From an uncultured Prochlorococcus sp. (lineage in GTDB: Bacteria; Cyanobacteriota; Cyanobacteriia; PCC-6307; Cyanobiaceae): a stretch of 64,000 nt of DNA. Location: the NCBI GenBank assembly GCA_902628235.1, contig CACOMD010000005.1, positions 1 to 64,000 on the forward strand. Reading direction: 5' to 3'. How positions within the stretch are numbered: position 1 is the first letter of the stretch; each line of letters opens with the position of its first letter. Shown here one piece after another: positions 1-64,000 of the stretch. The position numbers and the translations under genes are program-made. The notes beneath the pieces are model-generated. The model was not told where the DNA came from, did not search any database, and saw only the letters and a program-made list of their open reading frames with translations.

Positions 1-51
1 TGAGATAATTAAATAAATCCTATTAAAATTGATCTTTAACAGATAAAATAG

Positions 52-645
52 ATGATTTTAAAATTGATTATTGTTTTAGCACATTTACAAGCGATCCTAA
101 TTCCAATATTCATAGGAATAATATCTATAAATAAGCTTAATCACATTAAAAATTTTAAATTAATTTCTTGGGGTTTTGTTTCATTAGGATTAGCTTCTAT
201 GTTTGAGATGATTGATCATACTCAAACAGAATGGATATATATAGATCATTCATCATTCTTTAATTGGCTTTTTTATTCATTGCTATCAATAGGCTTAACA
301 TTTTTATCTATATCAACAATAAAAAATAAGTATTTAATACTGACAAATCTACTAACTTGTATTTTAGCTATAGTCTCTTACTGGATTTTTGGAAAATCTC
401 TTACACTAGCTTTTCAAGTTTTGATAAGTATATTTTTAATTATTAATTGGCAAAGAAAATTTAAAGACTGGATATTTATCGCTTACCCAATTTTTGGGAT
501 ATTTTTAACAACTTTTTTGGGGATAAAACTTTCATTAAGTGCTAATCAAATTTGGCATATTTTTATAGGTCCCTCAGGAACATTAAGTGTTTTAACGTTT
601 TATCTTGTATTAAATAGATCAAAAAAAAGATTTCAAGAAATATAA
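52..645 (+). CDS. Uncharacterised seven-TM membrane protein
   Basis: I do not recognise this family. The 197-residue protein is almost entirely hydrophobic, with about seven predicted membrane segments (roughly residues 3-25, 35-53, 68-90, 93-112, 115-130, 140-160 and 170-187) and a short basic C-terminus. Polar residues inside or next to the helices stand out: an Asp-His pair after helix 2 (MIDH), another before helix 3 (YIDHSS) and a WH in the last helix (IWHIF). That pattern is loosely reminiscent of seven-TM hydrolases of the ceramidase/PAQR type, but this is only a weak resemblance. The ATG start is preceded by an AT-rich spacer and the gene converges on the Tic20 gene. Confidence 0.7.
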   Translation: MILKLIIVLAHLQAILIPIFIGIISINKLNHIKNFKLISWGFVSLGLASMFEMIDHTQTEWIYIDHSSFFNWLFYSLLSIGLTFLSISTIKNKYLILTNLLTCILAIVSYWIFGKSLTLAFQVLISIFLIINWQRKFKDWIFIAYPIFGIFLTTFLGIKLSLSANQIWHIFIGPSGTLSVLTFYLVLNRSKKRFQEI

Positions 646-675
646 TTTAAATTTTATTATTTTTTAGATAAATAA

Positions 676-1113
676 TTAATATATTTGCATTCTCGCTGAT
701 TTACTAATTAGTGGTATTTCAGGTTCAATTCCAGAAATACATTGAATTAAACAAAATATAAATATTGCTAAAGTCAAAATAAATAAAAACAAACCTATTT
801 CAGCAATCGGGACAATCCTTAGTAAATATGAGAATAAAATAAGAGCTATATCTAAAAGTAAAGCTTGGCATCCATTGAATCTGACAAAATAAGGTACATT
901 TGGATTTCTAACAACTCCAGCAAATAAAATTAAAAATAATAATAAGCCTCCAAAAGGTAGGCTGTTTTCAATTATTGCGATTGGCAAAGTAATATAAAAG
1001 ATTAATTTTAAATAAGCGAATTTATAAAAAAAAATCGACCCAAAAGGTAACACAGCCTTTAAGGGAATAGTGTAAATGAGTATAGAGGAAATTCTTTGTA
1101 AGATTGAAGTCAA
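676..1113 (-). CDS. Tic20-family membrane protein
   Basis: Homologue of Tic20/Ycf60, the chloroplast inner-envelope translocon subunit; its cyanobacterial role is not settled. The 145-residue protein has four predicted membrane segments. The most diagnostic stretch is around residues 69-85, RNPNVPYFVRFNGCQALLL, typical of cyanobacterial Tic20. The only start available before the first membrane segment is TTG. The gene converges on the unknown seven-TM gene with a 30-bp gap and has no same-strand partner here. Confidence 0.85.
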   Translation of the reverse strand: MTSILQRISSILIYTIPLKAVLPFGSIFFYKFAYLKLIFYITLPIAIIENSLPFGGLLLFLILFAGVVRNPNVPYFVRFNGCQALLLDIALILFSYLLRIVPIAEIGLFLFILTLAIFIFCLIQCISGIEPEIPLISKSARMQIY

Positions 1114-1252
1114 TTAATTCTTGAAAACCTACTTAATACTAACCTTTTAATTAGATATTTATAGATTAAGAATTTCTAAGTATAAATTTTTTAAAGTTCT
1201 AACCAATTCTTTAAATAAATAGCGAACTAAAACCTTTTATTAATTCTTTATT

Positions 1253-1285
1253 CAATCTAGAAACAATCTGTAGACAATCTATATA
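1253..1285. repeat. Three tandem 11-bp direct repeats (iteron-like)
   Basis: The hexamer CAATCT occurs at 1253, 1264 and 1275, exactly 11 bp apart, within units caatctagaaa, caatctgtaga and caatctatata. The repeats lie about 35-67 bp before the ATG of the ribbon-helix-helix-like gene at 1320. One copy per helical turn is the arrangement expected of a tandem operator for a dimeric repressor or activator. Function as an operator is inference. Confidence 0.6.
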
Positions 1286-1319
1286 GATATTATTAGGATA
1301 TATTTATAGAAACGAAATT

Positions 1320-1814
1320 ATGCCCAAGAATTGGTCTTACTACAGAGAAGAATGGCTTAAAAATACCTCGATTCAAGAAGAGGATGCCAAATGGGCTCTG
1401 GAAGCCCTTATTGATTCAGAAGAAGAATTTTTTGAGATAGAAAGAGGACTACAAAATAAGGAAGATATCTTTGGAAAAGTAAAAGTTCTTAAGAAGAAAG
1501 TAAAAGAAAATCTTTCTTCAAAGGAAATAAGCCTAGATAATATTTCTTTAAATGCTTCAAACTCAAATAAGTTGCAAATCTCAGTCCCATCGAATATTAA
1601 TTATCTTTTAAAGGTATGGGCAGCAGCAGAAGGAAGAGACTTGTCAAGTGTTGCATTTCAATGTCTTGAAACGGGTTTAAGAGAAATGAAAAGTAAAGGT
1701 AGCATACCTTCAATTGCTACCAGTAGATATGATTCTGCTTGCAAAAAAAGAATTGCCTTAGCAGAAGTTAATAATTTACTTGATAAATATGAGTCTGCCC
1801 AAAATAAAAATTAA
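1320..1814 (+). CDS. Unknown protein with RHH/CopG-like C-terminal half
   Basis: The 164-residue protein begins with an acidic, Trp-containing helical region (residues 1-60, including a charged stretch KVKVLKKKVKEN). Residues about 85-120 (LQISVPSNINYLLKVWAAAE, then GRDLSSVAFQCLETGLREM) read like a ribbon-helix-helix: one strand starting with alternating polar and apolar residues, then two helices. This suggests a small DNA-binding regulator, perhaps autoregulated through the three 11-bp repeats just upstream. The following gene starts at or just before its stop, so the two are probably co-transcribed. The family is not one I can name; it may be restricted to picocyanobacteria. Confidence 0.7.
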   Translation: MPKNWSYYREEWLKNTSIQEEDAKWALEALIDSEEEFFEIERGLQNKEDIFGKVKVLKKKVKENLSSKEISLDNISLNASNSNKLQISVPSNINYLLKVWAAAEGRDLSSVAFQCLETGLREMKSKGSIPSIATSRYDSACKKRIALAEVNNLLDKYESAQNKN

Positions 1815-1818
1815 ATTC

Positions 1819-2223
1819 ATGTTGAAAAAATACTTACAAAAAAAATATAAAATTTTTAATAATTCCTCACTTGGTGAGAAATTCATATTTAAAAGAAATG
1901 GTTTAAAGGATGGTTTTATTTATACACTTTATTCCGATAATTCAAATCTAATTGAAGTTGGATTTACTCAAAGCAATAAAATTCTAGAAAATATATTAAT
2001 GGATGAAAAATTCATTTTGCTAGACAAAAAAAAAGGTTCCTTAAAGGAACTAAGCACCTTAAAAAGAACATTAGAGGATCTTGGACTTTTAATTTTAAAT
2101 AATAGATACTATAAATATTCTGAATTACTAATGAGACATTTGCATACTCTTGGTTGGCCTATAGGCAGATCTCTTTATAAACATAGAATTATAAAGAAGA
2201 AGATACTTTACGCAGTTAATTAA
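1819..2223 (+). CDS. Degenerate GIY-YIG-like small protein
   Basis: Residues 30-55 (GFIYTLYSDNSNLIEVGFTQ) match the outline of the GIY-YIG/T5orf172 fold: a GIY-like strand, a loop, then a YIG-like strand read as EVGFT. The Arg expected after the second strand of active GIY-YIG nucleases is not evident, so catalysis is doubtful. The C-terminal half is basic (HRIIKKK). The ORF track begins at a TTG at 1780, which would overlap the upstream gene by 35 bp; in-frame ATGs lie at 1789 and 1819, and I prefer 1819 because it sits 4 bp after the upstream stop. A related degenerate domain occurs in the gene at 21401-21943. Confidence 0.65.
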   Translation: MLKKYLQKKYKIFNNSSLGEKFIFKRNGLKDGFIYTLYSDNSNLIEVGFTQSNKILENILMDEKFILLDKKKGSLKELSTLKRTLEDLGLLILNNRYYKYSELLMRHLHTLGWPIGRSLYKHRIIKKKILYAVN

Positions 2224-2225
2224 AA

Positions 2226-2693
2226 TCAACCGCAATCTAAAGTATCTATTGTTTTTCTATTTGTAAAAGAATTTATTCCATCTGCTTTTTTGCAAAATTC
2301 TCTTAAAACATCTTTTGTGAGATATACATTTGTAAAATCTGCTCCATTTATTTTAACATCTTGAAACTGAGCACTGAAAGCAAAAGAGTCTTCTAAATTT
2401 GTGTTAGTTAAGTCTGTTCCTTCAAGGTTTGCGGAGTCTAAGGTAACTTCTCTCAAGTTTGAATTACTTAAATTTGTATTTTTTAGTTTAGCTCCATATA
2501 AACTAGCTCCCTCCAAATTGCAGTCTGAAAGATTTGCGTCTTGCAAATCAGTTAAATAAAAAGTAGCTCCTTGCAAATCAGATCCAGAAAAGTCTACGCC
2601 TAATAGAGATTGTTTTCCGTAATCTAGTGCAGCGAAAGAGGCTCTCGGGAATAAAAGACTTAAGGTTAAATATAAGAGAACGAAGAACCTCAT
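2226..2693 (-). CDS. Secreted (thylakoid-lumen type) pentapeptide repeat protein
   Basis: The 155-residue protein has a signal peptide (residues 1-21, MRFFVLLYLTLSLLFPRASF, cleavage probably after ASFA) followed by about 15 pentapeptide A(D/N)LxX repeats between residues 30 and 125, such as ANLSDCNLEGASL. The C-terminal tail holds two Cys (LREFCK and LDCG) that could form a disulfide, as in lumenal pentapeptide proteins of plants and cyanobacteria. The molecular role of those proteins is unknown. The signal peptide supports export to the lumen or periplasm. It converges on the GIY-YIG-like gene with a 2-bp gap and is divergent from the GMC gene. Confidence 0.85.
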   Translation of the reverse strand: MRFFVLLYLTLSLLFPRASFAALDYGKQSLLGVDFSGSDLQGATFYLTDLQDANLSDCNLEGASLYGAKLKNTNLSNSNLREVTLDSANLEGTDLTNTNLEDSFAFSAQFQDVKINGADFTNVYLTKDVLREFCKKADGINSFTNRKTIDTLDCG

Positions 2694-2801
2694 TTTAATC
2701 TTAAAAAGTACTAAAACAATTCTAACTTCTATTGAACAATTCTTGAAGTTTGGATTTTAAGTAGTGCTATATTGTATCAATAAAATAATATCTGCCAAAT
2801 T

Positions 2802-4439
2802 TTGGATTTAAATCCATACGATGCAATAATTGTTGGAACAGGTGCCACTGGGGGAATGGCTGCTCTTACATTAGCTGAACAAGGAATAAAAGTTCTAATG
2901 ATAGAGGCTGGACCATTTTTAAAAAGAGAAGAAGCTTACTCCAAGGAGCCACTTGACACTTTTAAAAGAGCATTTGGGTTCATATCAAAAAAACATAAAA
3001 ATCAAATTCAACATCCAGGTTATTGGAAAAACAATCCAGATCTATATGGCAATGAAAAAAAATATCCTTATACCTATCCAGAAGATAAACCTTTTCTATG
3101 GACACAAGGAAAACAAGTTGGTGGCAGATCTCTTACTTGGGGCGGAATTACACTAAGACTTTCTCCGAGCGATTTTAAACCAGCTGATAAAGATGGTTTT
3201 GGAGCAAACTGGCCAATCACATATGGTGAATTATCTCCTCATTACGATTATGTAGAAAAATCCTCCCAAATATTTGGCAAAAAAGATAATTTAGAACAAA
3301 TTCCTAATGGGCATTACATTGGCGAAGTACCTCTAACCGAAAGTGAGCTGATTTTTGGTGAAAAAATTTCATCAAAATTAAACTATCCCTTTGTGCAGTC
3401 GAGAGGATTTGATAAAAATGCTTCTATTAAGGAGGAAGACTGGCCAAAATCCTCAAGCTTAGGAAGTTCACTTAAAAGAGCTCTTAAAACAGGCAACGTA
3501 CAAATACTTCCCAATCATCTTGTGGAGTCGTTTCAAACAAATAAAGAAACTGAAATGGCTACCTCAATTAGAATAATTAATACCAATAATGGACTTAAAA
3601 AGGATTTAAATTGCGAATTAATCTTATTATGCGCATCTACAATTTCAACTCTTAGAATTCTTTTAAATTCAGAAAAAGAGTCGTGTGATTCTGGATTTAT
3701 CGATACCTCAGGAAAACTTGGTAGATATATTATGGATCATGTCTCTGTAAGTAAATTTTTTTCTATTCCTCGTACAAATAATTATCCAAATAAATCATTT
3801 AATCAAGCACCTCTTTCAGGAGCAGGTAGTTTTTTTATCCCATTCGGAACACAATTACCAGACGATATTGACTTCTTCAGGGGCTACGGGATTTGGGGTG
3901 CTATTGATAGATTAGGCATCCCTACTTTTTTAAAAAAAGAAGAGAATAAATCTATTGGCTTTCTTATATCTCATGGCGAAGTGTTACCTCGTAAAGAGAA
4001 CAGGGTTAAGCTTTCCAATCAAACAGATGAATGGGATATTCCCATCCCTAATATTGAATTTGAATGGAGTGATAATGAGCACAAAATGATTAAACATATG
4101 TCAAATACCATGGTGAAAGCAATTAATTATTCGGGAGGTAAAGTTAAGGATTTAAAAACTTTGCTAAATATTCCACTTTTAAATTTGCTTGAAAATAATT
4201 CTATCGCTCTTTCAGGGGATATACCTCCTCCTGGTTACTATATACATGAAGTTGGAGGAGCACCTATGGGTTTAAAGGAAGATGATAGTGTCTTAGATAA
4301 ATGGAATAGACTTTGGAGATGCAAGAATGTTTTCGTTTTAGATGGAGCTTGCTGGCCAACTTCATCTTGGCAGAGTCCTACTCTAACAATGATGGCATTA
4401 AGTAGAAGAGCTTGCTTAAGGATTAAAAAGCTGATTTAA
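2802..4439 (+). CDS. GMC-family FAD oxidoreductase
   Basis: Glucose-methanol-choline family flavoprotein of 545 residues. The N-terminus carries the Rossmann motif for FAD (DAIIVGTGATGGMAALTLAE, residues 8-27) ending in the acidic IEAG. Further family landmarks are the QVGGRSLTWGG segment (about 107-118) and the C-terminal YYIHEVGGAPMG and FVLDGACWPTSSWQSPTLTM regions. The family active-site His is visible in IHEVGG; the second residue, usually His or Asn before a Pro, is read here as Ser (QSPT), which is atypical. The substrate cannot be inferred. Translation starts at TTG because no ATG precedes the Rossmann strand. Its last 24 bp overlap the convergent DUF2811 gene. Confidence 0.9.
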   Translation: MDLNPYDAIIVGTGATGGMAALTLAEQGIKVLMIEAGPFLKREEAYSKEPLDTFKRAFGFISKKHKNQIQHPGYWKNNPDLYGNEKKYPYTYPEDKPFLWTQGKQVGGRSLTWGGITLRLSPSDFKPADKDGFGANWPITYGELSPHYDYVEKSSQIFGKKDNLEQIPNGHYIGEVPLTESELIFGEKISSKLNYPFVQSRGFDKNASIKEEDWPKSSSLGSSLKRALKTGNVQILPNHLVESFQTNKETEMATSIRIINTNNGLKKDLNCELILLCASTISTLRILLNSEKESCDSGFIDTSGKLGRYIMDHVSVSKFFSIPRTNNYPNKSFNQAPLSGAGSFFIPFGTQLPDDIDFFRGYGIWGAIDRLGIPTFLKKEENKSIGFLISHGEVLPRKENRVKLSNQTDEWDIPIPNIEFEWSDNEHKMIKHMSNTMVKAINYSGGKVKDLKTLLNIPLLNLLENNSIALSGDIPPPGYYIHEVGGAPMGLKEDDSVLDKWNRLWRCKNVFVLDGACWPTSSWQSPTLTMMALSRRACLRIKKLI

Positions 4440-4661
4440 ATACATTTCTGTAACTTGACTATCGCCACATCCATTTTGAACTAGAAAAGTTGCTATGGCT
4501 GAATTAATAAGTTGATATTGGTCCCATTTAGGATTTTTTATAACAAAATCCTTCATACTTCTATAAAGACTTTCAGATAATTCTGTTTCTAAAGAAACAG
4601 ATAATCGAGGATTACATGAATAAGTATTTTCTACATTCTTTTCAAAAGTATTTAAATCCAT
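4416..4661 (-). CDS. DUF2811 small cyanobacterial protein
   Basis: An 81-residue soluble protein matching the DUF2811 pattern: a strand LSVSLETELSESLYRSMKDF then PKWDQYQLINSAIATFLVQN. The strand-helix-helix layout resembles a small DNA-binding or dimerisation fold, but function is unknown. The 3' end overlaps the GMC oxidoreductase by 24 bp, tail to tail. A good sigma-70-type promoter lies just upstream at 4688-4716. Confidence 0.8.
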   Translation of the reverse strand: MDLNTFEKNVENTYSCNPRLSVSLETELSESLYRSMKDFVIKNPKWDQYQLINSAIATFLVQNGCGDSQVTEMYLNQLFNP

Positions 4662-5028
4662 TTGAATAAATCTCTTAGTTCAAAACAATAATCATATATT
4701 TTTTAAATACTGTCAAAACACAACATTAATTAATTATTAAGTGAGACTCATGTCATATTGGAGATTTAAAATTTTACACATCAAATTTATATTTTTAGAT
4801 AGAAAAATTTTAAATTGTCAACAATAATTAGGAAGTGAAGTTATCTTTATAAAAATCAATCCCTTACAAGATCACTGTGGATATGGACGTGGAAAAATAA
4901 ATCTATTTTGTGGAAAAACAATGAATAAACAATTTATTAATACTGATAAGCAATACTTATGATCTATAAGTCTATTAAGACACGAGTAAGAAAGAGACAG
5001 ATGATTCGGCAATATTCAACTGAATTTC
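4662..5028. other. 367-bp intergenic region with DnaA-box-like triplet
   Basis: No ORF of convincing quality lies between DUF2811 and cbiX. The region contains the DUF2811 promoter and, at 4876-4917, three same-strand DnaA-box-like nonamers: TGTGGATAT (4876), CGTGGAAAA (4888) and TGTGGAAAA (4909). Only the last fits the TGTGNAWAA consensus fully. I found no GC-rich hairpin or terminator. A short non-coding RNA is possible but nothing in the sequence demonstrates one. Confidence 0.4.
4688..4716 (-). promoter_or_regulatory. Candidate sigma-70 promoter for the DUF2811 gene
   Basis: On the minus strand a perfect TTGACA (plus 4711-4716) is followed after exactly 17 bp by GATTAT (plus 4688-4693, 4 of 6 matches to TATAAT). 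The expected transcription start lies about 20 bp before the ATG at 4661. This is the cleanest promoter-like sequence in the window, though the -10 box is imperfect. Confidence 0.5.
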
Positions 5029-6129
5029 TTAATGTTTAACTTTATTTGTTGATTGAAGAGTTACAGGCCCTAATGGGTGATTAGCATTTGGATAAACTTC
5101 ATGATGATGATGATGATGATTTTCTATTTCATCAGAGTTATTATTTTTCGATATATCTTTTTTGGTTGAATAGGAGGATATGATTTCAATTTCACAAGCT
5201 CCACTACACTCTGCCTCACAAAGCTCACAACTAATTCCTAAGCCCTCAACATGATCATGATGACTCTCTTGTATTAAGCCAACTTCTTTTTCAAACCCAA
5301 AAAGATTAGACCTATATTTACATAAAGAGCAGTTTGGAGAAGAATTATCCTCATTTTTTAATATTTCATCGATTCTCTCGACAAAAGTATCAATTACTCG
5401 AGGATGGGAAGACAGATATTTCGCATCAAAGAAGGAAACATTTGGATTTACTCCTGCAACTGCATCTTTTTGCCTTTTTATTCTACTGACTAAAACTCCT
5501 GTAAAAAGAAAATATGGGAACAAAATTATATTTTTATATCCAAGTTTAACAACATGATTCAACCCTGGTTCTACCAATGGAAAAGTAACTCCGGAAAAGA
5601 CTGTTTCACCCCATCCAAGTCCTACTCCTTCTACAATCATCCTTGTTATTTTTGCTACGTTTGAATTGGCATCTGGATCAGAAGATCCTCTACCAACAAC
5701 AACTAAAACAGAATCAGAAGGAATAATATTTGTATTTTCTTTGAATACTTCTCTAACTCTCTCACAGGCTGCACTTATCATTAGATTGTTAATCCCTAGT
5801 TCTCTCCCATAATTAATTTCAATACCATTTTTGTTAGCGTAAGACATTAAAACACTTGGAATATCATTTTTAACATGTCCAGCTGCAAATAACATTGCAG
5901 GAATTGCAATAATTTTTTTTACAGATTTTATTTTTAATTTTTCTAACCCATCGATTAGTGAGGGTTTTGCAAATTCTAAAAAACCATATTCAACATTAAA
6001 TAAAGGGAATCTTTTTTGAATACATTTTGTCAAATATTTAAATTCTTCTAATGCAAGTTTATTCCTACTCCCATGACCACAAATTAATATGCCTATATCA
6101 TTATTTAATTTTGAATTTAGAGTATCCAA
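5029..6129 (-). CDS. cbiX: Sirohydrochlorin cobalto/ferrochelatase CbiX-type
   Basis: Inserts Co or Fe into sirohydrochlorin, feeding corrinoid (pseudocobalamin) or siroheme synthesis. The 366-residue protein is the long two-domain form: the N-terminal domain opens with GILICGHGSRNKLALEEF (metal-site His in CGHGS) and a second chelatase-like half follows (VLVVVGRGSSDPDANSNV, about 142-159). The C-terminal 90 residues are metal-rich: CSLCKY, SCELCEAECSGAC and a run of six His before YPNANHPLGP. Such Cys and His tails are known in long CbiX proteins (Fe-S cluster and metal storage). Start is TTG; no in-frame ATG precedes the first strand. It is divergent from the FAD oxidase with a 46-bp gap. 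Confidence 0.88.
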   Translation of the reverse strand: MDTLNSKLNNDIGILICGHGSRNKLALEEFKYLTKCIQKRFPLFNVEYGFLEFAKPSLIDGLEKLKIKSVKKIIAIPAMLFAAGHVKNDIPSVLMSYANKNGIEINYGRELGINNLMISAACERVREVFKENTNIIPSDSVLVVVGRGSSDPDANSNVAKITRMIVEGVGLGWGETVFSGVTFPLVEPGLNHVVKLGYKNIILFPYFLFTGVLVSRIKRQKDAVAGVNPNVSFFDAKYLSSHPRVIDTFVERIDEILKNEDNSSPNCSLCKYRSNLFGFEKEVGLIQESHHDHVEGLGISCELCEAECSGACEIEIISSYSTKKDISKNNNSDEIENHHHHHHEVYPNANHPLGPVTLQSTNKVKH

Positions 6130-6175
6130 TTTATTCGTAGTATTAATATTATTATATAAATAATCACGCTAAATA

Positions 6176-7459
6176 ATGATAGATAAATCAAATTTATTTA
6201 TAGTACCAAACTCAAATTCTAATGACGCAAAAATTAAAAAAATTATTTACGAAATAGACAAAAGTTTTTTTGAAAAAATCAAGAAAGATTCTACTAATAA
6301 AGAATATTTATGCATTTGTAGCGGTGGAACTACTTCTGGTTGTGCAAAGGATAATTATATTACTGTTGATCTAAGAAAAAACTATAACCAAATTAAATTC
6401 GATAAAGAAACAGGCATTATTAATATTGGGGGAGGTGTTTTGATGGATGATTTATTAAGAAATTTAGATAAATTTAATAGAACTTTTCCAATTGGTTTAT
6501 CAACTCTTCCAGGGATAGGATATATTCTTACAGGAGGAATAAGTCCTTTAAGCAGGCGATATGGTTTAGCAATTGATAGTGTTATTTCAGTAAAAGGATT
6601 TTTTGGTAATGGTGAATATTTCTCACTAAATAACGAAAAAATAATTGAAGAAAAAGAACTTAAAATTATGGAGGGTATAAAGGGAGCCGCTCCATTTTTT
6701 ACAATAGTAACTGAAATTGGTCTTAAGACTTTTAAATCCTACCCAATAAAAATTTTTGAGGGTTTTATTAATAAAAATGAATTAGAAGAATTAATAATAA
6801 AGTCAGAAGAATTTCCCAAAAATATGAGTACTCAATGGATTTTCTCTGATCAGATATATATTTATATTGTTTCAGAAATAAAAACAGAAAAAGATAAAAT
6901 ATTAGCTGAAAAATATACAGTCGATTTTAAAAAATACTCATCTTTAAAAATAAGAAACTACAAAAGTTTTAATGATGTTAGATTTTTTCCGAAAGAATTA
7001 AATCTTTTTGAATTAAATTCAAATAACCATTCTGAAGTAATTAGTTTATTAGGTAATGATTTAAAAAATAATGTAAAAGATTTTATATCAATACTTAAAG
7101 AAATTAATTTCTTAAAACCAAATAAATCATGTTATGTTGCATCACAACAAATGGGTTGTAATTCAAATAAAAATAATAATTCTTCTAGCCTTTTTATACA
7201 TAGAGAATGTGCATGGAAACCATGGATTTATGCCTCATGGGAAAAGAATAATTACGAAGATAAGAATTTAGCACTAACTTGGATGAATCAATCTTGGGAT
7301 AAATTAAAAAGATTTTTCCCATATATACATTTGGCGCAAATACATAATCATCTTCATTCTCATAAAGAAGAAATGAATCTTGCTTTTGGTGATAAATTAA
7401 AAGATTTAAAACTTTTAAAGAAGTTTTATGATCCTACAAACATTTTGCCACCTTTATAG
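6176..7459 (+). CDS. FAD-linked oxidase (FAD-binding type 4)
   Basis: Probable flavin-dependent oxidoreductase of the vanillyl-alcohol oxidase/PCMH superfamily, 427 residues. The N-terminal FAD domain is visible as CICSGGTTSGCAKDNYITVD (about 48-67), then IINIGGGVLMDDLLRNLDK and the pyrophosphate-binding segment FPIGLSTLPGIGYILTGGIS (about 102-121). The C-terminal YDPTNILPP is the usual family ending. I see no obvious covalent-flavin His/Cys motif. Substrate unknown. It is followed after 29 bp by the SulP transporter on the same strand. Confidence 0.8.
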   Translation: MIDKSNLFIVPNSNSNDAKIKKIIYEIDKSFFEKIKKDSTNKEYLCICSGGTTSGCAKDNYITVDLRKNYNQIKFDKETGIINIGGGVLMDDLLRNLDKFNRTFPIGLSTLPGIGYILTGGISPLSRRYGLAIDSVISVKGFFGNGEYFSLNNEKIIEEKELKIMEGIKGAAPFFTIVTEIGLKTFKSYPIKIFEGFINKNELEELIIKSEEFPKNMSTQWIFSDQIYIYIVSEIKTEKDKILAEKYTVDFKKYSSLKIRNYKSFNDVRFFPKELNLFELNSNNHSEVISLLGNDLKNNVKDFISILKEINFLKPNKSCYVASQQMGCNSNKNNNSSSLFIHRECAWKPWIYASWEKNNYEDKNLALTWMNQSWDKLKRFFPYIHLAQIHNHLHSHKEEMNLAFGDKLKDLKLLKKFYDPTNILPPL

Positions 7460-7488
7460 AGTAAATTTTTCTAATAGATAAATTCAAT

Positions 7489-9057
7489 ATGGCAGATTTA
7501 AAGAATTATTTATCAAGAAATTGGTTTGGAGATCCAAAATCAAATATTCTCTCAGGTATAGTTGTTGCTTTTGCAATGATTCCTGAAGCTATAGCTTTTT
7601 CTGGAATTGCAGGTGTTGATCCGAAAGTTGGTTTATATGGAGCATTTTGCTTATCAATAACAATTGCTTTATTTGGTGGAAGGAGAGGAATGATAACCTC
7701 TGTAACAGGATCAACAGCTTTGCTAATGACAGGGCTTGTTGCTTATGGAGAATCTCAAGGCCCTGGGGTAGGTTTATCCTACTTAATTGCAGCTGGATTA
7801 TTAACAGGTATATTACAAATCACATGGGGATATTTAAGATTGGCATATCAAATGAGATTTGTGCCATCTGGAGTATTAAGTGGGTTTGTAAATGCTCTAG
7901 CACTACTTATTTTTCAAGCTCAATTGCCTCAACTCGGTATAGGTGTAAAAGAAACGAGTGATTTAGGAATTGAGAATATTTCAAGATATCCAGTCGCTGG
8001 GCAGATACCAACCGTTTGGATACTTGTAATTTTAGGATTAATAATCATTTATGGAGTTCCAAAGATAACGAAAGTTATACCTTCTCAATTAATTGCAATT
8101 ATTGTAATTACACTAATAAGTTTACTTTTTAAACTTGACATTCCAAAAGTTAGCGACTTAGGTACATTACCAAATGGCTTCCCTTCCATTTCATTACCTT
8201 TTGGTTTAATAGAGAATGGTAAAGTCCCATTTAATATGAATACTTTGGGTATTATTCTTCCAACTTCGCTCGCTATTTCATTAGTAGGATTAATGGAAAC
8301 TTTTTTAACACAAGATATTTTGGATGATGCTAATGATAGTAGTTCTAACAAAAATAAAGAGGCAAGAGGTCAAGGGATAGCAAATATTGTAGCTTCAATT
8401 TTTGGAGGAATGGCAGGATGCGCTCTTGTTGGCCAATCCGTTATGAATTCTGAGAATGGAGGAAAAACAAGATTATCTACACTTTCTTCCGGTTTATCTT
8501 TATTGTTAATGATTTTAATTTTCAAGTCATGGATAGGATCAATTCCAATGGCTGCATTGGTTGCTGTAATGATAACTATCTCAATTAGTACTGCAGATAT
8601 AAATGGTTTAAGAAATATTCGAAAAATACCAAAGAGTGATATTGCTGTTATGGTCACAACATTTTCAGTTACTATGCTTACTAAGCCACATAATTTAGCA
8701 TTAGGAGTAATTGCAGGTGTTGCTTTGGCAGCAATTCTTTTCAGCAGAAAAGTAGCAAAAGTTATATCCGTTAAAAGGAGTAAAAATGAGCAGAATAAAA
8801 TTATTTACAGGGTTAAAGGTCAGCTATTTTTTGTTAGTAAGATGTACTTCCTGCAAGGTTTTGATTTATATGAACATCCAGAAGAAATTATTATTGATAT
8901 GACCTCTGCTCACATTTGGGATCAAAGTGGTGTAGTTGCACTTGATCAAATCATAAGGAAATTTAAAAATGGTGGATCAAAAGTTGAGATAATTGGATTA
9001 AATAAAGAAAGCTTAAATTTATTTGAGAGACTAGGAGGTATGGAATTTAATCATTAA
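7489..9057 (+). CDS. SulP-family anion transporter with STAS domain
   Basis: Membrane anion permease, 522 residues. The SulP core begins SNILSGIVVAFAMIPEAIAF (about 18-37), followed by GLYGAF and about 12-14 membrane segments up to residue 415. A cytoplasmic STAS domain covers about 430-520 (IIDMTSAHIWDQSGVVALDQ, then VEIIGLNKESLNLFERLG). Relatives include sulfate permeases and the BicA bicarbonate transporter; sequence alone does not settle substrate. In marine cyanobacteria bicarbonate is an attractive possibility, sulfate another. The adjacent minus-strand methionine genes do not overlap (2-bp gap). Confidence 0.88.
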   Translation: MADLKNYLSRNWFGDPKSNILSGIVVAFAMIPEAIAFSGIAGVDPKVGLYGAFCLSITIALFGGRRGMITSVTGSTALLMTGLVAYGESQGPGVGLSYLIAAGLLTGILQITWGYLRLAYQMRFVPSGVLSGFVNALALLIFQAQLPQLGIGVKETSDLGIENISRYPVAGQIPTVWILVILGLIIIYGVPKITKVIPSQLIAIIVITLISLLFKLDIPKVSDLGTLPNGFPSISLPFGLIENGKVPFNMNTLGIILPTSLAISLVGLMETFLTQDILDDANDSSSNKNKEARGQGIANIVASIFGGMAGCALVGQSVMNSENGGKTRLSTLSSGLSLLLMILIFKSWIGSIPMAALVAVMITISISTADINGLRNIRKIPKSDIAVMVTTFSVTMLTKPHNLALGVIAGVALAAILFSRKVAKVISVKRSKNEQNKIIYRVKGQLFFVSKMYFLQGFDLYEHPEEIIIDMTSAHIWDQSGVVALDQIIRKFKNGGSKVEIIGLNKESLNLFERLGGMEFNH

Positions 9058-9058
9058 A

Positions 9059-9955
9059 TTATTTACCTTTTAAACTGACTTTTTGATAACAGAACCAAAG
9101 CCATTGCTGAAATAACAAATTCCTATGAGATCTCCAAGAAGTTTTTGATACATTTACATCAAAGTTCTCAGGAGGTGGAACGTCACCTTTCTTTCTATCT
9201 CTATTAATTTCACTAATTATTCTATGAACTGTATATTCAGGATGCCCAAGATGAATAAGCTGTTTTTGATCAGTAGTTTCAAAAATGGTATATCCAACCT
9301 TATCTCCATGAGCCAACAAATTTAATTTACCTTCCTTTTGTGCTTTTTCCATTTCGAAATCAGGTAAGCCAGCGAATCTACTTTGAGGACAAATAAATTC
9401 ATCATCCTGTGTCCCCATTAAAGGATGTCCTGGGACTAAACTTTTTAATGAGTAAACTCCAAATAATTTTTTTTCAAAAATCTTCTTATTCACCCCTTCT
9501 AAGTAGGCCAATGCGAAGCCTGCCCAACACAGTCCTAGGGTATTCGCACAAATTTTTCTAGCCTGATTTACTATGATTACTAATTCTTTCCAATACTTTA
9601 CTTCTTCAAAATCAAGATGTTCAACAGGTGCACCAGTAATAATAAGTCCATCTAAAAACTGCTTATCATTTGCTTCTTCCCAGCTCAAATAATGATTATT
9701 CAAATGATCAATATCCCAGGTTTTATATGAATGAGTTTTTAACCTTATCCAAATAGGTTCAATCTGCAAGGGCGATAGGCCTAAAGGATGTAAGAGATTA
9801 AATTCATACTGTTTACCAAGTGGCATTATATTCAAAATGCCAATTCTTAAAGGCCGAATATCTTGTCTTTCGGCTAATTCTGGTTCAATCCAAGAAATGT
9901 GATTTTTTTCAACATCACGAATCTTGTGATAATTACTTGGTATTATTAATGCCAC
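9059..9955 (-). CDS. metA: Homoserine O-acetyltransferase, MetA type
   Basis: First dedicated step of methionine synthesis by activating homoserine. The 298-residue protein is a MetA-fold enzyme with nucleophile Cys in LGLCWAGFALAYLEG (about 142), active-site HPEYT (about 229-233) and FNLLHPLG near the N-terminus. In this family a residue after TGAP decides the acyl donor; Glu there (TGAPVEHL) corresponds to acetyl-CoA specificity, Gly to succinyl-CoA. The neighbouring O-acetylhomoserine sulfhydrylase, transcribed just upstream, agrees with acetyl use. Start is GTG, 13 bp after metY. Confidence 0.9.
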   Translation of the reverse strand: MALIIPSNYHKIRDVEKNHISWIEPELAERQDIRPLRIGILNIMPLGKQYEFNLLHPLGLSPLQIEPIWIRLKTHSYKTWDIDHLNNHYLSWEEANDKQFLDGLIITGAPVEHLDFEEVKYWKELVIIVNQARKICANTLGLCWAGFALAYLEGVNKKIFEKKLFGVYSLKSLVPGHPLMGTQDDEFICPQSRFAGLPDFEMEKAQKEGKLNLLAHGDKVGYTIFETTDQKQLIHLGHPEYTVHRIISEINRDRKKGDVPPPENFDVNVSKTSWRSHRNLLFQQWLWFCYQKVSLKGK

Positions 9956-9968
9956 TAAATTTTTTTAA

Positions 9969-11327
<1,359 letters not shown>

Positions 11328-11367
11328 CTAAATATTTAATAAATAAAAATCTAATATGGCTAAATCT

Positions 11368-12048
11368 TTATAAATTATCTTTTAAAGAGGGATAATTACT
11401 AATCATAAATTCCTCTAAATTTTTCAAAACTTCAATTTTAATTTCTTCTGCATTCTTTTTGTTTAATATAGGAAATTGATTTTTTTGGGAAGAATCACTT
11501 TCAATCAAAGATTTCCAACTCTTACCAATAGCTTCTTCTTCTGAAGAAATCTTTTCTATATCAAAATCAAACAACTTATCACAATTTTTGGCTTCATAAT
11601 TATCAAAAGAATTTTGTAAGAGAATCGCCCTAACTTTATAAAGTTCTTTTGCTTTAATTGCATCTGGCAAACCCATGACTGGATTATATTTTTTTAATAA
11701 ATTTAATTCTTCCCCTATCAATATCTCCCAAACACTAAACATATTTTTTGGAACATATAAATCACTAAATATCTTTAATTTATTTAAGTAGAAATTTAAC
11801 CATAAATAATATGATTTTTCTTCAATAGACTTTTTATTTGATGTTTTCTTAGGTTGAAGTTTAGGAATAAGCTTTTCAGCTTTCTTAAGAAACTGTCTAT
11901 CCTCTCTTTCCAAATTTATTAATCCCCATCTCTGGCTATACTCCCATAATTCCTCATATCTAGTAACATCTTCTATATTCCAACCAATTGCCTTTAGTTC
12001 ATGAGATCGATGTGATGATTCTTTGTTCAAAAAATTTCCTAAATTCAA
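11368..12048 (-). CDS. Conserved-looking protein of unknown function
   Basis: I do not recognise this 226-residue soluble protein. It is rich in Trp, Glu, Lys and Leu, with a likely all-helical fold; the clearest segments are IGWNIEDVTRYEELWEYSQR (residues 22-41), a Lys/Ser linker at about 67-77, and VYVPKNMFSVWEILIGEELN-type hydrophobic helices in the middle. It has no signal peptide or membrane segment. Start is TTG. It sits between the GpsA-like gene (66 bp away) and metY (70 bp) on the same strand, so a shared transcript is possible but the context gives no function. Confidence 0.6.
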   Translation of the reverse strand: MNLGNFLNKESSHRSHELKAIGWNIEDVTRYEELWEYSQRWGLINLEREDRQFLKKAEKLIPKLQPKKTSNKKSIEEKSYYLWLNFYLNKLKIFSDLYVPKNMFSVWEILIGEELNLLKKYNPVMGLPDAIKAKELYKVRAILLQNSFDNYEAKNCDKLFDFDIEKISSEEEAIGKSWKSLIESDSSQKNQFPILNKKNAEEIKIEVLKNLEEFMISNYPSLKDNL

Positions 12049-12114
12049 TAGAATTTTACCCCTTCAATGGTTAGAAGTAAATAAATTTAACTAATAGGAT
12101 AAATTGGAAAAACA

Positions 12115-13593
12115 TTAATTCTTAAAATATTTATCTACTATCTTCATTACTTTTAAATATTTTTCTTCGTTACGATTATTCTTTAAAGAAATCTTTATCT
12201 GATTTTTAGTCAATATATTTACATCATTATTCTTAAAATCTTCAGAACTATTTTTACAAATTTTATAGATAATGTATGGTTTAACTGATTCCTGACAATA
12301 ATTTATAATTTCTTCTTCATCGGTAAGCACTTCATAAACATATTTTTTCTCTTCATAATTGGCATAAAAGCATATATAAATAAGATTAATCATAGAACAA
12401 TTATGATTGACAAGAAAATATTTCTCATAAATATAAGGCCAAAATTTTAAAGACTTTAAACCCTCCAGATCACCTTTACTTAGACAAAATCTTTCGCACC
12501 AATTAATAAACTCATCAATGTCATTTGGACATCTTTTAAGTTTTAAAATCATTTCAGATAAAACTTGACCCGCCTGAAAATTTCTTGTTGGCTTTCCTTC
12601 AACTGGTAAGGACATACTTCCAAGTACATCAGCGGTAACAGCATTTAGTTGAGAAAAAGTAAAGTCTCCTTTCTCTTGATTTATATCTTTATTGATCTCA
12701 ATTGCTTTTATGCTATCTACTCCATAACCTAACTCTTTAAGTGAAATAAATTGATCTGATAAATTAATTTTAGACCTTACAAAAGTTGAAATACTTGCAG
12801 CCTGATCAAAACATTGACTTAATAAAACGGTATTTATCGTAGGTAACATTCCAGGCTTATCTGAATGATATTTATTTACAAATCCAGCAAAAATTGATGA
12901 TATATTTTTAATTGCTTTTATATATTGACATTCAATATTATGAACACCGGCTGAAACTCTAATTTTAGGCGATAGATTATTTAATATTTGGGTTCCTAAA
13001 AATGATGTTAAAGAATCTGGATGACAAAAATTAGCACTGAATGAATCCTTCCTATTCCTAAGAGCACCATGCCGATGAAAGCCTGTAAAAAAAGCTAAAT
13101 CAGGATATTTTTCACACAATATAAAAGGCTTATTATTACTTTTATCCATACAAAATGAGCCCACTAGGCAGGTAAGAACTATATTCTCCCTACCTAGATC
13201 CTCTTTTAATTTAATTGCTAATTCAATATCATCTTGAATATGGTTGCTATTTGAAGCAAGAATAACAATCTCACAATTTAAGATAAGACTCTCAAGAGTA
13301 TTATATTTATCTTGGCTTCCTTGATTTACAGGAGAAGCCATTTTTACAATTTTCTCAATAATTTTTGGCTCCATATTTGATAAGACATCTTCTGAGAAAG
13401 CACCAAACAATTCTCTACCCGGACGAGGAGCTAATAAAATATTCAGTTCTTTAGAATGCATTGCGCAGTTATAAGCTAAAGAAGCTGGATATAAGCCAAC
13501 ACTATAAAAACCTACTTTTCTTTTATTTATATTTTGTAAAAATGAATCAAATGAAAATTTATCAATTTTTCCATAAAAAAATTTATTTTCCAT
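12115..13593 (-). CDS. GpsA-like (glycerol-3-phosphate dehydrogenase) protein
   Basis: The 492-residue protein resembles NAD(P)-dependent glycerol-3-phosphate dehydrogenase: a Rossmann-like N-terminus (KVGFYSVGLYPASLAYNCAM, about 26-45), a strand CEIVILASNSNHIQDDI, and the C-terminal helix with the family catalytic-lysine context AIKNISSIFAGFV (about 227). However the dinucleotide loop is not GxGxxG (SVGLYP instead) and the second lysine strand reads CLVGSFC rather than SKG. It is also about 150 residues longer than GpsA. It may be a divergent dehydrogenase or a non-catalytic relative. It is divergent from the glucosylglycerol-phosphate phosphatase-like gene, whose substrate is built from glycerol 3-phosphate, so a shared role is plausible but unproven. 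Confidence 0.6.
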   Translation of the reverse strand: MENKFFYGKIDKFSFDSFLQNINKRKVGFYSVGLYPASLAYNCAMHSKELNILLAPRPGRELFGAFSEDVLSNMEPKIIEKIVKMASPVNQGSQDKYNTLESLILNCEIVILASNSNHIQDDIELAIKLKEDLGRENIVLTCLVGSFCMDKSNNKPFILCEKYPDLAFFTGFHRHGALRNRKDSFSANFCHPDSLTSFLGTQILNNLSPKIRVSAGVHNIECQYIKAIKNISSIFAGFVNKYHSDKPGMLPTINTVLLSQCFDQAASISTFVRSKINLSDQFISLKELGYGVDSIKAIEINKDINQEKGDFTFSQLNAVTADVLGSMSLPVEGKPTRNFQAGQVLSEMILKLKRCPNDIDEFINWCERFCLSKGDLEGLKSLKFWPYIYEKYFLVNHNCSMINLIYICFYANYEEKKYVYEVLTDEEEIINYCQESVKPYIIYKICKNSSEDFKNNDVNILTKNQIKISLKNNRNEEKYLKVMKIVDKYFKN

Positions 13594-13682
13594 AGTAAAG
13601 TCTCAGAAATATACTTAAAAAACTTTTCTTTTAATTATCGTACAAAAATCACTATATGAAATAAATTTGCATAGTAAATTGT

Positions 13683-13688
13683 TATAAT
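13683..13688 (+). promoter_or_regulatory. Candidate -10 box for the phosphatase-like gene
   Basis: A perfect TATAAT lies 64 bp before the ATG at 13753 in the divergent region between the GpsA-like and phosphatase-like genes. No convincing -35 box stands 16-18 bp upstream, so this is a weak call. Confidence 0.35.
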
Positions 13689-13752
13689 CAAAAAAAATAA
13701 TCAAATTTATTTTGAATTAATGCAATCTTCAAAAAGATAAAAATATTTTTAG

Positions 13753-14964
13753 ATGAAAATTAAAAGCAATACTATAAGTTTAGATAAAATAATATTATCT
13801 TCACAAAATATCTTATTTATACAGGACATAGATGGCGTTTGTATTCCTCTCGTAAAGGATCCAATGACTAGAAAATTAAATAAAGAATATATATTTGCTG
13901 CGAAAAAGTTAGATAAAGAATTCTTTGTTCTTACATGCGGAGAACATGAGGGTGAAAGGGGAGTTAATAGAATAATTGAAAGATCTTTAGGTAATAAGTT
14001 TAAACCTAAACAAGATGGACTTTATTTAAGAGGTTTAGCAGCATGCGGTGTTGAATATCAAGATAATAAAGGCGAGATAAATTCCGAAGGAATTTCAAAA
14101 GAAGAATTAGATTTTTTAGCTAATGTGCCTCAAATAATGCGCCCCAAATTTAGATTAATTGTTAAAGAACTATTTCCCAAAATGGATGATAATTTAATTA
14201 ATACCCATATGAGAAAATCAATTTGTGATACAAGATTTTCTCCAACAATAAACTTCAATAGCCTTTTTGAAATATCAGAAAATAATCTTAAAAAGATAAA
14301 AATTCAAAGATATTTTCAAAAAATGATGAATGAAATAATCTCTATAGGGGAATCTAGGGGATTAAGAAATTCATTTTTTCTCCACATATCGCCAAATCTA
14401 GGATCAAAAAATGGAATTGAAATATTAAAAGAATCAAAGAACAATGATATTGGTTCAACTGATATTCAATTACTTTTAAAAGGTGCACAAAAAGATGCAG
14501 GTGTATTGTGTTTATTAAATAAATTCATTGGAGATAGAAAAGGTAAAAAACCATTTGGAGAAAATTTTAATTTTAGAGATGCACCAATCGAGAAAAGTGA
14601 GAAGATAGCTTTCTGCAAAAAATATATCCAACCTAAGGATATGCCATTAATAATTGGAGTAGGAGATACTATTACTTCTAATCAAATTAAAAAGAGTAAT
14701 TCTTTTTCAAGAGGTGGAAGTGACAGATCTTTTTTAGAATTTATTCAATTGTTAGGTTATGAATTTGGAATTAAAAATAATATAATTTTTGTTGATAGCA
14801 GCTATGGAGAAGTATTCAGACCATCAACAAAAGAAACTGGTCTTAAAGGAATTACAGATAAATATGATAGCTTGAAATTTGACATTATTTTCCAGGATGG
14901 GCCAGAAGAATATATAAATTGGTTTACAAAAATAGCTCATAAAAGATATCTAATAAAAAATTAA
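13753..14964 (+). CDS. stpA: Glucosylglycerol-phosphate phosphatase-like protein
   Basis: Resembles cyanobacterial StpA/GgpP, which dephosphorylates glucosylglycerol 3-phosphate to the compatible solute glucosylglycerol. The 403-residue length fits. A HAD-like nucleophile motif stands near the N-terminus (LFIQDIDGVCIPLVKDPMTR, about 21-40), followed by TCGEHEGERGVNRIIE, DGLYLRGLAACGVE, SFFLHISPNLG, STDIQLLLKGAQKDAGVL and the late acidic motif LIIGVGDTITS with GGSDRSFLEFIQLLG. These segments match my memory of the Synechocystis protein in order. No glucosylglycerol-phosphate synthase is in the window, so the real substrate is inferred. The ArsS-like gene follows on the same strand. Confidence 0.78.
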   Translation: MKIKSNTISLDKIILSSQNILFIQDIDGVCIPLVKDPMTRKLNKEYIFAAKKLDKEFFVLTCGEHEGERGVNRIIERSLGNKFKPKQDGLYLRGLAACGVEYQDNKGEINSEGISKEELDFLANVPQIMRPKFRLIVKELFPKMDDNLINTHMRKSICDTRFSPTINFNSLFEISENNLKKIKIQRYFQKMMNEIISIGESRGLRNSFFLHISPNLGSKNGIEILKESKNNDIGSTDIQLLLKGAQKDAGVLCLLNKFIGDRKGKKPFGENFNFRDAPIEKSEKIAFCKKYIQPKDMPLIIGVGDTITSNQIKKSNSFSRGGSDRSFLEFIQLLGYEFGIKNNIIFVDSSYGEVFRPSTKETGLKGITDKYDSLKFDIIFQDGPEEYINWFTKIAHKRYLIKN

Positions 14965-15026
14965 AATTTTTATATTTATTGACGAATTTAATTTTTATTG
15001 ACACTTTAAAAGTAAATAGATATTTC

Positions 15027-15959
15027 ATGAAAACTTCATTCCCGAATATAAAAAAGGAATCTATAGATACTTTACAAATTAATATTGGATATAAATGTAA
15101 TCAAGCTTGCAAGCATTGTCATGTGAACTCTAGTCCAAGTAGAACCGAAATGATGTCAGAAGAAATTTTAGATTTAATACCAAAGATAATAAAAAAATTG
15201 AACATAAAAACATTAGATATAACTGGTGGAGCACCAGAGATGAACCCTAATTTTAAGAAACTTGTATTAAGTCTCAAGAATCAAGATATAAATATTATAG
15301 ATAGGTGCAATTTAACAATTTTCTTTGAAAAAGGTTATGAAGACTTACCTAATTTTTTAGCTGAAAATAAAGTCACCATAACAGCTTCATTACCATGCTA
15401 TGAAAAAGAAAATGTTGAGAGACAAAGAGGTTCAGGTGTTTTTGATAAAAGTATTAATGCGATCAAAATCTTAAATAACTTAGGATATGGAAAAGATAAT
15501 ACAGAACTTGAATTAAATTTAGTATACAATCCTATAAATCCTACATTACCCCCTGCTCAAGACAAATTAGAAAAAGACTATAAAAAGGTTTTATTTGAGA
15601 AATATAAAATTACTTTTAATAAACTCTATACAATAACAAATATGCCTATTAATAGGTATGCGGACTTCTTAAAAATGACTGGGGAGCTTGAAAAATATTT
15701 TGAATTACTTGCAAAAAATTTTAATCAACAAAATTTAAAAAGTTTAATGTGTAAAAAAACTTTAAGTATTGATTGGGAAGGTCAGATTTATGATTGCGAT
15801 TTTAATCAACAACTAAAATTAAAAAGTGAAAGTGGACCAAAGAATCTTTATGAACTTTTAAATTACACATCATCATTTAATTATCCAATTGCAGCAAAAA
15901 ATCACTGTTTTGCATGTACCGCAGGTGCTGGTTCGAGCTGTGGTGGAAGCTTAAGTTGA
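15027..15959 (+). CDS. arsS: ArsS-type radical SAM protein (arsenosugar biosynthesis)
   Basis: Radical SAM enzyme of the ArsS family (radical SAM domain plus DUF3641), thought to transfer a 5'-deoxyadenosyl group to methylated arsenite in arsenosugar synthesis. The [4Fe-4S] motif is C-x3-C-x2-C in GYKCNQACKHCHVN; the SAM-domain GGAPEMNP follows. The C-terminal DUF3641 carries further Cys, including CDFNQQL and HCFACTAGAGSSCGGS. The track starts at TTG 14979, but the in-frame ATG at 15027 (MKTSFPNIKKE) matches the usual N-terminus, so I use it. An ArsM partner is not in the window. It converges on fur with an 8-bp gap. Confidence 0.85.
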   Translation: MKTSFPNIKKESIDTLQINIGYKCNQACKHCHVNSSPSRTEMMSEEILDLIPKIIKKLNIKTLDITGGAPEMNPNFKKLVLSLKNQDINIIDRCNLTIFFEKGYEDLPNFLAENKVTITASLPCYEKENVERQRGSGVFDKSINAIKILNNLGYGKDNTELELNLVYNPINPTLPPAQDKLEKDYKKVLFEKYKITFNKLYTITNMPINRYADFLKMTGELEKYFELLAKNFNQQNLKSLMCKKTLSIDWEGQIYDCDFNQQLKLKSESGPKNLYELLNYTSSFNYPIAAKNHCFACTAGAGSSCGGSLS

Positions 15960-15967
15960 AATCAAAT

Positions 15968-16420
15968 CTATAAACAATTTGGACAAATGGCTTTAACTTT
16001 AAATGATGACTCTATTAATTTAAAACCTTTAATACTCGCAGCTTTTCTACCCGCCTCTAAAACTTGATCACTTTCAAACTCTTCAGTTCTTCCGCATTTA
16101 ATACATATTAAATGATGATGATCCGGGAAATCATTACTTAATAATTCGTATCTATGGCCCCCTTCACTTAATTCTCTTTCATGAAGATATCCCATTTGGA
16201 CGAGAAGCCTTAAAGTTCTATAAATAGTTGCAAGAGAAACTTTTGAATTTAAGTCTTTTAATTCTGAATGAACTTCTTCAGCACTTAAGTGATTACCTGG
16301 TCCAATATTTTCAAATAAATTTAGTACTTTTAATCTTTGCTTGGTTAATCTTTTTCCTTCTTGATGTAAGCCAGATCCAAGAGGATTTCTTATAACTAAA
16401 TATTTTGAAACGACTTGCAA
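15968..16420 (-). CDS. fur: Fur-family metalloregulator
   Basis: Fe(II)- or metal-sensing repressor, 150 residues. Winged-helix DNA-binding domain with recognition helix SLATIYRTLRLL (62-73), metal-site DHHHLICIKCG (100-110) and two Cys pairs, C106/C109 and C146/C149, that form the structural zinc site. The overall pattern favours Fur over Zur or PerR but reading alone cannot exclude these. TTG start. Divergent from the isochorismatase-like gene across 114 bp, where I see no clear Fur box. Confidence 0.9.
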   Translation of the reverse strand: MQVVSKYLVIRNPLGSGLHQEGKRLTKQRLKVLNLFENIGPGNHLSAEEVHSELKDLNSKVSLATIYRTLRLLVQMGYLHERELSEGGHRYELLSNDFPDHHHLICIKCGRTEEFESDQVLEAGRKAASIKGFKLIESSFKVKAICPNCL

Positions 16421-16534
16421 TTTATGATTAAGTTTTTCTTTATATTAACCTTTATAAATATTTTCACAAGAAAAATTAAATTTTAATTTGAAGTTTTTAA
16501 CAGTATATTTTATATGAAATAATAAATTTCTTAT

Positions 16535-17095
16535 ATGAATAACTTTATTAAACAAATTTCAAAAAGACAAACAGCTCTATTAATAATGGACGCACAAGCT
16601 AAAATAATTAATCCAATCAAAAATAAAGATTTAATATTAGAAAATATTTATAAGCTACTAAAAGCTTATGAAATTCTAGGTGAAAATATTTATATTTCTG
16701 AACAAAATCCACTTAAGTTAGGATCAACAGTTGAAAAACTTTTACCAAAAACGGATTTTAAAGTATTTGAAAAAATGGATTTTAGTGTTGCAAATAATCA
16801 AAAATTAAATAATGAATTATCATTAAATAAAATAAAACAATTAATAATCTGCGGATTTGAAACTCATATATGCATACAACAAAGTGTATTAGGTTTTTTA
16901 AAAAGCAATTTTAAAGTTTATATTGTGGCAGATTCAATGAGTAGTAGGAAAACAATAGATCATGATATTGCTGTTAAGAGGATGCAATCAGAAGGAGCCA
17001 TTATATCAACCTCTGAATCAATTATTTTTGAATTATGCGAGACTTCATCAAGAATTGAATTTAAAAATATAAGTAATATTATTAAAAACAATTAA
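16535..17095 (+). CDS. Isochorismatase-fold cysteine hydrolase
   Basis: A 186-residue member of the isochorismatase-like hydrolases. The catalytic triad is visible: Asp in ALLIMDAQAKI (about 19), Lys in VFEKMDFSV (about 81), and Cys in CGFETHICIQQSVLGF (about 112). The gene resembles hydrolases of the YcaC type; substrate cannot be deduced. It has its own divergent promoter region with fur and stands 64 bp before the MscS gene on the same strand. Confidence 0.85.
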   Translation: MNNFIKQISKRQTALLIMDAQAKIINPIKNKDLILENIYKLLKAYEILGENIYISEQNPLKLGSTVEKLLPKTDFKVFEKMDFSVANNQKLNNELSLNKIKQLIICGFETHICIQQSVLGFLKSNFKVYIVADSMSSRKTIDHDIAVKRMQSEGAIISTSESIIFELCETSSRIEFKNISNIIKNN

Positions 17096-17159
17096 ATTAA
17101 AAACTGGTTTGTTTTTTTATATATTTTAGAATCAAAATATAACTCTATTGCTAATTTAA

Positions 17160-18191
17160 ATGCAAATATTCAGTGAGAAAATCTTTTACGCTTTATTAAT
17201 ATTCTTAGCGGGGATTGTTTCAACAATATTAATAGCAAAAATCTCAAAAATATTTTTTAAGAGGATAACAAAAAGAACAAAAACTAATTTTGATGACTTT
17301 ATTTTTGAGTCTCTAAATAGCACAATAAAACCTATTGGAATTCTTTTATCAACTTATTTTACAATTGATTATTTATCAGTTAGCGATATTACCTTCATAT
17401 CAGTTTTACTTAATATCAAAAAATTATTGATCCTGATAATTATCATAAAAGCATTAAACAAAATATTAATAAGATTACTTTCTGAAGCTACCAGTAAAAT
17501 AAATGACTCTTCATTAAGTTCAATGATATCCTCCTTAACACCTTTAACAAAAGCATTTACATGGACTATTGGGTCAATATTTTATTTACAAAATATAGGT
17601 GTACAAATGACGGCAATATGGGCTTTACTGAGTGCAGGAGGAATTGGAGCTGGATTGGCATTAAAAGATCCTGTCCAAGAGTTTTTTGAATATATAACAA
17701 TTCTTCTAGATAAACCCTTTCAAAAAGGTGAGTTTATTAAAGCTGATGGAGTATTAGGAATGGTTGAGAGAGTAGGTGTTAGGTCATCAAGAATTAGAAG
17801 TATAAACGGAGAAATAATTGTTATGAGTAATAGTTCTCTTACCAATGGAATAATTGCAAATTATGCTCAGATGAAAAAAAGAAGGTTAGTGCATAAATTG
17901 GGTGTCGTTTATGAAACATCTCCAGAAATTATGAAGAGAATTCCATTGATTCTTAAAAATATTGTTAGTAAAACAGATAATGCAACATTTGATAGGTGTC
18001 ATTTTACAGACTTTGGAGATTTCAGTTTAAATTTTGAACTTGTTTACTATATCCCCACAAATAATTACTTCGCTGCTATGGAAGCACAGCAAAATATTAA
18101 TTTAAAGATTATGGAAGAATTTAAATTAAATAATATTGAATTTGCTTTTCCAACTCAAACTTTACAAATTGATAGGGGCAACTCCAAATGA
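17160..18191 (+). CDS. MscS-family mechanosensitive channel
   Basis: Small-conductance mechanosensitive channel homologue, 343 residues, releasing solutes on hypo-osmotic shock. Two or three N-terminal membrane segments (5-27, 50-70, 75-95) precede the pore-lining helix and signature SAGGIGAGLALKDPVQEFFE (about 158-177) and the beta domain DKPFQKGEFIKADGVLGMVE. The C-terminal cytoplasmic domain is complete. The last 30 bp overlap the convergent POR-like gene. An osmotic role fits with the compatible-solute phosphatase a few genes upstream, but the genes are not one operon. Confidence 0.92.
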   Translation: MQIFSEKIFYALLIFLAGIVSTILIAKISKIFFKRITKRTKTNFDDFIFESLNSTIKPIGILLSTYFTIDYLSVSDITFISVLLNIKKLLILIIIIKALNKILIRLLSEATSKINDSSLSSMISSLTPLTKAFTWTIGSIFYLQNIGVQMTAIWALLSAGGIGAGLALKDPVQEFFEYITILLDKPFQKGEFIKADGVLGMVERVGVRSSRIRSINGEIIVMSNSSLTNGIIANYAQMKKRRLVHKLGVVYETSPEIMKRIPLILKNIVSKTDNATFDRCHFTDFGDFSLNFELVYYIPTNNYFAAMEAQQNINLKIMEEFKLNNIEFAFPTQTLQIDRGNSK

Positions 18192-19187
18192 ATTACACAA
18201 ATCGGTACTAAATTCCCATAGCTTGGTTGCTAATTCTGGATCTGAGGCCTCCTCGCTAACATCAGTAACACTTAATTTATGTTTTCTAAAAGAAATAAGC
18301 TGATTACTTAAGTGTAGGTATTCAATATTATTATAATTTTTATCCATTGCAATTTTATAGAGTAAACTTCCTGCATCTTGGACACTTTCCGAAATTCCTA
18401 ATAATTTATTAGCGATTGTTGAAAATATAAGATATCCAGACTTATTAAATTTGCTGCTATACCTAAAAAAACCTAGACCTTTATCAGGGAAAACTAATCC
18501 TGGAGCCCAAGTAATTACAGAGATTTTTCTTTTTTGTATTCTTAATCTATTTATCAATTCTTTGGCAAATAAAATATTACATAATTTGCTATTTTTATAT
18601 AATTTATCTGCATTAAAATTTTTAAAATTGCCCATAACTTCTTCTTTTATATTATTTAAATTATTCAATCCTGCTTTCTCTCCAATATTACCTCCAGAAC
18701 TTTTTGGATTATGAACATCTGAAGAAGTAATAATAATTCTTGATTCTGATGAATCGTTAATTATTGAATTTAAAAGATTTATTATGTAAAAATGAGCAAG
18801 ATGATTTACAGCAAATGTTAATTCAATGCCTTGCTTTGAAACTTTTGGATATAAAGCCCCAGTATATTGCAAACCAGCATTTAGTATAAAAATATCAAAT
18901 TTTACATTTTCATTTACAAAAAATTTTTCTAAATTAGATATATTTTCAAGATTCGCCAAGTCAATATCACTAATTATTTTTAAATATTTGTTCAGGTGAC
19001 TTTCGCTATAAAAATTTTTTAAATCATTTATGAATAAATCTTTTCTAATTTTTGATCTTATAGGAACATATAAATAATTTTTAGTATCTAAAAATTTTAT
19101 TACTGAATAAAATCCTATACCTGAATTAGCACCAGTTATAAAAATATTCTTACCAAATTGATTAAAAACAGGAGAATTATTAGTCAT
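18162..19187 (-). CDS. POR-like short-chain dehydrogenase
   Basis: Short-chain dehydrogenase of 341 residues resembling light-dependent protochlorophyllide oxidoreductase (POR). It has the NADP-binding NIFITGANSGIGFYSVIKFL (about 14-33), LNAGLQYTGALYP with the POR-like spacing, and the catalytic YKNSKLCNILFAKELINRL (Tyr-x3-Lys followed by the POR-type Cys). The C-terminal SEEASDPELATKLWEFSTDL is also a POR hallmark. Differences from canonical POR, such as ITSSDVHNPKSSGGN where POR has a conserved T(G/A)(N)T segment, suggest a paralogue rather than the main enzyme. The true substrate is open. Tail overlaps the MscS gene by 30 bp. Confidence 0.75.
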   Translation of the reverse strand: MTNNSPVFNQFGKNIFITGANSGIGFYSVIKFLDTKNYLYVPIRSKIRKDLFINDLKNFYSESHLNKYLKIISDIDLANLENISNLEKFFVNENVKFDIFILNAGLQYTGALYPKVSKQGIELTFAVNHLAHFYIINLLNSIINDSSESRIIITSSDVHNPKSSGGNIGEKAGLNNLNNIKEEVMGNFKNFNADKLYKNSKLCNILFAKELINRLRIQKRKISVITWAPGLVFPDKGLGFFRYSSKFNKSGYLIFSTIANKLLGISESVQDAGSLLYKIAMDKNYNNIEYLHLSNQLISFRKHKLSVTDVSEEASDPELATKLWEFSTDLCNSFGVAPINL

Positions 19188-19407
19188 TAAATTAATAAGT
19201 TAATAAGCGATTTAATAAATTAAGTTTATATAAAAATATTTATTCAAATGTAGCCATATAAATTATTGTTAAAACAGAGCTGCCATAACGCATATATTTA
19301 TTTTTTTTTATTAGTATAAACTTCTTCTTATTTAAATAAAAAGTTTATAAAAAGAGTTTCTAACTAAATCTTTTTATTTAAAACCCATCACTCTAAAGTT
19401 TAAATAA

Positions 19408-20691
19408 ATGACTACCAAAGAGTTGCCAGATGTACTTGTTCTTGGGGCGGGACCCGCAGGTATGGCAATTGCATCGGCTTTAGGGAAAGAGAGTTTAAAA
19501 GTAGATGTGCTTTCTCCTAAGGGGCCAGATGAACCTTGGCCAAATACATATGGTATTTGGGGAAATGAGGTAGATCAACTCGGTTTAGAAAATTTACTAG
19601 AACATAGGTGGAAAAATACAGTAAGTTTTTTTGGCAATGGATCATTAAAGGAACATGATTTTGAAAATAAGCCAACACAGCATCTATTAGACTATGGATT
19701 ATTTGATAAAAAGAAACTACATTCCTATTGGTTAAATGAATGCAATAATTCATTAATAAATTGGCATCAAGGATTTGCAAATAAAATTAATTTTGAGCAA
19801 CATAAAAGTACAGTTACAACTGACGATGGGAAAGTTTATTCTGCAAGACTTGTTATAGATGCGACAGGATATGATCCAATCTTTTTGAAATTAAAATCAA
19901 ATGAACCTCTAGCAGTTCAAACTTGTTATGGAGTAGTAGGCAATTTTAGTAAACCACCACTCGAAAAAGATCAATTTGTATTGATGGACTATAGGAGTGA
20001 TCACTTAAGTGAGACACAGAAAAAAGAACCTCCTACTTTTTTATATGCTATGGACATGGGAGATGGGAAATATTTTCTTGAAGAGACACAGCTTGGTCTC
20101 GTTAATCCATTAACGATGGATGACTTAAAAGGTCGTTTAGAAAAAAGACTTGCATATAGAGATATAGAAATAACAAGCAAACAGCATGAGGAATTAGGAT
20201 TATTTTTGCCTATGAATATGCCAATACCTGATTTTAAACAACCTATTCTTGGTTATGGGGGAGCTGCTTCAATGGTTCATCCGGCCTCAGGATATTTAAT
20301 AGGAAATGTTTTAAGAAGAGCCCCTTTAGTTGCTAAAGCGATATCTGATGCAATGCAAGATAAAAACCTTCCAACTATGTTAATAGCAAAAAAGGGATGG
20401 GAAAGTTTATGGCCTACTGAATTAATTAGGAAAAAATCTTTATATCAATTCGGTTTAGAAAAATTGATGAGATTTGATGAGAAACTACTAAGAGAATTTT
20501 TCGAAAGTTTTTTTCAATTACCTAAGAATCAATGGTATGGATTTCTTACTGATACTTTATCATTGAAAGAAATAGTAAATGCAATGTGGATAATGTTTCT
20601 TAAGGCTCCCTGGAGTGTGAAAAAAGGATTGATGATTATGAGAGGTAGAGAATTAAAAATGTTGTTTAAAATTATCTTTCCTAATATATAG
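19408..20691 (+). CDS. crtL: Lycopene cyclase, CrtL type (probably epsilon/dual)
   Basis: FAD/NAD(P)-dependent lycopene cyclase, 427 residues, forming ionone rings on carotenoids. N-terminal dinucleotide motif DVLVLGAGPAGMAIASALGK (9-28), then PWPNTYGIWGNEVD, YGLFDKKKL, VIDATGYDP and the cyclase signature FLEETQL (about 221-227), then MVHPASGYLIG. Prochlorococcus has two CrtL genes, one beta and one forming epsilon plus beta rings for alpha-carotene; my recollection of MED4 gene order (epsilon cyclase six genes from pcb, as here) favours the second. The sequence by itself does not prove ring specificity. The SDR gene follows after 5 bp. Confidence 0.85.
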   Translation: MTTKELPDVLVLGAGPAGMAIASALGKESLKVDVLSPKGPDEPWPNTYGIWGNEVDQLGLENLLEHRWKNTVSFFGNGSLKEHDFENKPTQHLLDYGLFDKKKLHSYWLNECNNSLINWHQGFANKINFEQHKSTVTTDDGKVYSARLVIDATGYDPIFLKLKSNEPLAVQTCYGVVGNFSKPPLEKDQFVLMDYRSDHLSETQKKEPPTFLYAMDMGDGKYFLEETQLGLVNPLTMDDLKGRLEKRLAYRDIEITSKQHEELGLFLPMNMPIPDFKQPILGYGGAASMVHPASGYLIGNVLRRAPLVAKAISDAMQDKNLPTMLIAKKGWESLWPTELIRKKSLYQFGLEKLMRFDEKLLREFFESFFQLPKNQWYGFLTDTLSLKEIVNAMWIMFLKAPWSVKKGLMIMRGRELKMLFKIIFPNI

Positions 20692-20696
20692 ATTTG

Positions 20697-21404
20697 ATGA
20701 GAACAATATTAATAAGCGGCGCAAGTAGTGGAATAGGTTTAAAAATAGCTCACAAACAACTTAAGGAGGGAAATAGAGTTAGCGTTGGCATAAGAGATTT
20801 AGAATCTTTAGAAGGTAGCATTATTGATCCTCGTAATTGGCCTAAAGATCAATTAATTTTAAATAAATATGATGCTTTAGATAAAAATTCTTCTAAAAAT
20901 TGGATATCAAAGACTGTAAAGTCATTTGGCAGTTTTGATACTTTAATTAATTCTGCAGGGATTTTATCTAAAGTACCGTTTTTATGCAAAGATGATGATT
21001 TGGATGAAATAGATAAAACAATGAAAATAAACTTTTTAGCTGTATGGGAACTTGCAAGATTATCTTGGGAATATCTTTCTTCATCAAAAAATGGAAGGAT
21101 AATTTCAATAGTCTCAATGAGTGGTAAAAGATCTAAAGGAGATTTAGCTGCTTATTCTTGTTCTAAATTTGCGCTTATGAGTATATGTCAAACCATGAGA
21201 AATGTAGGATGGGAAAGAGGAATTAGGGTTACAACAATTTGTCCAGGTTGGGTAAACACAAAAATGGCTCAGGGGGTAAAAACTATTGATAAATTAGATA
21301 TGAGTCAACCTGAAGATATATCTGAAATATGTTCTACCCTTTTAAAACTTCCCAAACAATCTGTCCCTTTTGAGATAAAAATAAATTGCAATTTAGAAAT
21401 TTAA
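20697..21404 (+). CDS. Short-chain dehydrogenase/reductase
   Basis: Classical SDR of 235 residues. It shows the cofactor motif ILISGASSGIGLKIA (about 4-18), NSAG (about 86-89), active-site Ser in IVSMSGKRS and Tyr/Lys in YSCSKFAL (about 153-157), followed by CPGWVNTKMA. The track begins with TTG one codon before an ATG; I use the ATG at 20697. It begins five bases after the lycopene cyclase stop, so co-expression is likely, but a carotenoid substrate is only a guess. Its last 4 bp overlap the convergent GIY-YIG-like gene. Confidence 0.9.
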   Translation: MRTILISGASSGIGLKIAHKQLKEGNRVSVGIRDLESLEGSIIDPRNWPKDQLILNKYDALDKNSSKNWISKTVKSFGSFDTLINSAGILSKVPFLCKDDDLDEIDKTMKINFLAVWELARLSWEYLSSSKNGRIISIVSMSGKRSKGDLAAYSCSKFALMSICQTMRNVGWERGIRVTTICPGWVNTKMAQGVKTIDKLDMSQPEDISEICSTLLKLPKQSVPFEIKINCNLEI

Positions 21405-21943
21405 GTAGCGTTAATAATAGTGTAAGAAATTGAAAGCATAGCTAAAGCTATAAATAATGCTTTAATCCTATTTGTGATTAGTGAGAATAAAGAAATATCT
21501 TCAGCGAAATAACCTCCGAAGCTACCAGTTATGAAGAGAATTATCATAGGTACTGATCCAAAGATAAAAGAATAACCAAAAGAATTTAAAAAACCTAAAT
21601 TTAAATAATTGAACAGTAGAAAAGAAGAGAGAAATAACAGTGAGGAAGCAAATAAACTTATTGATACTTCTGCATCTAGGGTATGCGGAAGATTTCCTCT
21701 TAGCTCAAATTGTTTTTGACAATCTAATAATTGTCTTTTAGAGAGACGAAGATAGCCAGTCTCAGGAATTCTTTGATACCTATACTTTCTTAATAGTCTA
21801 GCTTTAAGTGTTTCAGGTTCTTTTGTGAGAATTGAAAATAATAGTTCATCAGGATTTAATTTTTTTATTTTTTTTTGAAGATTATCTGTTTTATCAATCC
21901 TATAAAGATCACCAACTCTTATTAGGTAAACATAACCCGACAT
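21401..21943 (-). CDS. Degenerate GIY-YIG domain fused to membrane region
   Basis: The 180-residue protein has two parts. Residues 1-80 match the GIY-YIG/T5orf172-type fold seen in many marine cyanobacterial proteins: GYVYLIRVGDLYRIDKTDN, with YIG read as YRID and the usual Arg as Lys, then PETGYLRLSKRQLLDC. Residues about 95-180 form three membrane segments (ISLFASSLLFLSSFLLF, GSVPMIILFITGSFGGYF, ALFIALAMLSISYTII). Membrane anchoring and lost catalytic residues argue against nuclease activity; a binding or sensing role is conceivable. Compare the gene at 1819-2223. Confidence 0.7.
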   Translation of the reverse strand: MSGYVYLIRVGDLYRIDKTDNLQKKIKKLNPDELLFSILTKEPETLKARLLRKYRYQRIPETGYLRLSKRQLLDCQKQFELRGNLPHTLDAEVSISLFASSLLFLSSFLLFNYLNLGFLNSFGYSFIFGSVPMIILFITGSFGGYFAEDISLFSLITNRIKALFIALAMLSISYTIINAT

Positions 21944-22016
21944 TTTTTTATTATGATAAAATTTACTTCTTTTTAAATAATACTAACAATTTCAAAAAAT
22001 ATATCTTTTTCATAAA

Positions 22017-22691
22017 ATGAATAAACATATCTTATTTTCATTTCGCAGATGTCCTTTTGCTATTAGAGCGAGATGGGCCATAAAAATGTGTGGGCTAGAA
22101 GTAGAGATAAGAGAAATTGACTTAAAAAATAAACCTTCAGAATTAATGCAAAATTCAGTCACAAAAACTGTACCTTTACTTATTTTAAATAATGGAAAGG
22201 TGATTGAAGAAAGTCTTGATATTATTATTTGGGCATTGAAAAATTCACCTCAGAATTATATGGAAAAATATTTTAATAAAAGTTATAGAGAAATAATTTT
22301 AGAAATTATTCATGAAAATGATCATATATTTAAATATCATTTAGATAGATTTAAGTATGATTCGAGGTTTAATCCAAATAAAAAGGAGTATCATTTCAAA
22401 AAGTCACAAGAATTTTTAAAGAAATTGAATATTTCTCTAAGTCAATCTTATGAAAATAGATGGCTCATCGGTGATCAAGAATCAATAGCTGATTGGTGTA
22501 TTTGGCCATTCGTCAGACAATTTAAAATTGCATGCGATAGTAAAAAAATTTTAGATTATTTTGAAGAGCCCATAGAATCTTGGTTTGATTATTTCTTTAA
22601 ACATGAAAACTATAAATTCGTAATGCACAAATATAGTGTTTGGGGATCAGGTTCATTAGTAGAAACTTTTCCAAAAAATTTAGATTTCTGA
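22017..22691 (+). CDS. Glutathione S-transferase-like protein
   Basis: A 224-residue GST: thioredoxin-fold N-terminus with RRCPFAIRARWAIKMCGL (CPxA active-site region, about 11-28), cis-Pro motif TVPLLILNNG and glutathione-binding EES (about 63-65), then an all-helical C-terminal domain with WLIGDQESIADWCIWPF. Likely cytosolic, acting in peroxide or electrophile handling or as a protein reductase; substrate unknown. The 3' end overlaps the 85-residue gene on the opposite strand by 12 bp. Confidence 0.85.
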   Translation: MNKHILFSFRRCPFAIRARWAIKMCGLEVEIREIDLKNKPSELMQNSVTKTVPLLILNNGKVIEESLDIIIWALKNSPQNYMEKYFNKSYREIILEIIHENDHIFKYHLDRFKYDSRFNPNKKEYHFKKSQEFLKKLNISLSQSYENRWLIGDQESIADWCIWPFVRQFKIACDSKKILDYFEEPIESWFDYFFKHENYKFVMHKYSVWGSGSLVETFPKNLDF

Positions 22692-22937
22692 TAATCTCCT
22701 TTTCTCAATTATTTTTGCCAACTCAAGGAAATAACCAGCTGTTCTGTATTTACCTATATTTTTATCTTTACCCTCTATATCACTTCTTATCTCAGCAGTT
22801 TCTGCCATCAAAAGATCAAGTTCATTTGGAATTAGACTATATAAATCTCCTAATTCCACTTCTCTACCTAGTAAATGACTTCTAAACCATTTTTCTTTAC
22901 TTTCTTGAGGTGGAATATCATAAGGACTATTTTGCAT
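22680..22937 (-). CDS. Small protein of unknown function
   Basis: An 85-residue charged soluble protein I cannot assign. Its central sequence FRSHLLGREVELGDLYSLIP is strongly patterned, followed by a helix rich in Glu/Arg (ETAEIRSDIEGKDK) and a C-terminal Lys/Arg-rich helix. ATG start; converges on the GST gene with a 12-bp overlap and lies 48 bp from gltS on the strand upstream of gltS's 3' end. The lack of a better ORF in any frame and the compositional coherence support a real gene. Confidence 0.6.
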   Translation of the reverse strand: MQNSPYDIPPQESKEKWFRSHLLGREVELGDLYSLIPNELDLLMAETAEIRSDIEGKDKNIGKYRTAGYFLELAKIIEKRRLSEI

Positions 22938-22984
22938 TTAATTCTTACTTTATAAATTTACTAACCTTAAGTTTATTAATTTTA

Positions 22985-24343
22985 TTATTTAAATAAAACT
23001 GTTAATTTATTATTTAAAAAGAATGCAATAATGACTATAAGGAGCGATATAACTCCACATATTTCAGTCCAATAAGTTAATCCAATTCTTGATAACAAGA
23101 ATGGCGATAAAACTGTAAAAAATCCTCCAGATAATAATAATTGCGCAAACAGTTGTTTAGATGTAAATATCGGCAAAGTTTTTGAAAGATTATTAGGGTC
23201 TGCCAATCTTAAAAGTAATAAACCGGAGGCAACGACACCGGTTGAATTGCCGAATTCTACTAATCCTTTTTCAAACCAAAAATCATCAAAAACAAAGTAT
23301 GAAAAAAAAGCAATACATAAAATATTCCAAAAAAGACCAAAAATAGTAAGCAAAAGTATAATAGTGAGATTCTTCATAACTATTGATAAATTTAAACTAG
23401 CCATAGCTGAAAATATCAGCAAATCTGTAGATAATATACCCATCTCCCTTTGAAGAATTTGCGAAATAAAAGCAGTTTTATTAGTCTTTTCAAGAACATA
23501 TCTTATTAATAAGGAACCAATTAGTATTAATGGGAAAACTGGTAAAGAATATATAACTTCCTTTGAGAAATCTCCAAAAATATTTGAAGAAAGTCTTATG
23601 GCTTTTATAAACAAAACGCCTATTAATATTGCTAATCCAGCAAATCCTACATTTACAAAAAGTGTTCTTAAATCATCATAAATATTGAAGTTAAATTGTA
23701 AATCTTTATTATCCTTACTTTCTATAAATTCAGTCTGTTTAGTTATTTTAAAAATCTTACCTAGAAGAATAAATAAGCTTCCAATTAATGAAGAGGATAA
23801 TAAACCCATAGTTGCCATAGCCAAACCTAGATCTAAACCTTCTGGAAATCCTAACTTATTAAAACTATTACCAATTATAGCTGCAGCACCATGACCACCT
23901 TCAAAGCCAACTTCAATTAAACAACCCATAAGCGGATTAACTTTTAAAGATTCTGGCAAAAGAAATTTGACAACTAATCCTCCAACAAAGAATTGTCCAA
24001 AGCCCAAAGCTAAAGCCAGTAAAAATTGATTCCCAATTGGCTTTAACAAACCCTTAATATCTGGGATAGATCTTCCTAGCATTAAAGTTGCAAATACGAT
24101 TGATAGAAGCGGAGTTAAAGACTCTTCCCAAATAGCAGTAGTTTCTTTAGTTAAAAAATTAAATATTCCATATGGACCGATTAGTATTCCAAAGATTCCA
24201 CAAATAACAGCGATTGGTAGTCCAAATCTTTCTAATTGAATAGCAAATTTCAATCTTCTACCAAAAATTAATAAAAAGCCTATTATTAATAATCCAGTAA
24301 TACTTACAAATATAGAATCTGAAAAAATATTACTATTCTCCAT
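22985..24343 (-). CDS. gltS: Sodium/glutamate symporter family protein
   Basis: Secondary transporter of the GltS (ESS) family, 452 residues from the ATG I prefer (the track uses TTG two codons earlier). About 11-12 membrane segments. The family signature GFEGGHGAAAIIGNSFNKLGF (about 147-167) and its second-half counterpart, FGNSTGVVASGLLLLR (about 366-381), form the inverted-topology re-entrant loops. Predicted substrate is glutamate with Na+. The pcb terminator lies between this gene and pcbA, so gltS has its own promoter. Confidence 0.88.
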   Translation of the reverse strand: MENSNIFSDSIFVSITGLLIIGFLLIFGRRLKFAIQLERFGLPIAVICGIFGILIGPYGIFNFLTKETTAIWEESLTPLLSIVFATLMLGRSIPDIKGLLKPIGNQFLLALALGFGQFFVGGLVVKFLLPESLKVNPLMGCLIEVGFEGGHGAAAIIGNSFNKLGFPEGLDLGLAMATMGLLSSSLIGSLFILLGKIFKITKQTEFIESKDNKDLQFNFNIYDDLRTLFVNVGFAGLAILIGVLFIKAIRLSSNIFGDFSKEVIYSLPVFPLILIGSLLIRYVLEKTNKTAFISQILQREMGILSTDLLIFSAMASLNLSIVMKNLTIILLLTIFGLFWNILCIAFFSYFVFDDFWFEKGLVEFGNSTGVVASGLLLLRLADPNNLSKTLPIFTSKQLFAQLLLSGGFFTVLSPFLLSRIGLTYWTEICGVISLLIVIIAFFLNNKLTVLFK

Positions 24344-24410
24344 TGACAAGATTTCTCAAATTCAGTTCTTTATTTTATAAATTTAATTTAAATAAGAAAA
24401 AATTTCAAAT

Positions 24411-24442
24411 AAAAAAGCCCCAATCCTGTTGGGGCTTTTTTT
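24411..24442 (-). terminator. Rho-independent terminator behind pcb
   Basis: AAAAAAGCCCCAA, loop TCCTG, then TTGGGGCTTTTTTT: a GC-rich stem of five G/C pairs flanked by A and T runs. On the minus strand the poly-U follows the pcb stop by 20 bp. The A/T runs on both sides make it able to work in either direction. It is the only textbook terminator I found in the window. Confidence 0.9.
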
Positions 24443-24461
24443 AGTAGAAATTTTTACTTAA

Positions 24462-25520
24462 TTAATCTTTAAGTGTAACTGTAGCACTATCAATGTTACT
24501 AATAGCATTTGTTACTCTCTTAAAGTCAAAGCCAAGTGCTCTCAGCGCATGCCATAGGTGTCCCTGAATAAAGAAGAAACCGAAGTAGTAATGCACATTA
24601 GCTAACCAAGCTCTTGAAGTATATTCACCATCTGGCAAGTCAACAGTATCAATCCAGTAAGGAGAAATACTAAACTTCAATTCAAGTGGCTCTCCAAAGA
24701 ATTCAGTTGGATAAACAGTTGTATTTGAAGCACTCCAGAAAGCAGCTACAATTGCCATCCAGCCAATACCTGCAAGTGACCATGATAAAACAGCTTCAGC
24801 AGAAAGAAGACCTTTACCTTTGAACTTAGTAAATTCTCCAACCTGTTTAGTAGCTATATGCCATGCGCCACCAGTGATCTCAACAAAGGCTAAGAAAGCA
24901 TGACCACCCATAACTTCTTCTAAACTATCGATAGTCAAAAAGTCTGTTTGATGATTCCAAATTTTAGCAAGATTTAATTCATATTCAACCTGTCTAACAG
25001 AACCAATAGCAGGATCATATATTCCGTGAACTCTTGCCCATTCAACAAATGCAATTACAGCAAATCCGAGAATGATTAAGTGATGACCAAGAATAAATGT
25101 CAATTTGTCAGGATTATCCCATTCAATATTGAATTTTCTTGCTCTGCCAATTTCTGAATCCTCTAAATTTCCTGGAAGGAGTAGAGAATGAAGAAGACCA
25201 CCAGCAGCTAGTACCATTGAAGAAACAAGGTGAACAATTGCTACTGCGATAACAGGTTTAGTATCTCCCATCGCAACACCATTAGCATCAAACCCTATTC
25301 CAAGGGTTGCTAAGTGTGGAAGAACGATAAGAGGTTGATTGCCCATAGGTACACTAGGGTCGAATCGTGAAAGTTCAAATAGGGTGAAAGCTCCTGCCCA
25401 GAAAACGATTAATCCAGCATGTGCTACGTGAGCTGCAATGAATTTACCTGAGCGATTTGCTACACCTGAATTACCAGCCCACCATCCATAGGTGACATCT
25501 GGATTTCCATAGGTTTGCAT
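24462..25520 (-). CDS. pcbA: Pcb divinyl chlorophyll a/b-binding light-harvesting protein
   Basis: Antenna protein of the CP43/IsiA family that replaces phycobilisomes in Prochlorococcus. The 352 residues open with [20 protein letters not shown], and six membrane segments carry conserved His ligands ([104 protein letters not shown]). The large lumenal loop of CP43 is absent. Located in the thylakoid membrane around photosystem II. Followed by a strong terminator; the 276-bp upstream spacer presumably holds its promoter, which I could not define. Confidence 0.97.
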
Positions 25521-25846
25521 TTAGGAAGTGATTAGCTTAAACGTACTGAGAATACTTTATATTCAATCAAAGAGTTTAATTAATAACAAAATTGTAAAGG
25601 TTATTAATGCTCTATTAATAATTTAATCAAAAAAAAATAGAAATATTTTTAATTAAATTTGGACATTTACATTGATATATCTAGGTTTTACTAATTTATG
25701 AATGAGGCAATAAAAAGTAAAAAAATAAAAAAAATTTTTTAAAATCTCTTAATGCTGACATTAATAATTTTTCGTGTAATAAAACAATTTTCACATTGCC
25801 TCATCGAAAAACAATTATTAAAAAGGGTGTAGGATATAAAATCTTA
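25521..25846. other. 326-bp divergent spacer with nested inverted repeats
   Basis: Between pcbA (minus) and the small ORF at 25847 (plus). It contains a 10-bp perfect inverted repeat, ATGAGGCAAT at 25702-25711 and ATTGCCTCAT at 25795-25804, and inside it a 6-bp hairpin TTAATG-CTGA-CATTAA at 25749-25764. The rest is AT-rich with runs of A and T. No ORF of quality was seen, and the pcb promoter boxes were not identifiable. It may be a structured leader or a small RNA gene. Confidence 0.45.
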
Positions 25847-26023
25847 ATGACTATTTCTCAAAACCCTTCAGAAAAAATTTCACTCATAATGAAATCTGAA
25901 GGTCACTATAAAAAGGCTGCCGAGAGTTATAGAAGATCAGAGCAGTATATTAATATGATTAATTTATATCCAATATTGCAAAATACACTAATCGATTGCA
26001 AAAATGAAAATCTAATAGAATAA
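25847..26023 (+). CDS. Short putative protein (58 aa)
   Basis: The track ORF starts at TTG 25796, but that codon sits inside the second arm of an inverted repeat; the ATG at 25847 (MTISQNPSEKISLIMKSEGH) gives 58 residues and has AGGA about 13 bp upstream. The protein has an amphipathic, Tyr- and Glu-rich helical character (YKKAAESYRRSEQYINMINL). Families of such small proteins exist in Prochlorococcus, but I cannot place this one. Its reality is uncertain. Confidence 0.4.
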   Translation: MTISQNPSEKISLIMKSEGHYKKAAESYRRSEQYINMINLYPILQNTLIDCKNENLIE

Positions 26024-26061
26024 TTATTATAATTTTTACAAATTAAAATTTGATAACTAAA

Positions 26062-26295
26062 TTAAGCAGCAATTTGATTAATTTTTAATAAATTATATTT
26101 ATTAATAACTTTTTTACAAGCATTAACATTGTAAATAGCGTCAGGACTCCAAGGTTTTATTTGTCCCAAAGGAGAACTTCTCCAATGGATTCCAGGTTTA
26201 AAATGTACATACTCTCTTAATTCGGATAATTGACTTTCTCTTATTCCAAGCTTCTCTGCTGCCAAGTGACATGGATACCATACATTTTCTAACAT
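26062..26295 (-). CDS. Small protein, HTH/excisionase-like
   Basis: A 77-residue protein with WYPCHLAAEKLGIRESQLSE at the start, resembling the helix-turn-helix of MerR/excisionase-type proteins (helix, turn LGIRES, recognition helix LSELREY). The rest, FKPGIHWRSSPLGQIKPW, is reminiscent of short cyanobacterial and cyanophage proteins, from memory. DNA binding is inferred. A bulged hairpin lies 23 bp before its ATG at 26318-26346. Confidence 0.55.
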   Translation of the reverse strand: MLENVWYPCHLAAEKLGIRESQLSELREYVHFKPGIHWRSSPLGQIKPWSPDAIYNVNACKKVINKYNLLKINQIAA

Positions 26296-26317
26296 TATTT
26301 TCTGATATATTGATATA

Positions 26318-26346
26318 CCTTGATAACGCTTATTTATGCGTCAAGG
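26318..26346. repeat. Bulged inverted repeat upstream of HTH-like gene
   Basis: CCTTG-ATA-ACGC-TTATTTAT-GCGT-CAAGG: nine base pairs with a three-base bulge and an eight-base loop. It is 23 bp upstream of the minus-strand gene at 26295 and is preceded by repeated TGATATA(T/C) units. No U-run follows on either strand, so it is more likely an operator or leader structure than a terminator. Confidence 0.4.
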
Positions 26347-26424
26347 AAGTACCTTTAAGAAATTCATTTCAAAAAAAATTTATAAAGTCTTCTTATTAAA
26401 CGCTTTTGCTCTTAAATTAATCAA

Positions 26425-26721
26425 TTAAGAAATATTAAATGTAGAGGTTTCATTAAGAATAATTTTATTGGTTTTATATTCTCTTATTGATGATTTGAAT
26501 TCTAGATATTCTTTAATATCAATATCATTTTCAAGATTATTCCAACCTTTTATCCATTGGCTTGATTCCTCAAGAACTTTTTTAGAAATTGTAAAACTAA
26601 TTGATTCATCTAAAACAGATACAAAATCTAAATAAACTTTCTTATTTAATTCGTATTGATTGATAACAACAAAGTGTTTTAATCCATTGATTGTTTTTTT
26701 TGAACTCCAATAAATTTCCAC
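26425..26721 (-). CDS. TIGR02450/DUF2389-like tryptophan-rich small protein
   Basis: A 98-residue protein starting at GTG. The pattern SSKKTINGLKHFVVINQYE, then FVSVLDESISFTI, then SQWIKGW matches the outline of the TIGR02450 family (short W-rich proteins with SKWT...W-HF and V-VLD...W-xGW). Three Trp are kept, fewer than usual. Function of the family is unknown. It follows the 80-residue gene (9-bp gap), downstream of hisS on the same strand. Confidence 0.6.
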   Translation of the reverse strand: MEIYWSSKKTINGLKHFVVINQYELNKKVYLDFVSVLDESISFTISKKVLEESSQWIKGWNNLENDIDIKEYLEFKSSIREYKTNKIILNETSTFNIS

Positions 26722-26730
26722 AATTAAAAA

Positions 26731-26973
26731 TTAATTTTCCTCAATAGTATTTTTGTATTCATTTCTAATTTGTTTTAATAAATTCTTTCTGTCTATTGAA
26801 TAAATCATAGAATCTCTTTTATACAAATTAAATCTTTCTTTTTTAGTTAAATTCATCCAAGAATTTAAATTATTTTTATTAAATTTTAATCCATTTCTTT
26901 TTTTTAATATTTTATTAAAGTAATTAACCTTTATATAGGTAAATAACTTAGCTATTGATAACTTAATTCTCAT
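26731..26973 (-). CDS. Small basic protein coupled to hisS
   Basis: An 80-residue, highly basic protein (Lys/Arg/Asn-rich) with MNLTKKERFNLYKRDSMIYS in the middle. I do not recognise the family. Its ATG overlaps the hisS stop in an ATGA arrangement (plus 26970-26973), the classical translational coupling signal, which supports expression. The basic character suggests RNA or ribosome contact but that is speculation. Confidence 0.55.
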   Translation of the reverse strand: MRIKLSIAKLFTYIKVNYFNKILKKRNGLKFNKNNLNSWMNLTKKERFNLYKRDSMIYSIDRKNLLKQIRNEYKNTIEEN

Positions 26974-28265
26974 TTTTTAGCGGAAATATTTAAATTTAGA
27001 TTTTTTAAAATCCATTCTTCTAACTTAGCATTATCTTCTATTGATATTTTCAACTCATTATTATTTTCAATACTGTTATTAAATAATTTTATTGAAAATT
27101 CATTTTTCTTAGCCTCTTCATCTCCAATAACTACAACACTTTTTGCATTACATTTATTAGCTTTTTTAAATTGCCTTGAGAAAGAAGATCCACTTAAATC
27201 TAATTCTGTTATGAGATCAAAATTACTTAATATCCTTGATAAAGCTATTGCGAGCGATTCTGCTAATTGGCCCTTATTAACAATATAAATATCTGGATCT
27301 CTGCCTTTCTCTAAACTTGTCCCAGCTATTAATATCAATCTTTCTAATCCAATTGCGAAACCAATAGCGGGTGTTTTATCACCTCCCATTTGATCAATAA
27401 GATCATCATATCTCCCCCCTCCACAAACAGTCGCTTGAGATCCCAAGGCACTACTTGTAATTTCAAAAGCGGTATGACTGTAATAATCTAACCCTCTAAC
27501 CAATTTAAGATTTTCAACAAAAGGAATTTTTAAAAATTCGAGCTGGTTCTTTATAAATGAATATCTTTCTAAGCTTTTTTCAGATAAAAATTGATTTAAT
27601 TTTGGGGCATTTTCTAAAAGTCTCTGCGTATCAGGATTTTTTGTATCCAGTATCCTTAGGGGATTTTTATTTATTCTTGCCTTTGAGTCTTGATCAAGAT
27701 CATCAAAGTTATCTTTAAGCCATTTTAAAAAAGCTATTTTATAATTCTCTCTATCAGTTCTATCTCCAAGACTATTTATTTCTAAATTTAATTCACTTAT
27801 ACCTAATTTTTGCAATATGTCCCAAGCTAGAGTGATAATTTTGATATCACTATTAGGAGATTCATATCCTATGAATTCTACTCCTAACTGATGAAACTGC
27901 CGTTGCCTCCCTGCCTGTGGCCTTTCATATCTAAACATTGGCCCCATATACCATAATTTATTAAAAGTTCCTTTTAAATTACCATTATTAATAAGTGCTC
28001 TAGCTACTGAGGCAGTACCCTCAGGGCGAAGTGTGCACGATCTTTCACCTCTATCTAGAAATGTATACATTTCTTTGTTAACTACATCCGTACCTTCTCC
28101 AATACTTCTTATAAATAGTTCTGTCATCTCAATGATAGGGGTTCTTATTTCCTTCACATTTGCTCTTGATAATTGATCTTTTATAATATTTTCAACATTT
28201 TGCCATTTCTTCAATTGTTCAGGAAGAAGATCTGTGGTTCCTCTGAGATTTTTTAAGTTATTCAA
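26970..28265 (-). CDS. hisS: Histidyl-tRNA synthetase
   Basis: Class II aminoacyl-tRNA synthetase, 431 residues. Motif 1 around GTTDLLPEQL, motif 2 around FRYERPQAGRQRQFHQLGVE (about 112-131), the histidine-A loop VRGLDYYSHTAFE (about 259-271) and motif 3 PAIGFAIGLERL (about 301-312); a C-terminal anticodon-binding domain follows. Acts in the cytosol, charging tRNA-His. Start is TTG. The downstream small gene is coupled by a 4-bp overlap. Confidence 0.97.
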   Translation of the reverse strand: MNNLKNLRGTTDLLPEQLKKWQNVENIIKDQLSRANVKEIRTPIIEMTELFIRSIGEGTDVVNKEMYTFLDRGERSCTLRPEGTASVARALINNGNLKGTFNKLWYMGPMFRYERPQAGRQRQFHQLGVEFIGYESPNSDIKIITLAWDILQKLGISELNLEINSLGDRTDRENYKIAFLKWLKDNFDDLDQDSKARINKNPLRILDTKNPDTQRLLENAPKLNQFLSEKSLERYSFIKNQLEFLKIPFVENLKLVRGLDYYSHTAFEITSSALGSQATVCGGGRYDDLIDQMGGDKTPAIGFAIGLERLILIAGTSLEKGRDPDIYIVNKGQLAESLAIALSRILSNFDLITELDLSGSSFSRQFKKANKCNAKSVVVIGDEEAKKNEFSIKLFNNSIENNNELKISIEDNAKLEEWILKNLNLNISAKK

Positions 28266-28359
28266 GATAATAAATAATTCAAGATTTTAATTTTGAGTAA
28301 AGAATAAAGCTTAGTAGTACTCGTCATGTAGTAATTTTAACTTAAGAATCTTGTAAATT

Positions 28360-28788
28360 TTGGAAAAAGATAAAACATCAGATATTCAACATTGTGGAAC
28401 AAAACCCAAAAAAATTGCTTTTGGCATAGCACCACTTGGAATAATTTCTATTGGTATTGTTCCAATGGGTGTTGTAAGTATAGGAATTGTTCCAATGGGT
28501 GTTTTTTCTTTTGGAGCAGTTGCAATGGGTATTTTAAATTTATCTATTGTAGGGATGGGAATAATCTCTTCTGGTATTACCACAATGGGGGTTTGGGAAT
28601 ACTCACCTAGAGGAGGGACTCATAATCATAATTTAGAGAATAAATCTCTCCTTAAGAGGGAATCGAATTCAAAACAAACAAGTATACTTTTTGAAAATAG
28701 AATAGATGCAGAAAATAGAGCTAAAACAATTGGGTGCGAGGGGGCTCATAAGATGGGAGATAAGTGGATGCCATGTAATTCTCATTAA
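28360..28788 (+). CDS. Decapeptide-repeat membrane protein fused to DUF3721
   Basis: The 142-residue protein starts with TTG. After a 21-residue polar head come six consecutive 10-residue repeats: GIAPLGIISI, GIVPMGVVSI, GIVPMGVFSF, GAVAMGILNL, SIVGMGIISS and GITTMGVWEY (residues 22-81). They are exact in length and visible in DNA as 30-bp units. A polar linker and a C-terminal domain FENRIDAENRAKTIGCEGAH, then KMGDKWMPCNSH, match DUF3721, a small cyanobacterial domain with conserved Cys and His. The repeats could form a membrane-embedded or beta-solenoid-like hydrophobic block. Function is unknown; the C-terminal Cys/His set may bind metal. Confidence 0.75.
   Translation: MEKDKTSDIQHCGTKPKKIAFGIAPLGIISIGIVPMGVVSIGIVPMGVFSFGAVAMGILNLSIVGMGIISSGITTMGVWEYSPRGGTHNHNLENKSLLKRESNSKQTSILFENRIDAENRAKTIGCEGAHKMGDKWMPCNSH
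28423..28602 (+). repeat. Six 30-bp tandem repeat units inside the DUF3721 gene
   Basis: Six units of 30 bp encode the 10-residue repeats, the best conserved pair being units two and three, each with ATTGTTCCAATGGGTGTT. Later units have drifted (GGTATTACCACAATGGGGGT). The phase is kept exactly, with no indels across 180 bp, so selection on the repeat length is likely. Confidence 0.85.
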
Positions 28789-28806
28789 ATATATATAAAA
28801 AATATA

Positions 28807-29727
28807 TCAATTTAATATTTCAACTTTAAAGTCTAATTCTGTTGCTTCCGTTTCAGACAATTTCCTAGTCCATGCCCCCTGAACAGGGCTATTCCATCTG
28901 AAACCAGCATTTTTAGCCAATGATCTATCCTCATAACTAACTATTGCTTTATACAAATATTTAGGTTCGGTAGCTTTTAGTAAAATTTCTTCAAGATTAT
29001 CAATTTTCTTAAATACCTCTGAAATATAAAAACAGTCAGCTAAAGCCCTATGCAAATTCCACACTGGAATATTAAAACCTAATGCTAGATCTGTGACGGA
29101 TGGTCTACTTTTGATATTTTTTTTAAATGACCAATTTATATCTTCTAAACTACATATCCATTTTTTGTTTAGAAAAGGTAAATTATCTTTCCCGAACCAT
29201 TTCTTATCAAAAGCAGCATTATGAGCAACTATAAAATCACTGGTTTCAACAAGTTTTAAAAAGAATTGAACACCCTCTTTCCAGGGTTGGTTAACATTTG
29301 AAACATCCACAGATATTCCATTAATAAATTCAGCAGCATTTGACTCTACTGGCAATAAAAAAGATAATTGTGAAAGAACCGATTTGAAAGGAACATTAAA
29401 GAGGATACAACCTATCTCAATGACTTCATCATTATTTTCATCTAATCCAGTAGTTTCGGTATCTAATATGAGAATTGATTCAATAGATTTTTTATTGGGA
29501 TGAGTATCAATAATCAAATTATCTGATTGAATTAACCTATTTTTATTAGATATTTTCTTAAAATTTTTGTTAAGGAAATCAAGTTGATCTAAATTATTGT
29601 TACTAAAATTTTCCAACTTTAATGCATAAATTACTAATTTTATATTGACGCATTTAGTAAAAATTTCTTTTAAATTAATATTAATTAAATAATCTAGGAA
29701 AATATTTTTTAACTTCACGATAATCAA
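28807..29727 (-). CDS. DEDDh 3'-5' exonuclease with DUF5710-like tail
   Basis: A 306-residue exonuclease related to DNA polymerase III epsilon. Catalytic Asp/Glu in LILDTETTGLDENNDEVIEI (about 102-121), Asp in VAHNAAFDKKWF and His/Asp in WNLHRALADCFY. The C-terminal 45 residues (SYEDRSLAKNAGFRWNSPVQ then GAWTRKL) resemble the DUF5710 fold, which occurs with DNA-processing enzymes. The first 90 residues are AT-driven sequence without motif and the true start may be internal; the track begins at TTG. Role in repair or RNA maturation unknown. Confidence 0.8.
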   Translation of the reverse strand: MIIVKLKNIFLDYLININLKEIFTKCVNIKLVIYALKLENFSNNNLDQLDFLNKNFKKISNKNRLIQSDNLIIDTHPNKKSIESILILDTETTGLDENNDEVIEIGCILFNVPFKSVLSQLSFLLPVESNAAEFINGISVDVSNVNQPWKEGVQFFLKLVETSDFIVAHNAAFDKKWFGKDNLPFLNKKWICSLEDINWSFKKNIKSRPSVTDLALGFNIPVWNLHRALADCFYISEVFKKIDNLEEILLKATEPKYLYKAIVSYEDRSLAKNAGFRWNSPVQGAWTRKLSETEATELDFKVEILN

Positions 29728-29750
29728 ATCCCAGTAAATTTGAAAAGTAA

Positions 29751-30473
29751 ATGATCTTCAAAAAATTCCAATTTAATACAAATTGTTATTGGCCATCAAA
29801 TCCTAAAAAAATTATTGAATTTATTGGTGGAAGTTATTTAGCGACTAGACCTGATTTCACATATAAAAGATTTATTGAAAATTTACTAAAAAAAAATTAT
29901 GCAGTCCATGCATATCGATATATCCCTCAGTTTGATCATCAAGAAATATCTTATAACGCATTAAAAGATTTAAAAAGCTGCAAAAGAAGCCTCTTTAAGA
30001 GACTTAATAAAGAGCTTAAGACAGTAAGAATAGGTCACAGTTTAGGATGTAAAATTCACCTAATAAGTCCAGATGGAGGAAGGAATTGCGAAAAATTTAT
30101 ATCTATAAGTTTTAATAACTTTTCTGCAAATAATTCAATTCCTCTTTTAAAAAATATGTCACAAAAATTTGAATTTAGAAGTGAATTCAGTCCCAGCCCA
30201 AAGAGAACGCTAAAAATTATTAACAATTCATATATCCAGAATAAAAATTTACTGATAAAGTTTGATGATGATAATTTAGATCAAACTGAATCTCTTCTCT
30301 CGACATTAAGACTCAGAGAAAATGACCTTAGCAAAGGATTATTAATGAAAGGTAATCATACTTTAATTGCTAGTGCAGGTTTAAGAGAAGACTTACTTGG
30401 CAAATGGGCTGATGATAATCTAAAGAAAAAAACAATCGAAAAAATTTCTAATTTAATAGATAATTTTACTTAA
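29751..30473 (+). CDS. DUF1350 alpha/beta-hydrolase-like protein
   Basis: Cyanobacterial and plastid DUF1350 protein, 240 residues. Features are [20 protein letters not shown] (18-37) and the nucleophile-elbow-like [13 protein letters not shown] (about 93-105), with a possible catalytic His late in [10 protein letters not shown]. This looks like an alpha/beta hydrolase with Ser in GHSLG. Substrate unknown. Divergent from the exonuclease with a 23-bp spacer; the last 4 bp overlap the acs 3' end. Confidence 0.85.
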
Positions 30474-32452
30474 GTATCTTCTTTCAATTTTTCCAACACT
30501 GAACTATCTTCTAAAGTACTAATATCACCACTTACTTTTTCTCCTGAAGCTAAAGATCGTAAAATTCGTCTCATAATTTTTCCACTTCTAGTCTTCGGAA
30601 GTGAGTCAGAAATGATAATTTTCTCAGGCTTAGCGATTATTCCAATCTCATTAACAACATGCTGCTTTAAGTCATTAATCAAATTTAAAGATTTCTGAAA
30701 ATTTTTCTCTAGAGAAACAAAGGCAACTATAGATTCCCCTTTAATAGTATCTTTTCTACCAACCACTGCAGCTTCTGCAACCGATTCATGACTTACTAAT
30801 GCTGATTCTATTTCCATAGTGCCAAGTCTATGACCAGAAACACTTATAACATCATCAACTCTTCCCATTATCCATAAATACCCATCACTATCAATACGTG
30901 CACCATCTCCTGCGAAATAAACGTAATTTTTATCCTTCAAAGGGAAAAATTCCCAATAATTTTTTTTAAACCTATCTGGGTCACCATGAATAGTTCGCAT
31001 CATTCCTGGCCAAGGTTTCTTAATTATTAAATATCCTCCCTCATTTGAAGTTACTTCTTCACCTTCTTTATTCACAATTGAAACTTCTATACCTGGAAGT
31101 GGAAAAGTAGCTGAGCCAGGCTTAGCATCAACAGCCCCAGGAATAGGACTTACCATTATCCCTCCAGTTTCTGTTTGCCACCAGGTATCAACAATTGGAC
31201 ATTTATCATTACCTATTACATTCTTATACCAAACCCAAGCTTCAGGATTAATAGGTTCTCCCACTGTTCCCAAAAGCCTCAAACTTGAAAGATCATATTT
31301 GTCTGGAATTTCTCGCCCAGACTTCATGAAAGATCTTATAGCAGTTGGAGCAGTATAAAAAATAGATACTTTATATTTTTGAATAACTTCCCAAAAAGCC
31401 CCAAGATTAGAGGCTCTTGGAACTCCTTCATACATTAAAGTTGTAGCTCCATTTGATAAAGGACCGTAAACTATATAGGAATGTCCCGTTATCCAACCTA
31501 CATCAGCAGTACACCAATATATATCGTCATTTTTTATATCAAAAACCCATTTAAAAGTTAAATGTGACCATAAATTATAACCTGCAGTAGTGTGAACTAC
31601 ACCTTTAGGTTTTCCTGTTGAACCTGAAGTATATAGTACAAATAATCTATCTTCACTATTCATTATTTCTGGCTCACACCACTCATCTTGATTTTTCAAC
31701 AATTCATGCCACCACAAATCTCTAGATGGATCCATATAAATTTCTTTTTTGATTCTTTGTACAACAATAACCTTTTCAACTATTTCATTTGCACCAGCTT
31801 CAAGAGCTAAATCGACTGCCTTCTTTAATTGAATTTCTTTATCTTTTCGATAACCGCCATCTGCTGTAATTACAAACTTTGCATTTCCATCAATCAATCT
31901 ATCTTTCAAGGATTCAGAAGAGAAGCCTCCAAAAACGACTGAGTGCTGGGCTCCAATTCTTGCACAAGCAAGCATTGCAAACATAGCTTCAGGTATCATT
32001 GGCATATAAATACAAACCAAATCACCTTTCTTTACTCCTATTGATTTAAGTCCATTAGATGATTTACAAACTTCTTTAAGGAGCTCGCTATAGGTAAATT
32101 TTTTATCATCACCAGGTTCCCCTTGCCATATCAAAGCTGTTTTATCTGCAAGACCATTTTTTATATGCCTATCTAAGCAATTATATGAAATATTAAGTTT
32201 ACCTTCTGGAAACCAGTTAAAAAAAGGAGCATTTTTATCATCTAAAACAGTCTGATATGGCTCAAACCAATCTATTTCAGATTTAGCATAATCGTCCCAA
32301 AATTTTATTGAATCTTTTTTTGCCGCTTGTTTTAAATCAATTAATTCTTTAAAGTTTTTGATTAAAGCATTTTTAGAAAACTCTTTTGATGGAGGGAAAA
32401 TCCTATTTTCTTCAAGAATATTATTTATTGAATTTTTTTTGTTAAGTTTCAT
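30470..32452 (-). CDS. acs: Acetyl-CoA synthetase
   Basis: Converts acetate, ATP and CoA to acetyl-CoA. The 660-residue length and ANL motifs fit: P-loop [17 protein letters not shown] (about 267-283), [28 protein letters not shown] (about 415-424), and the C-terminal acetylation-site lysine in [14 protein letters not shown] (about 619). It is the last gene of a minus-strand run that begins at comB; 57 bp separate it from the prenyl synthase. It may recycle acetate formed in the acetylhomoserine pathway or leaked during growth. Confidence 0.96.
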
Positions 32453-32538
32453 TTTTTTTTGTATTAATTAAATTGAAGCAAAAATATTAAAATTTCCAAC
32501 AAAAATTTAACGGTATTTAAATAAATATATTTATTTCT

Positions 32539-33510
32539 CTAGTAAAGACGACTCAATACAAATTCAGGTAATGCCATTAGTGCCCTTTTATACTCTGATT
32601 CAGGTAGCCATAAAATTGCATCTTTTGAATGAGTAGCAAAATCTTCAGCCAATATCCTTGATTTCTTGATGGCACCAGAACTCATAATTATTTCTAATGC
32701 ATCATTTAAATCATCTTTTTCTGCTAATTCTCTATTAATTAAAACGGATAAATTTTTATTCTCCTCTAAGGCATATAAAACTGGAGCTGTTAAATAGCCA
32801 CTTGCAAGATCACTTACGGCTGGTTTTCCTAACTGTTTATCATTTCCTGTGAAATCTAAAATATCATCTACTACTTGAAATGCTAAACCAATATTTTTTC
32901 CAAATTCATAAAGCATCTCCAATTTATCACCACTAATTTCACTTAAAACACCTGCTGCTTTGCAACTATTAGCTATAAGTGATGCTGTTTTGCAATAACT
33001 TTTATTTATATATTTTGAAAAAGTCTGACCAGAATCATATCTATTTAAATTTTGCTTAATTTCTCCCTCAGCTAAATCCATAATCACTCTACTCAATAAT
33101 TTAACTACATCAACGTTATCCAAATTTGCTAAATGCCAACTAGATTGAGCGAACAAAAAATCTCCAGCAAGAACAGCGACCCTCGTATTAAATCTACTAT
33201 GAACTGTCTCAACTCCTCTTCTCATAGAAGATTCATCAACTACATCATCATGAACTAATGATGCTGTATGAATCATCTCAGTTATTTCTGCCAATCTTTT
33301 ATGTTTTGTTGATAAAGAAGAATCAACTGAAATAGCTTTTGAAATTAATAAAACAATGCCTGGTCTTAACCTTTTTCCCCCTGCAGAAAATAAATGCTCT
33401 GCAGCAGCTTGTAATATAGGGTGTCCAGCCCCAATTAAATTTTTCAACTCTAAGACAAGATCTTCAAGATCTTTCTCAACTGGTTGTAATAGCTCTGTTA
33501 CTGTCTTCAT
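32539..33510 (-). CDS. sds: Polyprenyl (solanesyl) diphosphate synthase
   Basis: Trans-prenyltransferase, 323 residues, making the long isoprenoid tail of plastoquinone. Both aspartate-rich motifs are present: SLVHDDVVDESSMRRG (first DDxxD) and FQVVDDILDFTGND (second). The GGKRLRPGIVLL motif for IPP binding is near residue 50. The track starts at GTG 33522, but the ATG at 33510 is preceded by GGAGGT with four bases between, so I take ATG. It sits downstream of murI (27-bp gap); solanesyl versus other chain length is family inference. Confidence 0.93.
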   Translation of the reverse strand: MKTVTELLQPVEKDLEDLVLELKNLIGAGHPILQAAAEHLFSAGGKRLRPGIVLLISKAISVDSSLSTKHKRLAEITEMIHTASLVHDDVVDESSMRRGVETVHSRFNTRVAVLAGDFLFAQSSWHLANLDNVDVVKLLSRVIMDLAEGEIKQNLNRYDSGQTFSKYINKSYCKTASLIANSCKAAGVLSEISGDKLEMLYEFGKNIGLAFQVVDDILDFTGNDKQLGKPAVSDLASGYLTAPVLYALEENKNLSVLINRELAEKDDLNDALEIIMSSGAIKKSRILAEDFATHSKDAILWLPESEYKRALMALPEFVLSRLY

Positions 33511-33514
33511 ATTT

Positions 33515-33520
33515 ACCTCC
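33515..33520 (-). promoter_or_regulatory. Strong Shine-Dalgarno deciding the sds start
   Basis: GGAGGT on the minus strand, followed by AAAT and then ATG. It is the best anti-16S match at a gene start that I found in this AT-rich window and sets the start of the prenyl synthase at 33510. Confidence 0.85.
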
Positions 33521-33537
33521 ACTACATACTAAAGGAA

Positions 33538-34329
33538 TCATGCCTCTCTCCGTAGGTTAACTAAAGTAATTTTTTTATTAATTTTTAACCAATTTGTCAC
33601 TTTGATAGAAAATTCGTCAATCTTTCCAGTAGCAAAAAATTCTACATTGTCATATTTATTACTATTATAAAATTTTTCTATTGGATTAAAAAATTTATTT
33701 AAGTTATTTATAAGAGCTATTGAAGGATCAATAATTTTTATATCTGACGCTATTTTTTTTCTTAGAATTTCAGCTATCAATGGATAATGACTACATCCTA
33801 GGATTATTTCATTAACATTCTCTTTTATTAAAGGCCTTAAATATAAATCTGCGAGGTAATTTATTTTTTTATAATCAATAGAATTTTTTTCTATTTCAGA
33901 TACAAATTTTGGACATGATTGCTGGAAGACTTTGACTTCTGGATTTATTTTGTTAATAATAATTTTATAAAAAGATGATTTAACAGTTGCAGTTGTTGCG
34001 AGTATGCCAATTGAATTAGATGTAATAGTCTCAGAAACGGAAGTTATTAAATCAAAACAAGGTATCTTTAAAGTATTCTTCACAAGATCTAAAGCACAAG
34101 CATTTGTTGTATTGCAAGCAATTAAAAGTGCATCAAGGTCTTTTTCTTTAAACCAATTTGATATTTGAATTGCGATATTTCTAATCTCAATATCACTTTT
34201 TTCTCCATATGGATTTCTAGCAATATCCGCTAAATAAATAACATCAACATCTGTTCTTGTTGAAAGGAGTGAGTTTAAAACACTAAAGCCTCCAATACCA
34301 CTATCAAATATTCCTAATCTTATTTTCAA
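33538..34329 (-). CDS. murI: Glutamate racemase
   Basis: Makes D-glutamate for peptidoglycan. The 263-residue protein has LGIFDSGIGGFSVL (6-19), the first catalytic Cys in IACNTTNACALDLV (about 71), and the second in ILGCSHYPLIAEIL (about 181). TTG start overlapping the amidase stop by 4 bp (TTGA), suggesting coupling. It is in a conserved cell-wall plus isoprenoid operon. Confidence 0.95.
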   Translation of the reverse strand: MKIRLGIFDSGIGGFSVLNSLLSTRTDVDVIYLADIARNPYGEKSDIEIRNIAIQISNWFKEKDLDALLIACNTTNACALDLVKNTLKIPCFDLITSVSETITSNSIGILATTATVKSSFYKIIINKINPEVKVFQQSCPKFVSEIEKNSIDYKKINYLADLYLRPLIKENVNEIILGCSHYPLIAEILRKKIASDIKIIDPSIALINNLNKFFNPIEKFYNSNKYDNVEFFATGKIDEFSIKVTNWLKINKKITLVNLRREA

Positions 34330-35411
34330 CCTACTCTCTTAAAATATTCAAGAATACCTTTAGCTATTGCAAAAGCAACTCTTCTTCTATGAATTTTCTT
34401 TTCAAGCCTTCTTGCATCTAATCTACCCGTAACAAAACCTATCTCTGCAAGAACTGCAGGCATATTAGTTTTTTTAATTACAAAATATCTCCCTCTCCTG
34501 ACTCCTCTATCAGGACTACCTGGAGAAACTTTTAATATCTCTTTTTGTATTTTCTCAGCTAAAAGTCTTCCTTTCCATCCAGAGTAATAAAAAGTCTCAA
34601 TTCCATTTATATTTCTTTTTTTTCCTCTTGAAGCATTTGCGTGAATACTAACGAAAATATCTGAATTTATTTTATTTGCTAGAGCAACCCTAGGGGACAA
34701 ATCTACATCTACCTCTTTATTTCTGGTCATCTTCACACTAATACCTTTTTCCTGGAGCAATTTGGTAACAATCTTTGAGACATCCAAAACAATATCAGTT
34801 TCTTTTAAACCATCTATTCCCACAGCTCCAGAATCTGGACCGCCATGTCCAGGGTCAATAACTACAGAATATTTATTTCTTTTAATATTAGGAAGATCTG
34901 CAATACGCAAATCGATATCTCTTAAGCTTCTTAACTCTTGTTTTTTAGGAAATGAAACAGAAGTTTTTGAGACATTCCCTTCCTTCATTGTCCTAAAAGA
35001 ATTTAGTGGAAAAGAAGTGAGTTTTATTTTCCACTTATTTTCATCTACGCCGATCAACTTTAATTGATAGGGATTAATACTTTTTTGAGGCGCAAATTCA
35101 ATAACTAATCTAGTTATGCCGCTAATAGGCTTTCCTAATCTAATTTCTTTTACAGGTCCATTTCCTTTTATTGTTCTTGGATTAAGTAATTCTCCCTTAA
35201 AATCAACCCAGAACCTATCACCATAGAGTTGATTAGCTTTTTGATAATAAGCTTTTAAATATGCATTTTTTTTGGTTCTCAGTTCTAAAACTCCATTTGA
35301 CTTGAGGGACCAAGCGGCTAGTGCACTAGAAGATGAAACAGGTAGACATGTACTATTTAGAAGAAAAATTAGAGGTAAAAATCTAGTAAAATAACTATTT
35401 ACTTTACCCAT
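34326..35411 (-). CDS. N-acetylmuramoyl-L-alanine amidase (Amidase_3)
   Basis: Zinc amidase that splits peptide stems from muramic acid in cell division or wall turnover, 361 residues. A signal or anchor segment (FTRFLPLIFLLNSTCLPVSS) starts it, an AMIN-like beta region follows (about 30-150), and the catalytic domain begins VVIDPGHGGPDSGAVG (about 183-198) with Zn ligands in DPGHGG, Glu in GLKETD and His in FVSIHANAS; the last catalytic Glu is in VLAEIGFVTG (about 325). It resembles AmiC. The start codon overlaps the nitrilase stop by one base (TAATG). Confidence 0.93.
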   Translation of the reverse strand: MGKVNSYFTRFLPLIFLLNSTCLPVSSSSALAAWSLKSNGVLELRTKKNAYLKAYYQKANQLYGDRFWVDFKGELLNPRTIKGNGPVKEIRLGKPISGITRLVIEFAPQKSINPYQLKLIGVDENKWKIKLTSFPLNSFRTMKEGNVSKTSVSFPKKQELRSLRDIDLRIADLPNIKRNKYSVVIDPGHGGPDSGAVGIDGLKETDIVLDVSKIVTKLLQEKGISVKMTRNKEVDVDLSPRVALANKINSDIFVSIHANASRGKKRNINGIETFYYSGWKGRLLAEKIQKEILKVSPGSPDRGVRRGRYFVIKKTNMPAVLAEIGFVTGRLDARRLEKKIHRRRVAFAIAKGILEYFKRVG

Positions 35412-36238
35412 TATTTTGCAAATATATTTTTTTTTCTATGTTTTAAACTAGGCATTTGTTCTCTAATTTTTTTTACTCTTGCCTTATCAGCAGGTGCAAT
35501 AGCGGCACCTTGAGTTTTACCTGCATCTGAGAGAACAGTCCCCCAAGGATCAATAACCATTGCATGACCGTGACTCTGTCTTCTTCCATAATGAATACCA
35601 GTCTGTGCAGGTGCAACTACGTAAGCAGTATTTTCGATTGCTCTTGCTTGAAGTAGAATTTGCCAATGATCCTTACCTGTAAAAGCAGTGAAAGCAGCAG
35701 GTATCATTAATAATTCTGCTCCGTTGTCCGAGAGATAGCGATAAAGCTCAGGGAATCTTACATCGTAACAAATTGATAATCCAACCTTACATAAACCAGG
35801 GATATCAATAATAGGTGGCTTCTCTTCTCCTGATAAAATAGTTGATGACTCTTTATATAAATTTCCATCAGGTAGATCTACATCAAAAAGATGAATTTTA
35901 TCGTATTGACCGATTATCAAACCATCTTTTCCATATAAAGCAGATCTATTAAGTATATGAGAATTATCTCCTGCAGGGACAGGATATCCACCTCCCAAAA
36001 GAAAAACTTGATATCTTTGCGACATCGTTTTGAGAAAATTAGCGCATTTAACAGATAACTCGCCAGATAATTTAAGTTTTTCAGAATCATCTCCCAAAAA
36101 TGCAAAATTTTCAGGTAACCCTATTAATTCAGCACCTCTTCTTGTCGCTAATTCAATTTGTTCCTCAGCTTCTGCAAAATTAGAATCAACATTAGAAGTA
36201 CTTGTTATTTGTAATGCTGCGACAAGGAAATCAGTCAA
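35411..36238 (-). CDS. Carbon-nitrogen hydrolase (nitrilase family)
   Basis: A 275-residue nitrilase-superfamily amidase. The Glu-Lys-Cys triad is visible: Glu in LIGLPENFAFLG (about 42), Lys in GQYDKIHLFDV (about 115) and Cys in GLSICYDVRFPEL (about 154). This layout resembles Nit1/Nit2 omega-amidase-type proteins acting on deaminated glutathione or alpha-ketoglutaramate; exact substrate unknown. TTG start. Upstream of the amidase by a 1-bp overlap and 30 bp downstream of comB. Confidence 0.92.
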   Translation of the reverse strand: MTDFLVAALQITSTSNVDSNFAEAEEQIELATRRGAELIGLPENFAFLGDDSEKLKLSGELSVKCANFLKTMSQRYQVFLLGGGYPVPAGDNSHILNRSALYGKDGLIIGQYDKIHLFDVDLPDGNLYKESSTILSGEEKPPIIDIPGLCKVGLSICYDVRFPELYRYLSDNGAELLMIPAAFTAFTGKDHWQILLQARAIENTAYVVAPAQTGIHYGRRQSHGHAMVIDPWGTVLSDAGKTQGAAIAPADKARVKKIREQMPSLKHRKKNIFAK

Positions 36239-36267
36239 TGTTTTAACTCCAGAAATAATAAAATCAT

Positions 36268-37002
36268 TTAAAAGGCTCGAATGACCCCTCTTTCAACTTG
36301 TGTGGGAACAATATCTAAGCAATCAATTTGAGAGCAGCATTTAAAATCATCTTCATAATCTCCAATGCTCGCCAATCTTTTACCATGAGTAGCTGTCTTA
36401 AGACATTTTAATACATCATCTTTCCAAAAGTGCCACAAAGCTAAAGCCGCATTTAATTCATCATTAACAATATTAACTTTTGTGTTGTGAGATTTTATTA
36501 GATAATCAGCAAGTGCACCAGCCGCTAATGAATCCTCTAAGGAATAATTTCCTTCCCATCCACTACCAAGAATTAATATATTACTTTTATTTAAGGAAAT
36601 TATTCTATCTGCAACTGATTTCCTATTTGTTAATGCCATTGGGAAGAGAAATTGACTATTCTCAACTTTTTGAAGAGCTTTTGTACCATTAGTAGTACTC
36701 ATAAATAATCTTTTACCTTCAACAATTTTTTTTGTCACTGTTAAAGGCGAATTACCTAAATCGAATCCATCTATTTTCTTACCACCACGTTCAGCTAACA
36801 TAACCCTTTTTTCAGGAGCCCATTTTAATGCTTTTTCTCTCAACAAATCCAAATCAGCAAAAACCTCTACAGAATCAGCACCATTTTTCAGGGCCCAAGC
36901 GATTGTAGTAGTTGCTCTCAGTACATCAATAACAACTGCTATATCTGTTTTATTTTCTGGAACATCAGAGGCAACGTGATAATAAGTAAGATTTAAATTC
37001 AA
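36268..37002 (-). CDS. comB: 2-phosphosulfolactate phosphatase-like protein (ComB)
   Basis: A 244-residue member of the ComB family, named for dephosphorylating 2-phosphosulfolactate in methanogen coenzyme M synthesis. Conserved segments are VVIDVLRATTTIAWALKNGA (23-42), MLAERGGKKIDGFDLGNSP (about 68-86) and LFMSTTNGTKAL (about 98-109). Cyanobacteria do not make coenzyme M, so the actual substrate here is unknown. TTG start. First gene of the minus-strand run down to acs, divergent from aroA. Confidence 0.88.
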   Translation of the reverse strand: MNLNLTYYHVASDVPENKTDIAVVIDVLRATTTIAWALKNGADSVEVFADLDLLREKALKWAPEKRVMLAERGGKKIDGFDLGNSPLTVTKKIVEGKRLFMSTTNGTKALQKVENSQFLFPMALTNRKSVADRIISLNKSNILILGSGWEGNYSLEDSLAAGALADYLIKSHNTKVNIVNDELNAALALWHFWKDDVLKCLKTATHGKRLASIGDYEDDFKCCSQIDCLDIVPTQVERGVIRAF

Positions 37003-37163
37003 ACTGAAAAACTCAATAAAATAAAAATATTATAAGTAAATAAAAAAGAAATTAAATAGATTTAAATTTATTTAATTTTGCATTGATTACAATAAATTCC
37101 TAAGTACTTAATTGATAATATATAAATTACATTAACTTTTGACTACCTTAAATTCAAAGCATT

Positions 37164-38471
37164 ATGAATAAATATCGAGCAATAGAAGGTGGTGGAAGTT
37201 TGCAAGGCGTTGTTGAAGTCCCTGGAGATAAATCAATATCACATAGAGCTCTAATTTTAGGAAGTATTGCAGAAGGGGTAACAACCATTAGTGGTTTTTT
37301 AAATTCAGAAGACCCAATATCAACCGCAAACTGTCTGAGGAATTTAGGAGTTAAAATTCAAAATATTATTGAAGGAGAGACTTTTGAAGTAATTGGTAGG
37401 GGGCTTGAAGGATATGAAGAACCTAAAGAGATTCTTGACTGTGGAAATTCTGGTACAACAATGCGTTTAATTATGGGGCTATTAGCTGGTCAAAAAGATA
37501 AGAATTTCATTCTAAATGGTGATAACTCTCTTATCGAAAGACCTATGGGAAGAGTCTGCAAGCCTTTAAGAATGATGGGTGGGAAATTATTTGGAAGAGA
37601 AGGGGGAAATAAAGCCCCCATATCAATTTCAGGTACAAACCTTAAAGGTTGCGTAATTGGAACCCCAGTAGCGAGTGCACAAGTTAAGTCTGCTATCCTA
37701 CTCGCAGGATTAACTGCTACAGGGCCAACTTCAGTTATTGAACCAGCCTCATCAAGAGACCATACAGAAAGGATGCTGAACGCCTTTGGCGCAGATATTA
37801 AGATTAGAGGAGAATTAGGTAGAAACGTCGTTATAAATCCAGGCAGATCCTTAAAAGGTCAAAAAATATTAATTCCTGGAGATATAAGTTCAGCCTCTTT
37901 TTGGATGATAGCAGCTTCTATTATTCCAAATTCAAACATTACTATCAAGAATGTAGGACTTAATCCTACAAGAGTTGGAATATTAAAAGTAATGGATATG
38001 ATGGGATGCAATTACAAAATTGATGGAAAATCTACTATAGCTGGAGAAATGATTGGCAACATTCATGTAAAAACAGCCAATGAACTTAAGCCTTTTACAA
38101 TTCGAGGAGATATTCTTCCAAAATTAATTGATGAAATACCCATACTTTCCGTTGCTGCTTGTTTCTGCGAGGGTATTTCACATATTAATGATGCATCTGA
38201 ATTAAGAGTCAAAGAAACAGATCGTCTAAAAGTTATGGCTAGGCAGCTAAAAAAATTTGGAGCAACTATTGAAGAGAAACATGATGGACTAGTAATTAAT
38301 GGTAATTCTAAATTTATTGGTGCAGATGTTGATAGTGAGACAGATCACAGAGTTGCAATGAGTTTAGCTATTGCCGCTTTATTAGCGAAAGGATCCTCTA
38401 AAATATTTAGATATGAAGCCTCTAATGTTTCATATCCAAGATTTTGGAATGATTTGGAATCTTTACTTTAA
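37164..38471 (+). CDS. aroA: 3-phosphoshikimate 1-carboxyvinyltransferase (EPSP synthase)
   Basis: Sixth step of the shikimate pathway, joining PEP to shikimate 3-phosphate. The 435-residue protein has [20 protein letters not shown] (19-38), the PEP-binding [18 protein letters not shown] (about 92-109), [15 protein letters not shown], and the C-terminal signature [20 protein letters not shown] (about 349-368). The N-terminal GDKSISHRA and LLAGQ pattern is class II-like. It is followed by the MnmC-like gene after 10 bp. Divergent from comB across 161 bp where I see only AT-rich sequence. Confidence 0.96.
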
Positions 38472-38481
38472 TTTTTAATAA

Positions 38482-39357
38482 TTGAATAATTTAATTAAGG
38501 TGATTACTAAAGACGGGAGCATGTCTTTGAGAAGTGAAAAATTTAATGAAAATTTTCACAGCATAGCAGGAGCATATTATGAAACAAAAAGTAAATTTAT
38601 TAATCCCTCCATACTTAAAAGATTTCAAAATAAATCAATAAATGTTTTGGATATATGTTTTGGGATTGGATATAATTCAGCTTTGCTTTTTGAAAATCTA
38701 ATAAAAGATTTATCAACTTTAAATTGGTATGGATTAGAGATTGATAAAAGACCATTAGATTATGCTTTAACTGACAAAAAATTTAATAGCTTATGGAACC
38801 CAGAAGTAATTGAAATTCTAACTTCCTTAAATTTAAGAGGTTTTTATAAAAATAAGAAATTTGATTGCGAATTAATAGTAGGAGATGCAAGAAAAGAAAT
38901 ATTAAATTTACCAAAAGGAGTTAATTTTGATTTAATTTTTTTAGATGGTTTTTCGCCTCAAAAATGTCCTGAGATATGGTCTTATGAATTTCTTTCGAAA
39001 TTAAAAAATAAAATTAAATATGAAGGATACTTAATAACATATACTTCATCAGCAGCCGTAAGAAAATCTTTGCAAAATCTAGGTTTTAACTTATTTAAAA
39101 TAATTCCAACTTGTTCAAAAAAAAATCATTGGAGTAATGGAACATTAGCAACTTTTAATAATCAACAAGATAATCCATACATTACTTATTTATCAGAGAT
39201 GGAAATTGAACATCTAAATACAAAGGCATCTATTCCTTATAGAGATCCATCAGGAGAAATGTTATCAAAAGAAATTTTAGAAATCAGGAAAAAAGAGCAA
39301 CAATTTTCTAACCTTTTAGATACAAATCTATGGAGAAAGAAATGGGAGATGGCATAA
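38482..39357 (+). CDS. MnmC-like SAM methyltransferase (DUF752)
   Basis: A 291-residue SAM-dependent methyltransferase resembling the N-terminal domain of MnmC, which completes the mnm5s2U modification of tRNA wobble bases. The SAM site VLDICFGIGYNSALLFENL (about 54-72) and LIFLDGFSPQKCPEIWSYEF (about 152-171) are typical (DAFxP..NPELW-like). The FAD-dependent oxidase half of E. coli MnmC is absent, as usual in cyanobacteria. TTG start, no better ATG. Probably cotranscribed with aroA. Confidence 0.85.
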   Translation: MNNLIKVITKDGSMSLRSEKFNENFHSIAGAYYETKSKFINPSILKRFQNKSINVLDICFGIGYNSALLFENLIKDLSTLNWYGLEIDKRPLDYALTDKKFNSLWNPEVIEILTSLNLRGFYKNKKFDCELIVGDARKEILNLPKGVNFDLIFLDGFSPQKCPEIWSYEFLSKLKNKIKYEGYLITYTSSAAVRKSLQNLGFNLFKIIPTCSKKNHWSNGTLATFNNQQDNPYITYLSEMEIEHLNTKASIPYRDPSGEMLSKEILEIRKKEQQFSNLLDTNLWRKKWEMA

Positions 39358-39402
39358 ATAACATCTAATAGTTAAATTTATGTAAAAGAAGAAAAAGAAT
39401 TT

Positions 39403-40749
39403 ATGCTAGCTATTGCGATACTTGCCGCAGGGAAAGGCACCAGAATGGCAAGCAATTTACCAAAAGTACTACATAGACTCTCAGGTAAAACTCTTTTAAA
39501 TAGGATTATAAATACTTCTAAAAAACTTAATCCAGACAAAATATTTGTTGTAATTGGTCATAAACCCGAGTTAGTTAAAGAGTCAATATTAAATGATAGA
39601 AAAGTAGAAATAGTTTTACAAGAACCTCAATTAGGTACAGGGCATGCTGTACAGGTATTATCAAAGAAATTTAATAAATTTAAAGGTAACTTACTAATCC
39701 TAAATGGCGATGTCCCACTTATAAAAACAGAATCATTAAAAGAACTATTAAAAGTTCATTCATTGAGGGACGCAGATGTTTCTTTGATTACAACTGAAAA
39801 AGAAAATCCAATTGGATATGGCAGAGTTTTTAAAAAAGATAACTTTATTGAAAAGATTGTAGAGGAAAAAGACTGCAGCTTAAATGAAAAAAAACACAAG
39901 CTAATTAATGCAGGAATATACTGTTTCAATTGGGAAAGGTTAAATAAAATTATAGATAATTTAGAATCAAATAATAATCAAAAAGAATTTTATATTACAG
40001 ATACTATTTCACTTTTAAAGAAAGCAATTTCTTATGAAATTCTTGATGAAGAAGAAATACTAGGAATTAATAATAGGATTGACTTAGCTAAGTGCGAGGA
40101 AATTATGCAAAAAAAAATTAAAAAAAAGCATATGCTAAATGGCGTGACTTTTTTAAATCCAGAGAGCTCATCAGTAAGTGAAGAATCTGAAATTGGAAGA
40201 GATGTGATTATTGAAGCAAATTCTCACATTAGAGGATTTTCCAAAATTTCTGATAATTGCATTATTGGGCCAAATACATTTCTAGAAAACACCTCAATCA
40301 AAAAAAATAGTAAAGTAGTTAATTCGACTATCTTTAATTCTGAAATAATGGATAATGTAAACATAGGTCCTTATAGTCATATAAGACCAGGCTCTACGAT
40401 TTCTTCTAATAGCAAAGTTGGTAATTTCGTCGAAATTAAAAATAGTCATATATCTCAATCAGTAAAAGTAAATCATCTAAGCTATATAGGTGATACCAAT
40501 ATTGGCAAGTTTACAAATGTTGGAGCTGGATCAATTACAGCAAATTATGATGGTACTAAAAAGAATGTCACAAACATAGGTGAATATTGTAGTATTGGCT
40601 CTAATTCAGTTTTAATAGCTCCAATAACTCTTGGGAATGCAGTAACAATTGGTGCTGGATCAGTTATTAATAAAGATGTCAAAAGTGATTCCTTAGCTAT
40701 CTCCAGAGTAAAACAATTAAATATAAAGAACTGGAAAAAATTTAATTGA
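39403..40749 (+). CDS. glmU: Bifunctional GlmU (UDP-GlcNAc synthesis)
   Basis: N-acetylglucosamine-1-phosphate uridyltransferase and glucosamine-1-phosphate acetyltransferase, 448 residues. Uridyltransferase domain: [20 protein letters not shown] (7-26), [25 protein letters not shown]. Then a left-handed beta-helix of hexapeptide repeats from about residue 245, with [20 protein letters not shown] and [15 protein letters not shown] (acetyl-CoA and substrate loops). Feeds peptidoglycan precursor synthesis together with MurI and MurF here. Overlaps convergent murF by 8 bp. Confidence 0.97.
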
Positions 40750-42115
40750 AATGAGGAATTAATTTATCTAATTGCCAGTATCTACTACCTTTAACCAATA
40801 AAACATCACCTTTAATTGTCATTTCATTAATCATAGTATTAATATTATCAATTCTATTTACGATTAAGATTTTCTCACTTATTTGCCAATATTTTCTAAT
40901 TTTAATTTCTAATTCTTTATCGCAAATAAATATACATCTCTGAATATCTGAAATATTTATTAATTTGAAAATTTCTCTATGATATTGTTCAGATTTATTT
41001 CCTAATTCCTTCATACTTCCAAAAATAAAGAAATGCCTTCCTGGATAATCAAGTAGTAGTTTAAGACAAGCTTTAACAGACTCTGGAGAAGCGTTATACG
41101 ATTCATCCATTATTAATAATTTGTTTGTATTTATAACATTGTTCCTCCCATCTGTACTTCTAAATTTAAATTTATTATATTTCTCAAAATTTAAACTTAA
41201 TTCTTTGGATATTGCATATACATAAAGAAAATTTAATGCATTATGAATTCCTTTAAAAGATATTTCAAAAAATTTTTTTTCAATTTGAATTATATTTTTA
41301 GAACTATCGTAAAAACCTAAAATAACGTTATCGCTGAAGGAATTTAATTTTATATTTTCTCTATTTTTTTCTAATTTTACTTTAATAACTTTGCCGTTCC
41401 AAATTTTCCTTAAATTTTCATCTAAAAGAGGATCCCCATCAGGAATTATTACTGCCCCCTCTGGATTTAGATGCTGAGTAATCTCACATTTTGCTTTGGC
41501 GATAGAATCTCTTGAACCCAATATTCCTATGTGTGAACTCCCAACATTAGTGATAACTGCGATATTAGGTTCAGAAAATTTTGATAAAATTTCTATCTGT
41601 CCTCTTCCTCTCATACCCATTTCTAATACTAATAAATCATCTGACTCTTCACATGAATGTATGGTAAGACCTACACCTATTTCATTATTATTATTTTTCT
41701 CTGAGACTTTTATCTTCCCATAACTTTTTAAAACTTCTAATGTCATTTCTTTAGTAGTTGTTTTGCCAACTGAACCTGTAATTGCAATAACTGGAATTTT
41801 TAATTTCCTCCTTTTAATTAAGGCTAAATTCTGAAAAGCTTCTTTAGTATCAGCGACCACCCAAAATGGACAATTTTTAGGAACAAGATTTTGTCTCCCT
41901 TGATTTATAACAACTGCTTTAACTCCAATTTTAAAAACGTTTTTTAGAAAATCATGCCCATCAAATTTTTCACCTTTTAGGGCAATAAATAAGTCTTCTG
42001 GAGAAATTGTTCTACTGTCTATAGAAACTTTTCTGAAGAAAAATTTACTCTTTACTGAGCCATTAATATTTATATTACCCAAAATTTGATTAATCTCACT
42101 TGTTGAGAATTTCAT
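40742..42115 (-). CDS. murF: UDP-MurNAc-tripeptide--D-Ala-D-Ala ligase
   Basis: Adds D-Ala-D-Ala to the peptidoglycan precursor, 457 residues. The ATP loop [20 protein letters not shown] (about 114-133), [13 protein letters not shown] (about 165-177), [15 protein letters not shown], and [20 protein letters not shown] are the Mur ligase landmarks; the N-terminal domain [20 protein letters not shown] is MurF-type. Last gene of the menD-menB-glgA-murF minus-strand run, 13 bp after glgA. Confidence 0.96.
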
Positions 42116-42128
42116 TTACATCAAAATT

Positions 42129-43580
42129 CTAAGATTTCTTAAGTGATGGATCTGCCGATTGACCGTATGAAAATTTTTCAATTTCAACGATATCAGGTGA
42201 TGGCTCTTTTATTCCACATACATCTTTATACATAATTTCATATTCTAATGCTGATCTTTCCCAGCTGAACTCTTTCCCCATAGCTCTTTTTTGAAGTGAT
42301 CTCCAACTTTTTTTATGTCTGAAGGCTTCCCAAGCACGTACGAGTGCAGTGTAAAAATCAATTGGCTCGAATCTATCAAAACAAAAACCTGTCCCTAGAT
42401 CATTTTCTGGGTCATGAGGCAAAACAGTATCTACTAAACCACCCACTCTTCTAACAATTGGGATTGATCCATACCTCATAGCAAGTAGTTGACTTATTCC
42501 ACAAGGTTCAAATCGACTTGGCATCAAAAATGCATCTGAACCCCCATAAATGAGCCTGGAAAGAGCATCATCATAGGTAAGATACACAGCAAAACGACCG
42601 GGATGATCGACTGCTAATTGCCATAACCCAGATTCTAAATAACGATCGCCGGTACCCAATACTGCTATTTGAGAATCTGTATAAGCGAGCAATCTTTTAG
42701 AAACTTGTAATAGGAGATCAACACCTTTCTGATCAACTAATCTTCCAACCATTCCCAATAAAAATTTATTTCTATCAATATCTAAACCCATCTCTTTTTG
42801 TAATACTCTTTTATTTTCATAACGACCCTCCAGATTATTAATATCAAAATTAGAAGGCAAAGACTTATCAATTGAAGGATTCCAATCATCAAGATCTATA
42901 CCATTTAAAATTCCTCTTAATTTTCCAGATATGTAATTTAAAAGCCCATCTAAACTCTCTCCATACTCATTAGTTTTAATTTCATCGGCATAAGTAGGTG
43001 ATACAGCATTCACTCTGTCAGAATACAACATAGCAGCAGCCATTGTATGATCACCATGCATATACCAAGGGCACCAAGTCATTTTCTCTAGTTTCCATCT
43101 CCAAGGACCCTGATATTTAAGATTATGTATTGTAAATACCGTACTTATTTCAGGATCTTGATGCATCCATACAGGAATCATCCCTGTATGCCAATCATGA
43201 CAATGAAGAACTTGAGGTTTCCAGCAATTCCAAGCAAATTCTGCAGTTGCACTTGCAAAAAAAGTAAATCTCCAATCTTCATCTTCTCCTCCATAAATTC
43301 TTTCTGAATCAAATGAAGGATGTGCAACCAAATAAATCTTATAGGCATGAGTAGGATGAGCAGCCTCATATACAGAAAAGTCCGCACCCATTGTTTGAGC
43401 TCTAAATAATGGTTCCTTAGTGACTTTTAACATACTCCATAATTTTCCATAGCCTGGAATTATCACTCTTACATCGTGGCCTAGATTTATTAGAGAAGGA
43501 GGTAGAGAACCTACAACATCACCCATACCTCCAACTTTAATCATAGGGGCGCATTCTGCAGCAGCAAATAGTATTCGCAT
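42129..43580 (-). CDS. glgA: Glycogen synthase (ADP-glucose)
   Basis: GT5 glycosyltransferase, 483 residues, elongating glycogen from ADP-glucose. N-terminal [20 protein letters not shown] has the ADP-glucose lysine in the KxGG motif (residue 16). Others are [42 protein letters not shown], and [20 protein letters not shown] (about 354-373) with the catalytic Glu. ADP-glucose is also the donor for glucosylglycerol phosphate. Starts at ATG, 41 bp after menB. Confidence 0.97.
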
Positions 43581-43621
43581 TTAATATTTTGAATTACTTT
43601 TCATTGCAAAATAATAAACGA

Positions 43622-44479
43622 TCAAGGGGACCATCCATAATCTGAATAATCTGGATTTCGTTTCTCAAGAAAAGCATCTCTTCCCTCTTGCGCTTCTGAA
43701 GTTCCATAAAATAATTGTGTAGCATACCCAGATAATTCTTGAATACCTGCCATCCCATCGTTCTCAGCATTGAATGAGGCCTTCAGGATTCGAATAGAGG
43801 TAGGACTATTACAAAGAATTTCCCTAGCCCAGATTACACCTTCAGCTTCCAAATTTTCATTTTTTGTAATTGCATTTATTAAGCCCATTTCTAAAGCCTC
43901 CTTAGCAGAATATTTTCGACATAAGAACCAAATTTCTTTAGCTTTTCTCTGGCCAACTACACGAGCAAGATAACTTGATCCGAATCCGCCGTCAAAACTC
44001 CCTACTTTTGGACCCGATTGACCAAAGATTGCATTATCCGCAGCAATACTTAAATCACAAATTAACTGAAGGATCTGACCTCCTCCAATCGCGAATCCAG
44101 AAACAAGGGCAATAACTACTTTAGGAAGACTTCTAATGATCCTCTGTAATTCAAGAACATTTAATTTTTGTTTACCATTTTGATCTAGATAACCATTTTC
44201 TCCTCTAATTCCTTGATCACCTCCAGCACAGAATGAAAAAACTCCTTTATTATCAGGGCCTTCACCAGTGAAAAGAACAACTCCTATTTTTTCATCATAT
44301 TTAACGTTAATAAATGCATCAATAAGTTCATCAATTGTTTTTGGACGAAAAGCATTCCTTTTCTCAGGCCTATTTATAGCAATTTTTGCTATCCCATCTG
44401 CAGATTTATAAAATAAAATATCTTCATAGGATCCCTGTTTCACCCATTCAACTTTTGCATTAATTGATAAATAATCCAT
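43622..44479 (-). CDS. menB: 1,4-dihydroxy-2-naphthoyl-CoA synthase
   Basis: Ring-closing step of phylloquinone (photosystem I quinone) synthesis. The 285-residue crotonase-fold protein has [20 protein letters not shown] (33-52), [12 protein letters not shown] (oxyanion hole, about 81-92), [20 protein letters not shown] (about 125-144) and [19 protein letters not shown]. It is followed by [13 protein letters not shown]. menD lies directly upstream with a 14-bp gap, confirming the pathway. Confidence 0.97.
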
Positions 44480-44493
44480 TTATTTTTTAAAGA

Positions 44494-46260
44494 TTAATTA
44501 TCAAAAATATATTTAAATAGATCTTCTCTTTGCTTAATTTCATAATTAGTATTGATATCAACTCTTATTATTACAGATTTTTGAATAGATAGGCTCCATT
44601 GAAAAGCTTCTTTTAATTTCTCAAGGCTGAATATATTTGTATAAGGGATTTCATGCGCTTCCGCAAGTTTTTTCCAATTAACAGAACTTTTCATTAAAAA
44701 TAAATTTTCAATTTCTAATTTCGTAAGATTATTTTTATAAAGTCTGTTGAAAATATTTCCTCCATGATTATCTATAAGCAAAATTTTTAAATTAATATCT
44801 TTTGCATCTTGATTAAGCCATCCATTAATATCATGCAAAAAAGAAAGATCTCCGGTCACTAGTAGGAGGGGATCCATAATACGTGCTATTCCTTGAGCGA
44901 TAGATAAAGTTCCATCAATTCCTGAAGCCCCTCTAAAACTAAAACATCTTCTAGAAAATACTTCTTTCCCTGAGAATGTTAGCCAATCTCTAATAGGACT
45001 ACTTGCTGAAATCATTATTGGATTATTTTTAGGCCAAATTTCTGGTACTAAATTTGCTATGGATAACTCAGTAATATGATCATTTATTAATACATATTTT
45101 TTTATTAGTTTTTTTATTCTTTTACCATTATCTATTAACTCATTAGTAATTGGCATTAAAGTTTTATTTGTTATTTGAGTAATATCTTTTTTATCCAATA
45201 ATTGGTTTACAAATTTATTTAAACCAAATTGATATTCTATAGCTTTTTTAACAGGATCTAAATCTCTTGAGTCTTTTTCTTTAATCAAAAAATGAGGGCC
45301 ATCAAAACTTACTAAGAATTCCTCTAAAACATTTGAAGAAGACATAGGTCCAATTCTTAATAACTGATCAAAATTAAGTGATATTTTACTTCTGGAAATA
45401 ATTATCTCCCAGTGATCAACAAGCCCTCTTAATGAAGAATTGATGCCAGATACGGGATCTGCAAAGACAGGCCATCCTGTTAACTTTTGGATTATTTCTA
45501 AGGACATATTAAACTCTAATAAATCCTTTGTTGAACCTCTATATGGGCCAACTATAATTAACCCTGAAAGATCAAGATTAATTTGTTTGATTATTTTATC
45601 CAAAATCTCACAGCTTTCATTCTTTATTTCATTTGCAGAAAAACTAATATTTTTATTTACATATTCTTTATCGAATATTTTTAAAACCTCTTTTTTATTA
45701 TTATTTGAAATTAATAAAGGTTTTTCAAAAGGAATATTTAAATGAATTGGGCCAGGCCTGAGTAAGTTTTCTCTAGAAATTAAACTTATTAAATTCTTAA
45801 TTTCTGAATCACTTGTTTTATGTAATCCATTCAAGTTAGTACTTAATGATAATTTACAAGCAGATGATAAAAATTCTTCTTGATTTACAGTTTGGTTAGC
45901 GCCGCAATCTTTTAATCTTAATGGTCTATCTGCAGTTAAATAAAGGATATTAATACAAGATCTATCAGCCTCAACAGCAGAAGGTAATAAGTTAGCAACA
46001 GCAGTTCCAGAAGTAGTTATTACAATAACATTACTTGCAGAAGCTGTTGATATTCCTAAAGCATGAAATCCTGCTGATCTTTCATCTAAAGAATTAATTA
46101 ATTTTATTTTTCCTATTTTAAAAAGTTCACCTGCAGCAATTGCTAAGGGAGCCGATCTACTTCCAGGACATAATATAAAATGACTTATACCCATATCTAC
46201 AAAAAGATTTAAAAGTTGAAAGCTTCTAAAAAAATTTTGGAATTCTATCGATGATGTCAT
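44494..46260 (-). CDS. menD: SEPHCHC synthase
   Basis: ThDP-dependent enzyme joining 2-oxoglutarate and isochorismate in phylloquinone synthesis, 588 residues. Landmarks are CPGSRSAPLAIAAGELFKIG (31-50), DERSAGFHALGIS with the catalytic Glu region, TTSGTAVANLLPSAVEADRS (about 81-100), SFRGASGIDGTLSIAQG, and LVTGDLSFLHDINGWLNQ (ThDP/Mg). ATG start, divergent from lepB. First of the men-glgA-murF run. Confidence 0.96.
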   Translation of the reverse strand: MTSSIEFQNFFRSFQLLNLFVDMGISHFILCPGSRSAPLAIAAGELFKIGKIKLINSLDERSAGFHALGISTASASNVIVITTSGTAVANLLPSAVEADRSCINILYLTADRPLRLKDCGANQTVNQEEFLSSACKLSLSTNLNGLHKTSDSEIKNLISLISRENLLRPGPIHLNIPFEKPLLISNNNKKEVLKIFDKEYVNKNISFSANEIKNESCEILDKIIKQINLDLSGLIIVGPYRGSTKDLLEFNMSLEIIQKLTGWPVFADPVSGINSSLRGLVDHWEIIISRSKISLNFDQLLRIGPMSSSNVLEEFLVSFDGPHFLIKEKDSRDLDPVKKAIEYQFGLNKFVNQLLDKKDITQITNKTLMPITNELIDNGKRIKKLIKKYVLINDHITELSIANLVPEIWPKNNPIMISASSPIRDWLTFSGKEVFSRRCFSFRGASGIDGTLSIAQGIARIMDPLLLVTGDLSFLHDINGWLNQDAKDINLKILLIDNHGGNIFNRLYKNNLTKLEIENLFLMKSSVNWKKLAEAHEIPYTNIFSLEKLKEAFQWSLSIQKSVIIRVDINTNYEIKQREDLFKYIFDN

Positions 46261-46314
46261 AATTTATATATATTTCAAAGATACTTTCATCACTTAAAAA
46301 ATCTTTAATTAAAA

Positions 46315-46887
46315 ATGACAAATTCTTCAAAAAAATCAACTTCATTATTGAAGGATTTTAAGAACCTCATAATTTGGGTAATTATTGCATTAATTATACG
46401 ATGGCAAGTAATTGAACCAAGATGGATACCTTCAGGTTCTATGCTACCTACTCTACAAATTCAAGATAAAATTTTAGTAGAAAAACTAAGCACGAAAATT
46501 AACTTAAAGAATAATCTTATTAATTTAAAAGATAATATTGTTGTTTTTAAACCACCTGAAACACTTATTAAAGCTGGTTATGATTCAGATATAGCATTAA
46601 TTAAAAGAGTTATTGGGCTTCCAGGTGACAAAATTGAAGTTAAAGATGGGAATCTATATGTAAATGATGAAAAACAAAACAAATTTATAACTGATAAGAA
46701 TATAAATTATTCAATAGGACCAGTAATAGTTCCTGAATATAGCTTATGGGTAATGGGAGATAATAGAAATAATAGTTTAGATTCTCACGTTTGGGGTCCG
46801 TTACCATATGAGAAAATTATTGGAAGAGCTTTCTTAAGGTATTGGCCTTTAAATCATTTTGGACCTATTTATTTCCCTGCAGCTTAA
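46315..46887 (+). CDS. lepB: Signal peptidase I
   Basis: Type I leader peptidase, 190 residues. One N-terminal membrane anchor (LIIWVIIALIIRWQVIEP, about 19-36), catalytic Ser in WIPSGSMLPTLQ (about 42) and Lys in ALIKRVIGLPGDKI (about 92), then the conserved MGDNRNNSLDSHVWGPLP (about 143-160). Cleaves signal peptides of exported proteins such as the lumenal pentapeptide protein here. DUF760 follows after 56 bp. Confidence 0.96.
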   Translation: MTNSSKKSTSLLKDFKNLIIWVIIALIIRWQVIEPRWIPSGSMLPTLQIQDKILVEKLSTKINLKNNLINLKDNIVVFKPPETLIKAGYDSDIALIKRVIGLPGDKIEVKDGNLYVNDEKQNKFITDKNINYSIGPVIVPEYSLWVMGDNRNNSLDSHVWGPLPYEKIIGRAFLRYWPLNHFGPIYFPAA

Positions 46888-46943
46888 TAAAAAATATATA
46901 CTTCATCGTGCTATTGTATTGTTTATAAGTAAGAGGAAAATAA

Positions 46944-47282
46944 ATGTTTAATCCTGAATTCCTTGCTACTGAAAACAATGATCCTAATGAGGGTAATGAT
47001 TTAATTCAGTATCTTCAAAAACAATCTCCAGAGGTACTTCAGAGAGTTGCTAAATCTGCTAGTGAAGATATTCAAGAGATAATAAGACATAACGTCCAAG
47101 GTTTATTGGGAATGCTTCCTTCAGATCAATTTGATGTTAAAGTAACTTGCTCTAAAGACAATATAGCTAACTTACTTTCATCAGCTATGATGACTGGTTA
47201 TTTTTTAAGACAAATGGAGCAGAGAAAAGAATTAGAACAAACTCTAATAAATGATGAAAATATGTCTGTAGAACCTGAATAG
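46944..47282 (+). CDS. DUF760 protein
   Basis: A 112-residue cyanobacterial and plastid DUF760 protein: LIQYLQKQSPEVLQRVAKSA (22-41), IIRHNVQGLLGMLPSDQFDV and LLSSAMMTGYFLRQMEQRKE. Soluble, probably helical; homologues are linked to abiotic-stress responses but biochemical function is unknown. A good ribosome-binding sequence AGAGGA sits 8 bp before the ATG. It converges on the DUF4336 gene with a 5-bp gap. Confidence 0.88.
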   Translation: MFNPEFLATENNDPNEGNDLIQYLQKQSPEVLQRVAKSASEDIQEIIRHNVQGLLGMLPSDQFDVKVTCSKDNIANLLSSAMMTGYFLRQMEQRKELEQTLINDENMSVEPE

Positions 47283-47287
47283 ATAAA

Positions 47288-48448
47288 TTAGATATCAATA
47301 TTCTCAGGAATAATCCCAATCTTATATAGTCTCTCATAAAAATTATAAAGAAATTTATTATCTTCATTCAAACTATTCCATTCATCAGAATTTATATTGT
47401 CAATAATTTTTTGACAATCTATTTCAGAAAATTCTAGAGGTGATGAGTAATGAGCAGATATTAAGTATTTCATGCCCTTAAAGTCTTTAACTGCATTCAA
47501 CCAACTAGAGAGTAGTTCTTTTGATCTTGGGAAAATAAGTCTTTGTAAGACTGGGGCAATTTGTATCTTTGGAGAATTATCTCCAATAATAACTGCCTTC
47601 GATTCTTCCCAATCTTTATCCCAGAGAAATGGATAAATACCAAAATGTGATTTTTTATTTCTTAGTCCTTTTTTAAAAGAATATTTAAAAATATGATTCA
47701 AAGAAGGGATCTTAAGTTTACTTGGCCTCAAATAAGAGGCGAACAAAACTAATCTTGCCCATCCTTTTTTTCTTTTTTCGGGTGAATCTACTAAAAGCTC
47801 ATCACCTCGTTCTCTTGAATGAAATAATAAAGGAGATGGATCATAATCAAATATTTTAGGAGGATTACTTTCAATACCAACTATTGCATCAGTGACATGT
47901 AGTGATCCAGTAGGTTCATGGAAACAACTTATTTCTTGAAATCTACCTAATCCTAAATTAATTGGTCCAAGAGATGTCCATTTACAACAATACTCAAAGG
48001 GCAATCCATCCTGAAACAAAATTTTAGTTCTTTTAGAGGGTATACCTATAAAATCCAAGGGTAAATTAATAGGAAAACTCCATTGTCCAGGACATAGCCA
48101 AATTTCTGATTGATTAAAAATTCTTGCTAATGGAGGTAATCCTATTTTGTGTTCCAATCCTGAGGCTGTGGGCAAAACAATCGCCTTAATAGGACCATGT
48201 TTAAAGATTATTTCATTTAATTGATTGATTAATTCAATTGTGGGCGGCAATGGATTAAGGATCATTAGACCCTCATTAACCTTAATTACGGTCATTCTTA
48301 CTGGAACAGCTACATAATAAATTCCTTGAATTTGCTCTATAGACCAAATCTGTTCAGGGATTAATTCATTAATAATTGTTTTTTTTGATCCATATGGATA
48401 GAGGGGAAATAAAGGCCACCATGGCCAGATTTTATCTTTTTCTATCAT
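47288..48448 (-). CDS. DUF4336 protein
   Basis: A 386-residue protein of the DUF4336 family, distantly metallo-beta-lactamase-like. Typical are the N-terminal WPWWPLFPLYPYGSKKTI (9-26), LPTASGLEHKIGLPPLARIF (about 92-111) and SCFHEPTGSLHVTDAIVG (about 173-190), which resemble the HxH and D of such folds without a full HxHxDH. Function unknown. It is the last gene in the transporter run with a 3-bp gap from the permease, so co-expression is likely. Confidence 0.82.
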   Translation of the reverse strand: MIEKDKIWPWWPLFPLYPYGSKKTIINELIPEQIWSIEQIQGIYYVAVPVRMTVIKVNEGLMILNPLPPTIELINQLNEIIFKHGPIKAIVLPTASGLEHKIGLPPLARIFNQSEIWLCPGQWSFPINLPLDFIGIPSKRTKILFQDGLPFEYCCKWTSLGPINLGLGRFQEISCFHEPTGSLHVTDAIVGIESNPPKIFDYDPSPLLFHSRERGDELLVDSPEKRKKGWARLVLFASYLRPSKLKIPSLNHIFKYSFKKGLRNKKSHFGIYPFLWDKDWEESKAVIIGDNSPKIQIAPVLQRLIFPRSKELLSSWLNAVKDFKGMKYLISAHYSSPLEFSEIDCQKIIDNINSDEWNSLNEDNKFLYNFYERLYKIGIIPENIDI

Positions 48449-48451
48449 CTG

Positions 48452-49327
48452 TTATTTAGAAGATGATAATAGTTGTTTAACTTTAAAGATTCCATATCTT
48501 GGGGCAAATAAAAATGCGAATAGAAAAATGAATGTTTGAACTAAGACGATTGACCCACCAGGAGCAATATCTAACCAATAGCTTAAATAAATTCCTATTA
48601 AACTTGAAATAATACTACTTAAAATAGATATTATCGACAACTCATCAAATTTATCGGTAAGTAAATATGCTGTAGCTCCAGGAGTAATGAGCATAGCAAC
48701 AACTAAAACAATACCAACTGCTTGTAAGCCCACAACTGCTGCTAGAGATAAGCATGTAAGCAACAGATAATGTAAAAAGGAAACATTTATTCCTATAGTT
48801 TTTGCATGCCTTGGATCGAAGCAGTACAACATTAAATCTTTCCTAAATATTGATAAAAGAAATACAACTAAAAAAGAGATAAAAATAGTCTGCTTTACAT
48901 CTGATAATGGTATTCCTAATGGTGTTCCATATAAAATATGCATTAAGTCAATCTCACTTGTTATTTTAGAGATCAGGACAATTCCAAGCGCAAAAAAACC
49001 AGTAAAAACTAAGCCTATTACAGTATCTTCTTTAATCCTTGATTTGTGTTTAATAAATCCTATGAGAGCGACAGAACCGACTCCAAAAACAAAAGCACCT
49101 ATAGATAATGGTATCCCTATCGCATAAGCCACAACAACTCCAGGCATTACTGCATGAGAAACAGCATCTCCCATAAGAGCCCATCCTTTTAAAGTTAAAA
49201 AGCTTGAAAGCAAACCACAAACAGAAGTTATCAAAATGCTTATCAAAATAGCTTTTCTCATGAATTCATGAGCAATTGGCTCAAAAATAAATGAATTTAT
49301 ATCGATAGTTAAAAAAGATACATCCAT
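48452..49327 (-). CDS. mntB: Metal ABC transporter permease (ABC-3 family)
   Basis: Inner-membrane permease of the Mn/Zn/Fe ABC-3 family, 291 residues with about eight to nine membrane segments. Family segment ALMGDAVSHAVMPGVVVAYA (about 50-69) and HAKTIGINVSFLHYLLLTCL are visible. Together with the ATPase and lipoprotein upstream it forms a complete importer. Order on the minus strand is binding protein, ATPase, permease. Manganese is the favoured substrate; see the binding protein. Confidence 0.93.
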   Translation of the reverse strand: MDVSFLTIDINSFIFEPIAHEFMRKAILISILITSVCGLLSSFLTLKGWALMGDAVSHAVMPGVVVAYAIGIPLSIGAFVFGVGSVALIGFIKHKSRIKEDTVIGLVFTGFFALGIVLISKITSEIDLMHILYGTPLGIPLSDVKQTIFISFLVVFLLSIFRKDLMLYCFDPRHAKTIGINVSFLHYLLLTCLSLAAVVGLQAVGIVLVVAMLITPGATAYLLTDKFDELSIISILSSIISSLIGIYLSYWLDIAPGGSIVLVQTFIFLFAFLFAPRYGIFKVKQLLSSSK

Positions 49328-49342
49328 TTACTTATGAGAAAA

Positions 49343-50107
49343 TTAAGATTCAGGACCAAACAAAAAATCTGGAGACATTCCTCCAAATGTACTAGTTATG
49401 TTTTCAGGAGTGAATACTTCTGATGTATCACCATATGCAACAACTGTTTTATTTATTAAGAGAACTAAATCGCAAAATTCCCGGACATGAATCATATCAT
49501 GAGTTGAAAGTAAGATTGTTTTACCTTCGTTTTTAAATTGGATAAATAATTCTGAGATAAGTTTTTCGGTCCTAATATCAACGCCTGCAAATGGTTCATC
49601 CAATAATAGTATTGAAGCTCTCTGTGCGATAGCTCTAGCTAAGAAAGTTCTTTTTCTCTGACCTCCTGATAAATTACCAATTGGTGTAAATGAATAATCA
49701 ACAAGATCAACTCTTTCAATAGCATTTTTAACAGCTTGAATATCAGATTCTCTCGGTGATCTAAAGATATTCATTGAACCGTATCTGCCCATCATAACGA
49801 TATCCCAAACATTCACAGGAAAATCAGCATCAATTCCCTCATTTTGTGGAACATAAGCAACTGCTTGATCTTTTTGAGAAGTTTTAAGTGTTTCACCATT
49901 TATTCTAATTTTCCCTTTTGAAAGATTTACGAATCCTGTTAAAGCATTAAAGAAAGTTGTTTTACCAGCTCCATTCATCCCTACTAATCCGCATATTTGT
50001 CCAGCTTTTAATCTTAAAGTTGCATCGTATAATGCAACTTTGCCATTGTAATCAACGCAAATATTTTCGGCTTCAATTCTATATTTTTCAAATTCCATTG
50101 ATTTCAT
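49343..50107 (-). CDS. mntA: Metal ABC transporter ATP-binding protein
   Basis: A 254-residue ABC ATPase: Walker A GMNGAGKTTFFN (about 43-54), Q-loop VPQNEGID, signature NLSGGQRKRTFLARAIAQRA (about 144-163), Walker B ILLLDEPFAGVD and switch His in STHDM. It matches ATPases of manganese/zinc importers. Gaps of 15 bp to the permease and 3 bp from the binding protein support a single transcript. Confidence 0.94.
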   Translation of the reverse strand: MKSMEFEKYRIEAENICVDYNGKVALYDATLRLKAGQICGLVGMNGAGKTTFFNALTGFVNLSKGKIRINGETLKTSQKDQAVAYVPQNEGIDADFPVNVWDIVMMGRYGSMNIFRSPRESDIQAVKNAIERVDLVDYSFTPIGNLSGGQRKRTFLARAIAQRASILLLDEPFAGVDIRTEKLISELFIQFKNEGKTILLSTHDMIHVREFCDLVLLINKTVVAYGDTSEVFTPENITSTFGGMSPDFLFGPES

Positions 50108-50110
50108 TTT

Positions 50111-51079
50111 TTAATTTTTTAAACTTGAATTAAAACCATTTTTTATTGTACCAAGATTATATTCAAGCATCTCCAAGTAATTTTCTGCAGGACCATTTTT
50201 TTTAGATAAAGAATCGACATATAAATTACCACCAAAAAAAGCTCCAGTTTCTTTGGCAACAGATTCTTGAGATTCTGAACTTACTGTACTTTCACAGAAT
50301 ACAGCTGGAATTTGTTTCTCTTTAACTAAATTAATCACTCTCGCCATCCTTTTCGGAGTAATTTGACTTTCTGCATTTACTGGCCATAGATATGCTTCCT
50401 TTAAATCATAGTCATTTGTTAGGTATGAAAATGCTCCTTCACAACTTACTAGATACCTTTTACTTTTCTGCAATGTATTAAGAAAAAGTGAAAAATCTTC
50501 ATCTATTTTTTTTATCTTATTTTTAAAGTTTTGAGCATTTCTTTTAAATTTTTCTTTGTTCTTGGGATCTAATTTAGATAGCTCTTCTAATAAGATATCT
50601 ACATATAAAATTCCTCTTTTAGGCGAAATCCATGCATGAGGATTTGGTTTCCCTTTGTATATATCTTCATTAATAAATATTGGTTCTAAATTATTTGCGA
50701 TAGTAATTCTCTCAACATTTAAATTAGTAACAAATTTTTCTGCCCATAATTCAAAACCAAACCCGTTTTGTATAAAAATGACCGCTTTTGAACCTCTAAC
50801 AAGATCACTTGGAGTAACTTGATAACCATGGACCTCCATTCCAGGCTTAGTAATTGACTCCACATTGTATTCATTACCAACAATATTTTTTACTATGTCT
50901 TCAAGGATTGTAAAGCTAACCAAAAGTAACTTTTTTTCTTTTTTAATAATATTATTTTGCTTAATTAATTTATTACCTTGATTGAAATTTAAATTACTAA
51001 TTTCATTATTTTTTTTACAAGCTGTCAATGGGAACAATAATAATAAACCAGATAAAATAAATAAAATATTTTTTTTCAT
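50111..51079 (-). CDS. mntC: Metal-binding lipoprotein of Mn/Zn ABC transporter
   Basis: Cluster A-I solute-binding protein, 322 residues. Signal peptide with lipobox LTAC (MKKNILFILSGLLLLFPLTA then CKK). Metal ligands likely: His in MEVHGYQVTPSDL, His in NPHAWISPKRG, Glu in VFCESTVSSESQ and Asp in YVDSLSKKNG, the His-His-Glu-Asp set of the family. There is no long His-rich loop, which usually marks ZnuA zinc proteins, so manganese is more likely. Mn supply would serve photosystem II. Zn cannot be excluded. Confidence 0.9.
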   Translation of the reverse strand: MKKNILFILSGLLLLFPLTACKKNNEISNLNFNQGNKLIKQNNIIKKEKKLLLVSFTILEDIVKNIVGNEYNVESITKPGMEVHGYQVTPSDLVRGSKAVIFIQNGFGFELWAEKFVTNLNVERITIANNLEPIFINEDIYKGKPNPHAWISPKRGILYVDILLEELSKLDPKNKEKFKRNAQNFKNKIKKIDEDFSLFLNTLQKSKRYLVSCEGAFSYLTNDYDLKEAYLWPVNAESQITPKRMARVINLVKEKQIPAVFCESTVSSESQESVAKETGAFFGGNLYVDSLSKKNGPAENYLEMLEYNLGTIKNGFNSSLKN

Positions 51080-51089
51080 AAATTAATAC

Positions 51090-52430
51090 TTAAGAAAATT
51101 TTAAATTTAGAGAATTTTGTAAGTCACCCAAAAATGATTGCCAATTAATTTTCTCACTTTTGAATGCATTTTCTACAATTTTTTCATTATTAGAAATTAT
51201 ATTTTCAAGATCAGATTCAGATACACCTTTATTAATTGCCATAAAATCAGCTAAAGATCGAGACACAACTCTTGTGAGATATGCAGCACTTGCCGCCTGA
51301 AATGAGCCTGCAACGAACCAATTAGGACCATGGAACTTAGAGATCCCTAACAGAGTTTGACCACTCCACTCAACAACTCCCAGAGTTATAGCCGTTTTAA
51401 GAATTTCTTTTGAAATCTTTTCTAAAATTTCGGGTGACCATGTGCATCCCCAAATTGACTTTATTTCATTAATCATTAAAGCATTTAAGACAGTCATTGA
51501 TAAAACATCTATAGAAGGGACTGGAGATGCGAAGACAGAGGCTGCTACGATAAATTGATTTTTTGTCTGAATTTCTTTTAACTTAATTCTTCTAATTACC
51601 TCAATTTCTGCTTGCCATTTAGAATGTAATTCTCTCAAAAGCCTTTTCTTAGTAGCTTCTATCGTAATCTTTGGTGTAAGAGAATTAATTCTAAAAGCCA
51701 AAGGAAGATTACTAATAAAAATGTTTCTTAAATCAATTTCCAAAATTTTTTGTTTAAGTTGTAAAGGAATTTCATGTTTCAATTCTTCTATATGTTCTTT
51801 TTCAAAATTATTAATAGGTGATGAAGTCATTAGCCAAAACCTTATATCTTTGGGAAGTTTATTGAGCCATAAAAGACTTTTAGCAGAAAGAGGAGGAGTT
51901 AAATGATAAAGCACAATATCATTCTGAAAAATTTTACTGTTTAATTCCTCCTCATTAGAAGTAGATGGTAAATTTTGTATTATGTTTAATGTGTAAGTAC
52001 CTTCTTTAAAATATTTTTTAATTAAACTTTCATAAAACAGACTGCATTCATCTCCTATTACTGTAATTAATTGTTTCTCATGATTTTCAAGAATATTTAA
52101 AAGCAAATTTTTTCTAAGATTTGTTTTTTTCTCCAAATTATTTTTTTCTTCTAATTCACTAAGAGAATCTAAATCCTCATTACATAACTTGACCCAGCCA
52201 TTTAAATCCTTTGGCTCATTAAATTTAGGTTTATCAGATTTAAAGTAAAAATATCCTCCAATACATAAAAGAATAAATCCTAAATTACCTCCCGAAAAAT
52301 TGAATAAGTCACTAATAATCCATTCACTAAATCCAAAAACTAAAAAAGTAAAAAGAATATTTGCCTTTGGAAATTTAAAAAAATTTTTAAATAAATTTGC
52401 CTTACTTATATTAATCAAAATACTTTTCAT
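51090..52430 (-). CDS. DUF697/YcjF-like membrane protein with dead GTPase domain
   Basis: A 446-residue protein. Two membrane helices near the N-terminus (ILFTFLVFGFSEWIIS and NLGFILLCIGGYFYF), then a GTPase-like domain in which the P-loop position reads KQLITVIGDECSLFYESLI (no GxxxxGKS/T), and a C-terminal DUF697-type hydrophobic region with FIVAASVFASPVPSIDVLSM and VVSRSLADFMAINKG. A G-protein ancestor that no longer binds nucleotide is the simplest reading. Function unknown. Lies 11 bp from the binding-protein gene on the same strand, so it may be part of the transporter transcript. Confidence 0.75.
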   Translation of the reverse strand: MKSILINISKANLFKNFFKFPKANILFTFLVFGFSEWIISDLFNFSGGNLGFILLCIGGYFYFKSDKPKFNEPKDLNGWVKLCNEDLDSLSELEEKNNLEKKTNLRKNLLLNILENHEKQLITVIGDECSLFYESLIKKYFKEGTYTLNIIQNLPSTSNEEELNSKIFQNDIVLYHLTPPLSAKSLLWLNKLPKDIRFWLMTSSPINNFEKEHIEELKHEIPLQLKQKILEIDLRNIFISNLPLAFRINSLTPKITIEATKKRLLRELHSKWQAEIEVIRRIKLKEIQTKNQFIVAASVFASPVPSIDVLSMTVLNALMINEIKSIWGCTWSPEILEKISKEILKTAITLGVVEWSGQTLLGISKFHGPNWFVAGSFQAASAAYLTRVVSRSLADFMAINKGVSESDLENIISNNEKIVENAFKSEKINWQSFLGDLQNSLNLKFS

Positions 52431-52500
52431 ATCTTTTATTAGTTTAATGCATATTTAAAATGAAAAAAAGCTTGTTTAAATTATTTAATTTTTTGGAAAG

Positions 52501-52556
52501 GCTAAATTATTAGAATAATTTAAAGACTTCTTGCATATTTTGATGCTAAATTATTA
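52501..52556. repeat. 12-bp direct repeat and palindrome before the trpS run
   Basis: GCTAAATTATTA occurs at 52501-52512 and again at 52545-52556, 44 bp apart. The first copy also starts a palindrome TAAATTATT-AG-AATAATTTA (52503-52522). The sequence is AT-only apart from the first bases, so chance is a real possibility in this genome. It lies within 80 bp of the start of the first gene of the run. Confidence 0.3.
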
Positions 52557-52582
52557 ATTCATGAAATTTAAATAGTAAGTAA

Positions 52583-52996
52583 ATGACCAATTCAAATTAC
52601 GAAAATAGCCAGGGGCAAAGAAACTTTAGAAATAATGATAACAATAATTATAGAAATAGATATGGAGGGAAAAGAGAATCAGGTGGCTTTAGAATAAGAT
52701 TAAGTGACAATGAAATGAAATCAGTAAAAACTATACAAGAAATATTTCAACTTAAGTCTACTGTTGCTGTACTAGGTTTCTCCGTACGCACGTTGAGCGA
52801 ATTAATAAAGAATGAGAATCTGAAAGAAGAGATTACTAAAATAGCAACTAATAATAGAAATTCTCTCCAAAAAGTTAATAACTTTGAAAAAAAAGAAATA
52901 TCCTCAATAAATGCGGCTAATCCTTTTGCAAGGCCAGAAAAAAAGCCCCAAATAATAGAGAATAAAGATAATAATGAAAATGTAGATGAAAAATAA
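52583..52996 (+). CDS. Unknown protein with Asn/Arg/Gly-rich head
   Basis: A 137-residue protein I cannot assign. Residues 1-35 are low-complexity (QRNFRNNDNNNYRNRYGGKR), like RNA-binding tails. Residues 36-90 form a compact folded part (FRIRLSDNEMKSVKTIQEIF, LGFSVRTLSELIKNENL). The C-terminus is charged and disordered. Its final 11 bp overlap the trpS start, which suggests coupling to the aminoacyl-tRNA synthetases. An RNA-related role is a guess. Confidence 0.6.
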   Translation: MTNSNYENSQGQRNFRNNDNNNYRNRYGGKRESGGFRIRLSDNEMKSVKTIQEIFQLKSTVAVLGFSVRTLSELIKNENLKEEITKIATNNRNSLQKVNNFEKKEISSINAANPFARPEKKPQIIENKDNNENVDEK

Positions 52997-54002
52997 AAAA
53001 AGAATTCTTTCAGGAGTTCAACCAACTGGTGAACTGCATCTTGGGAATTGGTTAGGGGCTATTAGAAATTGGGTAACACTTCAAGAACAATATGAGACAT
53101 TCCTCTGTGTCGTTGATTTGCATGCAATTACCGCTGAACATAATCCAAAAGAACTAACCCAAAATACTCTTTCTACTGCCGCTTTATATGTTGCTTGTGG
53201 AATAGATCCTAATATATGTTCTATTTTTGTACAAAGCCATATACCTGCTCATTCTGAGCTTTGCTGGATCTTAAACTGCATGACTCCAATTAATTGGATG
53301 GAAAGGATGATTCAATTTAAAGAAAAATCCATTCAACAGGGTAATAATGTTTCTATTGGATTATTTGACTATCCTATACTAATGGCTGCAGATATTCTTC
53401 TATACGATGCCGACTACGTCCCAGTAGGAGAAGATCAAAAACAACATCTTGAACTAGCTAGAGATATTGCACAACAAAGAATTAATGCCAAATTTAGTAA
53501 AGAGAAAGATATTCTGAAAATTCCTCAACCAATAATTATGAAAAATGGATCAAAAATTATGAGTTTAATTGATGGTTCTAGAAAGATGAGTAAAAGTGAT
53601 CCTAATGAAGGTAGTAGAATTAATTTGCTAGATACGCCTGAAATAATCTCGAAAAAAATAAAAAGAGCAAAGAGCGATAGTTATATTGGGTTAGAATTTA
53701 ATAATCCTGAAAGACCTGAATCCAGAAATCTGCTAATGATTTATTCAATATTATCAGGAAAGGAAATTTCTCAATGCGAGAATGAGTTTTCTGAAACTGG
53801 ATGGGGTACATTTAAAAAATTAATTACAGAACAAGTTATTGAATCCCTTTCACCTATTCAAGAAAAATATAAAATTTTAATTAATGATCCACATCAATTG
53901 AATAATATTCTCATTGAAGGGAAGGAGAGGGCTAATGAATTAGCACAAAAAACTCTTAAGAGAGTTAAATCAAAACTTGGATTCTTTGAAATGGGGAAAT
54001 AA
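52986..54002 (+). CDS. trpS: Tryptophanyl-tRNA synthetase
   Basis: Class I synthetase, 338 residues. The HIGH-equivalent is in GVQPTGELHLGNWLGAIRNW (10-29), the tryptophan pocket includes MAADILLYDADYVPVGEDQK (about 133-152), and the KMSKS loop appears as SRKMSKSDPNEGS (about 198-210). Starts inside the previous gene (11-bp overlap) and is followed after 3 bp by thrS. Confidence 0.97.
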   Translation: MKNKKRILSGVQPTGELHLGNWLGAIRNWVTLQEQYETFLCVVDLHAITAEHNPKELTQNTLSTAALYVACGIDPNICSIFVQSHIPAHSELCWILNCMTPINWMERMIQFKEKSIQQGNNVSIGLFDYPILMAADILLYDADYVPVGEDQKQHLELARDIAQQRINAKFSKEKDILKIPQPIIMKNGSKIMSLIDGSRKMSKSDPNEGSRINLLDTPEIISKKIKRAKSDSYIGLEFNNPERPESRNLLMIYSILSGKEISQCENEFSETGWGTFKKLITEQVIESLSPIQEKYKILINDPHQLNNILIEGKERANELAQKTLKRVKSKLGFFEMGK

Positions 54003-54005
54003 TTC

Positions 54006-55922
54006 ATGCCAGTAATCACGCTGCCTGATGGGACCCAAAAGGTCTTTGATCATTCGGTAACAATTCTAGAAATTGCCCAAAGTATTGGAGCAGGATTAGC
54101 TAAAGCAACAATTGCGGGAAAAGTAAATGGCATTTTGCTTGATGCAACACTACCCATTAAAAATGATTCCAAAGTTGTAATAATTACATCAAAAGATAAA
54201 GAGGGCATTGAGATTATTAGACATTCCTTTGCACATCTCATAGGTCATGCAGTAAAACAAATTTACCCAAATATAAAAATGGCTATCGGACCTGTTATTG
54301 AAGATGGCTTTTATTACGATATCTCTTCAGAATATCGTTTTACTCCTGAGGATTTAATAAAAATAGAAGACAGAATAAATAAATTAATAAAAACAAATTA
54401 TGATGTGAAAATTTTACAAGTTTCCAAGAAAGAAGCTATTAAAACTTTTGAAGAAAGAGATGAGACTTTTAAATTAAGAATAATTGAAGACATAGATGAT
54501 AAAGGTCTGATTAATCTCTATAAGCATGAAGAGTATATTGATATGTGTAGAGGTCCTCATGTTCCAAATACAAGACATCTGCGACACTTTAAGTTACTTA
54601 AATTATCGGGTGCATATTGGAGGGGAAATAGTGAAAATGAATCATTACAAAGAATTTATGGTACTGCATGGGCTAAAGAGAAAGAACTTAAAGATTATTT
54701 AACAAGAATAGAAGAAGCGGAAAAAAGAGATCATAGAAAGCTGGGAAAAAAACATTCACTTTTTCACATACAAGAAGAATCTCCAGGTATGATTTTTTGG
54801 CATCCCAATGGATGGATAATTTACCAAGTTTTGGAGAATTACATACGAGAAATACTTAAAAAAAATAACTATCTAGAAATAAAAACTCCACAAGCAGTTG
54901 ATAAATCCCTTTGGGAAAAATCAGGTCATTGGGAAAAATTTAGAGAAGATATGTTTACAACAGCATCTGAGAATAGAACATATGCGATTAAGCCAATGAA
55001 CTGCCCATGCCATATCCAAGTATTTAATCAAGGATTAAAAAGTTATAAAGATTTACCTATTCGTCTAGCTGAATTCGGCTCCTGTCATAGAAATGAACCT
55101 TCTGGTGCCTTACATGGTTTGATGAGAGTCAGAAATTTCACTCAGGATGATGCTCATATTTTCTGTACAGAAGAACAAATGCAAGAGGAGGTATCTAATT
55201 TCATTGATCTCGTTTTCGAAGTTTATAGAACCTTTGGTTTTGATGAAATAATTATCAAATTATCAACGCGTCCTGAAAAGAGAGTTGGTAGCAAGGAGAT
55301 TTGGGATAAATCAGAGGAGGCACTTAAGATGGCTTTAAATAATAAGAATCTCGAATGGGAACTGCAGCCTGGAGAAGGAGCTTTTTATGGACCAAAAATT
55401 GAATTCTCACTAAAAGATTGTCTTAATAGAGTCTGGCAATGTGGAACTATTCAAGTTGACTTCTCCATGCCCATAAGACTTGATGCAACTTTTGTAGATA
55501 TCAACAATCAGAAGAAAAGTCCTGTAATGTTACACAGAGCAATTTTAGGATCTTTTGAAAGATTTATTGGAATCTTAATTGAACAATATGAAGCCAAATT
55601 TCCTTTATGGCTAGCTCCTTATCAAATTATTTTATTAAGTATTACTGATAGAAATAAAGATAAATGTCAGAAATTTAATCATTTATTGAATTTAAAGGGA
55701 TATCGATCAAAAGTTGATATTAGAAATGAGAAGATAGGTTACAAGATTAGAGAGGCTACAATTAGTAGAATTCCATTAATTGCTGTTGTTGGCGACAAAG
55801 AACAAGAAATTGATTCAGTTTCTTTAAGAGCCTTAGATGGTACAAATTTAGGAATTTTAAATTTGATTGATTTATACAAATTAATGGATGAATTAATTAA
55901 AAAGAAAGGAAGGATAGAATAA
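54006..55922 (+). CDS. thrS: Threonyl-tRNA synthetase
   Basis: Class II synthetase, 638 residues with all usual domains: N-terminal TGS ([20 protein letters not shown], 2-21), editing domain [16 protein letters not shown] and [14 protein letters not shown] with the Zn-like His/Cys, catalytic core [13 protein letters not shown] (Zn Cys) and [20 protein letters not shown] (motif 2), [28 protein letters not shown] (motif 3), and an anticodon-binding C-terminus. Proofreading residues appear intact. Confidence 0.97.
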
Positions 55923-55932
55923 GTTTTAATAA

Positions 55933-56976
55933 ATGAATTTTCTTGCTTGCGATTTAGGAGGAACAAAAGTACTGATAGCTATTTACGAAGAGGTTAATAA
56001 AGATTCTCCTCCAAAATTAATTACAAAAGAAAGATATTTATCTGCAGAGTGGGAATCAATATATGCAATAACTAAAGATTTTCTAAAAAATAAATGTAAA
56101 AATAAATATTTTCCAAAGATAGCTTGTTTTGGAATAGCAGGGCCTATAGAAAAAAATAGTGCAAAAATTACTAACTTAAATTGGGAGATAAGCGAATTAA
56201 AATTAAAAAATGATTTTCACTTTGAAAAAGTTGAATTAATCAATGATTTTGCTGTTTTAATTTATGGGATACCATATTTAAAAAGTAATCAATTTAAGAC
56301 ACTACAAAATAATACAAATAAAAATAATAAGTTTGAGGGTTACCACACTATTGTTGGTGCAGGAACTGGATTAGGAATTTCTAGAGGTATCATTTCAAAA
56401 ACAAACATTTTAGTATTACCTAGCGAGGGAGGCCATATTGAATTTGCCCCTAAAACTCATGATGAGTGGGAACTAAAGCGATGGGTAAAGAGTTACTTAA
56501 ATATTGAGAGAGTCTCTTATGAAAGAATTATTAGTGGAGAGGGTTTATCGAACATTGCCAAATGGAAATTATCTAAAGAAGATATTAGAGATCATCCATT
56601 TAACAAGTATTTAGAGGAAGCTAAAGATTCAAAAATTATTGAAAAAAGTTTAGCAGGAAAAATCTGTCAACTAGCGAAGGCAGGTGATTCTTTAATGGCA
56701 GAAATAGAAACATTATGGTTTAATGTTTATTCTTCATTTATTGGAGATTTAGCAATACATGAACTCTGTTTTGGAGGCTTATGGATATCAGGAGGTACTG
56801 CCCCAAAACATTTCAAGAACTTTATTTCAGATTCTTTTTTGAAACAATTTTCAAATAAAGGGAGATTAAAAGATATTGTAAAAACAATACCTATAAGAAT
56901 TATTTTAGATGAGGAGTTTGGATTACATAGCGCTGCTTGCAGAGCGAAATCACTATTAAATATTCAATATAAATAG
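55933..56976 (+). CDS. glk: Glucokinase
   Basis: Bacterial glucokinase (Glk family), 347 residues, phosphorylating glucose with ATP. ATP/phosphate loop at the start, LACDLGGTKVLIAIYEEVNK (4-23), AGPIEKNSAKITNLNWEIS (about 72-90), catalytic Asp in LINDFAVLIYG (about 108) and GAGTGLGISRG (about 143-153). ATG start, 10 bp after thrS, in the same plus-strand run. Confidence 0.93.
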   Translation: MNFLACDLGGTKVLIAIYEEVNKDSPPKLITKERYLSAEWESIYAITKDFLKNKCKNKYFPKIACFGIAGPIEKNSAKITNLNWEISELKLKNDFHFEKVELINDFAVLIYGIPYLKSNQFKTLQNNTNKNNKFEGYHTIVGAGTGLGISRGIISKTNILVLPSEGGHIEFAPKTHDEWELKRWVKSYLNIERVSYERIISGEGLSNIAKWKLSKEDIRDHPFNKYLEEAKDSKIIEKSLAGKICQLAKAGDSLMAEIETLWFNVYSSFIGDLAIHELCFGGLWISGGTAPKHFKNFISDSFLKQFSNKGRLKDIVKTIPIRIILDEEFGLHSAACRAKSLLNIQYK

Positions 56977-56986
56977 ATTTTTGACA

Positions 56987-57934
56987 ATGACTATTCCAGA
57001 AGTAGGTAAAAAAGTTAACGTATCAGTCCCATCAACTACTGCTAACTTGGGTCCAGGTTTTGATTGTTTAGGAGCTGCACTTGATCTCAAAAATGAGTTT
57101 GTATTCACAAGAATTGATGGAGGAGGAGATAGATTTGATTTAATTATGGAAAGCACTGATGGTAATCACCTTAGAGGTGGTCCAGAGAACTTGGTATTTA
57201 GAGCTGCTCAAAAGGTCTGGGAAAGTGCAAATGTTTCGCCTTTTGCTTTGGAAGCAAGAGTAAAACTTGCAGTACCTCCAGCCAGGGGATTAGGTAGTAG
57301 TGCTACTGCAATAGTGGCTGGTCTAATTGGAGCAAATGCAATAATGGATTCTCCTTTGTCAAAGGAAAAGCTTTTAGAATTAGCTATAGATATAGAGGGT
57401 CATCCAGATAATGTAGTGCCATCTCTATTGGGAGGACTCTGCCTTACTGCAAAATCTTCCTCTGATAGATGGAGAATTGTGAGATGTGAGTGGCATAATT
57501 CAATCAAAGCAGTAGTGGCTATTCCCGCAATAAGATTAAGCACCAGTGAAGCAAGAAGAGTTATGCCTAAAAATGTGCCAATCTCTGATGCAGTTATAAA
57601 TATGGGCGCTTTAACATTGTTACTTAATGGATTAAAGACAGGGAATTCTGAATTAATAAAAGAAGGCATGTTTGATAAATTACATGAGCCTTATCGATGG
57701 AAACTAATTAAAGGGGGGTTGGAGGTTAAAGAGGCCGCACTAGAAGCTGGTGCTCTTGGTTGTGCAATAAGTGGTGCGGGTCCAAGCATTTTAGCTTTAT
57801 GCAAAAATGAATACGGAAAAGTTATAAGTCAGGCGATGGTGAAAGCGTGGGAAAAAGCTGGAGTAGCCAGTAGGGCACCTTTTTTAAATATTCAAACATC
57901 AGGAAGCAATTACAACTCATCTTTTTCTGAGTAG
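56987..57934 (+). CDS. thrB: Homoserine kinase
   Basis: GHMP kinase, 315 residues, phosphorylating homoserine on the way to threonine. ATP-binding VPPARGLGSSATAIVAGLIG (about 100-119), N-terminal VPSTTANLGPGFDCLGAALD (13-32) and CAISGAGPSILALC (late GHMP motif). The track begins with TTG two codons before an ATG; I take the ATG at 56987. Competes with metA for homoserine. ndhD follows after 78 bp. Confidence 0.95.
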   Translation: MTIPEVGKKVNVSVPSTTANLGPGFDCLGAALDLKNEFVFTRIDGGGDRFDLIMESTDGNHLRGGPENLVFRAAQKVWESANVSPFALEARVKLAVPPARGLGSSATAIVAGLIGANAIMDSPLSKEKLLELAIDIEGHPDNVVPSLLGGLCLTAKSSSDRWRIVRCEWHNSIKAVVAIPAIRLSTSEARRVMPKNVPISDAVINMGALTLLLNGLKTGNSELIKEGMFDKLHEPYRWKLIKGGLEVKEAALEAGALGCAISGAGPSILALCKNEYGKVISQAMVKAWEKAGVASRAPFLNIQTSGSNYNSSFSE

Positions 57935-57957
57935 TTTTACTTAGAGCAATAAAGTGT

Positions 57958-57963
57958 TATAGT
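57958..57963 (+). promoter_or_regulatory. Weak promoter candidate for ndhD
   Basis: TATAGT 50 bp before the ndhD ATG, with TTTTAC 17 bp upstream. The -10 is close to consensus, the -35 is poor. Offered only because the thrB-ndhD gap is longer than others in this run. Confidence 0.3.
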
Positions 57964-58012
57964 CTCAACCTGTATACATCTTTAGTAGAATAACTAAATT
58001 GTTCATTATAAA

Positions 58013-59551
58013 ATGAATTTAAATTCTTTTCCATGGCTATCTGCGATTGTACTACTACCCTTAGTAGGTGCTCTTATCTTGCCATTTTTAGAATCCAAAG
58101 AAGGAGAAGATAATTCAAGACCAAGAAATATATCTTTAGCATTTTTATTCGTAGATTTTTTACTTATTGTTGCAGTTTTATTCAAGAAATATGATCCTAA
58201 CAATAGCTCCCTTCAATTAGTAGAGAGAGTTACTTGGTTACCTTCTATAGGATTAGAGTGGTCATTAGGAGTTGATGGTCTATCCGCACCATTAATTGTA
58301 TTAAGTGGATTAATAACTTTTTTATCAGCTGCTGCAAGTTGGAAAGTCAAGAAAAAATCAAATTTATATTTTGGCCTTCTTCTCATACAAGCATCAGCGC
58401 AGGGAATGGTTTTTCTTTCTCAAGATTTTTTATTATTTTTCTTAGCTTGGGAATTAGAATTAGTTCCTGTTTATCTATTGATAGCTATTTGGGGTGGTAA
58501 AAAAAGATTATATGCGGCCACAAAATTCATTCTATATACAGCACTTGCTTCACTTTTAATACTCATTAGCGGTCTTGCTCTTTCTTTAAGTGGAGATACA
58601 TTTACTTTAAATATAAGTGAAATAACAAGTAAGAAAGTTACTGGTAATCTTGCTTTATTATCCTATTTTGGTTTTTTAATTGGCTTTGGAGTGAAGTTAC
58701 CAATATTTCCATTACATACCTGGCTCCCTGATGCCCACGGGGAAGCCAATGCCCCAGTCTCAATGTTATTAGCTGGAGTTTTGCTTAAGATGGGAGGCTA
58801 TGCGTTATTAAGATTTAATGTTCAAATTTTGCCAGAGGTTCATCTTCAACTTGCCCCAGCATTAATAATATTAGGAATCATAAACATTATTTATGGAGCC
58901 TTAAATGCATTTGCACAAGATAATGTCAAAAGAAGAATTGCATGTAGTTCAGTTAGCCATATGGGATTTGTTTTACTTGGAATAGGGGCTGTAGATGCCT
59001 TAGGTATAAGTGGAGCTATGCTGCAAATGATTAGTCATGGTTTGATAGCTGCAGCAATGTTTTTCGTTACAGGTTCCTTTTATGAAAGAACAAATACGCT
59101 CTCAATTCCAAATATGGGTGGCTTGGCAAAAGTTTTACCAATTACATTTGCATTCTTTTTGGCAAGTTCCCTAGCCTCACTTGCTTTACCAGGAATGAGC
59201 GGATTTATTAGTGAAATAACAGTATTTTTAGGTATTACAAGTCAGGAAGGCTTTACTTCTTTATTTAGATCCATAACCATCCTTATAGCGGCGATCGGAC
59301 TTGTACTTACACCTATATATCTATTGTCTATGTGTAGGAGAGTATTTTTTGGGCCAAGGATACCTGCACTTGCAACGGTTGCAGAGATGAACGGTAGAGA
59401 ACTCACCATAGGTTTAAGCTTATTATTACCAACTCTTCTGATAGGTTTTTGGCCAAAAGTTGCAATTAATTTATACGAATCTTCAACCAATGCTCTCAGT
59501 CAGCAGCTAACTTTAGCTAAATTAGTTGGAATAATTCCAACCTTTAATTGA
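58013..59551 (+). CDS. ndhD: NAD(P)H-quinone oxidoreductase chain 4 (NdhD)
   Basis: Proton-pumping membrane subunit of the NDH-1 complex in thylakoids, 512 residues, about 14 membrane segments. Landmarks are [20 protein letters not shown] (about 85-104), [20 protein letters not shown] (about 142-161, with conserved Glu), [20 protein letters not shown] (about 230-249) and [20 protein letters not shown]. The related ndhF5/D types differ by context; this one resembles the respiratory-cyclic NdhD1. Its stop overlaps the TTG alternative start of the next gene. Confidence 0.96.
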
Positions 59552-59556
59552 ATAAT

Positions 59557-61653
59557 ATGACTGCTGATGTTGTTGATAAAGTCCTCTTTAAATGTGAGGG
59601 ATTGCCTAATTTTAACCAATTTACTACTCAAAGAATTGAAAAGGAATTTCCAGTTTTACTTGAGAAATTAAATTCAGATTTTAACGACATTGAAACCGAA
59701 TTTGCTTCATTAATAATTAATGAAAATTTAGATTGGGTCAAGGTAATGAATCCTCTTAATAAGATAAATGAAGAACTTAGGTGGAGTTGGGGAGTTATTA
59801 GTCATTTAAATTCAGTTAAGAATTCTGAGCAATTAAGAGAAGTTTACGCAAAATTTCTTCCAAATGTAATAAATCTTGGAAATAAGTTTGGTCAAAGTAA
59901 AATAATCTACAAAGCTTTAAAAATACTGAGAGAAGCTAATAATCTGGATTTGACTAGAAACAGAATTTTAGATAAAGAAATTATTGATATGGAACATAGT
60001 GGTATTTCTTTAAATGAATCTGATCAAAAAGAATACAATGCAATATCAGAAAGATTAGGAGAATTATCTACAAAATTTAGTAATAATGTTCTTGATGCTA
60101 CAAATAAATGGTTTTTAATTTTAGAGAGTAAATCTCAAATAAAAGGTTTGCCAGAAAGAGTTCTTGAATTAATGGCTTTATCTGCCCAAAAACATTTAAA
60201 AAAAGAGGGCAACGTTGAACCACAAGATGGCCCTTGGAAATTGAGCCTAGACATTCCAACTTATACAGCCTTTATGAGTTACGCAGAAGATAGCTCTTTA
60301 AGAGAAAAACTATATAAAGCTTTTGTAAGTAGAGCTTCGAATGGCAATGAAAATAACAATCAAATTATTGAAGAGATTCTAACTCTAAGAACTAAACAAT
60401 CAAAACTTTTAGGATATGAAAGTTGGGCTGAATTAAGTTTGTCAACCAAAATGGCTAGTAATACAGATAATGTAGAAAAGCTTTTAGAGGAATTAAGAGA
60501 GCCTTCTTTCAAGGCCGCTGAAATGGAGTTAAAGAATTTAAATAACTTTGCTCATGCAAACGGATTTAATGCTGATAATCAGATACAGCCTTGGGATATA
60601 AGTTATTGGTCTGAACTTTTAAGAAAGGAAAAACTTAATTTAGATCAAGAAGCCTTAAGACCATGGTTTCCACTCGAAGATGTTTTGAAAGGATTATTTA
60701 GGCTATGCGAAAAGCTCTTTGATATTAAAGTTATTGAAGCAAATGGAGAGGCACCTGTTTGGAATGAAGATGTTCTTTTCTTTAATATTTATAATAATTC
60801 CAATAATAAAATCGCCTCATTTTATTTAGATCCATTTTCACGTCCGGAGTCTAAAAGAGGTGGAGCTTGGATGGATGAATGTTTAAATAAAAATATTGAT
60901 TCAGAAGGAAATCATATCGTTCCTGTAGCCTATCTCGTATGCAATCAAACGCCTCCCTCAAAGAATAAGCCAAGCTTAATGAGTTTCGAGGAGGTTCAGA
61001 CGTTATTTCATGAATTTGGTCACGGACTACAGCATATGCTCACAACAATAGATTTACCTCAAGCTGCGGGAATAAATAATGTTGAATGGGATGCAGTTGA
61101 ACTTCCAAGTCAATTCATGGAGAATTGGTGCTTTGATAAGGAAACCTTGCTAAACATTGCTAAACACTATAAAACTGGCGAGAAGTTACCTGAAGAAGAT
61201 TATAAGAAACTATGCGCTAATAGAACTTTTAATTGTGGAATGAGTACTTTAAGGCAGCTACATTTCGCAATAACTGATTTAAGGTTGCACAGCAATTTAT
61301 CTTCTTATCAAGAATTAAATTCTGATGAGATTAGAAGAGATATCGCAAAAAATACGACTATAATTCCACCTATTAATGAGGATAAGTTTCTTTGCTGTTT
61401 TAGTCACATTTTTGCAGGAGGATATTCGGCAGGATATTACTCTTATAAGTGGGCTGAGGTTTTAAGTGCTGATGCATTTTCTATGTTTGAAGAAGCTGGA
61501 TTAGAAAATGATCAAAAAATTAAAGATATTGGGAAAAAATTTAAAAATACCGTTTTGAGTCTAGGAGGAAGTTTGCCTCCATTAGAAATCTTTAAATTAT
61601 TTAGGGGTAGAGAACCAAAAACTGATCCCTTAATAAGACATTTGGGTTTATAA
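59557..61653 (+). CDS. M3-family zinc oligopeptidase (OpdA/PrlC-like)
   Basis: Soluble metallopeptidase, 698 residues, degrading short peptides including signal peptide fragments. The zinc motif is HEFGH in TLFHEFGHGLQHMLTTIDLP (about 481-500), with the third ligand Glu in WDAVELPSQFMENW (about 518). Other family features are FYLDPFSRPESKRGGAWMD and FAGGYSAGYYSYKWAEVLSA. The track begins at a TTG inside the ndhD stop; I use ATG at 59557. Confidence 0.95.
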   Translation: MTADVVDKVLFKCEGLPNFNQFTTQRIEKEFPVLLEKLNSDFNDIETEFASLIINENLDWVKVMNPLNKINEELRWSWGVISHLNSVKNSEQLREVYAKFLPNVINLGNKFGQSKIIYKALKILREANNLDLTRNRILDKEIIDMEHSGISLNESDQKEYNAISERLGELSTKFSNNVLDATNKWFLILESKSQIKGLPERVLELMALSAQKHLKKEGNVEPQDGPWKLSLDIPTYTAFMSYAEDSSLREKLYKAFVSRASNGNENNNQIIEEILTLRTKQSKLLGYESWAELSLSTKMASNTDNVEKLLEELREPSFKAAEMELKNLNNFAHANGFNADNQIQPWDISYWSELLRKEKLNLDQEALRPWFPLEDVLKGLFRLCEKLFDIKVIEANGEAPVWNEDVLFFNIYNNSNNKIASFYLDPFSRPESKRGGAWMDECLNKNIDSEGNHIVPVAYLVCNQTPPSKNKPSLMSFEEVQTLFHEFGHGLQHMLTTIDLPQAAGINNVEWDAVELPSQFMENWCFDKETLLNIAKHYKTGEKLPEEDYKKLCANRTFNCGMSTLRQLHFAITDLRLHSNLSSYQELNSDEIRRDIAKNTTIIPPINEDKFLCCFSHIFAGGYSAGYYSYKWAEVLSADAFSMFEEAGLENDQKIKDIGKKFKNTVLSLGGSLPPLEIFKLFRGREPKTDPLIRHLGL

Positions 61654-61654
61654 A

Positions 61655-62251
61655 TTAATTTATTATTTTTTTTACAATTTCATTTATAGCATATTCGTTT
61701 TTCATCAAATTTTTATGTTTAAAAATATTTAACGAGTATTTATTACCTTTAGGCAAATAAGCTTTCCAACCTGGGAAAACCATTAAATCCCAATTTGTAA
61801 AAAAACTTATACAATTTACATTTTCTAGAAAGTCATTTGAAGAATAAAGATCTTTTAATAATTTACTGTTTATTTTCATTTCCGAGATTCCTTTTAAAGG
61901 AAAATCAGGAATTATTTGTGCAGTTAATGTGCCTTTATGAGGAGATCCAACGCTAATAAACTTTTTTATTCTTTTATTTCCCTCAAAATACTTTAACCAA
62001 TAACTTCCAATAATCCCACCCATTGAAAAACCTAATAAATCAATTTCCTCATCAAATCCATACTTACTAATTATCAATTCATTTAAAAATTTAGTTAAAT
62101 CAATAATTGAAACCTTACCAAAATCATGCCGAAGTGTAGGAGCAAAATAATCGATGTTGTATCGATCTAATTTCCTTGTCAAGGATTTGAAAATATCTGA
62201 AGTATTCCATAATCCATGTATCAAAACAATTGGCCTATTATTTGATTCCAT
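61655..62251 (-). CDS. Alpha/beta hydrolase (lipase-like)
   Basis: A 198-residue serine hydrolase. Oxyanion motif HGLWNTSDIFKSLTRKLD (12-29), nucleophile elbow LLGFSMGGIIGSYWLKYF (about 73-90), VGSPHKGT and a late Asp/His pair (NWDLMVFPGW, FKHKNLM). It resembles PGAP1/triacylglycerol lipase-type esterases; substrate unknown. Follows folB by 5 bp on the same strand and converges on the peptidase with a 1-bp gap. Confidence 0.85.
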   Translation of the reverse strand: MESNNRPIVLIHGLWNTSDIFKSLTRKLDRYNIDYFAPTLRHDFGKVSIIDLTKFLNELIISKYGFDEEIDLLGFSMGGIIGSYWLKYFEGNKRIKKFISVGSPHKGTLTAQIIPDFPLKGISEMKINSKLLKDLYSSNDFLENVNCISFFTNWDLMVFPGWKAYLPKGNKYSLNIFKHKNLMKNEYAINEIVKKIIN

Positions 62252-62256
62252 ATTTA

Positions 62257-62619
62257 TTACTTTTCGAAAAATTTCACGATTGATACCTTACCATTAAAAC
62301 CCTCAATAGGTGGCTCGCACTTAGTTAAAATAATTTTTATTCGATCCGGATTAAATCCTCTTTGTATTATTTTTATAATTTCATCAGAATATTTCTCAAT
62401 AGTAAAACAAGAAAAATTTTTTGAATGAGATTTCACTTTATGGATTATTAAAGAGTAATCTAAAGTTTTTTTTATATCATCATTCTCACTACATTCATCA
62501 AAATCTGACCATAAAAGAATATCTAAATTAAACAATTGACCAAATTTTCTCTCTTTCTCTAAGACTCCGACTCTTGCCCATAATTCAATTTTTTCAATTT
62601 TTAAGAAGTTTTTTTTCAT
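62257..62619 (-). CDS. folB: Dihydroneopterin aldolase
   Basis: Folate pathway enzyme, 120 residues, converting dihydroneopterin to hydroxymethyl-dihydropterin. IEKIELWARVGVLEKERKFG (8-27) holds the conserved Glu, and LTKCEPPIEGFNGKVSIVKF (about 98-117) the substrate/Lys region. Its ATG overlaps the proA stop by ATGA, indicating coupling. Confidence 0.9.
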   Translation of the reverse strand: MKKNFLKIEKIELWARVGVLEKERKFGQLFNLDILLWSDFDECSENDDIKKTLDYSLIIHKVKSHSKNFSCFTIEKYSDEIIKIIQRGFNPDRIKIILTKCEPPIEGFNGKVSIVKFFEK

Positions 62620-63926
62620 TGATCTTCATGTATAAAATTCGCCTTGCCTGAGGCAAAATCATCAACAATATGACCTTCGCCTGTTAAAAAATATTTATAT
62701 GTAACTAATCCCTCTAAACCAACTGGTCCTCTTGGTGGCAATGATTGAGTACTGATTCCTACCTCAGCTCCAAATCCATATCGAAATCCATCCGCAAATC
62801 TTGTGGAACAATTATGATAAACCCCAGCACTATCTACTGCATTCATAAATAAAGATGCGGTATTAGAATTTTCTGTGATAATTCCATCAGTATGTTTAGA
62901 TCCAAAAGTTTGTATATGATCAATCGCATCATTCAAATCATCTACAATCTTTATTGACAAAATCAAATCAAGATATTCTGTACTCCAGTCATGAGACTCT
63001 GCAGATAATTTAACTCCCAAAGATACTGACTTGGCATCCCCTCTTAATTCGATTTCTTTTGAGCTAAATATTGGTATTGCTTTCGATAAAAACTCTTCCG
63101 CTATATCCTTATGAATTAATAAAGTTTCTATTGCGTTACAAGCAGCAGGATATTGAATCTTACTATCTAAAGCAACTTTGATTCCCAAATTAATATTACT
63201 TTCATTATCAATATAAAGATGGCATATACCATCCGCATGACCTAAGACTGGAATTCTTGTATTTGACTGAATGAACTTTACGAGTTCATTACTTCCTCTT
63301 GGGATTATCAAACTTATATCTTTATCTAGATGCAACATCGACATACTATCTTTTCTGCTGGTTAATAAACAAAGAGAATTTTCATCAAGAGATGATTTAT
63401 TAAGTCCAGACTGTAATGCATTAAATATTGCTTTATTAGTTTGGTTCGCTTCACTCCCCCCTTTGAGTATCGCAGCATTACCTGATCTTAAAGCTAATGA
63501 ACTGATTTGTATGAATGCATCTGGTCTAGATTCAAATATTACTCCAATAACACCAATTGGAACAGTCTTTCTTTGCAAGATTAAGCCTGAAGCAAGCTTT
63601 TTATTAATTTGCAACTGCCCTACAGGATCTGGGAGATCACTTACATTTCTTACGCCATCAATACCATGTAGAAATTTCTCTTTTGATAATTTTAATCTTG
63701 ATAATAAAGATTGAGAAATTCCTTTCTTTTTAGCGACATTAAAATCTTGATCATTTGCCTCTAATATTTCGTCAGAATTATCAACTAAAGAATCTGCCAT
63801 ATGTTTAAGAGCATTTTTCCTTTGTTCATTTGAGGCCTGGCAAATTTTTAATGCTGCTTTTCTAACTTTTAAAGCTTTTTCTTTAAGTTCTATATTAGGT
63901 ATAGAAATTTCAATCTTATCTTTCAT
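62616..63926 (-). CDS. proA: Gamma-glutamyl phosphate reductase
   Basis: Second step of proline synthesis, reducing glutamyl 5-phosphate with NADPH. 436 residues. Landmarks are VPIGVIGVIFESRPDAFIQI (about 124-143), ILKGGSEANQTN, IPRGSNELVKFIQSNT, and the catalytic Cys in IQYPAACNAIETLLIHKD (about 265), then FGAEVGISTQSLPPRGPVGL. ATG start with 74 bp to the window end; no upstream promoter boxes were clear. First of the proA-folB-lipase run. Confidence 0.97.
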   Translation of the reverse strand: MKDKIEISIPNIELKEKALKVRKAALKICQASNEQRKNALKHMADSLVDNSDEILEANDQDFNVAKKKGISQSLLSRLKLSKEKFLHGIDGVRNVSDLPDPVGQLQINKKLASGLILQRKTVPIGVIGVIFESRPDAFIQISSLALRSGNAAILKGGSEANQTNKAIFNALQSGLNKSSLDENSLCLLTSRKDSMSMLHLDKDISLIIPRGSNELVKFIQSNTRIPVLGHADGICHLYIDNESNINLGIKVALDSKIQYPAACNAIETLLIHKDIAEEFLSKAIPIFSSKEIELRGDAKSVSLGVKLSAESHDWSTEYLDLILSIKIVDDLNDAIDHIQTFGSKHTDGIITENSNTASLFMNAVDSAGVYHNCSTRFADGFRYGFGAEVGISTQSLPPRGPVGLEGLVTYKYFLTGEGHIVDDFASGKANFIHEDQ

Positions 63927-64000
63927 AAAATTTTATACTCTAAAGCCTAATAATAATTGAAAATAAGGATTCTTTAAACATTTCCAATTAATATCTAAAA

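Follow-up and report, generated by a model that had tools for sequence, protein, structure and literature searches.

The protein-coding gene at 1320-1814 of the window (the whole stretch analysed here, 64,000 nucleotides from an uncultured, HNLC-like Prochlorococcus sp.) is preceded by short, evenly spaced repeats. This raises the question of whether these repeats are the operator through which the encoded 164-aa protein, called the regulator below, controls its own expression. The source assembly comprises 1.23 Mb and is 71% complete, and the closest relatives of the regulator protein were found in Prochlorococcus HNLC1 and AH-287 genomes with 95-97% identity.

Phased boxes and the predicted promoter

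The following elements were located upstream of the regulator gene.

1243-1248, forward strand: degenerate first box AATTCT, in register with the first perfect box, which lies 11 bp downstream; AATCT in most high-light (HL) relatives (alignment columns 8-11)
1253-1258, forward strand: box 1, CAATCT; the A-n-T-C columns 19-22 are invariant in 24 aligned sequences
1264-1269, forward strand: box 2, CAATCT; in many HL relatives AGAATCT or AGAATAT, i.e., in the opposite orientation or palindromic
1271-1276, forward strand: predicted -35 hexamer TAGACA
1275-1280, forward strand: box 3, CAATCT; the best-conserved box, overlapping the -35 hexamer by two bases
1285-1289, reverse strand: inverted half-box AGATA, AGATT in relatives; forms the palindrome AATCTATATAGATa with box 3
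1294-1299, forward strand: predicted -10 hexamer TAGGAT, 17 bp from the -35 hexamer

The first-pass annotation had placed CAATCT at 1253, 1264 and 1275, and all three copies were exact. Its count of three iterons holds for the perfect boxes and falls short of the total, since these are the middle of a longer array whose 11-bp frame is shared by the degenerate box at 1243 and the inverted half-box at 1285. In relatives, boxes in register with these two elements are better preserved. The 35 bp it gave as the distance to the start codon is close to the 34 bp counted to the ATG (1320) from position 1285, where the third 11-bp unit ends, and differs from the 39 bp that separate the end of box 3 (1280) from the ATG. 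In the window, five exact 6-mer triples with a constant spacing of 7-30 bp were observed compared to 1.1 expected per simulated window, while 0.03 triples were expected at a spacing of 11. Judged from the window alone, the CAATCT triple is a borderline case close to chance, and the array was counted as real because it is conserved and periodic across relatives.

The repeats were checked in orthologous upstream regions. The 11-bp phased boxes were kept in all Prochlorococcus orthologues examined (80 HL/HNLC and 19 low-light; these sequences were collected by similarity, which highly divergent ones may escape, and are related by descent, so that the counts are not independent events). Among the 80 HL/HNLC orthologues the boxes stayed in register while the DNA further upstream had diverged or was not alignable, and the alignment of 24 sequences showed invariant or almost invariant A-n-T-C positions from box to box. 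The marine Synechococcus arrays consist of a different box (AGnnnCT plus four free bases) with the same 11-bp step, and contain 4-9 tandem units by a loose criterion of three of the four key bases per unit, a number that depends on the criterion. Since AGnnnCT equals its reverse complement, a symmetric dimer could read each unit.

The phasing was evaluated by the mean self-match of the upstream regions relative to dinucleotide shuffles. The z-scores were about +19 at lag 11 and +22 at lag 22 in HL/HNLC, about +11 and +8 in low-light Prochlorococcus, and about +18 and +13 in Synechococcus, with a further +16 at lag 33. The spacing of one box per helical turn, as originally noted for the window, thus recurs in three clades. 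Lags 11 and 22 were the top two lags upstream of the regulator gene only, and no such peak was present upstream of five other genes of the same loci. These results indicate that the array is a real, deeply conserved putative operator. The near-chance frequency of triples in the window is what would be expected if the pattern were an accident of AT-rich DNA, but the periodicity and conservation extend across clades, GC-rich Synechococcus included, and are missing from the neighboring promoters. Nor does a leader RNA element fit, since there was no Rfam match and the folding energy was no better than that of shuffles (z 0.45). Chance and a leader RNA are together scarcely credible. As a separate observation, four upstream regions of distant cyanobacterial genes for proteins of the Pfam family RHH_5 also gave self-match peaks at 11 or 22 bp, and phased arrays may be common in the RHH_5-like family.

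The geometry of the predicted sigma70-type promoter is fixed relative to the array. Of the 80 HL/HNLC sequences, 78 have TAGACA (the other 2 TGGACA) 49 bp ahead of the start codon, in agreement with a consensus scan, and all 80 have TAnnnT 26 bp ahead of it, with its first and last T always retained and a spacer of 17 bp. Most HL, low-light and Synechococcus sequences share the spacing of 17. The low-light relatives have a matching arrangement in which the -10 hexamer is mostly TATAAT or TAGAAT, and the commonest best match in Synechococcus is TTGCnn, 17 bp and TACnnT, with both hexamers inside array units two steps apart. The boxes cover the predicted -35 hexamer and most of the spacer; conserved sites thus lie over the gene's own predicted promoter, as in an autoregulated operator.

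The regulator protein and its partner gene

Two adjacent genes follow the array, and a conserved core was delimited in the first.

1320-1814, forward strand: regulator gene, 164 aa; N-terminal helical part (about residues 1-75), C-terminal RHH domain (about 80-130), further helix (131-160)
1567-1709, forward strand: RHH core, protein residues 83-130, made up of the strand NKLQISVP, a pair of helices and KGSIP; this stretch gave the profile match to RHH_5 proteins, and the domain model has helices H18-29 and H33-51 with pLDDT >90
1819-2223, forward strand: partner gene, 134 aa, of no recognized family; starts 4 bp past the regulator stop; gene order kept in 43 of 44 loci

No Pfam or NCBIfam model recognized the whole regulator protein at its curated threshold. 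Compared with Pfam RHH_5 (PF07878), the window protein alone scored 12.7 bits (E 0.11), below the curated cut-off of 26 bits, and the best score among 37 regulator homologues was E 5e-4. A profile-profile comparison of these 37 homologues with six small cyanobacterial proteins gave a probability of 97.8% (E 9e-13, 52 columns, 37% identity), and five of the six exceed the RHH_5 cut-off, down to E 1e-16. The C-terminal half, which had been described from the sequence as reading like a ribbon-helix-helix (RHH), is by this profile comparison an RHH domain homologous to the RHH_5 proteins, which places it in the RHH superfamily. The latter are small cyanobacterial CopG-like proteins of 58-125 aa that stand alone, whereas the Prochlorococcus regulator, although of the same domain family, has in addition a helical N-terminal part and a long helix at its C-terminus and stays below the Pfam cut-off.

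Structure prediction with AlphaFold was poor for the full-length regulator (pLDDT 53), and this was the only model with a strand (85-88). The domain model (pLDDT 83), made from a shallow alignment, contained the two helices where they were expected, plus a long third one, all with pLDDT >90. It had no ribbon, as a ribbon needs the dimer. A PDB fold search with the domain model gave no significant match, and Arc, AvtR, CdbA and TacA2 appeared weakly among the noise. The N-terminal 75 residues are variable, predicted to be helical, and absent from the Synechococcus proteins of 78-100 aa. This extension occurs in Prochlorococcus and one deep-branching relative and is absent in marine Synechococcus, a distribution that implies a domain loss or gain in the N-terminal part.

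Directly after the regulator gene, a gene for a 120-150-aa protein was found in 43 of 44 loci, and on this ground the regulator and partner are taken as a two-gene module. In a class-wide sample the partner was detected in 8 of 145 genomes, all picocyanobacteria, at the regulator locus and only with the regulator present. The partner family carries the conserved motif GxIYTxY...IGF...RxGxxRE...TLKELG...S...LGWPxG, contains no known domain and is restricted to Prochlorococcus and marine Synechococcus. The stretch GxIYTxY...IxIGF prompted a comparison with GIY-YIG-like nucleases, an assignment that found no support in Pfam, PADLOC, PHROGs or PDB and was dropped.

Two small genes in fixed order and tight spacing, with a putative operator over their promoter, recall a toxin-antitoxin pair, in which the RHH protein would serve as antitoxin and DNA-binding subunit and the 134-aa protein as toxin or co-repressor, with the array as the operator. 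The closest parallel is relBE, where RHH dimers of RelB occupy repeats on one face of the DNA over the promoter of a two-gene operon and RelE acts as co-repressor (PMC2812701). However, the RelO operator has 6-bp half-sites in two 12-bp palindromes (PMC2812701), and the partner is not RelE. The partner had no credible match to any toxin family in Pfam, PADLOC or PHROGs, nor to any PDB chain, and a known type II toxin-antitoxin system was rejected on this basis. Moreover, the pair is single-copy, sits in a conserved Prochlorococcus neighborhood and is confined to one lineage, which differs from mobile toxin-antitoxin loci. A toxin-antitoxin-like pair is thus an unlikely account. By analogy, the partner may still modulate repression as RelE does for RelB (PMC2812701).

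The neighbors at the locus are TIC20-like, partner, pentapeptide-repeat and GMC genes. The TIC20-like gene (window 676-1113, opposite strand; PF16166, E 9e-15) adjoins the regulator in HL/HNLC genomes; among the low-light and Synechococcus loci examined, none was seen to have it. In four related genomes the distance between the locus and the GC-skew switch, the inferred replication terminus, amounts to 3-7% of genome length according to coarse skew sampling.

One array per genome

The genomic distribution of the array was examined with a 60-bp operator model. In 12 Prochlorococcus genomes searched deeply, each had one strong match (40-52 bits), always at the regulator gene, and the next-best matches reached at most 22 bits. 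Exactly one match, situated at the regulator gene, was found in 84 of 121 genomes of the Prochlorococcus genus, and genomes of the relatives set that lack the regulator gene had no operator match either. Some genomes of high completeness yielded no regulator gene, which may reflect assembly gaps or real loss. Among 24 Synechococcus genomes, 12 had a match to four phased AGnnnCT units, up to one mismatch being allowed, and every match lay just upstream of the regulator gene, while the backwards control pattern gave one match. The simplest reading of these searches is a private operator rather than a regulon. The first-pass view of a self-contained regulator-operator pair is borne out to the extent that the array overlaps a predicted promoter of fixed geometry and is unique to the regulator gene in each genome. 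The promoter overlap and the conserved downstream partner gene had gone unremarked in that annotation.

Three candidate second targets were rejected: a 260-aa response regulator, whose weak upstream matches were not kept beyond close HL relatives; a recurrent match that sits within a coding sequence; and a CRP/NtcA-like gene with a nearby match in one genome only. In most Prochlorococcus, the start codon of the 260-aa response regulator is preceded, at a distance of about 40-70 bp, by a conserved element, TTGAGAGAATC, which does not belong to the operator of the regulator studied here. A search for cyanophage or viral copies found none.

Two further readings bear on who uses the boxes and how. 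The RHH protein might activate the operon, or a different protein might read the boxes; some boxes do lie upstream of the -35 hexamer, and the pairing of protein and boxes is itself an inferred one. But coverage of the -35 hexamer and spacer is a repressing position, and array and gene occur together and nowhere else, while a general regulator would have more targets. We regard both variants as improbable.

Proposed mechanism and comparison with known systems

Our preferred reading, which we consider probable, is that the region 1243-1289 is the operator of the following gene, to which RHH dimers bind cooperatively and repress their own two-gene operon. Each 11-bp unit would offer one box to the beta-ribbon of one dimer; neighboring dimers would line up along one helix face and bind cooperatively. 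As the -35 hexamer and the spacer lie within reach of the overlapping array, we propose that bound dimers would exclude RNA polymerase, so that the regulator would limit expression of both itself and the partner. Sequence patterns and precedent are the basis on which we infer binding, its cooperativity and repression, as well as any modulating role of the partner or the N-terminal part. Autorepression of this RHH kind has been described for TrcR in Anabaena (PMC10272220), RelB (PMC2812701) and ParR (PMC5016525).

TrcR of Anabaena sp. PCC 7120 is the precedent within the phylum, a cyanobacterial RHH autorepressor with a conserved motif over its own promoter and a site overlapping its own -10 box (PMC10272220). 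In our own reading, its motif ATACTACACTTGTATTAC comprises ACTAC and ATTAC 11 bp apart. Unlike the regulator, TrcR carries the RHH close to its N-terminus, acts on several targets and uses two repeats, and orthology was rejected at a profile-profile probability of 0.2%. Since the regulator is not TrcR and TrcR was reported to be missing in Prochlorococcus (PMC10272220), the regulator may be a separate autoregulated RHH protein of picocyanobacteria.

The ParR/parC system of plasmid R1 likewise pairs an RHH protein with 11-bp direct-repeat iterons (22 bp for two) beside a promoter that ParR represses (PMC5016525, PMC4949242). The array might accordingly be a centromere-like or nucleoid-organizing site, with the RHH protein coating 4-9 boxes like ParR or omega and repression being secondary. 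Tandem iterons of one helical turn are shared with ParMRC, Synechococcus arrays reach 9 units, and the locus lies near the inferred terminus in four genomes. But R1 has two sets of five iterons, whereas here 3-9 units form a single chromosomal site, one array per genome, and the window array has three perfect boxes only. The terminus proximity comes from coarse skew sampling of related genomes. No motor protein gene lies in the operon or among the neighbors, nor does a ParM- or ParA-like gene adjoin; a ParMRC partition system was therefore rejected, and we consider a centromere-like role very unlikely. A broader possibility is that the regulator, 4-9 boxes and the partner constitute a lineage-specific chromosomal nucleoprotein module, ParR-like or antitoxin-like and perhaps terminus-linked, rather than a plain autorepressor, and that the box sequence and the ribbon residues changed in concert between Prochlorococcus and Synechococcus. 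We assign this idea little probability and retain the autorepressor with its private operator.

The MetJ strand reads KITVSIP, which the Synechococcus strand KLTVSVP resembles, and the Synechococcus box is AGnnnCT. MetJ is an RHH repressor that acts on tandem pseudo-palindromic met boxes (AGACGTCT, PMC4239095); these repeat every 8 bp and the regulator's boxes every 11 bp. The PDB search gave no MetJ match to the regulator, and there was no sign of a SAM link.

The comparison of the two genera also touches on specificity. By alignment with Arc, we take K84, Q86 and S88 to be the base-contacting ribbon residues. They are K-Q-S (KLQ) in Prochlorococcus and K-T-S (KLT) in Synechococcus, with boxes AnAATCT and AGnnnCT, respectively. 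The box change, matched by one predicted contact-residue change, could be a natural case of an RHH specificity shift; it is offered as a lead only, as a single evolutionary change is involved and both base composition and shared ancestry confound it.

Systems of this kind are known, while the regulator family, the partner and the long phased Synechococcus arrays appear to be undescribed in the literature searched. Prochlorococcus are the ocean's most abundant photosynthetic bacteria, and the pattern described here is an ancient one, with control of an ordinary kind. Prochlorococcus and marine Synechococcus have few transcription regulators, and the regulator-array pair is nearly universal among them; its sharply defined DNA site makes it easy to test.
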